Source: Acorus gramineus (taxonomy: Eukaryota; Streptophyta; Magnoliopsida; Acorales; Acoraceae). From it: DNA of 64,000 nt. The stretch is taken from the NCBI GenBank assembly GCA_030737835.1, contig CM060853.1, positions 17,914,895-17,978,894 on the forward strand, written 5' to 3'. Below are positions 1-64,000 of this stretch, one piece after another. Within the stretch, counting starts at the first letter, position 1. Each line of letters starts with the position of its first letter. The notes beneath the pieces were generated by a model. That model did not search any database. It had not been told where the DNA came from and saw only the letters and a program-made list of their open reading frames with translations. The position numbers were made by a program, and so were the translations under genes.

Positions 1-510
1 TAAATATATATTTATATTATATTAATTGATGCGCCGTTACACATGAATTATTATTATCAATTTTTTTTTAACTCAATCATTTATATTAAAACATGTTATC
101 ATAAATATTTTTATCTTAATTTGTTGATTGGAATGAAGGTGTTTTATTTTAATTTGATTTAATTCGTTCAATTCATGAAAAATGAGGGAACATAACATGT
201 TGAGGTGCAATTGAAATCATCAATTAACAAAGACATTTTTCAGCCAGTTCACATTCTTATTGCATTGTTTGTATTCAATTATTTAAAATGGCAATTTAAA
301 ATCAATTATTATATGATCTTTCACTCATTTATATGACTATTTTCTCATGTTCAAGATCCCCATAGCCACCCTTAACTGCTCATCCTACCACTTGTTCCCT
401 TGCAAAACTATAGACACCAATAATGGCATTAGCTGCTGCAAATCAGGAAGTTGGGAGAATTGTTAGAAAAAACTAGCACGATCTATACTTCATAAATTAT
501 ACTTTATGAT
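1..510. other. AT-rich 3' flank of the SEND1-like gene
   Basis: No coding signal is visible. The stretch is strongly AT-rich and lies downstream of the stop of the minus-strand endonuclease gene, so it should hold that gene's 3' UTR and polyadenylation region. No repeat structure was recognised. Confidence 0.5.
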
Positions 511-3500
511 TCAGTCAAGGTAGATATCTCCCCTGATACTGTCTAAAAACAATCTTAACTCTCGCGCCTTCTTCTCATGTTCAACAGACTCATCACTCTC
601 AGATTCACAAACATCAATTACATCAACAGGAGGAGCAATGGATTCCTTGTATTTGGCAACCTTACAAGCTCGAATAGGCGGAGATGGAGTCAATAAATCG
701 ATGACTTCAACCTCGGCGTTTATTGAGTCGACATTAATATCAGCATCAACGTTTCTCGGGAAATCTGGACTGGAAGGTTTTTCGGAGTCGGGCATGAAAT
801 TTTTGGCCTGTGATTGTATGCTAATCAACAATCCTTGGAGCTGGAGATCGACTTCATTCATGGCGGCTTTGCCTGATGACTTCTTCTTCCCACCAGGTTT
901 TCTGACCCGCTTCTTGGGCTCGCCCTTCCTCGCCATGAACTCTGTTATCTTCTCTGGGCAAGCACTGACAAAATCATTCAAAAAATTGGATTCTCACTAA
1001 CCATATGCTTTATCATTCAAAATAAGAGGCATGCATGTCTTTGAATGAGTTTGGCATTTAAACTGCCATGCATGGAATAAAAATTGGCAAGGAGTTTTAG
1101 AGAAACAGACATAAAAATGACTACTCTATAAATGTAGCATTATCAATCACCAAGGCCTATAATTTAAAATATCGACTAGTGTACAAAGGTCATGTCCGGG
1201 TTGAAGCATGGATTTCATAACCTCAACTGTTGGCTTCATCTAAATTACATTTAGCTCTTCCAAAGCCCTTCTAACAATCTATCCTGATCAATTACATCTA
1301 TTATAGGTGGATCATCTCTACTTCCATGTATACGTGCCACGTTCCAAACATAAATTCTATTACCCTCTATATATACACACACATCTTTATTACATACTGC
1401 AATTCATTCCTATGTCTTTCCCTTTCTGGTTTGCCCCACATTCCTTAGATATAAACAGATATTATAGAATACCCAAGGATAAAAAATTTATTTTATATCA
1501 TAAGGTATCAAACATATAGGTTTATACTGTTATTACCATTCAACCAGATCAGCGGGGACAATAGATGTATTGAGGCCATCAACTCCTTGCCAAGAAACCT
1601 CAAAATACTCTCTTCCTTGCAGTTTCCTCTCCTTTCTAATAGCAGATAGAGGACAGGTGACCGGCATCTGTAAAAAATTGAAAAACCAGGCATTGAGGTT
1701 TAGCACAATGTGCCGAATTTATCTATTTAAGGAAGTAGACATACAGATAAAGCACCAGTAATGGGCATATAAAATACCTTGTGCAATGCAACATTGTCTC
1801 CAAATTCTGATGATGTGGAACACAGGTTAGCAAACCGTCTCAAATCTCTTTCAGCTATCTTAGGTAGAATATACTCATCTGCAATAAGCAAGCCATTGAT
1901 AGGTCATAAATTTCACATGCCTATATACTTATGAACCAGAACATTTTTAACCTATATCTATAGATGCACATCTTGATGAATATGGGCAGTCCTTACATAT
2001 GAATGCTATGATGTGTGTGCTTGAAAGGTAAAACTTACCTGTTTTTTCAGGACTCCAATCAAAGTACTTTGCACATATTTGACGAAGTTCAGTGCGTAAA
2101 AATGGATGTGGAGCACATACTCTACAAAAATAAGGTGTGGATGCTCAGTCTGTAATTTTATATAGCAGAAAGCAAGATTTAGCTAATGTCTCTTTAGACG
2201 GGTTTGGTGACAGATTAATTAAGATCTTGCCAAAAAGAAACATTTCCAAGGTTTGATATTTTCTATGAAAAAAATGTTCCAAGTGCACCACATGTCTTTT
2301 AGTGTTAGAACTCGGGATTAAAATCAACTTGCATTTGATGTATTACTCTTTACCTCTGAACTGCTTCCGAGTCTGGTGGGTGACATTTTGGCTTCAGGTA
2401 TGCATTGATCACGTGCAGGAATTGATTGGTTGATATTTTATTTTCTTCGTTCACTATAAAACTCATCATTCAAAGGCAGCATGTCAGCAACAGAGTATTT
2501 TAGATGATATGAGTTCTCCAACTATCAACTAATTGTATTTGAACTGAACAATTATCATAAGTTCACAGATAACAAGTCTCCAGATGTTTGGGACCGTTGA
2601 TCGAATGAAATTTGAAGAAGAAATCAAACAATTTCCCGGGAATTCAAAATACAAAAATTCATGTGGGACAGTCACGGTAGAAATAAGGATTTCATGCATA
2701 AAATGAAAACATACACAAGCCCGTGAGTAATAATGCTGAATTTGATACTTGGATGATTAAAGGCTTTTTTTTTAAAAAAAGAGACCGTATTGACTTCAGC
2801 AGAAGTGAAAAACACCTATGCCAAAAAAAATATGAACCTCCTATATGTTTTATTATTAATAAAATCAATCATCTGGTATTAAATGACATAGCGAAATTGC
2901 TCATATTTTTACAATTTCCTCAAGATGGTAGCCATATGTGCGCTTTTACTGCCTTCATAGTTACACGGTACAAGGAAGCTAAAACGGGTCGAATCTTGAA
3001 AGAACCTTTAAAAGTTGTGCAGCTTACCATTGATTTCGTTGTGGACCAATTCATTCTCTTTGTTTGCGCCACATCCTGAAACTTGACTCAGTTTCTTTGT
3101 ACTAATTTTCTTCTTTACAATTGCATAACCTTCTGATGAAACCTCACGCAAGACATTATCATCCCCAATTGTTCTGACTACCTGGCATGCTGTCTCCTGG
3201 AGGAATGGAAGGGCAATACAACCAAATAACCAAACAGGCCTCATTCAAAGTTAAAAATTTGCATAACATGTAGCACTGAAATCATATAATACCACATGAA
3301 GATAAACTTCATATCTCAACTAAAGATTGGGTGTTCAAGAACATGTCTGCCCCCGTCCTCATAGCGGCTCTACTCAAAGTTGTTTGTTTGTTTATTTTTA
3401 TTGCTTTCCCACGGCATATCTAAAACAACCCAGTGTTTTCCATGTCCATTGTAGCAAATGCATCAACATACATTCTATTCTCCAAAACAAGTTATATATG

Positions 3501-6500
3501 TTAACAATGCTTTCCATTTTGGGAACGTTTAAATATCAGAAATTTCTTAGCTGCATTTCCTAAACATTCATCTTCCGGGATATCAATGTTTTGGTACAGA
3601 TGTCAATATTTGGAACTTGAAATTCCTACCCATCTCTATCAATGACAAGCTGGATTCTATGAATTATACACATTTATTAAGCAAAACTCTGATAAAAAAG
3701 GACAATCAAAGGCAACATGAAAGCAAAAGAAGATATAGATGGCATCACTTACTGGACCAAAACCATGAACTTTTTTGGAGTAGTCATTGCCAAGAAGAAG
3801 ACCAAGAGTGATCTGGAATCATGATTGTTCATAAAAATTCAACCCCACTACAAGTATCAAAGGAAAATGATGACATAGAAAGCATTAAGATTCCCAAACT
3901 CCAAAATCAAGTGAAACATAACATACCAAGGAATTCCTTCCAAACCCAAGTTTACTCTCAATATCAGCCATCTCGTAACAGATTACATAGCCACCCTCCC
4001 CTAATTCATCAGAGAATGATTGTGAGCACTGACAGAAGATTAACATCGTAGGTTATAGAATCTGTAAAAGCTTTCTAAAACCCAGCAGCTTGCTCTGAAT
4101 CGTAACAGGAATATTGAACCAAGATGACTTTACAAGTATATAATCAGAAAAGAAAAGCTTAACAACTCACCAAGGCATATGTCTCTGTAGACTGTCCTAG
4201 CACCAAAAAGGAAGACATCTGAATCTAAACTGAAACATCCATCCTGGAGAAGAAGATTGATATTACATTCCATATGATACAGGTTGAATATTGAATGAAA
4301 ATGTGTGAAAAAACTGTCTTACGCATAAGGAGGACGAGTTCAACAACGCACACTGTGCTTCAGCTTCCTCTATCCTGGACAAGAAAAGTAGGCAATTCAG
4401 CAAAGATACTTATCCAATTAGACTATCATATATATAAAACATCATTGATTGTAGTGAATGCAAAATTTCCATAGATGTTGCTTGTATCATTAAATTGGGA
4501 TCCCTCTCTAGAAGTTTAAGTATACCAATGATGCTTCCAACAAAGTGTGAATGCCCACTTTCAGATGGATAAAAAACCCTTACACCTTCTCCAGCCTTCA
4601 ATTTACTTACCCCCATCTTTCCAGCGTAATCTTAGCAATATTCTCTGATATTTTTTACTTATCTACAATATATAAATAGTAATATGAAAATTAAACCATC
4701 AAATCAATTGAAGTTGACATCAGTTACTCATATTTCTATACTATATGCAATAAGTGCAGATTTCTTTCTTCAGACAGCAGCAATCACATGTCTATGTTAA
4801 ATGCCTTCGCATAATGAATAGCATAACTGCACAGACTTGCCTGCACCATTTGTCAGATGAATTCTTTCCCATGCAAGGGAAACGTGACATACTTTCATAG
4901 CACACAGTTGTTCTAATGTCCAACTAGTCCACTTGAACTCCACCTATGAGTATATATAAGCCTTGTTTGGGTTACATCAAGTATGTAAATTTAAAAGAAA
5001 CTCCGATAATGAGTATATACCTGAAGAGTATATTATAGATTGACTAATGTTATAGGCTTACATGGCTATTTCCTATAATTTCAAGTCCTCTTCAATGGTA
5101 TGAAAGACAGAACCACCAAATAACTCAAAGATCTATAAATCTTACCAGATGTAGTGAAAAGAAAATTTCTAGCAAGTATACATACAGTTGAATGAGAGAA
5201 ATCAATATCGTAACTAAAATATCTCTTTAATAAAGCTTAAGATTATGATAAATTTGATTTCAAGTTCCATGGTGCTAATATAAAGGAACAATAAAAAAAT
5301 GCATTTTAATTTAGTAGTTCAGTCAATCAATGCATTATTTCATTCTCCTGAACTTCCACCAGGATTTATACAGTTGAATATAGAACAATTTGAGAAATAT
5401 GAGCCTGTTTATATGGGGCATATTGCGATAATATATATAAGTTGTTGTACTTTAAGAGATTACCCATCTAAGCATGGAATTCCAAGTGCCACTCCCAGAA
5501 CCTTTGCTTCTTTTATCATACATGAAAATTCAGAGCCCATGTTTCTCCGCAATGGAGGAACTTTCTGTAAATTTGTCTCATGGGTTGCCTGGCGTGATAA
5601 AAGATGAACAATCAGTGGATCACGTGTCATTAAAAAAAAAGAGAAATAGAAAGAATTGGGTAGAGCAGGAATACCCACTTCAGTGATTAAACCCAAGCGC
5701 CGTCTATAAGTAGACACTTTGATGCCAGGGATTGATCCATCTACAAAACAAACAGAATTCGACATTGAGCAGATGAATATAATCATTTTTCGATAAACAT
5801 GCCAACAATTCAGCCACATGAACCAACAGTCATATTTAGAATAATGATATAAACTATTTCCAATAAAAAAATGTTATATTAATAGTATCTAGGTAGCCGG
5901 TAATATCTGTAAATGAATATATTAGGAATTTGGCCTAACACATGAAAAAGCAAATTCAGACAGTACATCAATTATAGCAAGCTAAAAAATAAATTCAAAT
6001 AAGGATAAAAAGAAAACTGCATAAGTGATGAGCTCACAATTGGTCAGCAAGAAAATCAACCCACTCATCTAGACATCACAACATATAAGAACATTGAAAT
6101 ATATTCCTTTCCTAGAAAGCTAATTAAAAGTGAATTTAATGCAAAGGCATTAAAAAATCATTAAATTTTCCCATATTTCGACATCTAATTTCCGCATGTA
6201 TAAAAATTGCATAATTAGATGGTCCAACCGTTCATGAAAACCTGATGACTGTTCAATTAAAAATTCCCAACTATCATCGCACATTAAGGTAGAACAACAT
6301 CCTGAAAATTCTCATCTTCCTATATTAGGTGGAGTGACCATCCAAGCAGTTGCTTAGTTTCAGAAGATAAATAAAGCCAACAAAAGATATCAATAGAACC
6401 AACAAAGCATGCAATCGCCAAATGATTTATAAAACACTGATACATCAGAAATAAGCCAATTCCACAAGTTCAAATCAACAAGTTCACATATCAAAAGGAA

Positions 6501-7118
6501 ATCAGTGAACTTTAACCACTATAACGCTACCATTCCAAAAAAAAAAAAAAAAAAAAATGAAAACAAGCTCCACCCATAAGCATGTCTGCATTACAAAACA
6601 AGTAGCACAATGAATCAAGCCAACAAGGGAGAGTTTCAAAATACGACAGCACATTCATTTTATACACAAAAAAAAAAAAAAAAAAAAAAAACAGATACAT
6701 CCACAACATTAAACAACCCAAAAAGAAGCCAATCCACACAGCAAAGATTAAGAACCAAAACAGGGTAAAAAAAGAAGAAACCAAGGGTACCTGTGACGAA
6801 GATAACACTACAATTCAAGGCGATAAGGGCCCTGAGCCTGTGAAAGAGGTTCCTCAAGTAGACCTTCTCCTTCACACAGACATAACCTCTGCAGGCGGTC
6901 TGCAGTTGTACCATCCAACATGATAGATCCACACATACCCTCTTGTTCCTATAAAAAAAGAACACAAGACACACAACACTAGTAGTTTGTGAACAACATA
7001 GTCCAAGAAATCTGAAGAAAGAATGAAATGTGGATGTTGCAAGAACTCACTGGAGGTGATGGAGAGGTAGGGTTTGCTTGCAGGATTCCAAGATGTCCCA
7101 TAGATTCTTCACCCCCAT
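511..7118 (-). CDS. SEND1: Single-strand DNA endonuclease 1 (SEND1/GEN2-type XPG family nuclease)
   Basis: Structure-specific nuclease of the FEN1/XPG/GEN1 superfamily; plant SEND1 (GEN2) resolves branched DNA such as replication and recombination intermediates in the nucleus. Exons by descending coordinate: 7118-7051, 6948-6791, 5740-5679, 5564-5464, 4374-4323, 4243-4171, 4000-3927, 3812-3753, 3196-3028, 2453-2354, 2121-2039, 1878-1778, 1667-1537, 964-511. They total 1686 nt, giving 561 aa with all junctions GT-AG. The start MGVKNLWDILESC is the canonical family N-terminus, whose Gly2 is part of the active site. All seven acidic metal ligands seem present: D30 (VCVDLS), D76 (VTDGSIPG), E133 and E135 (IEEAEAQ), D154 and D156 (LDSDVF), D206 (GNDYS). 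A chromodomain-like segment (LQGREYFEVSW) sits in exon 13, and the acidic C-terminus ends in the family KARELRLFL motif. Oddity: after GNDYS the helix-two-turn-helix reads KKVHGFG, where relatives have a glycine (SQGV). The exon 3 to exon 4 junction is the least certain, with an alternative donor nearby. Confidence 0.93.
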
Positions 7119-7213
7119 CACTGAAAAAAGGAATCTGATAGCCAAAAAGGATAATTTTTTTTTTTTTAATGGGAAAATGAGAGTTTCAGAACTCCATGGA
7201 GGGGGAAAGCATG

Positions 7214-7244
<31 letters not shown>

Positions 7245-8130
7245 TGAATTTTAAATAACAGAGAATCCACTGTTAATTTCGTTTTCAGAAGAGTTTGGGG
7301 AAATGACAAAAAAACCCCGTGGAACTTTTGCTTCTGTGTGCAGATGAAGGGATGGTCCCCCGTGTCGGGGTAGGAGAAGTGCAGTGGGAAAAAAGAATCT
7401 TGAATATGATCGATATTTGAATAAGAAAAAATCACGGGGTGCTTATGCACTCACTCCATTTTTGTAGTATGTGTTATAACACATATATAAAATGTCATAT
7501 ACATATATATTGTGCTATTATAATATATGAATATTTATTATAGTATATGACATAAAAAAATTTATTATTTTTTTAATATAAAAAAATACACTAATATATC
7601 ACAGTATATATTTTACTATGTATTCTGATAGAAAAGTGTATTATTTAAAAAAAAAAAAAACAATGGTGTAGTATACATTACCCGTTGGGCAAAACTTAAT
7701 TTTGTATAAAACACCTCAATAAAAGTAGAAACCAGAAAGTTTTATTTTTATTTTAAAAAAGGCATAATTTTATTAAAATTAAAACAAATTTTTTAATTAA
7801 GCATGTTTTTTTTTCCAGAATAGTTAAGAAATATTTAACTTTTTTTTTTTTTGCAAAATCAAATTTTGTCTTCTATACGGGTCTTAAGTCTTATGGGCTT
7901 CTGCCCACCGTCTGTTCTGAACAATGTTGACTAATGTCTATCCAGTGCTAATAAGTGGATTACTATTGTACAAACTGTCTTGCCCTAGTCTGGACCATTG
8001 TGTACCAAATATATATTTTTTTTATAAAATTAATTATATGTAAATATTTATTATGAAAAAAGTGAAAAAAGTATAGAATTCTTGCTCATTTGAAAAATGT
8101 GTTATAAATCTATGTTATTATATGCATTCA
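7119..8130. other. Upstream region of SEND1 with long poly-A/T runs
   Basis: No gene is visible. The stretch is the 5' flank of the minus-strand endonuclease gene. A poly-T run near 7221-7245 and shorter A/T runs (7157-7168, 7648-7662) punctuate AT-rich sequence. The promoter should lie in the first few hundred bases, but I see no clear TATA motif that I would commit to. Confidence 0.4.
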
Positions 8131-8141
8131 ATTCCACGGGC

Positions 8142-8495
8142 AAAATTATATTGGAATTTTTATTTTTAAGTCTTTGTAAACATGTTTATTTAGGGATTGA
8201 TCTTTCCATTCTTCATATTTCTTTTCAAGTCCCGATATTCAACCGTAATTTGATTTTTAGTCCCCCCGTTAAACATCCGTCCATACACTGTTAATTTGTG
8301 AAATGTGATTTATTTTTAAGTTCCTGTAAACAATGTTATTTAGTGTTAAGTCCCTATAAACGTTTGACGGAGGGACTAAAAATCAAATAGACGGTTGAAT
8401 AAGATAACTTAAAAAGAAATATGAAGAAGTGAGAGATCGATTTCTAAATAGACATGTTTACATGGACTTAAAATTAAAAATCTCAATTATATTTT
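8142..8495. mobile_element. Foldback (long inverted repeat) element
   Basis: Two arms of about 130 bp (8142-8272 and 8366-8495) are imperfect reverse complements around a loop of about 95 bp. Matching landmarks include TTCATATTTCTTTT in the left arm against AAAAAGAAATATGAA in the right, and GATTTTTAGTCCC against GGGACTAAAAATC. Such a hairpin-capable, non-coding unit fits a MITE or foldback element. I could not fix a target-site duplication. Confidence 0.7.
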
Positions 8496-8704
8496 ATTTT
8501 CAATACAAGGGTTTTTATGTGTTATGAAAGTCTCACAAAGAGTAGATAGCACTAGTACTACACCAGTTGCTCCAATCTTATGATGCTCATAGTGAGAAAG
8601 TTGAAACCAACGTAGACCTATTTGATTGTGAATCCCCAAACCCAGATCGCCCAAAAGAGAGCTACCTTTTTGTCTTTGGGCTGACAAACAAAACATTATG
8701 GAAG

Positions 8705-9400
8705 ACTACCCCGTTTGATTGCACGCTTAGGATAACTTTTGATTTTTAAAAAACTGAAAAGGTAAAATTATACAGTCAAATAGGACATCTTTTTAATGAA
8801 TCAAAAGCTAGATTCATTGTAATTTTTTCCTCAAAATCTATGTTTTAAAAAACTCAAAAACAACGCTTTTTTGTCCGAATCGATTTTTTGAATTGAAAAA
8901 TAACTTTCTCTATGAAACATAGAGTTCATTTAGAAACATAAATTGAAAAGTAACTTTTACAATAAAGCTGCTTTTTAAGATGATTTTAGACATTGACTTT
9001 TTTAGGATGCTTTTTTTTAATTTAAGAATCAATATTTGAAAGAAGTTTAATGTTTGACAGAGAAAACTGTTTTTCAATTCAAAAAATTGATTCCGACAAA
9101 AAAAAAAACTTTTGTTTTGAGCTTTTCAAAACACAAATTTCGAAAGAAAAATTAAAAAGAATCTAGCTTTCCATTCTGCAAAAATCTTCCCTGTTTGATT
9201 GCACGATTTTAGCTTTTGAGTTTTTCAAAAAGCAAAAACGCACCCGAATGCGCAACGAAACAGAGCCATAAACAACTTTCAAATATTGATTCCTGAATTA
9301 AAAAAAAAATCATCCCAATAAAAATCAAGATCTAAAATCATCTTAAAAAAACAGCTTTATTCCAAAATCTATTTTTCAATATGTGTTTCCAAACAGATTA
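8705..9400. mobile_element. Complex nested inverted-repeat element
   Basis: The stretch contains several internally matching blocks. 8879-8915 is the inverted copy of about 9061-9100 (both around TTTTTCAATTCAAAAAA). 8931-9045 is the inverted copy of about 9268-9390 (shared AATAAAGCTG and AAGATGATTTTAGA). A 14-base direct repeat, GTTTGATTGCACG with one more base, occurs near 8711 and 9191. This looks like a rearranged or nested non-autonomous DNA transposon upstream of SEND1 and beyond the 3' end of the malic enzyme gene. Confidence 0.6.
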
Positions 9401-9776
9401 AATAAAAGAGCTTTGATACACTCAGTCAATTTTGCAACCCCGCCTGCAGTTTCATACATCGTGTAACGCGGTATACAGGACATAATTAACTGACTGAACA
9501 AAAAATAGCTATAGCTCATTCAACTGAAGAACAAAGGATTCAATGAAGAAACCCTACAAGGGTACATGATTTGAACCTCAAAACACATTATATGTCCTAA
9601 AGAAAAATAGTTACAATGCATCCCCAGATGAGGCACTGAATCTAAAAGAAAATGATGATATATATGGAATTCATTATTGGAAATTAATCTACGTATTGAT
9701 TGATAAATAGCCTTGGAAGGAGAAAAATTTCATCCCGAAGTCTCATCAGGGACCACCTATCAAGAACATATAAACC

Positions 9777-12700
9777 TCATTTTTCATGGACAAGGGGGCT
9801 GTAGATGGGGTACCACATATTCCTCGCGACATAGTCAATGGTTTCCTCCTGCAAAAGAATAAACAGATTTTCAAGTACTATACCCAAATCTCTGACGGGA
9901 TTAAATCTTAGTTTATCAGTCATACTCTAACCCCTCGTTTGGTTCACGAATTGCTTACCTTGGAAAAAAATAGTTCTATGTGAGTAGGAGAGAATTAAAT
10001 GTTCTTTTTATTTGCTATTTCTTCTTCAGTTTCAGTAATTTTGTCTCTCATGTTTACCTTATTAGAACATAGCAATAGTTTTGGATAAATAAGTATGAAT
10101 AAACTTTATTTGTCTTTTCTAGGTATAAATAATAAGGTTTATTCTAACTTATCAAGACATAACTATTACATCTTATTCATACTAAACATACATGTTTTTT
10201 GAGGAATATGCCTATTCTTCCATTATTCACTTGCTTATTCTCGAAACAAATGGGAGCTATGTTACAATCATGTATACTGGGTCTGAATTCCTACATGACT
10301 ATTTCAATCGTTTCTCAAGAAGTCATTTCATGCATCATGAGTTATTTTTCCTTTTAAATCAGTAACTGATAAAATAGGAAAATGGTATACAGACCTTTGA
10401 CATGTCCATGAGCTCTCTGGGTCCCACGTCACAACGTCCTTCGGCAAGTTCTTCAGCAACAGCTGCGCGAACAACTGCTGCTCCAACTTCAGTTGTGATG
10501 TGCCGAATTCTGTTTAAGAAACAATGTGAAAATTGTTTGGTTTCCTTTTCTTCATATTGAAAGGTGTGTGTTAGTTCATTTTCACAGATTCATAACCAAT
10601 ATGCTAAGCTAAGTTATAAATTAAGCTCAGTAAAGTTGTCTCTCCGAGGGTTGTTGCTCTCTGTTTGGTTTCAGGTTCCGGGCTCTCTTTTTAAATATCG
10701 CCCGAATCCCTTCCTTTCACAGAGAGGTTAAGGCAATACTAAACAAAAAAAAGCAACAAAAAAAAAGACAAAAACCGAGAACTTTCAGGACAATTTTGAC
10801 TACTGTTTTACTTCTTTTTTCATTTCTGAAGAGTTATCTTGATAATAGGCATCTTAAAAAAAACTAGTCTATGATCATGAGATCATCTCAAATGTGAAGT
10901 TCGGTTGTGAGGGATGTTACCTTGAGATCGAAGGGAAGATGATGCTAAGTTATAAATTAATGTAAATTATTTTTTCTTAGTCTATGATCATGAGATCATC
11001 TCAAACGTGAAATTCGGTTGTGAGAGATGTTACCTTGAGATCGAAGGGAAGATGATGCCTTTTCGGATATCTTCATCTGTGATGTAGGATGCAAGGCTGG
11101 AAACAGGAACCAACAAATGTAAGATATGCATTTGCAGGGGATGGAAGAATGTCAAAAAGTCGTTTCACATAAAAATAAATAAAGGGAGAAACAGTATAAG
11201 AGAGTGAAAGAATCAGAACAGGTTGAATTGATGATAATGCTGGTCCCATGGGAGATCTGACTGAGGGTCAGGTCTCTTCATTAGGTCCCCATCAGGCAAT
11301 AAAATTTTCTCGAATAGAAAATGCATCTTTGAGTTTGCCAATATATATCCTTCATCTTAATAGAAAAGCAGAATCCAAGCTAGTCAAGGGGGGGTAAAAG
11401 GAAGTTCATAAAAGGTATTTGCAACTCATACGTCCATGACATCATAACTACTTAACTAGTAAAATTAGAGCAGTGATATTTGCAAACAATATTTGCATCA
11501 CAATAATCCAAAAAAGAGTCCAGTTATACCATTCAGCAGCAGCCTGTAGCATCCCATCTGTTATTAACCGAGCACCTGAAAGAAGAGCTCCCAAACCGAT
11601 CCTGAAACACATACACTTCAATCAGTGATGATCAGTATTTGTGAATTTTAAACCATACCCAAGAACTAATACATACCCAGGAAACAGATACATGTTATTT
11701 GCTTGGTTGACATGACCCACTCTTCCATTGCCTACATCCAAAACAATTTGATCACCATACATATAGGTAAAAAGTATTTGAGAGATTTCAAATTGCAGGA
11801 AGTACTGACCCAAATCAACATCTGCAAATGGACTCCCACTTGCAAAAACAATCTTATCACCAGCATACTTGAATGCATCATCAGCGGTGCACTCAGCTGT
11901 TCGACACAAACAAAATTGGCAATAGTGAGTAAATGTTTTTTTCTCATGTATCCTTCATCATTTTTTGACAAAAAGGTTGGCCTTTGCCCTTGTATATTAG
12001 ATATAGAAGAGAGAAAACCCGAAACAGGAAGTACAATGAAACGTCCGATCAAAAACAAAAAACAAAAAAAAACAAAACTCCACCTAGGCAAGACAACAAG
12101 AGTAGAAGAGAATTCTACAAAATGGTGCCCCACCCAACCCAAATGAAATGGCAAAAAAGACTATCCCTGAACGAGTACGCGCCCGTCCCACCCTACCCAA
12201 ATGTAATCACGTAAGGAAAGAAATAGATTACCATTCATTGTGGGGTTTGACATTGCAAATATTGCAGGACATGGAGAATCCGAATCTCGCATAGCCTCAA
12301 GCACCTAAAGTTTAGCATATGATCAAGGAGCTTGCATTAATGAAAGAACAACCAAATATAAGGAAGAAGCACATGTTACCACATTGACAAACTTCACAAT
12401 GACTGAAAAAATGCACCTTTTTATACATGCAAACTCAATATATTTATATATCACATAATAATAGAACACAAATGTATCCAAGTGTAACAGCAATATGATG
12501 AAGTCAATTCAATATATTTCGATCTCAAGGAATAGATTGCATTAACACAGCTAGAGAGGCATCATATTAAATGATTTCATGCAGATGCAAGGTCAAGCAT
12601 TATAATATAGTAACACTCACCTGCTTGTTGAAAATACCGCCAACTCCAGACAACCCCAAAAGCACATCTGGCTTCACCCTTTTTACCTATTCATTCAGAG

Positions 12701-15700
12701 TTCAAGTCATTGGATATTTCAACCTTATTACATATAAATAAGGATGATAAAACAAAACAATTGTATAGTATTGAACAATATCACCAAATTCTTACCACTT
12801 CAACAAGGCTAGCTCCCTCGCTGAGTCCCTCAATCTCCCCTGGACCAGAGCCTCTAGCAAAAGGAGCAGCAGATGGATCAAGATTTCTCCTCTCTTTTGT
12901 GACAAGACCCTGCAGCAACCACATGTATTTTAAACCACAAATCTTCCATCCTTTTTCTGTAAGAAATATTTAAATGTAAAAGATGTGACCTATGGGCAGC
13001 ATTGAGATAAAATATAAGGATCAAATGCCTAAATATGGAGGTCAATGGCCATATGTGCAATCATGGTGATGAAGGAAAGAAAGAACTGATGCAAATAATA
13101 AAGAGATGCAAAACTTAAGGAATGCTGGCCATGTAACAGCTGAAAGTGGGAAATAAAGAACTGCCCGGACCTATAGGGATTGTTTATATTTAATCAAATG
13201 GTAGCGACAGAGAAACTGCAATAGAAGCACAAATAAAAAGAGTAAAAAAACGAAAGAAAAATGAAATGATGACCAAAAAGAGGATCTCTGCAAGGGAAAT
13301 TGAAGCTATACTTGTTCAACTAGTAAATTTATTTTTCAATTATGTGATAAATTGGAGTTGGACCCAAAGATCAATGGTTGACAACACTATTTGCAACCAT
13401 GATGTCTTGGGTTCAAATCACACCGCTTATCAAAAATAAAAAATGCATGCAATAAATAAGCAAATAAATCAATGTAACATCAACCTTAACAGGGATACTA
13501 AGAGTGTGTTTGGAAACACAGTTTGAAAAGCAGCTTTTAACTTTATACACAGTTTTTTAAGATGTAATAATGAGGGCTGCTTTTTAATTAATCAAATAAT
13601 CACGTTTGTTACTGATAAGAGCTGCTTCTGTTAGAATAAACACAGTTTTCGAGACACATTTTTTTGTTGTAATCATGAGGACAATTTTTCGATTAAGTGG
13701 GCTTGTTTGGTGACCTGTTTGGGGCATTAACTTTTAAAGAAGCTAAAAGCAACACAAAACGTGTTGCCAAACGGGGCCTAAGTGTGATGTGTGCCAAAAC
13801 CCAAAAAATCTGAGTACTAAACACATCCACACAAGTACTTGATATAAAAGAATAATTATAAAACAGAGAGAATCCAGCATATAATTTGAAAAATATTATA
13901 GGCTTTTGGCTTTCCCATGCAAAAGTGAGAAGTATCTGGCAAGGGCGCCAGATACAGGCTTATAACTCTCAAGTGTTTGGATGAATATAACCTAGAAGTC
14001 TATAACACCTATAAACAAAGTGAAATGTTTAATCATATATGCTAAGATTAAGAGCTTCAAGAATAGTATGCACATCTTTGTCGAGCAACCAAAACTGGTT
14101 GTTTATAGGCATATTCTTGTGGTCTCTCCTCATTCTCAAAATGGCTTGTTTAGCCATGTGAAGCACACCAATCCCTGCACTGAATTTTATAGTGAAAAAT
14201 CATGAGTCAGCAAGTTACATGTTTACACATTGATGACAAAATAGTTCATAAATACGCTAGGTACCTCCCAGCCCCAACCACTACAATCTTTTGATGTACA
14301 AAATCCTTCAGGGGTCGACCTTGAGCTCTGACAGTTCCAAGCAATCCAGCAAGCGCGACACCAGCTGTTCCCTAAGGCAGATAATGTGTTGAAGCAACAG
14401 CACCAATAACCAAAACAAGTTAATGAAAAATGATAAAAAATGGCATGATACAAGAGCTACAACTGAGACAGATACAGGAAGAGGCAGAGCCAACCTGCAC
14501 ATCATCATTGAACATGCAAAATTTCCTGCGATATCGGTGCAGTGTCTCAAATGCCCACTTCATTTGGAAATCCTCAAACTATTTGATTGCCAGGTATAAA
14601 ATTAAACAGTGAGAAAAATAGTAATTCCCCATTTTATAAAATTGAATTACTGTTGCTACCTGTACAACTGCCTTTGGCCAACGTGTAAAAGCAGCTTCCA
14701 TAAATTCATCAACAATAGACAAGTACTCCTCTCCTTCCAGTCTAGGTTGCCGCAACCCCAAATCTATAAGAAAATGTGAGCTAAAACTTATGGATACAAT
14801 TATGCCCTCAGTGTGTTCAAATCATAAGAAAACATTTGAAGTTATTTTCTTTCATTATGGTGGTGTTCACCAAGTTTCATTTGGAAACTGGGTGAACTAC
14901 AAGTTAGCTAGAGGAAGAAGAAACATAGAAAAAAAAACAGAAAAAGATGAACAGAGGAGTTGAGATCCAAATAGAGCTTGACACCAGAGGTGTCCAAATC
15001 CCAAAGCAGACTTATAAGGTCCTCCCATTACACAATACAAAAAGAACTTCTCATTCTGCAAGAAAACTCTCTTCTCATTCAATGCCGATCTTCTGAGTCT
15101 TGAGGATATAAGAAAACATGTCATGTTATAGGCCCAATGCATATATGAAGAAAGACTGGCAGTAAATATAGATCATAAGATCTAGAAGATATATAACCCA
15201 ACAATTTCATCATTGATGTTTATGGGCAGGCACCGCTTAGAATAGTTATGAGCGCTCATACTGATGCTACCTCCTCTACGATTTTATTTTTATAAATATT
15301 ATGCTCATGCTTATAATAGGCACATAGGCACAAGTCAAGATTCCATTAGATGATCTGTAACAATGAAAGTAAAACTGCTAATTATGATTTAGACAACCTA
15401 GATCTTACAAAGCTGAAGTTTGTATGATACCAGATATAAATCCAGCAATTGGAAAAGAGACAATTCTTTTATAATTTAGACAACCTAAACCATTCCTCGA
15501 ATTTCTTCTTTATTCATGAGGAAGTGCACAGTCCACCCGATAATTTGGAAAATGGTAAACACAAAAAAAGGGATCCTGTGAAGAAAAAAAAACCAAAATA
15601 GTACAAATGTCACAGTCCACTACTCAATATAGAAGGTCCTATCCCCATCCAAAGCAATACTGTTTCTATCTGCAATAGAACAATCTTTCCTGGGCACTAC

Positions 15701-18700
15701 ATAGCCTCCCCTGGAATATCATTTCATTTCTTAAAACCCATAGATCCCTATTCCCTACACACTGCATATGGAATTAAATAAATAAACTTTCCTTTAGTGC
15801 TCTTGATTCTAGATTTGTGAAAACTTCTACAGGTTTGTTATAGTAGATGGTTGAGTAGTGTTTCCTACCATGGAGAACTTTCAATCTAAAAGAAAATGAA
15901 GTGACAGAGAATTGTAATAGGAGAAAGAATTACTGATAATAGGGAAACCTTGAAAATTATATTTACTATTCTACTATAAAATGATTGCTCGACTGAGCAT
16001 TTTATATTCTCATCTTATGGAAAGATGGCAGACTATTCAGGTTGTCAAGACACTATTTATATTTCTTGGACAAGCGAGAAACCTGTTCACAGATGCATTG
16101 GGGGAACCACAGACGTAAATATAATTTCCTTTCATTTACCACTCAATACGAACAAAAAATATTGAAAAATACATCATGCACACACATGATATAATAATAT
16201 TCTAAGATTATATTCTATTTTACTGAGCTAAAATTCTACAGACATACCAGATTATGAAGAAATGCTTCAAACATTAGCAGGTTCATATTTTTATATTTTT
16301 TAACTGCTATGCTGGCAACAAGGGTGGTTCAGCTTTAACTATATTTTCTTTACATCTATTCTGACCAAAAACAAACGGTAGTGCATTTGTGCTCTAAATA
16401 TAAGATAATTGTCCTCTGAACTACTACATCTGCAAAGCAAGGTAATTTGGGTACCAATCTATCCTTTTTGAGACCTGACAGCCTACAATCGAACAAAGCA
16501 AGATTAGATTCAGAACATTGATATTTATACTCACATAGACGATCATCAAGAAGCCGCTGATTATTTGTACCAACGTCAAGCATAACTGGAAGTATCTACA
16601 ATAGATGAAGTTTAGATTGATTAATGCCAAAGAAATGCAAGAAAATGAATTGTCCAAGACTTGTCTGAGAAAATTAAGGGTGTAAACAAATATATGCTTC
16701 AGGAATATATGTGTTTTCTAATTAAAGAAATGAGTGTTGGCACTGAATAAAGAACCAAGTAATTTGTTTTGTTTATTTATTTATTTAGTTGGCCAAAATG
16801 AAATAGCAAGGAATTCAGTGCCTTTCCAAAATTGCATGTGTACCATTTTATAAGAATGACAATCGCAGCATTTATAATATTTGTGTGTAGGTTGAATGAC
16901 AATTAAAAAAAATATATACACTTGCATTCACACTATGGAAAATTTCATTAGAAGACCGCTGGTATTTCATTTTGATAGCAAGATGACATGGACAAGAGGA
17001 GGACAAAGACAAACTAATCAACCATCTATGGCACATTCACACCAGCAAATCACATATTTAGTTCACGAGTAAACACTTTGAATGATTAGGAAGGGAGATG
17101 ACCATGTCACATACCCTCTGTGGATTGATGCCAGCAGCAGCAACATACATGTCTAGTTTCCCAATGGGTATTCCAATGCCCTGAACTCCAAGGTCCCCGA
17201 GGCCTAGAATGCGGCTACCATCTGTCAGCACTATCATATCTACCTGTAAATAAAATGCAGCCCCATGAGGGACAAAATTAAGATAATAAAGTGAGATGTA
17301 CAGTGGCATTAGTGCTTCCAAAGGGAACCGCAGAAATTTCAATGATTATATGCTTCTCATTCTGCGGCCTATGTATTATAAAAATTCTCTTATTTTCAAC
17401 ACTTGCAATTCTACACTAGAGATTTTTTTGATATAGAAATAATTTCAAATCACTCCAAAGGATATAGCAACTCGTAAACATGGCTCACAACAATTCATGA
17501 TATTGAAATTTATTTTTGATGTATATAGACGTAGAAAAATTAGGTGAGATTGACGACTAGATATTTAATAAGAATTGCTTTGAAAATTAAACTTTTTCAT
17601 AAAAAAAAAATGCAAGCTACACATCAGCAGACACTGTGATGGCACAAGAAGGTGGCTTCAACACAATTTGGCACATTTCTGTCAATGAGACAGTGAATGA
17701 ATAAATCAAGAGATTATGACACAAAAGGATATAAAAGTAGAAAGAAAGGGTGGGATGATACTCGCAAGCATTTACATGGGAACAATGGTGAGACAAGTTA
17801 GCACATGCATGGCTAACTGGGATAGGTTATTCTAATATTTTACGTGAATGTCTAACACTAATATCTGTGCTTAGTTCGGATTTAAATTGATTGAAGTTAT
17901 AATATGATATATGAGTGAAAATCCTTCAGCAAGACATGGATGCATGTACCAATTTTGCATATGGCACACCTCTAGAACTAGAAGGCTTAATAGTAACATA
18001 AGGGCCAAAAAATGTGCATTGGTTTCAAAAAAATTTATCAATATAATAGAGACATCTTCAATGTCTCAATTACCAAGACATCGGGAGGGAACATGGATGG
18101 TTATTCAATAGGTTTTGGTGTCCAATGGTCTAACGATAGAATATAGAGATAATACGTGGTCCATTTCCTTTGATTCTAGAGTTGGTGAGATCAGTGATGA
18201 AAGCAGAAAAAGTAGTTACTCTATGCCAATGCTAATGAGCAGCTTTAAATCTTTTCAGAGAATACCTTTGGAGATGGCCAATTATAGATCATGGATGTCA
18301 TCTCTCCCTTATCCTTTGCACTGAAATACATTCCCCGTGGCCGTCTAAATAAGCCTCCATAGTTTTGACACACTAAACCCACAGTTGGGGTGTAAATTAT
18401 TGGAGCGAAGTCTTTGATGTTGTCAATAAGAACCTGGTGAAGTGAGCTATAATATTTAATAAGACATAAGAATTTATTTCAACAATCTATAAGATGGTTT
18501 ATTTTGAACTATAAAGACAAGCAAACTTACTCTGTAGTACAGTGTCTCATTTCTGTCATGCAGTCTGTTGAGAATTCTCCATTTAGCTAAAGCCACAACG
18601 TTGGCCGGTTCACTTCGAGTGTTATGCTCCAGTGAATGATAGGACTCCACTGGAACAATCATGCATAAGATTAACGAAAACATTAGTCTCATACTCTCAT

Positions 18701-20355
18701 TCATGAGTTATAATATACTTGATGAAAATAAGAAATGAAAATAACACACGTCAATGATTAATTTTTTAAATATAATCTTTGGAATTAGAAAGTTTCAATA
18801 ATTGCCACTAATCCTTTAATAACAATCAATAATGTCAAGCAATAGGTAAAATTTTTAGTTAAATTTTTTAAGTTATGTAAAATGAATAAGTTCATCAGGG
18901 TTATTAAAACTGAGTTAAATTGATGTAAGTGCATTCATGAAAATTAAAAAATGAAGATGCAGGCTTCATGGACCTGGTATCCCTCTTCACCACAAATTAG
19001 CTCAGACATTTGATTCCAAGAGGAGACAAAACAGATTAAAATTTTAACAAGATTTTGGTTTGTCAATGAGAACACAATCTCCAACCACCGCATTTAGGAC
19101 TTGAGAAGCAGCCTACAAAGTACAGCATATTGCACAGGAGGAGCAGTATGTTGGCCATCAGTACAAAAACAAACATTCACGTAGCACTAGGTTGTTGAGC
19201 ATCAGGAAAGGAAGCATGGTTAGAGAAGCAAGTAATCTTTGGATCAACATTGCCACCCGTTTTCAGTCTAAAATGTGTTTTAAAGCTCCCAAATAACAGA
19301 ACATTCAAAACTGACTTGCTCTATGATTAAATAAAACTGCATCCCGCAGAGACCCATTGGAAAAAAAACCTTAAAAGTAGATGCAGAGATATTATTCAAA
19401 GTTGGTCCTCTATATGCAATATGATTCACACATGCGCACGCCCCCCTTCCCCCTCTCCCCCTCTCCCCCCCCCCCCACCTCTATATTCAAATTTCTATAA
19501 CCAAATTCATTCAAAACATGAGGAAGATCTAAAGAAATATTTGGATCCATGTGCTCTTAGCATCCAAAACATAAGTATTAGAATAAGCGAATTAATTAAA
19601 GTTTTCTGTTTGAAGGATTAACAGTTCAAAATTCTACAAAGACACTGGTAACGTCACTGTAAAATGCAAACACGGATATATGATTGAAAAATGATCATCA
19701 TCATACCAATTATTACATAATTTCACAAAACAAAATAAAATTACAATTGGACTTACAAGTTACAATTCAATTTAAAAAAAAAACCATATTTTCTAAGCTA
19801 CTGAGATCCCCTGATCATTACACACAGCACATCCATGTCAGTACTGACATGAGAATCTAATAGTCCATACAAATAGTAATGCTAAGAGTCATCCATAAAT
19901 AAATGCAAATCATTCACACAAGTAAAAACGGGGTCAATCATAACTCACTGAAACGATCATGTTGGTGCTCGAAAGATAAAATCCGAGGAGGTAACAGTCC
20001 ACGGAGTCCGAGACGATCTCTTTCCGTCAACGGAAACGCCGTATCCTACCTCCGATGAATCCGAATAAAAGCGAATTTAGGTCAATGAACCAAACGTTGA
20101 AATTTCAAAACCATCCACGAATGCAAACGATAAAAAGATAAGCTTTCACATCTACATATGCAAATTTTTCCGTTCTTTTAAACAGTAAACACAGATCAAA
20201 CAAAAAGAACAAATTTTGTTTCGTCTGACCTTATTGAACCACGGATCGTGGAGAATGTCGGTCCCCCTCTTATGGACGATGCAGGGCCCCGGCATCGCCA
20301 TCGAGAACCGCCTCGCGTTCCTCACCTTCAACGCAGCTCGCGCGAGGTTCCACAT
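9777..20355 (-). CDS. NAD-ME2: NAD-dependent malic enzyme 59 kDa isoform, mitochondrial (NAD-ME2 type)
   Basis: Oxidatively decarboxylates malate to pyruvate with NAD+ in the mitochondrial matrix; plant NAD-ME works as a 62/59 kDa hetero-oligomer. Exons: 20355-20230, 20045-19949, 18649-18531, 18433-18266, 17243-17115, 16595-16535, 14763-14660, 14578-14495, 14371-14265, 14179-14074, 12909-12796, 12686-12621, 12304-12232, 11896-11810, 11731-11677, 11601-11530, 11096-11034, 10509-10395, 9848-9777. The total is 1818 nt, 605 aa, close to the usual length of about 605. The N-terminus is Arg-rich and lacks acidic residues up to about residue 20, like a mitochondrial presequence. Visible motifs: YTPTVG (128-133), TDGSRILGLGDLG (177-189), the metal-ligand region FED (269-271) with FNDD (291-294), the nucleotide-binding GAGSAGIG (329-336), and the C-terminus YSPLVHEK. 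The 10.6-kb span is due to introns, several containing MITE-like repeats. Intron 17 carries a duplicated piece of exon 17. Confidence 0.96.
9931..10257. mobile_element. MITE with GCTCCCATTTG-type termini, in the last NAD-ME2 intron
   Basis: The left end CCCTCGTTTGGTTCACGAA and the reverse complement of the right end, GCTCCCATTTGTTTCGAGAA, form an imperfect terminal inverted repeat. The interior also contains inverted TAAGTATGAATAA / TTATTCATACT segments. The unit is about 330 bp and non-coding. The ends resemble those of the element at 21922-22327, suggesting one family. The superfamily is uncertain because no convincing target-site duplication was found. Confidence 0.55.
10866..11058. repeat. 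80-bp duplication covering the 3' end of NAD-ME2 exon 17
   Basis: Segments 10866-10945 and 10979-11058 are near-identical direct copies at an offset of 113 bp. The right copy contains the real 3' end and donor of exon 17. The left copy lies inside intron 17 and carries 24 nt of exon-like sequence followed by the same donor. If the intronic donor were used instead, the frame would meet TAA directly after the normal exon end. Confidence 0.9.
13503..13780. mobile_element. Probable MITE in NAD-ME2 intron 10
   Basis: The left end GTGTGTTTGGAAACACAG and the inverted right end CCCCGTTTGGCAACACG are related terminal repeats. Both sides are flanked by CTAAG, which may be a short target duplication. 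The interior is non-coding and T/A-rich. Family assignment is left open. Confidence 0.45.
19440..19478. repeat. Homopyrimidine tract in NAD-ME2 intron 2
   Basis: An almost pure C/T run of about 38 bases (C- and T-rich on the plus strand, G/A on the transcribed-sense strand) lies in the second intron. Such mirror-like polypurine/polypyrimidine tracts can adopt triplex structure, but no function is implied here. Confidence 0.8.
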
Positions 20356-20477
20356 TTTTTTGAGCCTGCACGAGTTTCAAGGCATTCGAAGTCGGAAGTC
20401 TGACTGAGCTTCGCCTCCTCTTCTCCGGGAGGGCTTTTATTGGGGGAGGTGATACGATGTTCCGCGAGTGAGGACAA

Positions 20478-21078
20478 GAGTATCTCCAACCAAGCCTCAA
20501 GAGAGATTGACTTTTTTTTTTTTTTTTTTTTTTTTTTATTTTTTTTGTTTGAAGGTGTTGTATTTTAATCATTATCTTCTATTTTTTTTTTATCATTTTT
20601 TAAAATATATATTATTATATAAAAAAAACATTAATAAATATTATTATTATTAATTCATTTATATAAAAATTATACCATTGAAAAAATCTCTTTAAAATAA
20701 GTATAATATTAAATGTTTTTAAAATTATTTTTAAATTAATAATTTTTTAAATAAATAAATAAAATAATTATTGAATAATCAAACATATAAGAATTTATTT
20801 AAAATCAATTCTAAAATCATTTAATATTAGTCTTATTTTTAAGGTCTCGATGAGATATTTCCAACTATAATACTTTTATTAAAAATAAATTAGTGCATCA
20901 AAATATGCATTATGTTGAATTAATTAGTGTATAAACAAAAAAGTGTAAAATGTGATTTGGAGATAGCTTCTAAATTTGAAGGATCAAATCAAAATCTTTA
21001 ATTTGAGGTGAATATGAAGTGTGATTATAGCACACCACATTCCAAATTTAGAGATATGAAATATGATTCCAAATGCTC
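20478..21078. mobile_element. PIF/Harbinger-type MITE in the NAD-ME2 upstream region
   Basis: The left end GAGTATCTCCAACC and the inverted right end GAGCATTTGGAATC match the GAGCATCTCCAA-type ends of the MITEs near 54-55 kb. Flanking trinucleotides are CAA on the left and TAA on the right, close to the 3-bp TWA target duplications of this superfamily. The element lies about 120 bp upstream of the NAD-ME2 start codon, between the gene and a GC-rich stretch at 21080-21420. The copy is degenerate, AT-rich and non-coding. Confidence 0.65.
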
Positions 21079-21921
21079 TAAGAGCGGACGCGGAGACGGG
21101 TGGCTGCGATTGACTTTCTGGCTTTTGCGAGGTGTGAGCGGAGGAGAGTGACCGGGAAGAAATGGGATCCGATGCGGATTTTCGTCAGATGGAGCGGTAA
21201 TAGATCGGGTGAACGTGGTGGAACTCGTGCAGGCTTTTCTTTAAGCAAATTATTCTGAGCGATGGACACGTGGAGAGATTGCATTGGAGGAGGGGTCTGC
21301 AGTGATAGCGAGGCATCGAATCGTCTGTCGGCAACTAACTGTTGTCATATATGGACCGTTGGATCGGTGGTGTGCTCGTATGACTGTTCTCGGTTTGGTG
21401 AGGGGTAGGACGGGACAGAGATTGCAAATCTTTTTAACTTTCTTTTAACGGCGACATGTTATGTGATAAAAATAACTAATTCAGAATAAATAACTGGATT
21501 GGTAAAATAAAAAAATTTATTTAATTTTTAAAAATAATTATAATTGAAAAAATAATAAGGGAATTTGTATTGTTTGATTAAACATTGATAATTTATAAGT
21601 AAAAAATATAAGTAAAATGTGAATAAAAATTTATAAAACAAAAAAATAACACGTGGATCTATAATTTATAAGAGTTGATCGGTGATTTGACATATGAACC
21701 ATTTTATATTAGTAAACTAGATTAGATGAAATAAATAATTTTAAAAATGACATTGAATATAAATATTAGTTTATTTTCATATGTTGTGTTATGATCACCG
21801 GAGATTTTATACTCACTTATTCTTTACAAATAAATAATTTTTTTGTGGTTTAATTTACCTTTATTATATTTTATTCCAAATCTATTATTCTATCCAAACA
21901 TTGACCTGGCACAGCTCATTA
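21079..21921. other. GC-rich then AT-rich spacer upstream of NAD-ME2
   Basis: 21080-21420 is clearly more GC-rich than its surroundings and has a short minus-strand open frame (21284-21078) that resembles no family I know. It could be the original 5' flank of NAD-ME2, displaced by the neighbouring MITE. 21421-21921 is AT-rich with nothing recognisable. Confidence 0.4.
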
Positions 21922-22327
21922 GCTCCATTTTGTTTGAGGGATGATTCCATCGAACATGATAATAATAATAATTGAGGTGTATAATGCATGTTATTTTATT
22001 TTTCTTTGAAATTACTATTAGAATTTATACGATTACCCAAACATATTTATCTGATGTTATCCACGTGAAATAAATAAATTATTTTTCAAAATTCCATAAC
22101 TATTCCAGTATTCCATCATGACAAGCAAGAATTTTAGACTTATTACAGTTTTATACAGAAAAGCTAGAATAAATTATACGTGTCCATCTCCAAACATTAT
22201 ATCAAGGTTCATTGTATTTTATTCAATTATAAAAGATTATTCATGCTAAACCACCATGTTTTTTTTCTCCGAGATAAAAGCATATTGTTCCGTTATCAGA
22301 CATCTTATATGTGAAAGAAATGGGAGC
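21922..22327. mobile_element. MITE with GCTCC-ATTT termini
   Basis: The left end GCTCCATTTTGTTTGAGGG and the inverted right end GCTCCCATTTCTTTCACA form an imperfect terminal inverted repeat about 406 bp apart. The ends resemble those of the element in the last NAD-ME2 intron (9931-10257). Non-coding and AT-rich. No firm target duplication was found. Confidence 0.55.
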
Positions 22328-22756
22328 CTAGTTATTTTGCTTGTTTGTTATTCACATGGATAACATGGACAGTTTAAATGTCTTTTTTCATACATATTGA
22401 GTGATTTGTATCACATCCATTCTTCAAAAAAGATAAAGCCTAGACAATCAAATTCATTCCTAATTCAGGTTCACAAATTTTAATAGACAGTAATATTCTT
22501 TCTTCAACTTCAATTGCTGATCCAAGCATTCTTCTGTGGGCACGTTGAAGGCGTCACATTCCTCTGTGTCCACATTGATTCTACGTGCGAGCTATGTCTT
22601 GACACTTTCATGCTGAATGCGTGGGGTTTTTTTTTCATCTTCGGTTAAGAATCTGATCAACCTGAGAAACACAATATTCACTATCAATATTTTCCATTTT
22701 TACAACAGAAAAAGTGAATGGAATATAAAAAAACTCATCAACATCACGTCACAAAG

Positions 22757-22952
22757 GCCATTGGCCTAGTGATTAAAAGGGCATCACACCATCAGGGGGA
22801 CCAAGGTTCGAGTTCTGCAAGTAACAAGACTGCAGACAAAACGAGTTTATAGTCTATTTGGGAGCTGTGTTGGTTCATGCTTTCCTGGTGCTAAGTAGTG
22901 GTATTTCCACTGTATGTTAGAGAGACTTTGTGAGCCTATTAAGGGCCCGCTT
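22757..22952 (+). mobile_element. tRNA-derived SINE
   Basis: RNA polymerase III promoter boxes are visible in the right order and spacing: an A box TGGCCTAGTGATTA at about 22762-22775 and a B box GGTTCGAGTTC at 22805-22815. The body is about 195 bp and non-coding. It is flanked by ACAAAG (22751-22756) and ACAAAAG (22953-22959), a likely imperfect target duplication. It lies about 115 bp beyond the stop of the RmlD-like gene. Confidence 0.8.
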
Positions 22953-23066
22953 ACAAAAGAAAACATTCTCCATCACATAATTGCATTTTCAAAGAATCAA
23001 TTCTCAATTGGTTTTTGCTCAGTCTTTCCCCTCTGAAAAGAAAACATAACTGACCTCAAGTGAGTA

Positions 23067-26000
23067 TCAAAACCCACTTGCAGCTTCAAGTGTTGATCTC
23101 ACACCATCTTTGAATGGAAGAGGACGAACACCAAATAGTGCAATCAACTTACTGATATCCATGGATATGTCAGCCGGAGAAGCCACACCACGGTCCACCT
23201 TCAAGAGAATCAAGAATCATGTGAAAAATGAAGCAAAGAAAAACATGTATGCTAAATGCATATGGAGTAGCCAGGCATCATAATTCCTAGTCACACAAAC
23301 ATCAGTTACTACCCAACAATATGAACCATCCAATGGGAAGACATTTCTATATAGATAGTATGATATATGTCTAAATAAAATGAAACCAATGCATGGTAAC
23401 ATTTCCATTGCTTCATATGGATTTCATTGACTGGAAATGGATGGTTTAGACTGATGGCCATTGCATCATTGAAGTAAAATATGGATGATTTTGACTGATG
23501 GCCACAACAACTTTTAAATAATCAATAAATCTACAGAGACCTCCTTCCAAACAATCATTTTAGCCAATAAGAATATATTAAAATTGGGCCTCCCTCCACA
23601 ATACTAGGTTGGTCAAGATATGTATTGTTTATAATTTTAAATATTGTTAGGAGGGTTCAGGTGCAAGAACAGAGACATACTGATAATGCAGAGACTGGTT
23701 TAATTAAGGAGGTGTTATATCCTCTAACAACTGCCACAGACTCTGCCATCTGCAGGCGAGACACTCTGTCTGGTCCACCAGTATTTAATATCAATTGCAT
23801 TTGCTCACCATCTGTCACGAAAAACCAAAACTTCATAACATAGGAAAAGAACCAAACTGTGTTCTTGTCATCAAGAGAGAAAGCATAAGTACAAACAGGA
23901 AAAGAAAACAAGAAAAACAAATGCAGAGAAATGTAAAAATATATATACTGCAAACATGCTATATAAGGTAGAGCTTACAACATGAGGAATGTTTTTGTGT
24001 GTAAAGAGTCAGGGATCAAAAAGGAAAATTTATACAATGTCATCATGTAGTATATAAAAAAATAACAATTTTCTTCGGTTCTATATTTCAAAATAAAGTT
24101 ACACAAAATAAGATATTTCATTTTAATTTCCAACTCCAAGTAAATGTGAGAGAAGACGGAAGGCATATAGTGAAACAAAATTCATCTAGAAATAGAAGTC
24201 AAGTGGGATTTTGAGGTGAAGCAAACACATACAATAAAACAGGTTGAAATAAATTTAGAAGCATTTTTCTGAATTACCGTCAGTGTTCGAAGTTCAATAA
24301 TTTCATACCTGTCACCCACTTTCTGATCAAAGCTAGGATGATGTCCACCACATCCTTGACATAAACAGGGCAGCGAAATTCATCATGAAAAAAATCAATT
24401 TCTTCACCTCGAGAAAGGACACCATCGATCCACTACAGCATGAAAATAATATTATCAATGGTAGCAATAGCAAGAAGATGAAAAAGAATGCAACAGATAC
24501 TTAGCAGTTAGCACTCCAATATTATCTCTACAGCCTTCCACAAAAAGGTCCCATTAGCTCCTTCAAAATCAAAATAAGTGTTTCATTTGATGCAATAGTG
24601 GAACAAAATTAAACCATGGCATATGATATTGAAGCATGATATAAAAATGTTAATATGTATTGATGATATCTACATCTAAGTTGTACGGCAAAAGAAGAGA
24701 GTATAAATAATAGATGAACTGAAATAGCATGCAGAGCCCCAAGAGGCAGAACTGAGAACTCATCATGCTCAGTCCATCAAACACTCACAAACACCAACAC
24801 ATGAAAAAAAGAAAACCATTAAAATGGCAAGATGCCAGTCCATTGATTCGACAAACAAAAAAATGTGATTGGAAAAAGAAGTCATGAAAATCTACATTGC
24901 TACGAAATTTACATTCATAGTCCAGGCGATGGATGTAAGCTTGCAAATTGCATTAGAAGTTTCAGAGGGCACCTGTATTGGAAGAGACTTCAAGACAGGC
25001 GAGACCGTCTGAGGCCCATAGATGATACTGCTTCTCAGTATTGCAAAATTTTTACATGTGGAAGAGATAAACTGTTCTGCTGCCACTTTTGACTTCCCAT
25101 ACATATTTACAGGGCTTGTTTCATCTTCCTCTTTGTAAAATGACTTCACCCCCTCATAAACTGTTGATTTGGCAAATAGTATGACTTATCATTTTCATAT
25201 GTCACAACAAATTACATATCTAGATAACAAAAAATAGGACATCCTTGGCACACAATAGCAGAAAAATAAAGCAAATGACAAACATGAGCATCAGAGCATT
25301 AAGTACATGAATAGGAAGCTAATGTTTTTTCTTTCTTTCTTGTGACAGACTAATTGGAGTATAATAAGAACTGATAACGCTATGCAAACTGAATTTCACT
25401 GCAAGGATTCCAATCAATCTTATCCTATATTTGACAAAACTAAGAACAGCATCAGAAAGACTCAAATTGCACCCATATCCCCAAATCTATTAATTTGAAA
25501 CAGTATATAAAATTCTTGGCAGCTGATCAACAACATGAAATAAATGCAATCCCAACTAGGAACCACTGAATTACAAAACTGAGACACCAAACACAGTTCA
25601 ATAAGAAAAAGCAGCACAAGTGGGATTCACCTTGATCAGTGGACAGATGAATCAGGAGAGCTCCGTCTCCATCTGGGAAGCTCGACATCCACTCAACTAG
25701 CTTCGAAGGAACATTCGTCGCCATCGCCGCAGCGGGGTCCATCTCGCAAGCACGCGGGACCGACAGCGCGCCACAATTCACCACCACATCCGCCTGAACC
25801 GTAAAAACGGATCCACCAATTCATAAATGCAGATTGAACTGTGATTCAAAAGAAGAAGAAAAAAAAAAATTAAATGAAACGCAGACCTGACCGAATGAAT
25901 CGGAGATGGATTCGAACCCCTGTCCGGTCCGGAGGTCCACGGGGAAGTGGACCACGGGAGAGACGGCTTCGATGAGCTCGCTTGGAGGGATCGGACGGTG

Positions 26001-26117
26001 GTGGGTGAACGCCACGTCGTAGGGCCTCTCTCCGCCGTCCGATCCGGTGAGCCCCACCAGCAGGTGCTGCCCCAGGTACCCAGTCCCTCCCACCACCAGC
26101 ACTTTCTTCCTCCCCAT
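23067..26117 (-). CDS. RmlD-like / MAT2B-like NAD(P)-binding Rossmann protein
   Basis: Extended SDR of the RmlD (dTDP-4-dehydrorhamnose reductase-like) family. Plant members are often annotated as methionine adenosyltransferase 2 subunit beta-like; their biochemical role is unclear. Exons: 26117-25887, 25793-25631, 25160-24973, 24432-24309, 23811-23681, 23198-23067. The total is 969 nt, 322 aa, all junctions GT-AG. Motifs: nucleotide-binding GGTGYLG (10-16), STDQVYEG (128-135) with the active-site Ser/Thr, YGKSK (152-156) giving the YxxxK pair, then RSSIIYGP and the RmlD substrate-domain segment RCPVYVKDVV. I chose the ATG at 26117 (MGRKKVLVVGG); the frame upstream is open only to a GTG. The start codon faces that of the helicase across 154 bp. 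Exon 1 is markedly GC-rich. The fold and cofactor binding are secure; the substrate is not. Confidence 0.93.
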
Positions 26118-26271
26118 CTCTCCCTCTCTCTCTCCCTCGCTCACCCGCGGCGCACGTTTAGCTTTAAAGCAATCCGTCTCTTTTAACGTGCGCCGAGCAA
26201 TCTCAACCGTGCATTCGGTGGATCTTTTAAAGCTTTAAAATCCTTGCAAAACCCCTTAAACCCTAGAAACC
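26118..26271. promoter_or_regulatory. Compact bidirectional promoter region
   Basis: Only 154 bp separate the divergent start codons of the RmlD-like gene and the RNA helicase, so the region must hold the core promoter and 5' UTR parts of both. A telo-box AAACCCTA at 26258-26265 lies just upstream of the helicase ATG; telo-boxes are common in plant genes for translation and RNA metabolism. A CT-rich stretch (26104-26140) spans the RmlD-like start. Confidence 0.7.
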
Positions 26272-29200
26272 ATGGCGTCGACGACCGTCCGCCATGGATC
26301 CCGAGAGCTACCGAAGCTCCTCTGGCGACTCTCCGCCGTCCGATCGATGGGGGGCGGGCCGAGGACCTTCCCCGGCGGGGTCTCTAAGTGGCAGTACAAG
26401 CGGATGCACGAGAAGCGGGCGAGGGAGAAGGAGAAGAGGCTCCTGCAGCAGGAGAAGCAGCTCTACGAGGCCAGGTTGCGGTCGGAGATCCGTTCCAAGA
26501 TCATTAATGCGGCCGATGATCGTGCGCCGCCGTCGGATGCCGGGCCGATGTCGCCGAAGGAGCATGTGAAGGCACTCGCCGATCGGTTCATGAAGGCCGG
26601 GGCGGAGGACCTGTGGAACGACGACGATGGACCGGTTGAAGATGGTCCTCCGTTGGGGAAACCTTTGATGAACAACCCGGCCGTCGGTCACGGATCGTGG
26701 CCGTTCATGGGGCGTAGGAGCTATTCGGCTGAGGCCGGGAGGAGGACGAGGCGGTACTTCCCGTCGAGCGATGATGAGGGGGACGAGTCGGAGGAGGAGT
26801 CGAGACCGAAGAGGTTGATCACGAGAGCTGCTCTTGGGGATTACGATAGAGAGACAGAGGCGCAGTCGAGGCAGGGATGGGCGAGACGTGGGGAGGGTAG
26901 GGAAGAATCACTTCTCACTCCGAAGAGGTAACACCAATGAAGAAAATCTGTCCATGGGGTTCTGACATCGTTGGTTATTATGATTATAAAGGCGAATTTG
27001 TTGAATGTATGCGGTTTCTGATATTGGTGTTTGATTGGTTTAGTCTATGTAAAGTAGAGTGACTGTCAAATTGAGATTTGAAAAAAATATTTTTTATTGG
27101 TGTTCGTCTTCTGGTTTGCTTTGGAAATTAGGAAGGAAGCTTTCTTTAAGCTTGTGATGGGTACTTTGTTGATGGAAAATTTGGTTATCTGTTCTTTCTA
27201 GATTTGATGAGTGCGGCATATCGCCATTGACAGTCAAAGCGCTAAATGAAGCCGGCTATGTCCAGATGACATTGGTACAAGGTGCTGCGATTCCACCTTG
27301 CCTGCAGGGTATGTGGGTTGAACACTTTGGGTTGTTTTGGTTTTGTTATTTCCTTCGGTTGATCTTATTTTCTTTTGTTTCTTGCTATTTGATATATCAG
27401 GAATGTGAGATAATAACATCTTGTTCTCAATGTGAACATGATGTATTATGTAGTATATATTTTTGGGTTGCTCATGATTAAAGGGACATGTTCTATGTTC
27501 TCTGTCAATTTAATACCTGCAGCTTATGTCAATAATAACATTCATCCAGTCATGATTCCGTTAATAATCAATTTATAGTTCTGATTGACCTAATGACCTT
27601 CACTGTTGTTATATTGGAAATATTATAGACATAGAATAATGCTAATTATATTTTATTGAATTTGAAGCAGGTAAGGACGCTCTAGTTAAAGCCAGAACAG
27701 GCACAGGGAAAAGCGCAGCATTTTTGGTACATCAGCTGCATTATTTTTTTACTTTCCAGTATGTGTTGTGCTTTTCTTTATTTGAACGCATTGTTGAGGG
27801 AAAAACAGCTTCCTGCTATTGAATCAGTTCTCAAGGCCATGAATAATAATGGAAATGCAAGAGTGCCGCCAATACGTGTTCTGATTATTTGCCCCACAAG
27901 GGAGCTTGCGAGTCAGATCACTGCTGAGGCAAATGTTTTGCTTCGGTATCATGAAGGCATTGGCGCACAGACTCTAATTGGGGGGATAAGATTTAAGGAT
28001 GATCAGAGACGTCTCGAATCACATCCTTCTCAGGTTTTCCTTCTCAACTGTAAAGGTTGTGATCCTTTTCTTTCATCATGGAGTATACTGTATACCCTTG
28101 TTTTGCAGTGTGTGTCATTTAAGAAACTGGAACATTCTTTCTCTGTTGCCCAATCAATTGCTGTGATATCTTGATAAGTTCAATGCATCTAATAATCACA
28201 ACTGTATTGGTAAACTAGATTAAAAAAAAATCACCTCTTCTAAAACAAGCTAATGTACTCTGTAATTTTTCTGCACAGATTATAGTGGCAACCCCTGGCA
28301 GGTTATTGGATCACATTGAGAATAAATCTGGATTCTCCATGCGTCTGATGGGTATAAAACTACTTATACTTGATGAAGCTGACCACCTACTGGATTTGGG
28401 ATTTCGTAAAGATATTGAGAAAATTGTTGATTGTGTTCCACGCCAAAGGCAGTCTTTACTATTTTCTGCTACAGTGCCTCAAGAGGTGAGGTTCTTGATC
28501 CACATGAAATTGGCGTACCATCTGTTGTATTATTTACATTCTATATTCAAGATTTCAGGATAAGCTCATGCATGACACAAGTTTAAATTAGCAAACTGCA
28601 GGTTCGTCGGATCTCTCAAGTTGTTTTAAAAAGGGAACACTCTTATATCGATACAGTTGGTATCGGTCATGATACTCATGCAAAGGTGTGTGAGTTCTCC
28701 ATTAATGTTGTTAGTTGACCTCACCATCATTTTTGCATAAAATTACTGTTAAAAACCATTGTCCATATGTAGTAGTATTGGGGACCCTTTTCCAGAAAGA
28801 AAGAAATTGCAGGCTATTGTTGATTTACCGGAGTTGCAACCTTGAATTAACTTTAAACACCACCCACCACACCCCCCCCCCCCCCCACCCAAAAAAAAAG
28901 AAAAAAAAGAAAAGAAGAAAGACTGGTAGCTTTGTTTAATGGCATCTGATTTTACCTGTCTGTAGAACTCGAGCACTGTCAAATACATATTGAACTAAAA
29001 AGGATGATGATCCAAGGATTTGTGTAATGGTTTTGGAAATTGTATTGGTAATTGGCCGACCATGACATGATATGTGGCACAATTCTTTCTGTATTGGCTA
29101 ATATGCTTTCTACACATACTTATTTGACTCTATGTTTCTTGCAATTTGGGCTTTGATTTGTGGTTTACAATACCTAGAGTTTCAAAGGGTCTCATCCAAA

Positions 29201-32200
29201 AGGTTCGGATTCTGCTGGAGACTGGAGTTGATATAGACCTCTAATGAGATTGGTTCTTTGATAAAGAGTCTGAATGTCTGGACGTTTAATGATGTTGCAA
29301 CACAGTATTTGTTATGGTTATATTATTAGATTAATAATATAGTAGATATTTTAAATTTATCTTGAAAATATCTAAAAATTTAATCTTATTCTTACCAGTG
29401 GTTAACATATCCTATCCCTTCCCTGCACTACAATTTGCATTTTTCTCAAAATTTGCATGAACCATACTGCGAAAGGCTTGGTTCTTACCAGTGTTTGCAT
29501 GCCTTGTATTTTTCAAGTACATACACTTACTCTAGAAAACATCTTGATTTTATCTTGTGAACTATTCTCTTAGGACATATATCCTCCCTATAATGGATCA
29601 CGATTACACCAGTTAGCCTCCCTCTTTTTAATTACATTGAACCCATATTTGAGTCCGCAACATGTTGTCCTGTGGTCCGTTACAAAATCTATATAGCAGG
29701 AGAGGGAAAAAAATGTGTGCCTTGAAAAAATATATGTGTGTGTGTGTGTGTGTGTGATTGTGTGGATCATACTTGACATTCAGCATACCACAATTGTATT
29801 TGTAAATTATCAGATGGTGTCCTTTTTTAGAGATACTACTTTTTTTAAAATAGAAGATTGGAACATCTTATTGATTAAAAGTGCCACCAAACAAAAAGAA
29901 GCTGAGGGATCCCAGTACAAATTTATGAGAAGAAAATACAAGAGAATGATAGAAAGCAAGGACTCTGGGATAGTAAGACCCAATTAAATCTACCCCTAAA
30001 ATTCACCTCCCAAACCAAGAACTACACATGATGGTAGAAGGTGTCTCCACAGGCAGTTATTGCAATTACCCAAGATCTAAGCATTGAGGATATAGCTGCT
30101 CATGTGTTTAGATGGTAGAAGGTGTACTAGACATTTAGAGATAATACCATACTCTCCTTCCCTCCCATGTTCATGAAGGCATTTTGCCTTGTCGCAGGTT
30201 CTGCAATTGTATCTTGTCGCACCACATGAACTGCATTTTCAAATGGTGTATCATCTTCTGAAGGAACATATCATGCGAGACATTGATTACAAGGTGCAGC
30301 ATCCCAACTCCTAGTGTTATTGTTCCATGGGAACTTTACGGTTTCTAACTTATCCATATTGTGCTTAGGTTATTGTTTTCTGCTCGACTGCCATGGTGAC
30401 ATCACTTGTGTTCCAATATCTTCGGGAGTTGAAGATGAATGTCAGAGAAATGCACTCCAAAAAGCCTCAACTTTATCGTACCCATGTATCTGATGAGTTT
30501 CGGGAATCTAAAAGATTGATCCTTGTAACATCAGATGTTTCAGCTCGTGGAATAAATTATCCTGATGTTACTTTAGTGATTCAGGTAAGGATATAACATT
30601 ATGTTGGTGCTGATGGAAAGGTTTTTAAGGACTTTATAATTCAGATATTCCTTTAAATTGGAGATACTCAAAGTGCTAGGGCTGGGTGAGTTCAGGGACA
30701 TCAATGTGCATTTATGCCTACAGAATAATAATAAGCAGTCTAATTATGGTAGGGGTTTATAAATGGAATTCATATGGGATTCAATCAGCATTTATCACAT
30801 GTTCTTGGGGGGTCTTTTTTACATGCCATCTTGATATTCCTTAGGGGTTCTTCTGCTGCTTTTGTGCCTGTCTGGTAACTATGGAAGTTCAATGACATTA
30901 GGTGGGAATTCCTTCAGACCGTGAACAATATATACATCGTCTAGGACGGACTGGACGACAGGGGAAAGATGGTAAAGGCATCCTGTTACTTGCTCCGTGG
31001 GAAGAATATTTCTTGGACGAAATAAAAGATCTCCCCATCAAGAAGGCTCCTTTACCTGAGCTAAATCCAGATTTGAAGCTAAAGGTTTGTGACATTCTCT
31101 CATTGAGCAGTTTTGTTGCAATCAAAAGGAATTTCTTTTATATGTGTATATACACATGTCCTTACATCTATCATATATATGGTGTGTATATAATGATTAG
31201 GACATTGACTGCATTCCAGTTCATTATAAGCTCTAAAACAAGCTTGTCTTCACTTTGGGTAACCCCGGACAAAATAGGTGAAAAGTTACATTTAGTGAAG
31301 TATGCCTATAAAGTCCTGCAACCTTATTGTTTGTCCTCTGGCTTATGAGAGCCGACCCTCCTGTTTGTGCTTGTACAGCTTGATATTACAGTTCATTATA
31401 AGGTCTAAATAAGCTTGTCTTCAGTTTGGGAACCACCGGACAAAATAGTTGAAAAGTTGCATTCACCAAAGAAACTCTATAATGTTTGGGAACCACCGGA
31501 CAAAATAGTTGAAAAGTTGCATTCACCAAAGAAACTCTATAATGTCCTGCAATTATACTATTTGCCCTCTGGCTTATGAAAGCCAACCCTCCTGTATGGG
31601 CTTGTACAGCTTGATAGTCAATCTCATTATAAGCTCTGAAATAAGCTTATCCTCACTTTGGGAACTCCCAGGACAGGTAAAAGGTTACATCTCTACTGAC
31701 TACCAAAAAAAAAAACAAAGGTTACATCTCTACTGAAAAATCTCTATAATATCCTGCACCCTTATCATTTGTTGGCCTGTGGCTTATGAAATCCAACCCT
31801 TATGAATGTGCTTGTACAGCTTGATATTCTATTTGAAATCGTTTGATCCCAAAAATAATGTTATGCATGTATGTGTAGTTTGCATTCAACACCTACAAAT
31901 GCATCATGTGTTCTGAACACCCCAACATCACCAATACGGATTATGGAATGAACTTCCTATCTCGGGGAATGGGACATATAGACTTGCATTACAAGTTCTA
32001 CTGGTGATCCATATATATTATAGGTCACATTTTCTCTTCATCTTGTAATAGCCGCATGTGTATTTTATTTTCTAGAGTAAAAATGGCAGCGCCCATTCTT
32101 AATTATTTTTTGGGGGGTCTGAAACAAATATAGATAGGTTCATGGTTATGATTTCACATGCAGGTGCACATTCTTCATCAACTACTACACTTATTTCTGC

Positions 32201-32483
32201 TCATCCGAATAAAAAGATTAATAACATTTACTTCTTGAACATGGTTGCACAGATCGAAGAATCGATGGGAAAGATCGACATTAGCGTCAAAGAAGCGGCA
32301 TATCATGCATGGCTTGGCTATTATAACTCCATCAGAGAGATAGGAAGGGATAAAACAATGCTGGCGGAACTGGCAAATGGTTTTTGTGCATCGATTGGCT
32401 TGCAGGAGCCCCCTTCTCTTTTTAGGAAAACAGCGGTGAAAATGGGGTTGAGACATGTCCCAGGCATCCGTATACGGCAGTAG
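26272..32483 (+). CDS. DEAD-box ATP-dependent RNA helicase (plant RH26/RH31/RH48 group)
   Basis: ATP-dependent RNA helicase; relatives in this group are predicted to be organellar or nuclear RNA-remodelling enzymes. Exons: 26272-26927, 27202-27308, 27671-27726, 27809-28033, 28279-28485, 28602-28685, 30198-30293, 30369-30584, 30902-31084, 32253-32483. The total is 2061 nt, 686 aa. The start has a good context (ACCATGGC). The first 219 residues form a charged, low-complexity extension with a basic, Arg-rich start that could act as an organelle-targeting signal. Core motifs follow: Q-motif region (about 220-250), motif I ARTGTGKS (262-269), PTREL (302-306), TPGR (353-356), DEAD (380-383), SAT (411-413), motif V SDVSARGIN (532-540) and motif VI HRLGRTGR (561-568). 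Oddity: motif V reads ARGIN where the family usually has ARGxD. The C-terminal 76 residues match the conserved tail of this group. Exon 1 is very GC-rich, unlike the later exons. Confidence 0.95.
28871..28920. repeat. C-homopolymer followed by A/G-rich tract in helicase intron 6
   Basis: A run of about 16 C (28871-28886) is followed by an A-rich, G-interrupted tract to about 28920. It is low-complexity intronic sequence with no coding content, likely length-variable and error-prone in sequencing. Confidence 0.85.
29731..29757. repeat. (TG)n microsatellite in helicase intron 6
   Basis: About ten TG units in a row following ATATA, inside the 1.5-kb intron 6 (28686-30197). Confidence 0.9.
31219..31826. 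repeat. Imperfect tandem repeat cluster in helicase intron 9
   Basis: Three units of roughly 165-225 bp share the order TTCATTATAAG-, AAGCTTGTCTTCA-, GGACAAAATAG-, CTCTGGCTTATGA- and GCTTGTACAGCTTGAT. Units begin near 31219, 31388 and 31622. The middle unit contains a perfect 60-bp tandem duplication (31427-31486 and 31487-31546). The unit has no open frame and no recognised family. Confidence 0.85.
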
Positions 32484-33577
32484 ACCTTTTTATTCGAGCT
32501 GGTCATCTCCTCTTGCAATGTCAGATGCTGCTTCTATTCAGTGAGTATTGGAGACAAGTCATTTTTTGTAAAAATTTAGTCTTTAATTGTGATGCTCCTT
32601 CCTTGAGAAAGAAAACATGTAAGAATATAAATATGTTGTGCCCCGTAATTGTAAAATTGTCTCGAATTGTTATTACCTCCCTCTTGTGGTGGTGGGTATT
32701 TGGGATACTTAGGAGTGGGATCATATATGGTTCTTGTTTTGTTCTAACAAGATGATTGTACAGTGAAAAGATGTGGGAGCATTGCAATAATTGGTTACTG
32801 TTGTAAGAAGTTGATGCACTCAAGTTTGTTGAAGCTTAAATTTATAGATTATAGATTTTAATTTTTTTGATAAGCAATTGACATGTTTGTTGTTGTTATT
32901 GAAAAACAGAGAATAAGAAGTGGTGGATGTTTATTAGAATAAGTTGTAAAACAGTTTTTTACTATGTAATTGTTAGAAATATCTCTTTCAAATATAGAAG
33001 TTAAATCTGATTTAATTTATGTTTAATATACGAAATGATTTTATTTATAAAATTAGTTTTATAAATATTTAAAAGACACACTGATCAAATATTCAACATA
33101 CATAAATAACTTCAAATTATAAATGGTTCTTCAGAACTAATGAAAATAATAGAGTTTTTTTTTTTTAAAACGGTAGACAAAATAATGGAATATTTTTAGT
33201 AGGTGATGATGATGACCGACTTGTTCTCCATTAACATTAATAATATGTAACGAACTCTTTTTAGTAGGTGACGATGATGTACTGAATGAAATGGTTGGTA
33301 GCATGTTCTACCTTCTTTAAAAAAAAAACATTAAATAATATATAATTTTTTTTAATGAAATCATGAATTCCATGTTAATAGAGAATTTGAAATCACAAAA
33401 AAATAAAACTTATCATAATTAACAAAAAAAAAACACAATTGAAATATTCTAGATACAATCTAAATTTTATCCCAAAAAAGGGCTACAATCCCAATTATCA
33501 ACATTTTTTTTTTCATTTCCCATGGTGTTTTTGAAAGATAAGAGGAAAAGTTAGAGGAGGCGAAAAGACTTGGACAT
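32484..33577. other. 3' flank of the helicase and gene-poor spacer
   Basis: The first few hundred bases should be helicase 3' UTR. The rest is AT-rich with poly-A/T runs. A short direct repeat around TTTTTAGTAGGTGA occurs near 33196 and 33259. No gene seen. Confidence 0.5.
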
Positions 33578-33586
33578 TAGTAAATA

Positions 33587-34554
33587 GAGTTAAAAACATC
33601 TAAGTTTTTACCAACACTTATATAAACCCACATAAATCCTTATAAACTTAGGGTAGGATTAGGATATATATGTCTCCGGCTCTCCCCAGACATAAAAAAT
33701 GTCTTATAAATCTTCACTATTAACTGTTATTAACTCACCCAAGGTTAGAATTAACTATGAGCATAATTTGACTATTAAACCCTCCAAACATTAAAAACCC
33801 TTTCATATGTGATTTCTGTTGAATCTTATGACGAGAGAGGTCTCCGGCAGAGTTACGGGTTATCCTCACCAAGCTTTCCTCCAACCTTTTAACACATTTT
33901 GTTCAGATATTCATGCAAATTAAGATTTTCTTTTTTTAATCGAATGAAGACCAGCACCTACAAGTCCCCAGAAGGTGTCTGTCGATGCCTGCATAGTCAC
34001 AAATCCCATCTGGCTTTGATCTCTTCCATGCAATCTGCCGATTCTTCTTTTTAATTCGGATCATCTTGAATAATATTGAATATGAATATTTAGATTGAAA
34101 TCGATTTACATAATCTTTCTTATACATAAAAAACCCTAATTGATCTAATAAAACATGATGATTAATAGAATTATTATTCACATTGCATGATGATTAACAT
34201 AGAAATAACATTTTATTATAATCAATGGTTGAGAATGGGTTGAAGGGGGGAGATGAATGCAAGAGAGGAAGATTAAAATTAAAGCGAGAGAAAAGTGAAA
34301 ATGAGTTGAATGACAAAATAGTCATTTAAAAGAACTTATATGTTTTTTTCAATATTTATGGGGACTTATACGAATGTTTAATTTCATATGGATGGAATAT
34401 TTTGATAATATTATGTTAATTTGGAAGGAGATTTAATTCAAAGATTAAATTGATTAACTATAACAGTTTAAAGTATGTGTATAGTCCTACCACAAATTTG
34501 TAAGGATTTATATGGGTTTATATATGTTTATAAATACTTAAATATCTTTAACCC
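33587..34554. mobile_element. Mutator-type non-autonomous TIR element with 9-bp target duplication
   Basis: Terminal inverted repeats of about 85 bp: the left end GAGTTAAAAACATCTAAG pairs with the inverted right end GGGTTAAAGATATTTAAG, both continuing through ATATAAACCCAYATAAATCC. Identical 9-bp flanks TAGTAAATA at 33578-33586 and 34555-34563 are a target-site duplication of Mutator length. The 968-bp interior shows no transposase. Confidence 0.88.
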
Positions 34555-35003
34555 TAGTAAATAAAGTGAATGGTGGTTATGTCTTAAAGAATTTTTTTTT
34601 AAAATAATCCATAAATTATAATATGAAAAGCACCCCTAACCTAGCTTAGAGATTATGATTTTTTAAGCTATTTTTAACTTAAATAAGTTCCAATAAATTT
34701 AAACAAACATGCAACAACTGTTTATATTAAGCTAAAAGTTATAATATCCAACTTATAAGTTTTAATAAATATGTACTCAATCTGTTTTGCAATCTTATTT
34801 GTAGTCTAAAAGTGGTCTCACGATCATTTATACCCTCCATAAAGTGTATATTTGATAGTGTAGTATATACTTCATTAGGGTAGTTTTTTTTTTTTTTTTT
34901 GTCAAAGAGAAAAAAATATGCTAGTTTATCTTAACATAATTTTATTATTATACATGGATTCATTTTATTAGGTATAATTTTGTGAAGAATCTAAATTTTA
35001 TTA

Positions 35004-36003
35004 GGGAAATTAATTTAAGGTGATAAGGAAAACCTTTTATTTATTTTTAAGTCCTCAAACATTTTAACTTATCTTTAAATCTGTTGAAAACTTATTTGTG
35101 AGTCCTTCCATGCAATAGAGGTTATTTTTTACTCATTTTTTTTCACTTTTACCCTCTCTTCATCTCCTCTTTCTCTCCCCCCCCCCCCCCCCCCCCCCCA
35201 ACACACACACATACCTCCTCCTTCTTGCGTGCCCTCTCGTCACCTCCTCCCTCCAATCATATTGTCCCTCCCGTCAAACGATATACTTTGTTTTAAGGAT
35301 ACTGTTATATCCAGCCCCATTTTCAACATTAATTCTAATTTACATGTGTTTCAAATTTTTTAAAAATAATATACCTTATCTAATAAGATACATGTTTTTA
35401 TAAAAAATGAAGCATATACTCCAATGAATTATATGGATACATTTATAAAAAATATAAAAAAATTCTTTCGAAGCATATGCCTTGTTAACATGAGCATATG
35501 CGTCGTTAATTTTATATCAATGCATATAAGACTGGAATTAGAGCTGGAAATGGATCTAGGTGTAACGATGCCCTTGTTTTAATTTATGAACATGTGTCTT
35601 TATTAAGTCCATATTGGTTTGTATGAACTTAATATATTCTCATGAAAATGATTATACATTATAATCATAAGAATGATGTACTATATTGTGTGAGTTTGAA
35701 TTTATTCCTAAAGTTTTCGTCTTTTAAATTATGTGCGTAGTGTGTATAACAGTGTACATGTATTGCATAAGCATAATGGTATATATAGGCAATGTTTAAC
35801 AGTATATACAGAATATTTAGCGGTGTACATAGAGGAAAAGGAGGGGTAAAAATTGACTAGTCTAACAAGTGAACTATCAACTACATGTTAGTCAAGAGGA
35901 CCTAAAAATAATACACAATGGGTTTGGGAACTTAAAAATAAGTTCAGATGCTTTACTTAAACTAATTTAAGGGTATCTAGGAGGACCCAGAATTAATTTT
36001 CCC
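35004..36003. mobile_element. Mutator-type non-autonomous TIR element, 1 kb
   Basis: Termini GGGAAATTAATT (left) and GGGAAAATTAATT (inverted right), with further matching around CTTATTTTTAAGT. The 9-bp flanks ATTTTATTA (34995-35003) and ATTTTAGTA (36004-36012) differ by one base. A poly-C tract of about 22 bases (35178-35199) followed by an ACAC run lies inside. No transposase frame was seen. Confidence 0.7.
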
Positions 36004-36012
36004 ATTTTAGTA

Positions 36013-37735
36013 CATTTTGTGGTTTCACTGTATTCCTGTCCAAATGTTTAGAATGAAAAACTTAAAATATCATTACTAACTATATTTAAAAATTAAGTTA
36101 TGTTGTTTGTGCATGGAAAATGACAAATACTTATAACAACCATGTATAAAATTAAGGGTGATTAATTTGTCTTTATGATTATTTATAGGGACTGCAATGT
36201 GTACACAATTTAATGTAAAAGTCTTTTAGGGGCAATTTTATCTTTTGCATGGACTAATTTGTCATTATGACTGTTTATAAGTATTTCAATGTCTACACAA
36301 TTATATGTGATGAAATATTCTAGGAATATTCCGTTAAGTTTGGATGGAAATTTAACTCAGGGATGATAATTGAGTTTTTCTGAGTTTTCAGGGACTCGTA
36401 CGTCTGTCCCAATTTTAATAGGGACTTATATGGATTTTTCCATGTTTGGAGGGAATTTAACCTTAAAATTAAACACAAAACAAGAGTAATATCCCAATAG
36501 CATAATGTTAATAAAAAATGAAATAACAATTTTTCAGAAAATACAATATCATGCTTATTTAATATCTATATTGCAACCCAAATTAACACAGCGAGAGAGA
36601 AAAAAGAAGCCGAAGGGTTTATTTTATTTAATGTAATTAACTGAGGTAGAAGAGCATCTCCAGTAGTCCTCCAAATCTTCAAATTAAATTTGACCATCCA
36701 AATTTGAAATGGATTCGGAGGCCACTTTCAAAACAATTTTTTTATTTTTAAAATATTTAAAATCTCCCCAAACACATTTAAAATTTCCTTTTATGTCATT
36801 TTTCATTTTATACATTAAGTACTTCAACATTGTGTATATTTAGATCCACTAATCTATTTTTAATAAAAATAATATTGTTAGAAAGATCTTGCCTAAATCT
36901 TCAAAATGAGACTTAATAACCATGAAAAATGAAATCCATTAGAATTGAACTCTTCAAATGATAAAATCTGATAAGTGGGATTTTGATTCCACTCAATTTT
37001 TAGATTTTGATAAAATATCACCAACCAAACATAACTCAATATTAATTTTCAAACAGGAACAATGTTTTGGATTGTGCTGTTTGTTTGGCGGTTCTAGTAA
37101 TCTAATATACATTATTTTATCAAAATACATGACTTTTATTTATTTTTTTCATGTGAAACTATGTACTTTCTTAACTCTTATTAACAACCGAGGCAGCGAT
37201 CCTCATTTTATATATATAAAAAAAAAAGGGACGGCAGTCCTTGTTGACAATAACGTTTCAACTTCTACTCCAACTCATTTTTAAAATTTTAGTCAACATT
37301 TTAATATGAGATTAATCGTACCAAAAGACAAAAAAAAATATTAAGTATATATTTCATTTCTTATATATGAAAAAGTACATGGCTTCACCGCTTCAAAAAA
37401 ATATGAAAATATAAATAATTAAAAAAAAAAAAAATTAACTAAAAGTGCTTTTCCAACTACACTGCATCATATATCAACTCAAATTTAATATCTATATATT
37501 GACCTCTATTTTATTTTGAAATAATATTTTCTTGTATTTTAGTACTTCTTAAGTAATTCATTATCATAGGTTTTTAAAATTATTATTTTATTTTTATTTT
37601 CACCCATATTATGCAGAGATTTAAATCTATTTTAAATGTATTTAATATCTTTCGGTTTTATTATAATTAAATTTATATAATAAACGTTATACTGATTTAA
37701 AATTCAATGAATAAAAGAATGAATATTCAATTCTG
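36013..37735. other. AT-rich spacer without recognised genes
   Basis: No coding sequence supported. A GAGCATCTCC motif near 36654 resembles the end of the Harbinger-type MITEs found elsewhere in the window, but a matching second end was not convincing. Confidence 0.45.
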
Positions 37736-39181
37736 GGGAATCTCTAATGTACGTACAAGTCTCATTTTAGAATAGATCTAGATGAAGTTATGCTTTTGAA
37801 GGAGTCAATCCTTGACGTCCACATTTTTTTTTTCTCTCCCAAGCCACCTAGTTTGAACTTTGAAAAGAGACTGTATATGGGAAGCGAGAATGAGTTAGAG
37901 AGCTTTGTTTAGATGCATTTCAAATATGAGAAGAAAAAAAAACCCTTTCAATGTAATCACTGAACCAGAAACGCCAACGCAGGTTTTTTGTTTGGTTTGG
38001 AGGTGACATTTCACCGCTTCTGTCAAAATGGGCGTCCTCGACGCAACCACCCCAAATGAGACCTTTGGGACTATTTGAATGTATGTTGTGGAACTCTGTG
38101 TTTGTAATGGTGGGAAGTCAAACTCTTATGTGGGCGCGTTAAAAATGATGTCCATCACATACTCGTTAATATTATGAACACGAGACTAGCATATTATCTA
38201 AACACCCCTACAATGGTTTGTTTTAAAAAGAGGATATTTCACCAAATGAGGAGGGGAAAATAATGTATATCTCCGTACAGTTGTTTTATTTTATTATATT
38301 TATCGAAGCGTTGTTTTGAGACGTTGACATATTGATATTTTTTTAATATGATAAACGTGGAACATCAAAAGTGTGGTGTTTTGGACACAAGAGGTTTTTT
38401 GATTAGGTGATATCATGTTTCACTGCTTCTACGCCGAAGATGCACCTACAACGCCCTTAGGTTGGATTGTCATTCATTTATTATACTTAATTTATAGACG
38501 CCAGTCAAGTCAATTATCAATATGTCCTTAATGAATACTATGTATATATACCAAAATTTATAGGCCATGACTTGAAAATCAATTAATATTATAATATTTA
38601 ATATCATTTTTTAAAATGTTGGCTGAGATGAATTATAAAAATGAGTTTACGTGCAAGTTGAAACGTTAGTAGTCTGTTTATGAAATGTGTCTTCTGATTG
38701 ACCTACTACGATGTCACCAAAATTGTAAAGATGACTCAAATCCAAATGAAAAAAATGCAAAACGATAAGCCAACCAAAGTTTTTATTTTATTTACAATCT
38801 TGTATCATTAACACAATATATAAATTTGTTTAATATAATATATATTATATTGTCTTAATATATATTTTATTAAAAATATAAAAATTTACTCATTTTATAT
38901 AAATCTTAATATACATCATTTTACCGGGCCACCAAATATTAAAATATATATATATATATTCAACTATATATTTTATTTTTAATAAAAAAAATGTAATTAC
39001 ATTAGTTAAGCATGTGCTGTTAAAAGATAGTCAGAATGTGTTTGGCTGGTTTGAAAGCAACATTTTTCAAGAAAAAAGAAATCATGCACACAGAAAATCC
39101 ATACATCAAACACCATATATATATCCTGTCAATAAAGCCTACTATCACCCAACTTCAAGGCATACAATACTTGCTGAACCC
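37736..39181. other. Upstream region of SDR copy A
   Basis: 37736-37860 and 38497-38550 match the region 43453-43650 between copies A and B, showing that this flank was duplicated with the gene. The roughly 620 bp between these blocks (about 37862-38485) are absent from the other copy. They contain a direct repeat of about 60 bp (37985-38025 and 38393-38435, around GGTTTTTTG and TTTCACYGCTTCT). A strictly AT-rich stretch precedes the gene. Confidence 0.6.
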
Positions 39182-42100
39182 ATGGAACAAACCATCTCCA
39201 AACCAACCATGAAGAGGTCTCTCTCTCTCTCTCTCTTACATAAAACAGCTTCCACAGTAAAAACTGCGTGTCTAACAAACATAGCTTTGTTTTGGGTTTT
39301 CAGGGTTGCAGTTGTCACAGGTGGGAACAAGGGAATTGGTTTTGAGATATGCAGGCAACTTGCCTCAAATGGGGTGGTGGTGATACTGACAGCAAGAGAT
39401 GAGAAGAGGGGACTTGATGCTGTTGAGAGTCTCAAAGGGTTTGGGCTGGTTGATGTTGGTTTTCATCAACTTGATGTCACTGATATTGCCTCTGCCTCTT
39501 CTTTGGCCAGCTTCATTGAGACCAACTTTGGAAAGCTTGATATATTGGTGAGTAATACTATGCATCATATATACACTATATATATTAGTAATTTGATTGT
39601 GATAACAAAAAAAAGGATAATTTGACAAAGTTATTGGCAGCTATGTAAAGAACAAACATTTCTACCGTGTTAAGGGTTTGTCTTGGTTTTGAGTTTTGGT
39701 GCTGACTTACCCACTTATTTATTAACGATTATTCGAAAGAATTTTTTATGGGACCGGAACAAACATGCAGATGTAGTCTTTCCAGCTTAACTATAAAGTT
39801 AGCCACGGAGCGTCCTCCAATATCAAAAAGAAAGAAAAAAAAAAGAACAAGAAACATTTGTGTTATGAGAAGATTTTGTTAATTTTGTTAAAAAGATGTT
39901 TTATATATTGTTTGTTGTGAATTTGGGTAGTGTTTGGAAGCGGATTTGAAAGAGAGTTATTCATTTGAAGTTGATTTTGAAATTAGATTCATAGTGAGCT
40001 GAGTATACATTTGTTAGATTGCTGAGCTACATGGGAACGAGTGGGGCCCTCATGGCCCATTTATATTTTTAAACTAAGTGTTTGATTTATTGTAGAAAAA
40101 ACCATTGGGGGCATATGGGACTCAAATTGGAACTGGAAAAAAAACTGTGCAACAACACTCTAAGTTTTTATGTTTTTTTGTTAGATGTCTTTTATGTTAA
40201 TTATATAAGTGATGATATAATCATTCCTCTTGCTATTTTGACAAAATATTATATAAGCATGAGAATAATGTTATTTAAATAATCACTGGGTTAAACATAT
40301 TTTTCCTTCAAAAATTTCACCCCCACTGGTTAGATTCTTGAGAAACTTCTTTTTTTCCGTTGTTTACAAGTTTGAAAACTGGGCCACATCACATTTGTGC
40401 ATTATGCTTTTGCATGATTATATTTAACCCAAATGTGTTTCAAAATGGTTCAAATAGTCCCAACTTTTGAAGAAAGCAAAATGAATACTTTTAGTTATAA
40501 AATGTGAATAAAGAGCTTTTCAAGAATCTAACAAAAATATGTTTTTTTGGAAAATTAATTTCAAAAGCAGGTTTCAAGGGAAAAACTCTTTTTCAAAAAC
40601 ATTTCATCTACTACCAAAGTTATGTTTATGTTTCCTACAAAAGCAGGGATCACCAAAAGCATAATCATCCAAACACGTTTCAAACGCTGATTTGCTTGCT
40701 ATTTTTATTGGAACAAGTCCTGTAACAACAGTTTGTGTGCAGGTTAACAATGCAGCGGTTGGTGGGTTGGAAGTTGATGATGTGAAGGTCCAGGCCTACA
40801 AAGAGAGTGATGAGGTGCGCAAGTTTATGTAGCAGGACCTTAGGACATATTTAAAACTTTATTTTCATAATCCTACAACTTGATGGTATATATATAACTT
40901 GGAAAAAAATTTCTGCTAGAAGCATCCACTTCTAACATTCTGTGGCATGTGATGAATGATGATGCCATTTCAGACTTTAGAAGTTTCAAAACTAATGTTC
41001 TGGGGAAGAGTTACATAAACAGGGGAAACATCAAGGAAAGTGGTATCAGACTATCATGTAAATAAAGTATAAAATCATATGTAGCAAACAATAATGCAAG
41101 AGATTGTATGATATCCATAGAGAGAAACTAAAATGAGACTCTACGTTTAAGTTTGCCTAAACAAGATCATAACTAACATAGGACTTTGTTACCAAGCATA
41201 TGCATCTTTATCAAAGTCCCATATTGATTAAGAATTAAAAAATTAATTATGAGATAATTCTGACTCTTTATCCTGCAGAAAGGTGACATATCTGGCTTGG
41301 TTAAAGGAGAACCTCATTACATGGCCGAGTTCTGTCTGAAGACGAATTTTTTTGGCGTCAAACAAGTAACCGAAGCGCTCCTTCCCCTTCTGAATTTGTC
41401 TGATTCAGCAAGGATTGTGAACGTCTCTTCAATTTATGGGCTGCTCAGTGTAAGAAATCTTCTGAATAAGTTTCAAATTCTATATCTCTCATTTACGCGA
41501 CGCGTTGTTGATTTTATGTTGCTTGTATTTAGTTGTTTGTAGATACAGTAAAAGTTCTTCTGCTTGTTAGATAAAATAATTTCCTTTTATCTCACAAAAT
41601 GTTATGTTTTTTTTTTTTTTTTTTTTTGACTAAATGGAAGGCATGCGCCTTAATTTTATTTCAAAACCAAAGCGGACATGCCCACACAAAATGTTATGTT
41701 GTGACCTTAAGCTTGTCACTGTTGATAAATTGGAGTTGCTTTGTTTAATTTGCAGTTCACATGACATGAAACAAAGATTCATAAGTGATGTCGCGTATTG
41801 TTACATCCCATGAAATCTCACTGTCTCTACAGTGAACACATTCCACTTGCTAATAATCTCTATCACGCATAAAAATCTCTTTTGATCGATAATCGTGTTT
41901 TCTCCTCCATTTCCATTGTTTCAGTACATCACCAATGAAAGAACCAGAGAGAGACTAGACAACATTGAAAGTCTAACAGAGGAAGGTCTCAATGAGGTGA
42001 TACAGGACTTCTTGAATGATTTTAAGGAAGGTCTATTGGAAAAAAATGGCTGGCCTGCTAGTCCATCTGCATATAAGATGTCCAAAGCAGCGGTGAACGC

Positions 42101-42302
42101 TTACACAAGGATCCTTGCAAAGAAGTACCCCAAGTTTATCATAAACTGTGTCACCCCTGGCTTTGTCAAAACAGACATAAATTTCAATACCGGCGTCTCG
42201 ACACCTGAAGAAGGCGCTCGCGGGCCTGTGAAGCTTGCTCTGTTGCCTGATGGAAGCCCTTCTGGCCTCTTCTTCAATGAAACAGAATTGTCAGTCTTTT
42301 GA
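39182..42302 (+). CDS. Short-chain dehydrogenase/reductase, copy A (salutaridine reductase / neomenthol dehydrogenase-like)
   Basis: NADPH-dependent carbonyl reductase of the plant SDR group that includes salutaridine reductase and (+)-neomenthol dehydrogenase; the actual substrate is unknown. Exons: 39182-39216, 39304-39547, 40743-40814, 41279-41449, 41925-42302. The total is 900 nt, 299 aa, a normal length for the group. Motifs: cofactor-binding TGGNKGIG (17-24), NNAAVGG (95-101), then a predicted catalytic tetrad N140 (KTNFFG), S168 (VNVSS), Y224 and K228 (YKMSK). The extra segment between SS and YxxxK (about 175-215) is the family's characteristic insertion. The ATG at 39182 ([12 protein letters not shown]) is the first in frame with a good context; a second ATG is at residue 10. 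An AATAAA lies at 42377-42382. First member of the tandem array; all motifs intact, so probably functional. Confidence 0.93.
41609..41684 (-). mobile_element. 5'-truncated retroposed insertion with poly-A and 16-bp target duplication
   Basis: A 76-bp insert starts with a poly-T run (a poly-A tail on the minus strand) and is flanked by identical 16-bp copies CACAAAATGTTATGTT at 41593-41608 and 41685-41700. This is the signature of LINE-machinery retrotransposition. It lies in the last intron of SDR copy A. Too short to assign to a LINE or SINE family. Confidence 0.88.
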
Positions 42303-42574
42303 GTGAAGTCCCTCTTGTGTTTGTAACAACTAATCATTGTTTGATGACAATTGTGTGATGTTATCACATTTATATGAATAAATTGGACTGCATTGGTCTT
42401 TTATGTTTCTTATGTGTTCTAACAAAATGTTATGTGATTCTGGTAATAATAAAATGTTTGTTTACATAAATGTTCAAGTTGATCTTTTTTTCAGCCTCAA
42501 TTCCAGCTTACTAGTCTCTGTCTCTTCCCAAGGGCCCCACTTTATAAATAGACCATTAAAGACAGTTCTAACAC

Positions 42575-42790
42575 ACACTGAATTATTTATCTACCTTGAT
42601 AAAGAAGGTTCTAATAAATACCCTCACTGAATTATTTATATACCTTGATAAGGGAAGTTCTAATACACATAAAGAAATTGTTAATAGTGTCTTCTATTAC
42701 TTACTTTAGAGCATCACAGTGAAATCACTAGGAGAATTGACTATGGTAGTTAGAGTTGGTTTTTGATGATACGACCAATGTTGAAATGCA
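42575..42790. other. Recombination scar of a deleted SDR copy
   Basis: 42575-42713 matches the sequence just upstream of SDR copy B exon 1 (TGAATTATTTATCTACCTT, then GTTAATAGTGTCTTCTATTA and TTTAGAGC). From about 42714 the sequence continues with ATCACAGTGAAAT and onward, which matches the 3' flank of copy B (from about 51449). Promoter-proximal sequence is thus joined directly to 3' flank, as if a whole gene had been removed by unequal crossing-over. The upstream part is itself partly duplicated (CTGAATTATTTAT at 42579 and 42626). Confidence 0.8.
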
Positions 42791-44843
42791 TTGACAATTG
42801 ATCTTAACTGTTTAAACATATATGATGTGGAAAAGTTTCATATTAGTAGGTATTGATGGGATTGTCATCCATTACGTGTCTGGATGGACGACGTATGTTT
42901 ATCAAAATATATTAATAAGAATTATATCAATGATTTTATAATTAATGAAAGATTTTTAATTCTTTGATGGATACGTATCATCCATCAAAATATGTAGTGA
43001 TGGGATTATCATACGCACTATTGATCATGCAAACTTGTTATGACTAAAACCTCCTACCCCTGAGATTTTTCAAAATGATTCGAACAAGTGTACGATGCTC
43101 TTTATACCAATTGTTATTTTCATCTTCTCAATATGAATTCTGGCCTAAATGCCTAGTTTTATGTGGCTACATTTCTTACATTGACCACACAGCAATCACA
43201 ATTTTAATTTCATTAGTCATTATCAGACGTCTATTTTATTTGACATTGTGCATGCTTTGTTATCAAATGAAAGAAATGGAAAGTTCAAATCTAAGAGGCC
43301 TGGCATTCCATACATTAGATTTGAAAATCAAATCAAATTTACATGATATTTTTCACTTTATTTTTCAAATCACATTTGATTTTTTTTTTTTTTTTTTTGG
43401 TAGAAATCACATTAGATTTGAAAATGAATAAAAGGGTGGTAGAAATCAAATATGGGAATCTCTAACATACAAGTCTCATTTTAGAATTCGTTTTCAAATC
43501 ACGAAGAGGTTATGGCTTTTAAAATGAGCCAATCCTTAACATTTTCACATATTTTTTTTTAATCTCCGAAGCCTGCCTTATCGTTTGAACACAAACAAAT
43601 TTAATATAGACCCCAGTCAAGTCAACAAATCCATAAACAGACAATACTATGGATGCCAAACTTGAAAGCCACTTAAAAGCAATGTTTTAAAATCCGACCT
43701 GATCTGACCAGTTGAATGAGATCTATGTTTTAAAATCCGATCTATGTGATTTAAACAGATAAAACTAAGCATTAGTAAGAGTTAGGTCGATCTATCAAAT
43801 CAAGGCCCAAGCTCGAACCAAGTCAGCCCGCGAAAAAAATTAAAAAAAATTATTGGGGGCCAACCTGCCCCTGGGGAGGGGGCCAAGGGGCTACCACCTC
43901 CTCTTTAATTTGTGGGGCCCCCCCCCGGGGGGGGGGGGGGGGGGGGGGGGGGGGAAAGGGGGGCGCTCTTCCTGAATGAGATCCTCTATGTTCTCAACAC
44001 ATAAAAACAATATGTTGCCCGACCAATGAGTGTCATGCAGATGGTTCAAAATAAATTGAAAAGCATATGCACTTGTTTTATTATTGTAAAAAACATTACA
44101 AATGGTTTTAATTTTGTAGAGTTATTTTTTTAACATTTGAGTTACATATTTTTATTGGACAACACACAGTGTTTCTCTGTGATTATTACACAAGATTTGA
44201 ACCCCATCTGCCCTCTCCCCTAACATTGGGTCTTGAATAGGTCCGGTTTGGACATGCCTGTGGGTTGGGTTGGTGGGGTTTGTGGACTTCAGACTCAATG
44301 TTTATCTTTAAATTACACAAGACGTGAATTTTGTGTTTGAATCTAAAATACATCCCATATCTTCATTGGGTTGGGACATATCGGATTTAGATCCAACATT
44401 TAAGGGAACAAGCCTGCCCCAAATAGTCGATTTGGAACAATTTTTTTATGGAAAGTGATATGTCCAATCTCAATTGCAATTCACAGTGATTTTCTTTTTT
44501 TTAAAAAAAAAAAATCATACAAACACTTCCATTCCCCTTCATTTCCCCTCTCCACCCCTTGTCACCAATACAAAACTCGGGAATAATGTGGCAGGGGTAA
44601 CAATTCTCAATACGGTAAAATAAAAAAAAATTGAGGAAAAGATACAAAAAAATCAGAATAATAAATATATTAATTAAAATAAAAAAATTAGCAACCTAAA
44701 CTGAATTTATGATTTAATGTTATGAGGAATTATTATTTTTTTATGAATGGGAAAGAAGTTTAGTTTAGCAATGAGATAAGTGGTGGAATAAATCATAAAT
44801 TGTAATTGTGATGATAAGTGGGGGAGGACAACTTATCCCATTT
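42791..44843. other. Spacer between SDR copies A and B
   Basis: 43165-43380 matches 52530-52690 (3' flank of copy B) around GAGGCCTGGCATTCCAT, so it belongs to the duplicated unit. 43453-43650 matches the upstream region of copy A. 43856-43975 is an abrupt GC-rich island with extreme C and G homopolymers. No gene was seen. Confidence 0.6.
43918..43963. repeat. C9-G28 homopolymer block
   Basis: Nine C are followed immediately by 28 G, then AAA and six more G, inside otherwise AT-rich spacer. The block could form a hairpin or G-quadruplex, but is equally likely to mark a sequencing or assembly error. Confidence 0.9.
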
Positions 44844-44846
44844 AAG

Positions 44847-45350
44847 CCTGGTTTGGCATTGGGATAAGGTGTTATGATAAAGAAATAATTATGTTAATTC
44901 ACATGTTATCCCATATGGCATAAGAAAAAAAATGATAAAGCATGAACAATTGTCTGTATTTTAAAAGAAAAAGTGAGGATATTTTATTCTAGATAAAAGG
45001 TGGAATAAACTTTATCCTCATTTTTTAATCTCATTTTGTAAAACACAGACAACATTTATAACTGCACTTCCCAAAAAATAAAAAATCAAAAACTTCATAA
45101 AACCAAAACCACCAATATTAATGCCTCTTTAATAGAAATGGTAGACTTGATATTTTTAAATTTTTTTTTTGAAGTTATCATTTATTTTATATCATATGAT
45201 CCAAATGCAAAGTTAAGGATAAGAACATAAAAAAATGTAGATAACAAAATGCATTACCAAATGTAAATATAGATAAAAATAATGGTCTTTTTATCTTCAT
45301 AAATTAGATTAACTTATCCTAAATATTTATTCATTTACCAAACTAGGCCT
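44847..45350. mobile_element. Probable MITE between SDR copies A and B
   Basis: The left end GCCTGGTTTGGCATTGGGAT and the inverted right end GGCCTAGTTTGGTAAATG are related termini, and both ends have ATAAG/CTTAT motifs inside. About 500 bp, non-coding. The target duplication is not clear. Confidence 0.5.
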
Positions 45351-45931
45351 TAGTGTAAAAATTAATCCGGATAAAGTGCATACACTTGTCCTGATGTTAA
45401 AATAAAAATGGAAATTTTTTTGTTCCGGCTACTTAAAGGTTAGAATAGCATTTATCCTGTCTCAATTTTAATAAAAGTGAATATGAATAAAATTAATAAA
45501 TTTTTTATCCACTAAAATTAAGTCAATTTATCATCAAAACCTTAACCCCTTTTATGTATTTATGTGTTAGTGAGGCAGTGGAGGGCACAATTAACGAGGA
45601 ATAAATAGTGTTTTTTTTTAAGTATATATGATAATTTTTTGTTATTGCGGATTACGCGTTTAATATGCATTTAATTAGTGGAAACACGGCTTTCCTTTGA
45701 AAGAGCCATTAACGCGGGTTTGACATTTTCCTTGTCGCATTATTCAATATGTGAAATGGTCTTCCATTAAATAGACCATTTCATAAATAGACCAATAAAA
45801 CAGAATTCATGACCATCAAAGACAGAAAAAAGTGTCTGTTTGAATTATTTATCTACCTTGGTAAGGAAAGTTGTAATCCACGCAAAGAAATCATTTCTTG
45901 TTAATAGTGTCTTCTATTACCTGCTTTTAGA

Positions 45932-45957
45932 GCAACACACACACACACACATACACA
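45932..45957. repeat. (CA)n microsatellite in the SDR copy B leader
   Basis: An ACACAC run lies about 60-80 bp upstream of the copy B start. Copies C (53472-53490) and D (61150-61160) carry a related (CA)n run, there preceded by GCGCGGCGCG, so it is an inherited feature of these promoters or leaders and may be length-variable. Confidence 0.85.
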
Positions 45958-46013
45958 GGTCATGCATATATATGTTTCAGTATACTGGCAAACAATATCC
46001 AATATATCCAACC

Positions 46014-49000
46014 ATGAAAAGGTCTCTCTCTCGCTCTCTCTTCCTTCCTCTTCTACTACATGAACAGAAGCTTCCATAACGAAACTTGTGAAACTCTTCT
46101 CACAAATGCACTCTTTTTGTTTTGGGGTTTCAGGGTTGCAGTTGTCACAGGTGGGAACAAGGGAATTGGTTTTGAGATATGCAGGCAACTTGCCTCAAAT
46201 GGGGTGGTGGTGATACTGACAGCAAGAGATGAGAAGAGGGGACTTGATGCTGTTGAGAGTCTCAAAGGGTTTGGGCTGGTTGATATTGGTTTTCATCAAC
46301 TTGATGTCACTGATATTGCCTCCGCTGCTTCTCTGGCCAGCTTCATTGAGACTAACTATGGAAAGCTTGATATACTGGTGAGATTCCATTCATCCATCAT
46401 ACAAGCATAACAAACTTTTTCTTTGAACTATTGGCTTCTTTATATAGAATAAAGTCAATATTTTTAGCCCCCGTATTTTTTTAAATTTCTAGGCTGGCCG
46501 TGGGTCAGTTTAATTATAAAATTGGCCCTCAGTCAATTTGATCAGGTCATCACCGAAATTTTATTTTATTTTTAAATAAGAGACGTGATTGAATATTACA
46601 TCTTCTCCAAGTCATGATTCAATATCAGGTATCTCACGTTACTATGAGATGTGATTTATCTCTTATACTTTCTTTTTTTTTACTTCAATTTTAAATTTTA
46701 AATTGTTGTTTCATAAAATAAATTTTAAATTTTATCCAAATTTTAAATTTTGATTTGATCTTAAATTTTAAATTTTAAATTCTAAGATTTCAATTTTTTT
46801 ATAGATAGATATGATGAAAATTTTATGGACAATGGAGAAATTCATGATAAATATATCATTAAATCTATCTATAAATCTTGATGCTCATAATTTAAAATTT
46901 GATTCCAAATTCAAATATAACAATTATTGCTAAAATTTAGAATTCATAAAAATCATGTTATTAATAGAAAATGTGATTTGTTATCATGTCTCACTAGAAA
47001 CATAATAACAAATCACGGCTCATGTCTAAAAAAAGGGGAAAAAATATAAGATTTTTTGCATGTATACCATTGCAAAATATATTATTTATTTTTAGGATAA
47101 AATGCATTTGGACCCCCTAAAATTTTTGAAACTTGCAAAAACACCCCCTGAAGTTCAAAAACATGCAATTACACCTTCTATTGTTAGATTTTTCGTTAAG
47201 ATGAAACAAAAGTACTTCAAAATTATTATTTTATAATTTAATACAATAATAGAGACAATAAATTAACTTTAGATGTGTTTTATGAATATCTAATACAATA
47301 ATCAACTTTTCAATTACACATGGATGCATTTTTTATATGAATTAACTCACACAACAGTTAATTAAAATGTGAAAACATAATAATGATTTAATTGAAAGGA
47401 TAAAACCGTATTTTTGCCCCCATCTTAATGGAAAATATAACAACAGGGGGTGTAAGTGCATGTTTTAGAATTTCAGGGGGTGTTTCTGTATGTTTCAAAG
47501 ACTTTAGGGGGTCTAAACGCAATTTACCCTTATTTTTATACCATTACAAAATGCATATTTATTTTTATACCATTGCAAATTTTATCAATCCAAAAATGTG
47601 CCACCCCCTTACTTTTTATAGCAAAAATTAAATTTAATTAGAGTTAACTTTTAACTAGACAAAAAAAATGACCAAAATAATCCTATTATAATCTTTTTCA
47701 TAATGTAAAGAATCAAGTTTTTGCATATACACCCTTCAAAAACTTGTTATTTATGTTTATACCATTAAAAATAATATATTTATTTTTGTTCTATTAAATT
47801 ATTTAGTAATTTTACATATTTATCACTCGAATTAGGTTTTGTCATATTTTTAAATGTCTGTTAATGCCATTGACATACAAAATATCACAATAACCTTACT
47901 TTCTAATACATACATACATACATAGACACAATCACACACACATACATGCATCAACTTTCCCACAATATTTTTAAATAAAAAAGTCTATATTTATTATATA
48001 CCATAAAACATAGGATTTTAATATTTAAATAAAAATTGATAATTAAAGAAAAATATTTTAAAAATACATTTTAAATATAAAAGATTTATTCAAAATTAAA
48101 GACATCATAGTTATTAATATTCAAAATTGATGCTATTTGATAATCACAAAAAATAATAGATTTTTTTGCATATATAACATCCAAAATGATCATGTTCTTT
48201 ATTGTATAGCATTAAATCGTTTTCATGGCTAAATTTTTTATTTTTTCCATGGTATAAAAAATAAATATACTTTTTTGATGGTATAAAATTAAAAACTATA
48301 TTTTGTAAGGGCAAAAATAAAAATAAAAATAAGGGCATTTCAATCATTTCTCCATGACTTTAACGGGGTTAGTAAAAAATTTGACGGAACTTAACGATGA
48401 TGGTAAAAATGCATAATTTTTAAATATTTTAATGGTATAAAAATAAATAGACTATTCGTAATGGTATAAAAATAAATAATTTATTTTTCAATGGTATACA
48501 TGTAAAAAAAATCCAAAAATATATCAGATATATTGACCTGGTCAAACTTGCCCAGGGTTGGTTATGCAATTAAAGCTGGCCTAGGCGAGTCTTGAAATTA
48601 AAAAAAAAATGGGGTTAATAATGAAAATTGTCTAATATACCAGTCACTAGGTTAGGGGAAAGTGGAGACAGACAGGAGTGACTGATCAAGAAAGAACAGA
48701 TGATTTGACTGATTTTATGCTGGTGTACGTGAATTTAGTAGTTATTTCCATAATCACAATGTTCTAAGCAAATATTTGGCACGGGATCCATTCTTTATAT
48801 CAAGTGTATTTTTGTGAATGACACGTGATTGTACAGTAAATGTATAAATCTATTCTTCCCATCACTATGAGAAATATGTACAAAAAAAAGAAAAACTATG
48901 ACATTGCTGTGAAGGGAACATGTGACGACACAAATTAGAGCTAGGTTTTTAAAATTATGAAGAATGTGTTAAACCATATGAAGTGAATAGATATCCAGGT

Positions 49001-51183
49001 TCCCAAAAATCACAAATTTGGTGAACATATGTTTGTCTGCCGAATGATATATGAGGTATCCAATCGTTGAAATTTTTCTGAACATTCAGAATGAGTTCAG
49101 AGTACTTTGTGACTATGATTTTCTCTCATGGGAAGTGCAATTTGCTTGCTATTTTTATGGAATAACTCATGTAACAATATCTTGTGTGCAGGTTAACAAC
49201 GCAGGGATTGGCGGGGTGGAAATTGATCATGAGAGGTTACAGGCCGTCAAAGAGAGTGATAAGGTGCGCGAGTCTATATAGCAGGACATTTGGGCATGTG
49301 ATAATCTTCATTTTCATTGTCTTTGGATCATAATATGAGGCATATGAAGGTGCATTAATTGAAGTATAAACTTTGAAATTATCTGAATTTTAAGTCTTTT
49401 AGTTACGGTAATTGTCTATACGAAGCAAAGAATAATGCCGTGTTTGTCACCCCTATATGGTACCAGAAAAGAGAAACTAAAATGTAGACAAGTTGAACAT
49501 ATGGTGCTAAACAAGGTTCTAAGTAAAACAGGACTTTGTTACCGAGCATATGCATCTTGTCGATAAGCTTTATAAAATGATAAGATGCTTCTGATTCTTA
49601 ATACTGCACTGCAGGTAGATGATTTAGAGAGCTTGGTTAAAGCAGAACCTTATAACATGGCCGAAGACTGTCTGAAGACGAATTTTTATGGTGTCAAACA
49701 TGTAACTGAAGCACTCCTTCCCCTTCTTCATTTGTCTAATTCACCGAGGATTGTCAACATCTCTTCGTTATATGGACTGCTCAGTGTAAGAATCTCGCCA
49801 AGCATCTCATAGTTATTCGCCTTATGATGGTTAAGCTGAAGTAGGAATACATGACATTCTCCATGATAACTTTTGAAACATATGTCTTGTCGTTGAAATG
49901 ATAAGTGCATTTATGTGATAAGCTTGTCACACTTGATGATTTGGAGTTACTCTGATTGCAGTTTTTGTGACATAAAACAAAGGTATATGAACACTGCACT
50001 AACACAAGATATATACACACACATATGATTGTCTATATATGTATTCACACATATAATTCTGCCAAGGTCCCTATTTGAGATCTGCATGCCTTCCTTCTAG
50101 TTTCATTCTATTGCATGCTCTTTTCAAGAAGACAATTAGTTTGGTAAATGTTTTGATTTTTTTTTTTTTTTTGTGGCTAGAAAATGTTTTAATACTATCT
50201 TAAAAAAAAAAAAAAATGTTTCACTACTATATCGATCCATCATAAATGTGTTGTTTTTACATGCTCATTGAGACAGCATAATCCAAGACTCAGCTGTGAT
50301 TAGAGCCTACTTGAGACTAAATATGCATTCAACCTTCATTGAAAGGAAAGAATCTGCATTATTATGTCAGTGATGCCTAAATCTAACATTTCCAGCCGCT
50401 CAACCAAGTGTTTGATCATTGACTGCGCATTTTAGAGATGTCGGTATAAGTTCTCCATAGAGTGGTAATCACGTGGAATACGTTCTTTCATATTTTCGAG
50501 TATTGCCATTTTTGTTTCTCTATAATTACAAGCTCTTAATGTGTTTTATCTTTTATTTTACATGCCATGAAATCTCACCATCTCTCAACCAAACAAATTC
50601 CACTTGCTAATAGTTTTTCTCTCACAATCATTAAAAATTCTGTGTTGGGTAAGAAAAGTCTTACTCTATAAGCAGGAGTGAGACTCGAACTCAGGACCTT
50701 TTAGTGAAGAGGGGGTATATCAGCTAAGCTTCCATGAGGTGGTTTGTTTATAAAAATTCCTTCGGTCGATGATGTTATTTTATTCTCCATTTGTGTTTGT
50801 TTCAGTTCATCCCAAACGAAAGAATCAGACAAAAACTAGACGACACCAATAGCCTAACAGAGGACGATCTTGATGAGGTAACACAGAGCTTCCTGAGTGA
50901 TTTTAAGGGGGGTCTCTTGGAAACAAATGGCTGGCCTACAAGTCCATCTGCATATAAGATTTCCAAAGCAGTTCTGAATGCCTACACAAGGATCCTGGCA
51001 AAGAAGCAGCCAAAGGTTATCATGAATTGTGTGCACCCCGGTTTTGTCAAAACAGACATAACACTTAATCTTGGAGTGTTCACCCCTGAAGAAGGCGCTA
51101 GAGGCCCCGTGAAGCTGGCTTTGTTGCCCAATGACAGCCCTTCGGGCCTCTTCTTCGACCAAACAGAATTGTCAACCTTCTAA
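46014..51183 (+). CDS. Short-chain dehydrogenase/reductase, copy B (mosaic)
   Basis: Same family and likely chemistry as copy A. Exons: 46014-46021, 46134-46377, 49192-49263, 49615-49785, 50806-51183. The total is 873 nt, 290 aa. Cofactor motif TGGNKGIG (8-15), NNAGIGG, predicted tetrad N131, S159, Y215, K219. The tiny first exon encodes only MKR before the family's conserved intron; an in-frame ATG at 45972 would add 14 residues (MFQYTGK...). Exon 2 is almost identical to copy A, while exons 3-5 and introns 1, 2 and 4 resemble copy C; exon 5 differs from C by only two residues. Intron 2 is 2.8 kb and hosts two nested Mutator-type elements. Intron 4 contains a reverse-oriented SINE-like piece. 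An AATAAA is at 51272-51277. Reading frame and motifs are intact. Confidence 0.92.
47049..48514. mobile_element. Mutator-type TIR element in SDR copy B intron 2 (outer)
   Basis: The left terminus AGATTTTTTGCATGTATACC and the inverted right terminus GGATTTTTTTTACATGTATA, both continuing into ACCATTG and ATTATTTATTTTTA, form the TIR. Flanks AAAAATATA at 47040-47048 and 48515-48523 are identical 9-bp target duplications. The interior has repeated TTTTTATACCATT units and no transposase. A second element is nested in it. Absent from the corresponding introns of C and D. Confidence 0.8.
47095..47529. mobile_element. Mutator-type MITE with 95-bp TIRs, nested
   Basis: Near-perfect terminal inverted repeats of about 95 bp (47095-47187 and 47438-47529; GACCCCCTAAA and ACACCCCCTGAA occur in both). 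Flanks TTATTTTTA at 47086-47094 and 47530-47538 are a perfect 9-bp target duplication. It sits just inside the left end of the 47049-48514 element, so it inserted later. The 435-bp unit lacks coding capacity. Confidence 0.93.
50645..50745 (-). mobile_element. SINE-like tRNA-related fragment in SDR copy B intron 4
   Basis: On the minus strand an A-box-like TTAGCTGATATA is followed about 30 bp later by a B-box-like GTTCGAGTCTC, the order seen in tRNA-derived SINEs. The same insertion is present in copy C (59828-59930), so it predates their duplication. Confidence 0.6.
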
Positions 51184-53523
51184 GTGAAGATATTTGGATG
51201 TGTAGCAAAAAATAATTGTTGATGACAATCGGATATTACTAGTATATACTTGTACTGTTATCGCATTTATGAATAAAATTGTACTTTCATTGGTCATTAT
51301 GATGCTTATGTTTTCTGACAAAATGTTTTATATAGTGAAATCTGTAGGCTGTTGGATAATTTATATTTACAGGCTGTCTGGTATCTGTGACTTCCTTCAC
51401 TAACATGTTACATGCATTTGGTTTCTTGATTTCTGGAAATGACAATCATCACAGTGAAATGGCTAGGAGAATTGACCATGATAGTTGCAGTTGGTGTTAA
51501 TGATACAACCAAGAATATAAATTTAAGTAAAATATGACTTTGCTTATGGAGCCAATGTTTGAATGCATGGACAGCTGATCTTACCTGTTTTAAAATATAT
51601 GATATGGGACTTGTGAAGGGAGCAAATTTGCAACGATCATCACATTTATGAATTTGAATGCACTGTTGGTCATGCAGGTCTGTTATGATTATAACCTCCT
51701 GCGACATAATGATATTAATAAGTGTATGATATTATTTGCTACTCTGTAATTTTCATCTTCTCACTAGGATTGTTTGGCGTAACTGCCTAAGTTTTGTGTG
51801 GCTTCATTTCTACATTAACCAGCCCTGAGGACAACACAGCAATCTGGAGATGCCTGGTCAAGTGATGTAGGACAGATTATGCAAATGGGAGCACCAAAAG
51901 AAGTCCATCAGATAAATTACAAATCACTGGTCACGATCTCGGAATCGCACGAAATTTATCGAGGAGATCTTCTAGATTAGTTGTTATACAACTAACAATT
52001 CTTATTTTTTTAAATTAATTCATTTAGGTCTTTAAATTAGCGATTTTACTATTTTTAGTAAGTTTTAGATTTGTGATATCTCAATCATAACAGATCGGAA
52101 TTGATTTCTATCAATTCCTATGATCATTGAGGATCTCATAGAATCAGAAAAATTAGTTTTTGAATTTTACTATTTTTAGTAATTTTTTAATTTTATGTTA
52201 TTAGTATAAATAGCAGACTTCGCGGAAGGTTTTGATCCTTTTGTTCCGGGCGGAATAGCCTCTCATCATGTAATCTAGGGTTGACAGTTTTTTATCAATA
52301 ATATTTCGAATTTCTCTATTTTGGGGTTTTCTTCCTTGTGGATTGAAGGAGCTTATGAGATCGCAACACTGGTTGGATCTTTTTATCAGTTTCACGCTGC
52401 GTTATCAAGTGATCATAAATTATAGCTACCCTTTTTGTGGCCAACCATTCCATTTTTAATTGATTACCAGAAGAAAAAAAATTCATGTATCCTCATTTTA
52501 AAATGTCATACTGAGAGTTCTGATTGGAATCACAATTTAAATTTCATTATTCATTATCTGTCTTCTATTTTACTTGACAGTGTGGATGCTTTTGCTATCA
52601 ATGAAAGAAATGAAAAGTTCAAATTTAAGAGGCCTGGCATTCCATGCTCACAAATCAATTTGAAAATTGAATCAAATTTACATATTATTTTGTATTTTGA
52701 TGATCCTTAAATTAGTTTCAAGTAATAAACGATATCTGGGTGAAAAACAATTCAAGTAAAATGACTCCAGTTGAGCTGACACTGAACTTTGGAGCAGATA
52801 TCATTTGTTTACACTTTCAGTCTCAACAAGCTGCCAAAATTCATCTAAAGATGAGAGAGGGAAAAAAAAAATCTCTTCATAGGTAGACTAATATTCAAAT
52901 GTACCCTCACAAGGCTACAAGGTTTAGAATAAGCTCCCTAGCAACCACAAAAGATCGTAATCTTTGAAACATTCTACGTAACATACAGAAAAAAACGACC
53001 ATATAATGGATTGAATTGATTGAAAAACTCCCGTTTTTCTATAATAATGACTTGGATAGGAAATGTTATGCTTAATATTTTTTGCACTTTGAATTACATA
53101 ATGTTTATGTAGATTTGGTTTTTTCATAATTGAATATATATTAATATAATATAAAATATACTGTGTTAAGTGATTTCATGTAGTACTGTGACATTTGTAG
53201 ATGTGATCGGGAAAAAGATGATTTTTGTTTCGAATATTGCAAACAATTAGTTTTATTATGTTGGATGAGGACTTAAATTCTTACCCTCCTACAGTGGAAA
53301 ATTTGGCCGAGAAAAAAATTACATATTTAATTCGTGAAAATACCGTACGTATTTCCTTTGAAAGCGCCATTAATGTTGTTTTAAAACTCTCTCTCATCAT
53401 AAAGGTTTACACCTCACAAAAAAAATCATGTCTTGTTAATAATAGTGTTCTCTATTACTTGTTTTAGAGCGCGGCGCGCACACACACACAAACAGGTCAA
53501 AGCAAACCATAACCAATCTAACC
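51184..53523. other. 3' flank of copy B and upstream region of copy C
   Basis: 51184-51523 is shared with the 3' flank of copy C. 52530-52690 matches the 3' flank of copy A. From about 53071 the sequence is shared with the upstream region of copy D. A solo LTR interrupts the 3' flank. No other gene is visible. Confidence 0.7.
51863..52404 (+). mobile_element. Solo LTR with 5-bp target duplication
   Basis: The 542-bp unit begins TGATGTAGGACA and ends TTTCACGCTGCGTTA, and is flanked by TCAAG on both sides (51858-51862 and 52405-52409). It matches, in the opposite orientation, the two LTRs of the element in SDR copy C intron 2. The TG...TA rather than TG...CA ends are shared by the family. A full element presumably collapsed by LTR-LTR recombination. 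Confidence 0.9.
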
Positions 53524-56500
53524 ATGAAAAGGTCTCCTTCTCTCTTCTCTTCCTCTTCTACTACATGAACAGAAGCTTCCATAACGAAACTTGTGAAACT
53601 CTTCTCACAAATGCACTCTTTTTGTTTTGGGGTTTCAGGGTTGCAGTTGTCACAGGTGGGAACAAGGGAATTGGTTTTGAGATATGCAGGCAACTTGCCT
53701 CAAATGGGTTGGAAGTTATACTGACAGCAAGAGATGAGAAGAGGGGGCTTGATGCTGTTGATAGTCTCAAAGGGTCTGGGCTTGTTGGTGTTGGTTTTCA
53801 TCAGCTTGATGTCACTGACCCTGTCTCTGTTGCTTCTTTGGCCAACTTCATTGAGTCCCACTTTGGAAAGCTTGATATACTGGTGAGATTCCATTCATCC
53901 ATCATATTAGCATAACAACTTTTTCTCTGAACTATTGGCATCTTTATATAGAATATAAAGTCAATAAACTTTTGGGGAAAGTTGAATGCATGCTTTTTTT
54001 GTACTTTCTTAGATACAAGAAGAAGAGAAGCACATGCCCCAGTCGGCGATCCCCAAAATAAAACCCTTAGAGCATCTCCAATGGAGAACTCTAAAATGGA
54101 GTCTCAAGATATATTAAAAAAATAAAAAAGTGAGTTTAGAGTCTCACTACTCATTCATCAACTCCAACCACAATCTCTATTTTCATCTCTATTATATTTT
54201 TTTATATTTTTTAATAAAACTTTAATTTATCATGTCTCTTATTTTTTTAATGTATTATTAGTTTCGATTAGAATAAACTCATTTTAGAACATAAGTGTAA
54301 ATAATAATTAATATAATATTAATGTAAAAAAATAAAAAATATATTAAATATATAAAAATTTTAAATATATGTTAAACATATTCAATATTAGACTCATTTG
54401 AGTCGTATCGACGACATTTATCCAATGTATCAATTTTATGAAAATTAAACTTATATTATATAAGTTATCAAACATTATTAAAAAAAAAAAAAAAAATAAC
54501 AAACCTCCATATTTGGAGGCTCAAACAGTGAGCCTCAAAATATGGAGTCTCATTTAGTGGCCTCTAAAATAGAGGTTGTTTTTGCCTATCCATTGGAGAG
54601 AAAATAAACGCCAAAATGAAGATAAAGAGTACCATTGGAGTTGCTCTTAGAAAGAGAGAGAACCCGAAGAAAGCCACCACCCCCAAAACACTGGCTCGGA
54701 TAAAATGTCGATTTTACCCACCAGGAAAAACCAAACAGATTAGCATAGAAACGTGTTATTTAAACGAAAGGCTAAGAGCAACTCCAATCGGACGCCAAAA
54801 TGAAGATCTTCAATTTCAAAATGAGCACTATATTTGGAGACGTCTCCATATGTCACATCAATGCGGAATAATACCATTAATGACATTATTAACTTATAAT
54901 AACTTTTAATAAATTACATTTACTCTTACAAAATTATAAATTTTTTATTTTTTATTTGTATTTAATAAAAATATGGAATTTTGAAAAAAAAAATTATAAT
55001 TTTTTTTTATAGATGTCTTATTCCATCAAGTCAGACAACTGAATTAGATACAAGTCCACTTGCAACTTTACATGCATATATTAATTTTTTTATATGTAAA
55101 TATAGAATTAATATAATTGGTTATTTACATTAAAATTAGGACATAAATGTCAATAAACAATAAAGATGAAAAAAACAAATGGTAGAATGAAAATTATAAC
55201 AAATCAAAATAGTGATTTGAAGACCTACACCAAATAAATTGAAGATCCACCATTAGAGTTAATAAGTCTTTAAAACAACAAAATCTTCAAAATGAAGACC
55301 CTATTAGAGCTCAGGGGTCTTCAAAAGTCTAAAATCTCCAATAAGAGTCTTCAAAATAAAGACCCCCACCGGAGATGCTCTAAAACAGGTAAACCCAAAA
55401 AAGTGTCGACCGTGTCTTAATTAGGATCAATCCTTGTAATACAGAAGGTATATGGACTGGTATATAGACTAGTCACTAGGTTAGGGAAAGTGGAGACAGA
55501 CAGGAATGACTGACCAAAAAAGAAAAGATGACTTGACTGATTTTATGTTGGTGTGACTTTAATAGTTATTTCCATGATGACTGACACACGTTGTAATGGA
55601 TAAAAAGATTCATAATTTTCTTGAATCTACAATGAATAAAAAAAATAAAAAAGGAGGAAATTTTTAAAATATTATTGATAAAAACTGTAAACCCTAGATT
55701 ACACGTCTTTCTTTTATACTAAATAACAAAAAATTAAAAAATTACTAAAAATAGTGAAAATTGAAATTAGTTGTAACTCAATCTATGGGATCCTAGATAA
55801 TCATAAGAATTGATAGAGATTAATTTCGATTTGTTACGAGAGAGATATCACAAATCTAAACTTATTAAAAATAGTAAAATCGCCAATTTGAATGCCTAAA
55901 TAAAAGAATTTTCAAAAACTAATAACAACTAATCTAGAAGATCTCTTCGATATTCTTTTCCATGTAAAATTTAGTGCGATTCCGATATCATAACCCTTGA
56001 TTTATAATTTATTTGGTAGACCTCTTATAGTGGTCCCGTTTGCATTATATGTCTAGCATCAGATTCATCCTCTTCAAAAGAACTCGTCCTCGAGTTATTC
56101 TGCTCCTCAATTAATGTTTTCTTGTATTTTACTTTTGGCAAACAGAGAGACGTATTCTTGACTTCAAATTCCTTCTCAATCAAATCGATCACGTAGAAAG
56201 TTGGATGTACATTGATTTGTAGCAAAAGCTTCTTGGTAGTTGCAATGTTCTCATCATTAGCATTGTTGATGATGGCATAAAAAAAACGCTCTTCTAGATG
56301 GTGCATGGAGTCTGCAACACAAATTTCTGTAAGGGATCTTCTATCTTTGGGGTCACCATTAAGGAAAATGATTTCTCTTGGTCTCCTCTGATAACCTCTT
56401 CAAAATCAACAAAGAAAACAACATCCTCCACTTATTTGTTTGATATGTCCTCATCAACAGAGTTGATCCGCTCTCCTTTTTCTTTTTCAAACTCTGCGCC

Positions 56501-59500
56501 ATCATATACATTATCAACTTCTGGTTCAACCAGAACTTTACTCTCTTGGTGAATTTGATTAGAGCAAAAATCTGATTAATTGCAATCGTCATGCTTCTTT
56601 GATGATGGCATATCATAAGAGTTGGCCCTCGAATCATCCCCATCTTTTGTATGACTTGCTCTTGTCGCTTCTTACGCCTTTGACATCTCTAGTCGTGATT
56701 CTACCCTTACAATTTGGCGACAATTTTAATACAATTGAGTCAAATATCGTTCATAATCTGGTGGTAGAAATCGATCCAAGAGGAGTTGTTTCATCATCCA
56801 CATACGAACAAGTGCTTGAAGTTGGTCCCACCAAACGGCAACACCACTCTTTAATCGAAACGCCACCAATCTGACCATCTTTTCCTCTGGAATCTCCATC
56901 ATCTCAAATAATCCCTCGACCTCTGAGATCCAGTCAAGGAAATCCTCGATTTGCATGTCTCAATTGAAATATGGAATCTCTGCCTTCATTTGATAATCGT
57001 AGGATTCCATTTGCCGCCTCCTCGATATCTGTGAAGTCCATCACCTTCGTCATCCGAATCTTCCTCATTATGATCAGATTGATAATGAAGAGGACGTCGA
57101 ATCACGTTCGGAGCAATAGGTTGACCTTGAGCAAATCCCTCAGCACATCTCCTGTCACCTTCAGGATGCCTGTTGTTGACGTTGAGGTTCAGGCCAGCAA
57201 TCATCGCTTGGATCTCTCGCATCTGATCACGTTGTTCCTCGAACGCTTTCCACAGGTCCTCCAACCCATGACCACCGTCAATAGGTTGGCTGTCTCTCAT
57301 TTTGTTATTTGCCATCAATGCCAAGCAAATTCTCGCTCTGGTACCACCTAACGCAACGTGAAACGGATAAAAAAATTCAACTAGCGTTGAGATCTTATAA
57401 GCTCCTTGAATCCACAAGAAATAAAAACCCCAAAAGGGAGGAAATTCAGAATCTTATTGACAAAAACTGTAAACCCATGTTACAAGTCATCCATTTATAT
57501 TAAATAATAGAAAATTTAAAAATTACTAAAAATAGTAAAAATCAAAATTACTTGCAACTCTATCTATGGGATCCTAGATTATCATAGGAATTGATAGAGA
57601 TCGATTCCAATTTGTTATGAGAGAGATATCACAAATCTAAAACTTACTAAAAATAAAAAAATCGCTAATTTGAAGCCCTAAATAATGAATTTTTGGAAAC
57701 TAAAAATGATTAGTTGTATAACTACTAATCCAAAAGATCTCTTCGATATCTTTCTCCATGTAAAATTTCGTACGATTCCAAGATTGTGACCTTTGATTTA
57801 TAATTTATTTGGTGGACCTCTTCTAGTGGTTCCATCTACATAATATGTCCTACATCAGTCACAATGTTCTAAAAGCAAATACTTGGCCCAGGGTCCATTC
57901 TTCTTTATATTAAAAAGTGTACTTTGAATGACACGAGATTTTACAGTAAATGTATAAATGTATTCTTCTTATCACCATGTGAAACACGCACAAAAAAGTG
58001 AAAAACAATGTTATTGGTGTGAAGGGAGATGTGACAACACAAATTAGAGCTTGGTTTTTAAAATTATGAAGAATGTGTTAAACCATCTGAAGTGAATAGA
58101 TACCCATGTTCCCAAAAAACACAAATTTGGTGAACATAAGTTTGTCTAGCCAAAGGATACAAGAGGTGTCCAATCGTTGAACTTTTTTTGAATATTTAGA
58201 ATGAGTTCAGAGTACTTAGTGACTATGGTTTTCTCTCATGGGTAGTGCAATTTGCTTGCTATTTTTATGGAATAACTCATGTGACAACATCTTTTTTCAC
58301 AGGTTAACAACGCAGGGATTAACGGGGTGGAATTTGATGACGAGAAGTTAGAGGCCGTCAAAGAGACTGATAAGGTGCGCGAGTCTATATAGCAGGACAT
58401 TTGGGCATGTGATGATCTTCATTTTCATTGTCTTTGGTTTTCATTTTCTTTGGATCATAATATGAGGCATGTGAAAGTGCATTAATTGAAGTATAAAACT
58501 ATGAAATTATCTGAATTTTAAGTCTTTTAGCTCCGGTAATTGTCTATATGTAGCAAAGAATAATGATGTGTTTGTATGGTATCAGTAGAGAGAAACTAAA
58601 ATGTCTAAACAAGATTCTAAGTAAAACAGGACTTTGTTACCAAGCAGCAAGCATATGCATCTTGTCAGTTAAGCTTTATAAAATGATAAGATGCTTCTGA
58701 TTCTTAATACTGCACTGCAGATAGATGATTTACGGAGTTTGGTTAAAGCAGAACCTTATAACATGGCCGAAGGCTGTCTGAAGACGAATTTTTATGGCGT
58801 CAAACATGTAACTGAAGCACTCCTTCCCCTTCTTCATTTGTCTCATTCACCGAGGATTGTAAACATCTCTTCGTTATATGGGCTGCTCAGTGTAAGAATC
58901 TCGCTAAGCATCTCATAGTTATTCGCCTTATGACAGTAAAGCTGAAGGAGGAATGCATGAAAATCTCCATGACTTTTGAAACATGTCTTGTCATTGAAAT
59001 GATCATTGCATTTATGTGATAAGCTTGTCACACTTGATGATTTGGAGTTGCTCTGATTGCAGTTTATGTGACATAAAACAAAGGTATATGAACACTGTAC
59101 TAACACAAGATATACACACACACATATGATTGTCTATATATGCATTAACACATATAATTCTGCCAAGGTCCCTATTTCAGATCTGTATGCCTTCCTTCTA
59201 GTTTCATTCTATTGCATGCTCTTTTCAAGAAGACAATTAGTTTGATAAATGTTTTGATTTTTTTTTGTGGTTAGAAAATGTTTTAATACTATCTTTAAAA
59301 AAAATGTTTCGATACTATATCCATTATAAATGTGTTGTTTTTACATGCTCATTGAGACAGCATAATCCAAGATTCAGCTGTGATTAGAGCCTACTTGAGA
59401 CTAAATAGGCATTCACATTAATTGAAAGGAAAGAATCTGCATTATTATGTCAGTGATGCCCAAATCTGCATTATTATGACAGCATAGACCAAGACTCAGC

Positions 59501-60355
59501 TGTGATTAGAGCCTACTTGAGACTAATATGCATTCAACCTTAATTGAAAGGAAAGAATCTGCATTATTATGTCAGTGATGCCTAAATCTAACATTTCCAG
59601 CCGCTCAACCAAGTGTTTGATCATTGACTGCGCATTTTAGAGATGTCGGTATAAGTTCTCCATAGAGTGGTAATCACATGGAATACATTCCTTCATATTT
59701 TCGAGTATTGCCATTTTTGTTTTTCTATAATTACAAGCCCTTAATGTGTTTTATCATATATTTTACATGCCATGAAATCTCACCATCTCTCAACCAAACA
59801 AATTCCACTTGCTAATAGTTTTTCAGTGAGTCTTACTCTATAAGCAGGAGTGAGACTCGAACTCAGGACCTTTTAGTGAAGAGGGGGTATATCAGCTAAG
59901 CTTCCATGAGGTGGTTTGTTTATAAAAATTTCTTCGGTCGATAATGTGATTTTATTCTCCATTTGTGTTTGTTTCAGTTCATCCCAAACGAAAGAATCAG
60001 ACAAAAACTAGACGACACCGATAGCCTAACAGAGGACGATCTTGATGAGGTAACACGGAGCTTCCTGAGTGATTTTAAGGGGGGTCTCTTGGAAACAAAT
60101 GGCTGGCCTACAAGTCCATCTGCATATAAGATTTCCAAAGCAGTTCTGAATGCCTACACAAGGATCCTGGCAAAGAAGCAGCCAAAGGTTATCATGAATT
60201 GTGTGCACCCCGGTTTTGTCAAAACAGACATAACACTTAATCTTGGAGTGTTCACCCCTGAAGAAGGCGCTAGAGGCCCCGTGAAGCTGGCTTTGTTGCC
60301 CAATGACAGCCCTTCGGGCCTCTTCTTCGACCAAACAGAATTGTCAACCTTCTAA
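53524..60355 (+). CDS. Short-chain dehydrogenase/reductase, copy C
   Basis: Same family as copies A and B. Exons: 53524-53531, 53639-53882, 58303-58374, 58721-58891, 59978-60355. The total is 873 nt, 290 aa. TGGNKGIG (8-15), NNAGING, predicted tetrad N131, S159, Y215, K219. Exon 2 is a distinct allele type ([12 protein letters not shown], later [13 protein letters not shown]) identical in protein to copy D and different from A and B. Upstream, the position of the copy A start codon is TCA-AAG instead of ATG-GAA, so the MKR methionine is the only sensible start. Intron 2 is 4.4 kb, swollen by two Harbinger-type MITEs and an LTR element. Intron 4 has an extra 120-bp tandem duplication relative to B. 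AATAAA at 60444-60449. Confidence 0.93.
54070..54646. mobile_element. PIF/Harbinger-type MITE, specific to SDR copy C
   Basis: Ends GAGCATCTCCAATGG (left) and GAGCAACTCCAATGG (inverted right), flanked by TTA on both sides (54067-54069, 54647-54649). Copy D has the uninterrupted empty site CCCTTAGAAAG near 61745-61755, so the boundaries are certain and the insertion postdates the C/D duplication. 577 bp, no coding capacity. Confidence 0.95.
54776..55380. mobile_element. PIF/Harbinger-type MITE shared by copies C and D (copy C locus)
   Basis: Ends GAGCAACTCCAAT (left) and GAGCATCTCCGGT (inverted right) with TAA on both sides (54773-54775, 55381-55383). 605 bp, AT-rich, non-coding. The same insertion is found in copy D at 61878-62455. 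Confidence 0.88.
55582..57857 (-). mobile_element. Ty3/gypsy-type LTR element, internally deleted, in SDR copy C intron 2
   Basis: Two direct LTRs: 57349-57857 (5' LTR, begins TGATGTAGGACA on the minus strand) and 55582-56061 (3' LTR). Directly inside the 5' LTR is a primer-binding site TGGTACCAGAGC (57335-57346), close to the initiator tRNA-Met type. Between lie gag remnants: a frame from about 57308 down to 56986 and one from 56956 to 56726 that has the retrotransposon gag pattern ([27 protein letters not shown]). A further frame, 56306-56025, runs into the 3' LTR. Protease, reverse transcriptase and integrase are missing, and the 2.3-kb element is non-autonomous. Flanks are ATGAC and GTCAC (ATCAC in copy D). 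Confidence 0.88.
56726..57308 (-). pseudogene. Degenerate gag remnant of the LTR element
   Basis: The first part starts about 50 bp inside the primer-binding site ([11 protein letters not shown]) and is rich in charged residues; the second carries the conserved gag core with WW and LPPDYE. The two parts are in different frames, so no intact Gag can be made from this copy. Confidence 0.75.
59345..59585. repeat. Tandem duplication in SDR copy C intron 4
   Basis: A block of about 120 bp (landmarks CAGCTGTGATTAGAGCC, CTGCATTATTATG, CAGTGATGCC) occurs twice in tandem here, while copy B has it once (about 50268-50385). Confidence 0.85.
59828..59930 (-). mobile_element. SINE-like tRNA-related fragment in SDR copy C intron 4
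   Basis: Same sequence and orientation as 50645-50745 in copy B, with the B-box-like GTTCGAGTCTC and A-box-like TTAGCTGATATA on the minus strand; slightly shortened at one end. Confidence 0.6.
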
Positions 60356-61193
60356 GTGAAGATATTTGGATGTGTAGCAAAAAATAATTGTTGATGACAA
60401 TCGGATATTACTAGTATGTATTGGTACTGTTATCTTATTTATGAATAAAATTGTATTTTCATTGGTCATTATGATGCTTATGTTTTCTGACAAAATGTTT
60501 TATATAGTGAAATCTGTAGGCTGTTGGATAATTTATATTTACAGGCTGTCTGGTATCTGTGACTTCCTTCACTAACATGTTACATGCATTTGGTTTCTTG
60601 ATTTCTGGAAATGACAATCATCACAGTGAAATGGCTAGGAGAATTGACCATGATAGTTGCAGTTGGTGTTAATGATACAACCAAGAATATAAATTTAAGT
60701 AAACATGATATTTTTTGCACTTTGAATTACATAATGTTTACGTAGATTTGGTTTTTTCGTAATTGAATACATATTAATATAATATAGAATATACTGTGTT
60801 AAGTGATTTCATATAGTAACATGACATTTGTAGATGTGACCGCGAAAAAGATGATTTTTGTTTCGAATATTGCTAACATTTAGTTTTATTATGTTGGATG
60901 AGGACTTAAATTCTTACCCTCCTACAGTGGAAAATTTGGCCGAGAAAAAAATTACATATTTAATTCGTGAAAATACCGACGTATTTCCTTTGAAAGCGCC
61001 ATTAATGTTGTTTTAAAACTCTTTCTCCGTCAGCCGCCACGTGTCACCCTCCTCTCTCCCTCTCTCTAAAAAGTCAAAGGTTTACACCTCACAAAAAAAA
61101 CCATGTCTTGTTAATAGTGTCCTCTGTTACTTGTTTTAGAGCGCGGCGCGCACACACACAAACAGGTCAAAGCAAACCATATCCAATCTAACC
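60356..61193. other. Short spacer between copies C and D, containing the duplication junction
   Basis: 60356-60703 matches the 3' flank of copy B (51184-51523). From about 60704 the sequence matches the copy C upstream region (53071 onward, around TTTTTTGCACTTTGAATTAC). The spacer therefore joins a 3' flank directly to a promoter region. Confidence 0.88.
61038..61043. promoter_or_regulatory. G-box (CACGTG) in the copy D promoter
   Basis: CACGTG, in the context CCACGTGTC (ABRE-like), about 150 bp upstream of the copy D start. The roughly 40-bp segment that holds it is absent at the same position upstream of copy C, so the two nearly identical genes may be regulated differently. Confidence 0.55.
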
Positions 61194-64000
61194 ATGAAAA
61201 GGTCTCCCTCTCTCTTCTCTTCCTCTTCTACTACATGAACAGCTTCCATAACGAAACTTGTGAAACTCTTCTCACAAATGCACTCTTTTTGTTTTGGGGT
61301 TTCAGGGTTGCAGTTGTCACAGGTGGGAACAAGGGAATTGGTTTTGAGATATGCAGGCAACTTGCCTCAAATGGGTTGGAAGTTATACTGACAGCAAGAG
61401 ATGAGAAGAGGGGGCTTGATGCTGTTGATAGTCTCAAAGGGTCTGGGCTTGTTGGTGTTGGTTTTCATCAGCTTGATGTCACTGACCCTGTCTCTGTTGC
61501 TTCTTTGGCCAACTTCATTGAGTCCCACTTTGGAAAGCTTGATATACTGGTGAGATTCCATTCATCCATCATATTAGCATAACAAACTTTTTCTTTGAAC
61601 TATTGGCATCTTTATATAGAATATAAAGTCAATAAACTTTTGGGAAAGTTGAATGCATGCTTTTTTTGTACTTTCTTAATCTAATATATATAGATACAAG
61701 AAGAAGAGAAGCACGTACCCCAGTCGGCGATCCCCAAAATAATACCCTTAGAAAGAGAGAGAACCCGAAGAAAGCCACCACCCCCAAAACACTGGCTCGG
61801 ATAACATGTCGATTTTACCCACCAGGAAAAACCAAACAGATTAGCATAGAAACGTGTTATTTAAACGAAAGGGCTTAGAGCAGCTCCAATCGGACGCCAA
61901 AATGAAGATCTTCAATTTCAAAACGAGCACTATATTTGGAGACCCAGTATCTGTTATATGTCACATCAATGTAGAATAATACTATAAATAACATTATTAA
62001 CTTATAACAAGTTTTGATAAATTATATTTACTCTTACAAAATTATAAATTTTTTATTTTTTATTTGTATTTAATAAAAATATGGAATTTTTCCTATTCCA
62101 TCAGGTCAGACAACTGAATTAGATACAAGTCCACTTGCAACTTTACATACATATATTAGTTTTTTTATATGTAAATATAGAGTTAATATAATTGGTTATT
62201 TACATTAAAATTAGAACATAAATGTCAATAAACAATAAAGATGAAAAAAACAAATGGTAGAATGAAAATTATAACAAATCAAAATAGTGATTTGAAGACC
62301 TACACCAAATAAATTGAAGATCCACCATTGGAGTTGATGAGTTTTCAAAACAATAAAATCTTCAAAATAAAGACTCCATTAAAGTTCAGGGGTCTTCAAA
62401 AGTCTAAAATCTTCGATGGGAGTTTTTAAAATGAAGACCTCCATTGAAGATGCTCTAAAACAGGTAAACCCAAAAAGTGTCGACCGTGTCTTATTAGGGA
62501 TCAATCCTTGTAATATAGAAGGTATATGGACTGGTATATAGACTAGTCACTAAGTTAGGGAAAGTGGAGACAGACAGGAATGACTGACCAAAAAAGAAAG
62601 GTGATTTGACTGATTTTATGTTGGTGTGACTTTAATAGTTATTTCCATGATCACTGACACACCTTGTAATAGATAAAAAGATTCATAAGTTCCTTGAATT
62701 CACAAGAATAAAAAAAAATTCTAAAAAGAAAAAATTTAGAATATTATTGATAAAAATTGTAAACCCTAGGTTACACGTCTTCCTTTTATACTAAATAACA
62801 AAAAATTAAAAAATTACTAAAAATAGTAAAAATTGAAATTAGTTGTAACTCAATCTATGGGATCCTAGATAATCATAGGAATTGATAGAGATTAATTTCG
62901 ATTTGTTATGAGAAAGATATCACAAATCTAAACTTACTAAAAATAGTAAAATCGCTAATTTGAATGCCTAAATAAAAGAATTTTAAAAAACTAATAACAA
63001 CTAATCTAGAAGATCTCTTCGATATTCTTTTCCATGTAAAATTTAGTGCGATTCCGATATCATGACCCTTGATTTATAATTTATTTGGTAGACCTCTTAT
63101 AGTGGCCCCGTTTGCATTATATGTCTAGCATCAGATTCATCCTCTTCAAAAGAACTTGTCCTCGAGTTATTCTGCTCCTCAATTAATGTTTTCTTGTATT
63201 TTACTTTTGGCAAACAGAGAGACGTATTCTTGACTTCAAATTCCTTCTCAATCAAATCGATCATGTAGAAAGTTGGATGTACATCGATTTGTAGCCCAAG
63301 CTTCTTGGTAGTTGCAATGTTCTCATCATTAGCATTGTTGATGATGGCATAAAAAAAACGCTCTTCTAGATGGTGCATGGAGTCTGCAACACAAATTTCT
63401 GGAAGGGATCTTCTATCTTTGGGGTCACCATTAAGGAAAATGATTTCTCTTGTTCTCCTCCGATAACCTCTTCAAAATCAACAAAGAAAACAACATCCTC
63501 CACTTATTTGTTTGATATGTCCTCATCAACAGACACCTCTTGTGACCTTTGATTTATAATTTATTTAGTGGACCTCTTCTAGTGGTTCCATCTACATAAT
63601 ATGTCCTACATCAGTCACAATGTTCTAAAAACAAATACTTGGCCCGGGGTCCATTCTTCTTTATATTAAAAAGTGTACTTTGAATGACACGAGATTTTAC
63701 AGTAAATGTATAAATGTATTCTTCTTATCACCATGTGAAACACGCACAAACAAGTGAAAAACAATGTTATGGGTGTGAAGGGAGATGTGACAACGCAAAT
63801 TAGAGCTTGGTTTTTAAAATTATGAAGAATGTGTTAAACCATCTGAAGTGAATAGATACCCATGTTCCCAAAAAACACAAATTTGGTGAACATAAGTTTG
63901 TCTAGCCAAAGGATACAAGAGGTGTCCAATCGTTGAACTTTTTTTGAATATTTAGAATGAGTTCAGAGTACTTAGTGACTATGGTTTTCTCTCATGGGTA
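61194..64000 (+). CDS. Short-chain dehydrogenase/reductase, copy D (cut by window end)
   Basis: Exons visible: 61194-61201 (MKR) and 61306-61549, together 84 residues with TGGNKGIG (8-15), identical in protein to copy C over this part. The rest of the window is intron 2. Sequence 63614-64000 matches 57858-58245 of copy C, whose exon 3 begins at 58303, so the next exon should start about 60 bp beyond the window edge. Intron 2 is shorter than in C because it lacks the C-specific MITE and part of the LTR element. Whether the gene is complete cannot be judged here. Confidence 0.85.
61878..62455. mobile_element. PIF/Harbinger-type MITE shared by copies C and D (copy D locus)
   Basis: Orthologous to 54776-55380 in copy C: same flanking sequence, left end GAGCAGCTCCAAT, right side GATGCTC followed by TAA. 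It was duplicated with the gene and has since accumulated small indels. Confidence 0.85.
62655..63613 (-). mobile_element. Deleted copy of the LTR element in SDR copy D intron 2
   Basis: Same insertion as 55582-57857 in copy C, with flanks ATCAC (62650-62654) and GTCAC (63614-63618). About 1.3 kb is missing relative to copy C: the sequence jumps near 63532 from the internal 3' part into the start of the 5' LTR, removing gag, the primer-binding site and most of the 5' LTR. Confidence 0.9.

Follow-up and report, generated by a model that had tools for sequence, protein, structure and literature searches.

Probable gene conversion of a single exon between two copies of a tandem SDR array in Acorus gramineus

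A tandem array of five SDR genes

The analysed stretch of Acorus gramineus DNA, a window of 64,000 nucleotides (C7:17914895-17978894), carries a tandem array of five SDR genes, copies A to E, of which copy E and exons 3-5 of copy D lie beyond the window (Table 1). The initial annotation had counted four copies, and the fifth emerged from a search of the genome (398.6 Mb, 137 contigs). The gene models are predicted ones, with exons set from splice motifs and homology, and the reading frames of D and E are intact once completed with downstream sequence. The DNA of B exon 2 has five matches in the genome, all within this one array, at 100%, 97% and, for the remaining three, 91% identity. The B protein gives 43 exon-level matches, the best of them outside the array being one gene on C1 and two on C5. 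No further close copy of the array genes was found in the genome by these DNA and protein searches, in which only the best candidates were scored.

Table 1. Coordinates of the array genes, of exon 2 and of the stretches shared between copies (window positions unless C7 is given)
Feature	Position	Strand	Description
Copy A gene	39182..42302	+	exons 39182-39216, 39304-39547, 40743-40814, 41279-41449, 41925-42302; ORF intact, 299 aa
Copy B gene	46014..51183	+	exons 46014-46021, 46134-46377, 49192-49263, 49615-49785, 50806-51183; ORF intact, 290 aa
Copy C gene	53524..60355	+	exons 53524-53531, 53639-53882, 58303-58374, 58721-58891, 59978-60355; ORF intact, 290 aa
Copy D gene, first part	61194..64000	+	exons 61194-61201, 61306-61549; exons 3-5 at C7 ~17978953-17980990
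Copy D exon 4	C7 ~17979355-17979525		Ala for serine; compare B 49615-49785, C 58721-58891
Copy E	exon 2 at C7:17981943-17982186		after D, outside the window
Copy B exon 2	46134..46377	+	244 bp between AG and GT; SDR residues 4-84
Copy A exon 2	39304..39547	+	partner of the tract in B
Minimal A/B conversion tract	46204..46354	+	first to last site with A=B and C different; 18 sites; two of the exon's three B=C sites inside
Maximal A/B tract	~46116-46382	+	could take in the final ~18 bp of intron 1 and, beyond the donor site, the first 5 bp of intron 2
B 5' patch	46000..46203	+	97-100% to C/D/E; presumed 5' UTR end, exon 1, intron 1, first 70 bp of exon 2
B 3' patch	50240..51440	+	~94-100% to C/D/E; 3' half of intron 4, exon 5, 3' flank

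Two of the five copies, A and B, score 115.4 and 114.3 bits with the Pfam model PF00106 (adh_short), for which the cut-off is 26.6. The best PDB matches of B extend over nearly the full length (E 1.8e-102 to 1.3e-77) and comprise Alcohol dehydrogenase 1 (5o98), compared with which B is without single residues at two places, salutaridine reductase (3o26), of which a stretch of 11 residues is absent from B within exon 4, and two further plant SDRs, (-)-isopiperitenone reductase (5lcx) and (-)-menthone:(+)-neomenthol reductase (5l51). By homology, the array genes are SDRs related to plant Alcohol dehydrogenase 1, salutaridine reductase and menthone:neomenthol reductase.

The catalytic tetrad of classical SDRs consists of N, S, Y and K. 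Motif residues amounting to 27 protein letters (not shown), together with YxxSK, are common to all five copies, and the SS motif is alike in A, B and C. TGxxxGIG and the residues aligned with N152, S180, Y236 and K240 of 3o26 are kept in A, B, C and E; S180 is the residue we take to be the catalytic serine. D carries Ala at residue 159 instead of the Ser (the second of NISS) that aligns with S180 in the other four copies. No other motif change occurs in the array, and D is outside the A/B tract described below. TARDEKR is present in all copies, its R34 and R38 aligning with R44 and K48 of 3o26. According to PMC2871135, the NADPH phosphate is held in Gre2p and SSCR by an Arg/Lys pair (Arg44/Lys48 in the latter), and the poppy enzyme loses activity when its analogous arginine is exchanged. 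Through R44 and K48 of 3o26, we infer that R34 and R38 of the array correspond to the phosphate-binding pair. The retention of the motif residues in A, B, C and E makes it probable that these four are functional ketone reductases using NADPH. D, which has no serine there, has probably been impaired or altered and may be inactive, its frame being otherwise intact.

A is a well-diverged copy, and the other four are closer to one another. The downstream flank past ~51535 is common to B and E, while C and D differ there and continue into the next unit, so that C and D probably arose through unequal crossing-over within a B...E array. Several other features were noted along the array. Intron 1 of A (39217-39303; 87 bp) is open and in frame, and its retention would give an N-terminally longer protein. 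Between A and B, at 43918-43954, a run of 9 C is followed by 28 G, possibly a sequencing or assembly artefact. Intron 2 of C contains an LTR-retrotransposon-like insertion with TG...CA ends (55582-57857), which is present in shortened form in D (62655-63613) and absent at the matching site in B (~48753-48757). Its LTR-like arms in C are 80% alike, more diverged than the ~9-15% between B and C around the site, an odd finding if the insertion postdates the split of B from C/D/E. Intron 2 of B has an inverted self-match at 47094-47530 (457 columns, 70%), resembling a fold-back element.

The stretch of exon 2 shared by copies A and B

The initial annotation described exon 2 of B as nearly identical to that of A and unlike that of C and D, and the exon-by-exon alignment bears this out: A and B agree at 236/244 positions (96.7%), as against 221/244 (90.6%) for B and C and 223/244 (91.4%) for A and C, with C, D and E identical throughout (244/244). 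Elsewhere A and B agree at 57/86 positions of intron 1 (66%), 38/78 in the first 80 bp of intron 2, 58/72 in exon 3, 140/171 in exon 4 and 300/378 in exon 5; the corresponding values for B and C are 104/106 in intron 1, 64/72 in exon 3, 162/171 in exon 4 and 376/378 in exon 5. The proteins follow the same course, with 79/82 identical residues between A and B in exon 2 and 92/125 in exon 5, and 69/82 and 123/125, respectively, between B and C; the two residue differences first reported for exon 5 are thus confirmed. The wider claim that the rest of B matches C stands for intron 1 and exon 5, and fails for most of intron 2 and for exons 3 and 4.

The 26 sites of exon 2 that vary among A, B and C are divided into 18 with A=B, three with B=C and five with A=C, and the ratio of A=B to B=C sites is 5:11 in exon 3, 1:23 in exon 4 and 1:77 in exon 5. 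A and B differ at 8/244 sites of exon 2 versus 45/243 of exons 3 and 4 combined (Fisher p 2.7e-8), and of these eight sites three are private to A and five to B. The first 70 bp of the exon are the same in all five copies, and the A-like signal of B begins only at 46204. The switch had been put at about 200-250 bp; this agrees with a conversion scale of 150-270 bp.

The run of A=B sites in exon 2 has a maximum ascent of 16, which was reached in 0/200,000 permutations of the informative sites, the highest value being 9. A GENECONV-like scan covering exons 2-5 of all five copies returned, within exon 2, a significant A/B fragment at CDS 71-186, or 71-150 at zero mismatches (global 0/2,000 at three mismatch settings), in line with the expectation set out at the start. 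The likeness reaches synonymous sites as well as amino acids, and the run switches back on both sides: A-B dS is 0.088 in exon 2, 0.186 in exon 3, 0.324 in exon 4 and 0.587 in exon 5. Gene conversion at this scale, as first proposed, is therefore supported for the A/B tract by the site-run tests and by synonymous divergence. Because C, D and E form one sequence here, the tests on this exon compare three distinct ingroup sequences.

Rooted trees used the C1 paralog (O) as sole outgroup, ~0.93 substitutions/site away, with the two C5 paralogs left out. The best tree of exon 2 joins A and B (bootstrap 83), and that of exons 3-5 joins B and C (bootstrap 62). The best topologies thus differ between the two parts of the gene, but the AU tests are non-significant, the outgroup being too distant: p ranges over the alternatives from 0.196 to 0.805 in exon 2 (B+C 0.196), and in exons 3-5 A+B has p 0.445, only A+C being rejected (p 0.023). 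The contrast of trees, which the initial annotation had made its own yardstick, is suggestive only. The A/B claim rests on the site-run tests, which need no root.

Patches shared by copy B with C, D and E

Compared with C, D and E in steps of 100 bp, B is 97-100% identical over 46000-46199 and 88-89% in the two steps that cover the remainder of exon 2, and from late intron 2 into intron 4 the identity of B and C is 84-98%. Intron 2 measures 2,814 bp in B and 4,420 bp in C and is alignable between them only at its ends, over ~80 bp and ~560 bp, leaving ~46461-48634 of B without alignment. This stepwise comparison loses C and D right of 50384 and E over 48754-50271, and the copies were realigned from 49192 on; the loss of C and D probably came from a local repeat in intron 4 that broke collinearity. 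In exons 3 and 4, 10/81 residues differ between B and C.

After realignment, the summed B-C differences come to 65/998 over 49192-50241 versus 24/1167 over 50242-51441, and in exon-free steps to 43/563 versus 13/567. Exon 5 of B differs at two of 378 positions from C, at six from D and at three from E, B-C dS is 0 in this exon and 0.10 in exon 4, and the GENECONV-like scan returned significant B/C, B/D and B/E fragments that end in exon 5. The 5' and 3' patches are probably separate further conversions between B and C/D/E. The 3' patch could partly reflect lower mutation or constraint, and it is seen in the exon-free steps too. B consequently combines native parts with several converted stretches and is not a C gene with one foreign exon.

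In the 3' flank, six successive informative sites at 51246-51284 have B=D and C=E, a possible further exchange of very short extent. In the region 58303-58891 of C and its counterparts in D and E, intron 3 shows no substitutions (330/330 aligned sites alike), with one 16 bp gap in the comparisons with C. Exon 4 of these copies differs at 3-6/171 sites, mostly by amino-acid changes, and one codon encodes R in C, V in D, R in E and E in B.

Origin, direction and mechanism of the exchange

The likeness of exon 2 in A and B very probably reflects interlocus gene conversion after B left the C/D/E line, the tract measuring between 151 and ~270 bp. An origin without exchange, in which exon 2 was conserved as the cofactor binder or A and B converged under selection, can appeal to the residues B shares with 5o98, which number 54/82 in exon 2, 39/81 in exons 3 and 4 and 75/125 in exon 5. 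It has next to no plausibility, since the low A-B dS of exon 2 (0.09 versus 0.19-0.59 in the other exons) means that protein conservation alone is not the cause; moreover, in exon 2 B is farther from C than from A and the order is reversed in exons 3, 4 and 5, and relative to the C1 paralog the DNA of A, B and C is no more alike in exon 2 (55.7-56.6%) than in exon 5 (56.9-60.1%). Close tandem copies are prone to misassembly, and the exon 2 of one copy might accordingly have been filled with reads of the other; the private differences on both sides, three in A and five in B, make such an artefact extremely unlikely. Another possibility is that exon 2 of C, D and E was replaced from some other paralog, with A and B retaining the old version. 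Once the first 70 bp are set aside, B and C do diverge more in exon 2 than in exons 3 and 4, and the outgroup, at the 18 A=B sites, is like A/B at five, like C at six and like neither at seven, a split that leaves neither version of the exon plainly ancestral. Yet the distance of C from A is smaller in exon 2 than elsewhere in the gene, no other close copy appeared among the best candidates scored in the genome, and A and B are still far too close in exon 2, so that an exchange between them would be needed anyway; replacement of the C/D/E exon is very unlikely.

For the gene conversion between A and B, the direction is close to even, with a slight preference for transfer from A to B, since the 70 bp that open the exon, the same in all five copies, are better placed in the patch shared by B and C/D/E. 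The two directions depend on how the exon is cut. A differs from C at 21/244 sites of exon 2 versus 46/243 of exons 3 and 4 (Fisher p 0.001), and B from C at 23/244 versus 17/243 (Fisher p 0.41). If the exon 2 of B overwrote that of A, A would be the mosaic, and this single event would account both for A lying closer to all the other copies in exon 2 than it does in exons 3 and 4 and for the B-C divergence of exon 2 being nothing unusual; Bayes factors for this direction in an earlier estimate, scaled and unscaled, were 0.6-115. Without the first 70 bp, however, B-C divergence exceeds the expectation for a native B, and transfer from B to A is given somewhat less than an even chance. The identification of A as recipient from the Fisher tests had to be dropped in view of the slower protein evolution of exon 2, seen in most comparisons made, and of the 70 bp common to all five copies. 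The opposite transfer, to which we give even odds, has the diverged A donating exon 2 and B later passing its 5' UTR, intron 1 and first 70 bp to the ancestor of C, D and E, the later step explaining the identity of these 70 bp across the array at the price of a second event. With the 70 bp removed, B-C dS in exon 2 is 0.24 and dN 0.12, above B-C in exons 3 and 4 and nearer to the A-C level. Bayes factors for transfer from A to B, scaled by the distances to 5o98, 3o26 and O (exon 2 ratios of 0.52-1.09 relative to exons 3 and 4 and of 0.73-1.04 relative to exon 5), are then 1.8-37 with exons 3 and 4 as baseline and 0.6-9.5 with exons 3-5; for the whole exon they are 0.16-3.1 and 0.01-0.11, respectively. 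B had originally been named as the recipient, an assignment only slightly favoured over its opposite, the whole exon leaning from B to A and the exon without its first 70 bp from A to B.

Conversion between A and B would have started from misaligned tandem copies, with non-reciprocal repair equalizing their exon 2, and the heteroduplex, or the part of it kept by repair, would have ended near the exon edges. The near-coincidence of tract and exon is most simply explained if introns 1 and 2 of A and B were already too diverged to pair, and these diverged introns probably stopped the tract. Conversion templated by mRNA was also considered and set aside: it is expected to continue from exon 2 into exon 3, and the tract does not. 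In plants, meiotic hotspots tend to adjoin promoters and terminators, and crossover regions of Arabidopsis are enriched in A-rich, CCN and CTT motifs, as stated in a review (PMC10957645). In the one array analysed here, the three patches lie near the two ends of the gene, and intron 1 opens with a CT-rich run. Events may have formed a relay, in which B received exon 2 from A and handed on the first 70 bp of it to the ancestor of C, D and E, the gene ends near transcription start and stop serving as exchange points while the middle introns drifted apart; we regard this sequence of events as rather doubtful. If true, it would be a trace, between paralogs, of the promoter and terminator recombination hotspots of plants. 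In plant tandem families such as RPP8 of Arabidopsis (PMC6771003), interlocus gene conversion likewise turns single duplicates into mosaics; the present case differs in that an enzyme family is concerned and that the tract spans about one exon between diverged introns. A literature search on gene conversion in this enzyme family turned up no paper on plant SDR arrays.

Within exon 2, the motifs TGGNKGIG, TARDEKR and LDVTD occupy residues 8-15, 32-38 and 59-63. A and B differ from C at residues 27, 28, 44, 49, 53, 64, 65, 67, 72, 76 and 77, and from each other at 54, 68 and 78; none of these positions falls within the cofactor or catalytic motifs. The proposal that conversion shuffles cofactor and catalytic modules within the array therefore finds no footing, the motifs of A, B and C being alike and the differing exon 2 residues lying outside them. 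Residues outside the motifs could have small effects, and nothing about the exchanged ones points to changed cofactor use or chemistry. Among plant tandem duplicates an exchange of this kind is unremarkable. A and B nevertheless provide a clean, small case of conversion making single-exon mosaics in a plant enzyme array: the copy taken for the mosaic can depend on where the exon is cut, and whole-gene trees of such copies mix histories.
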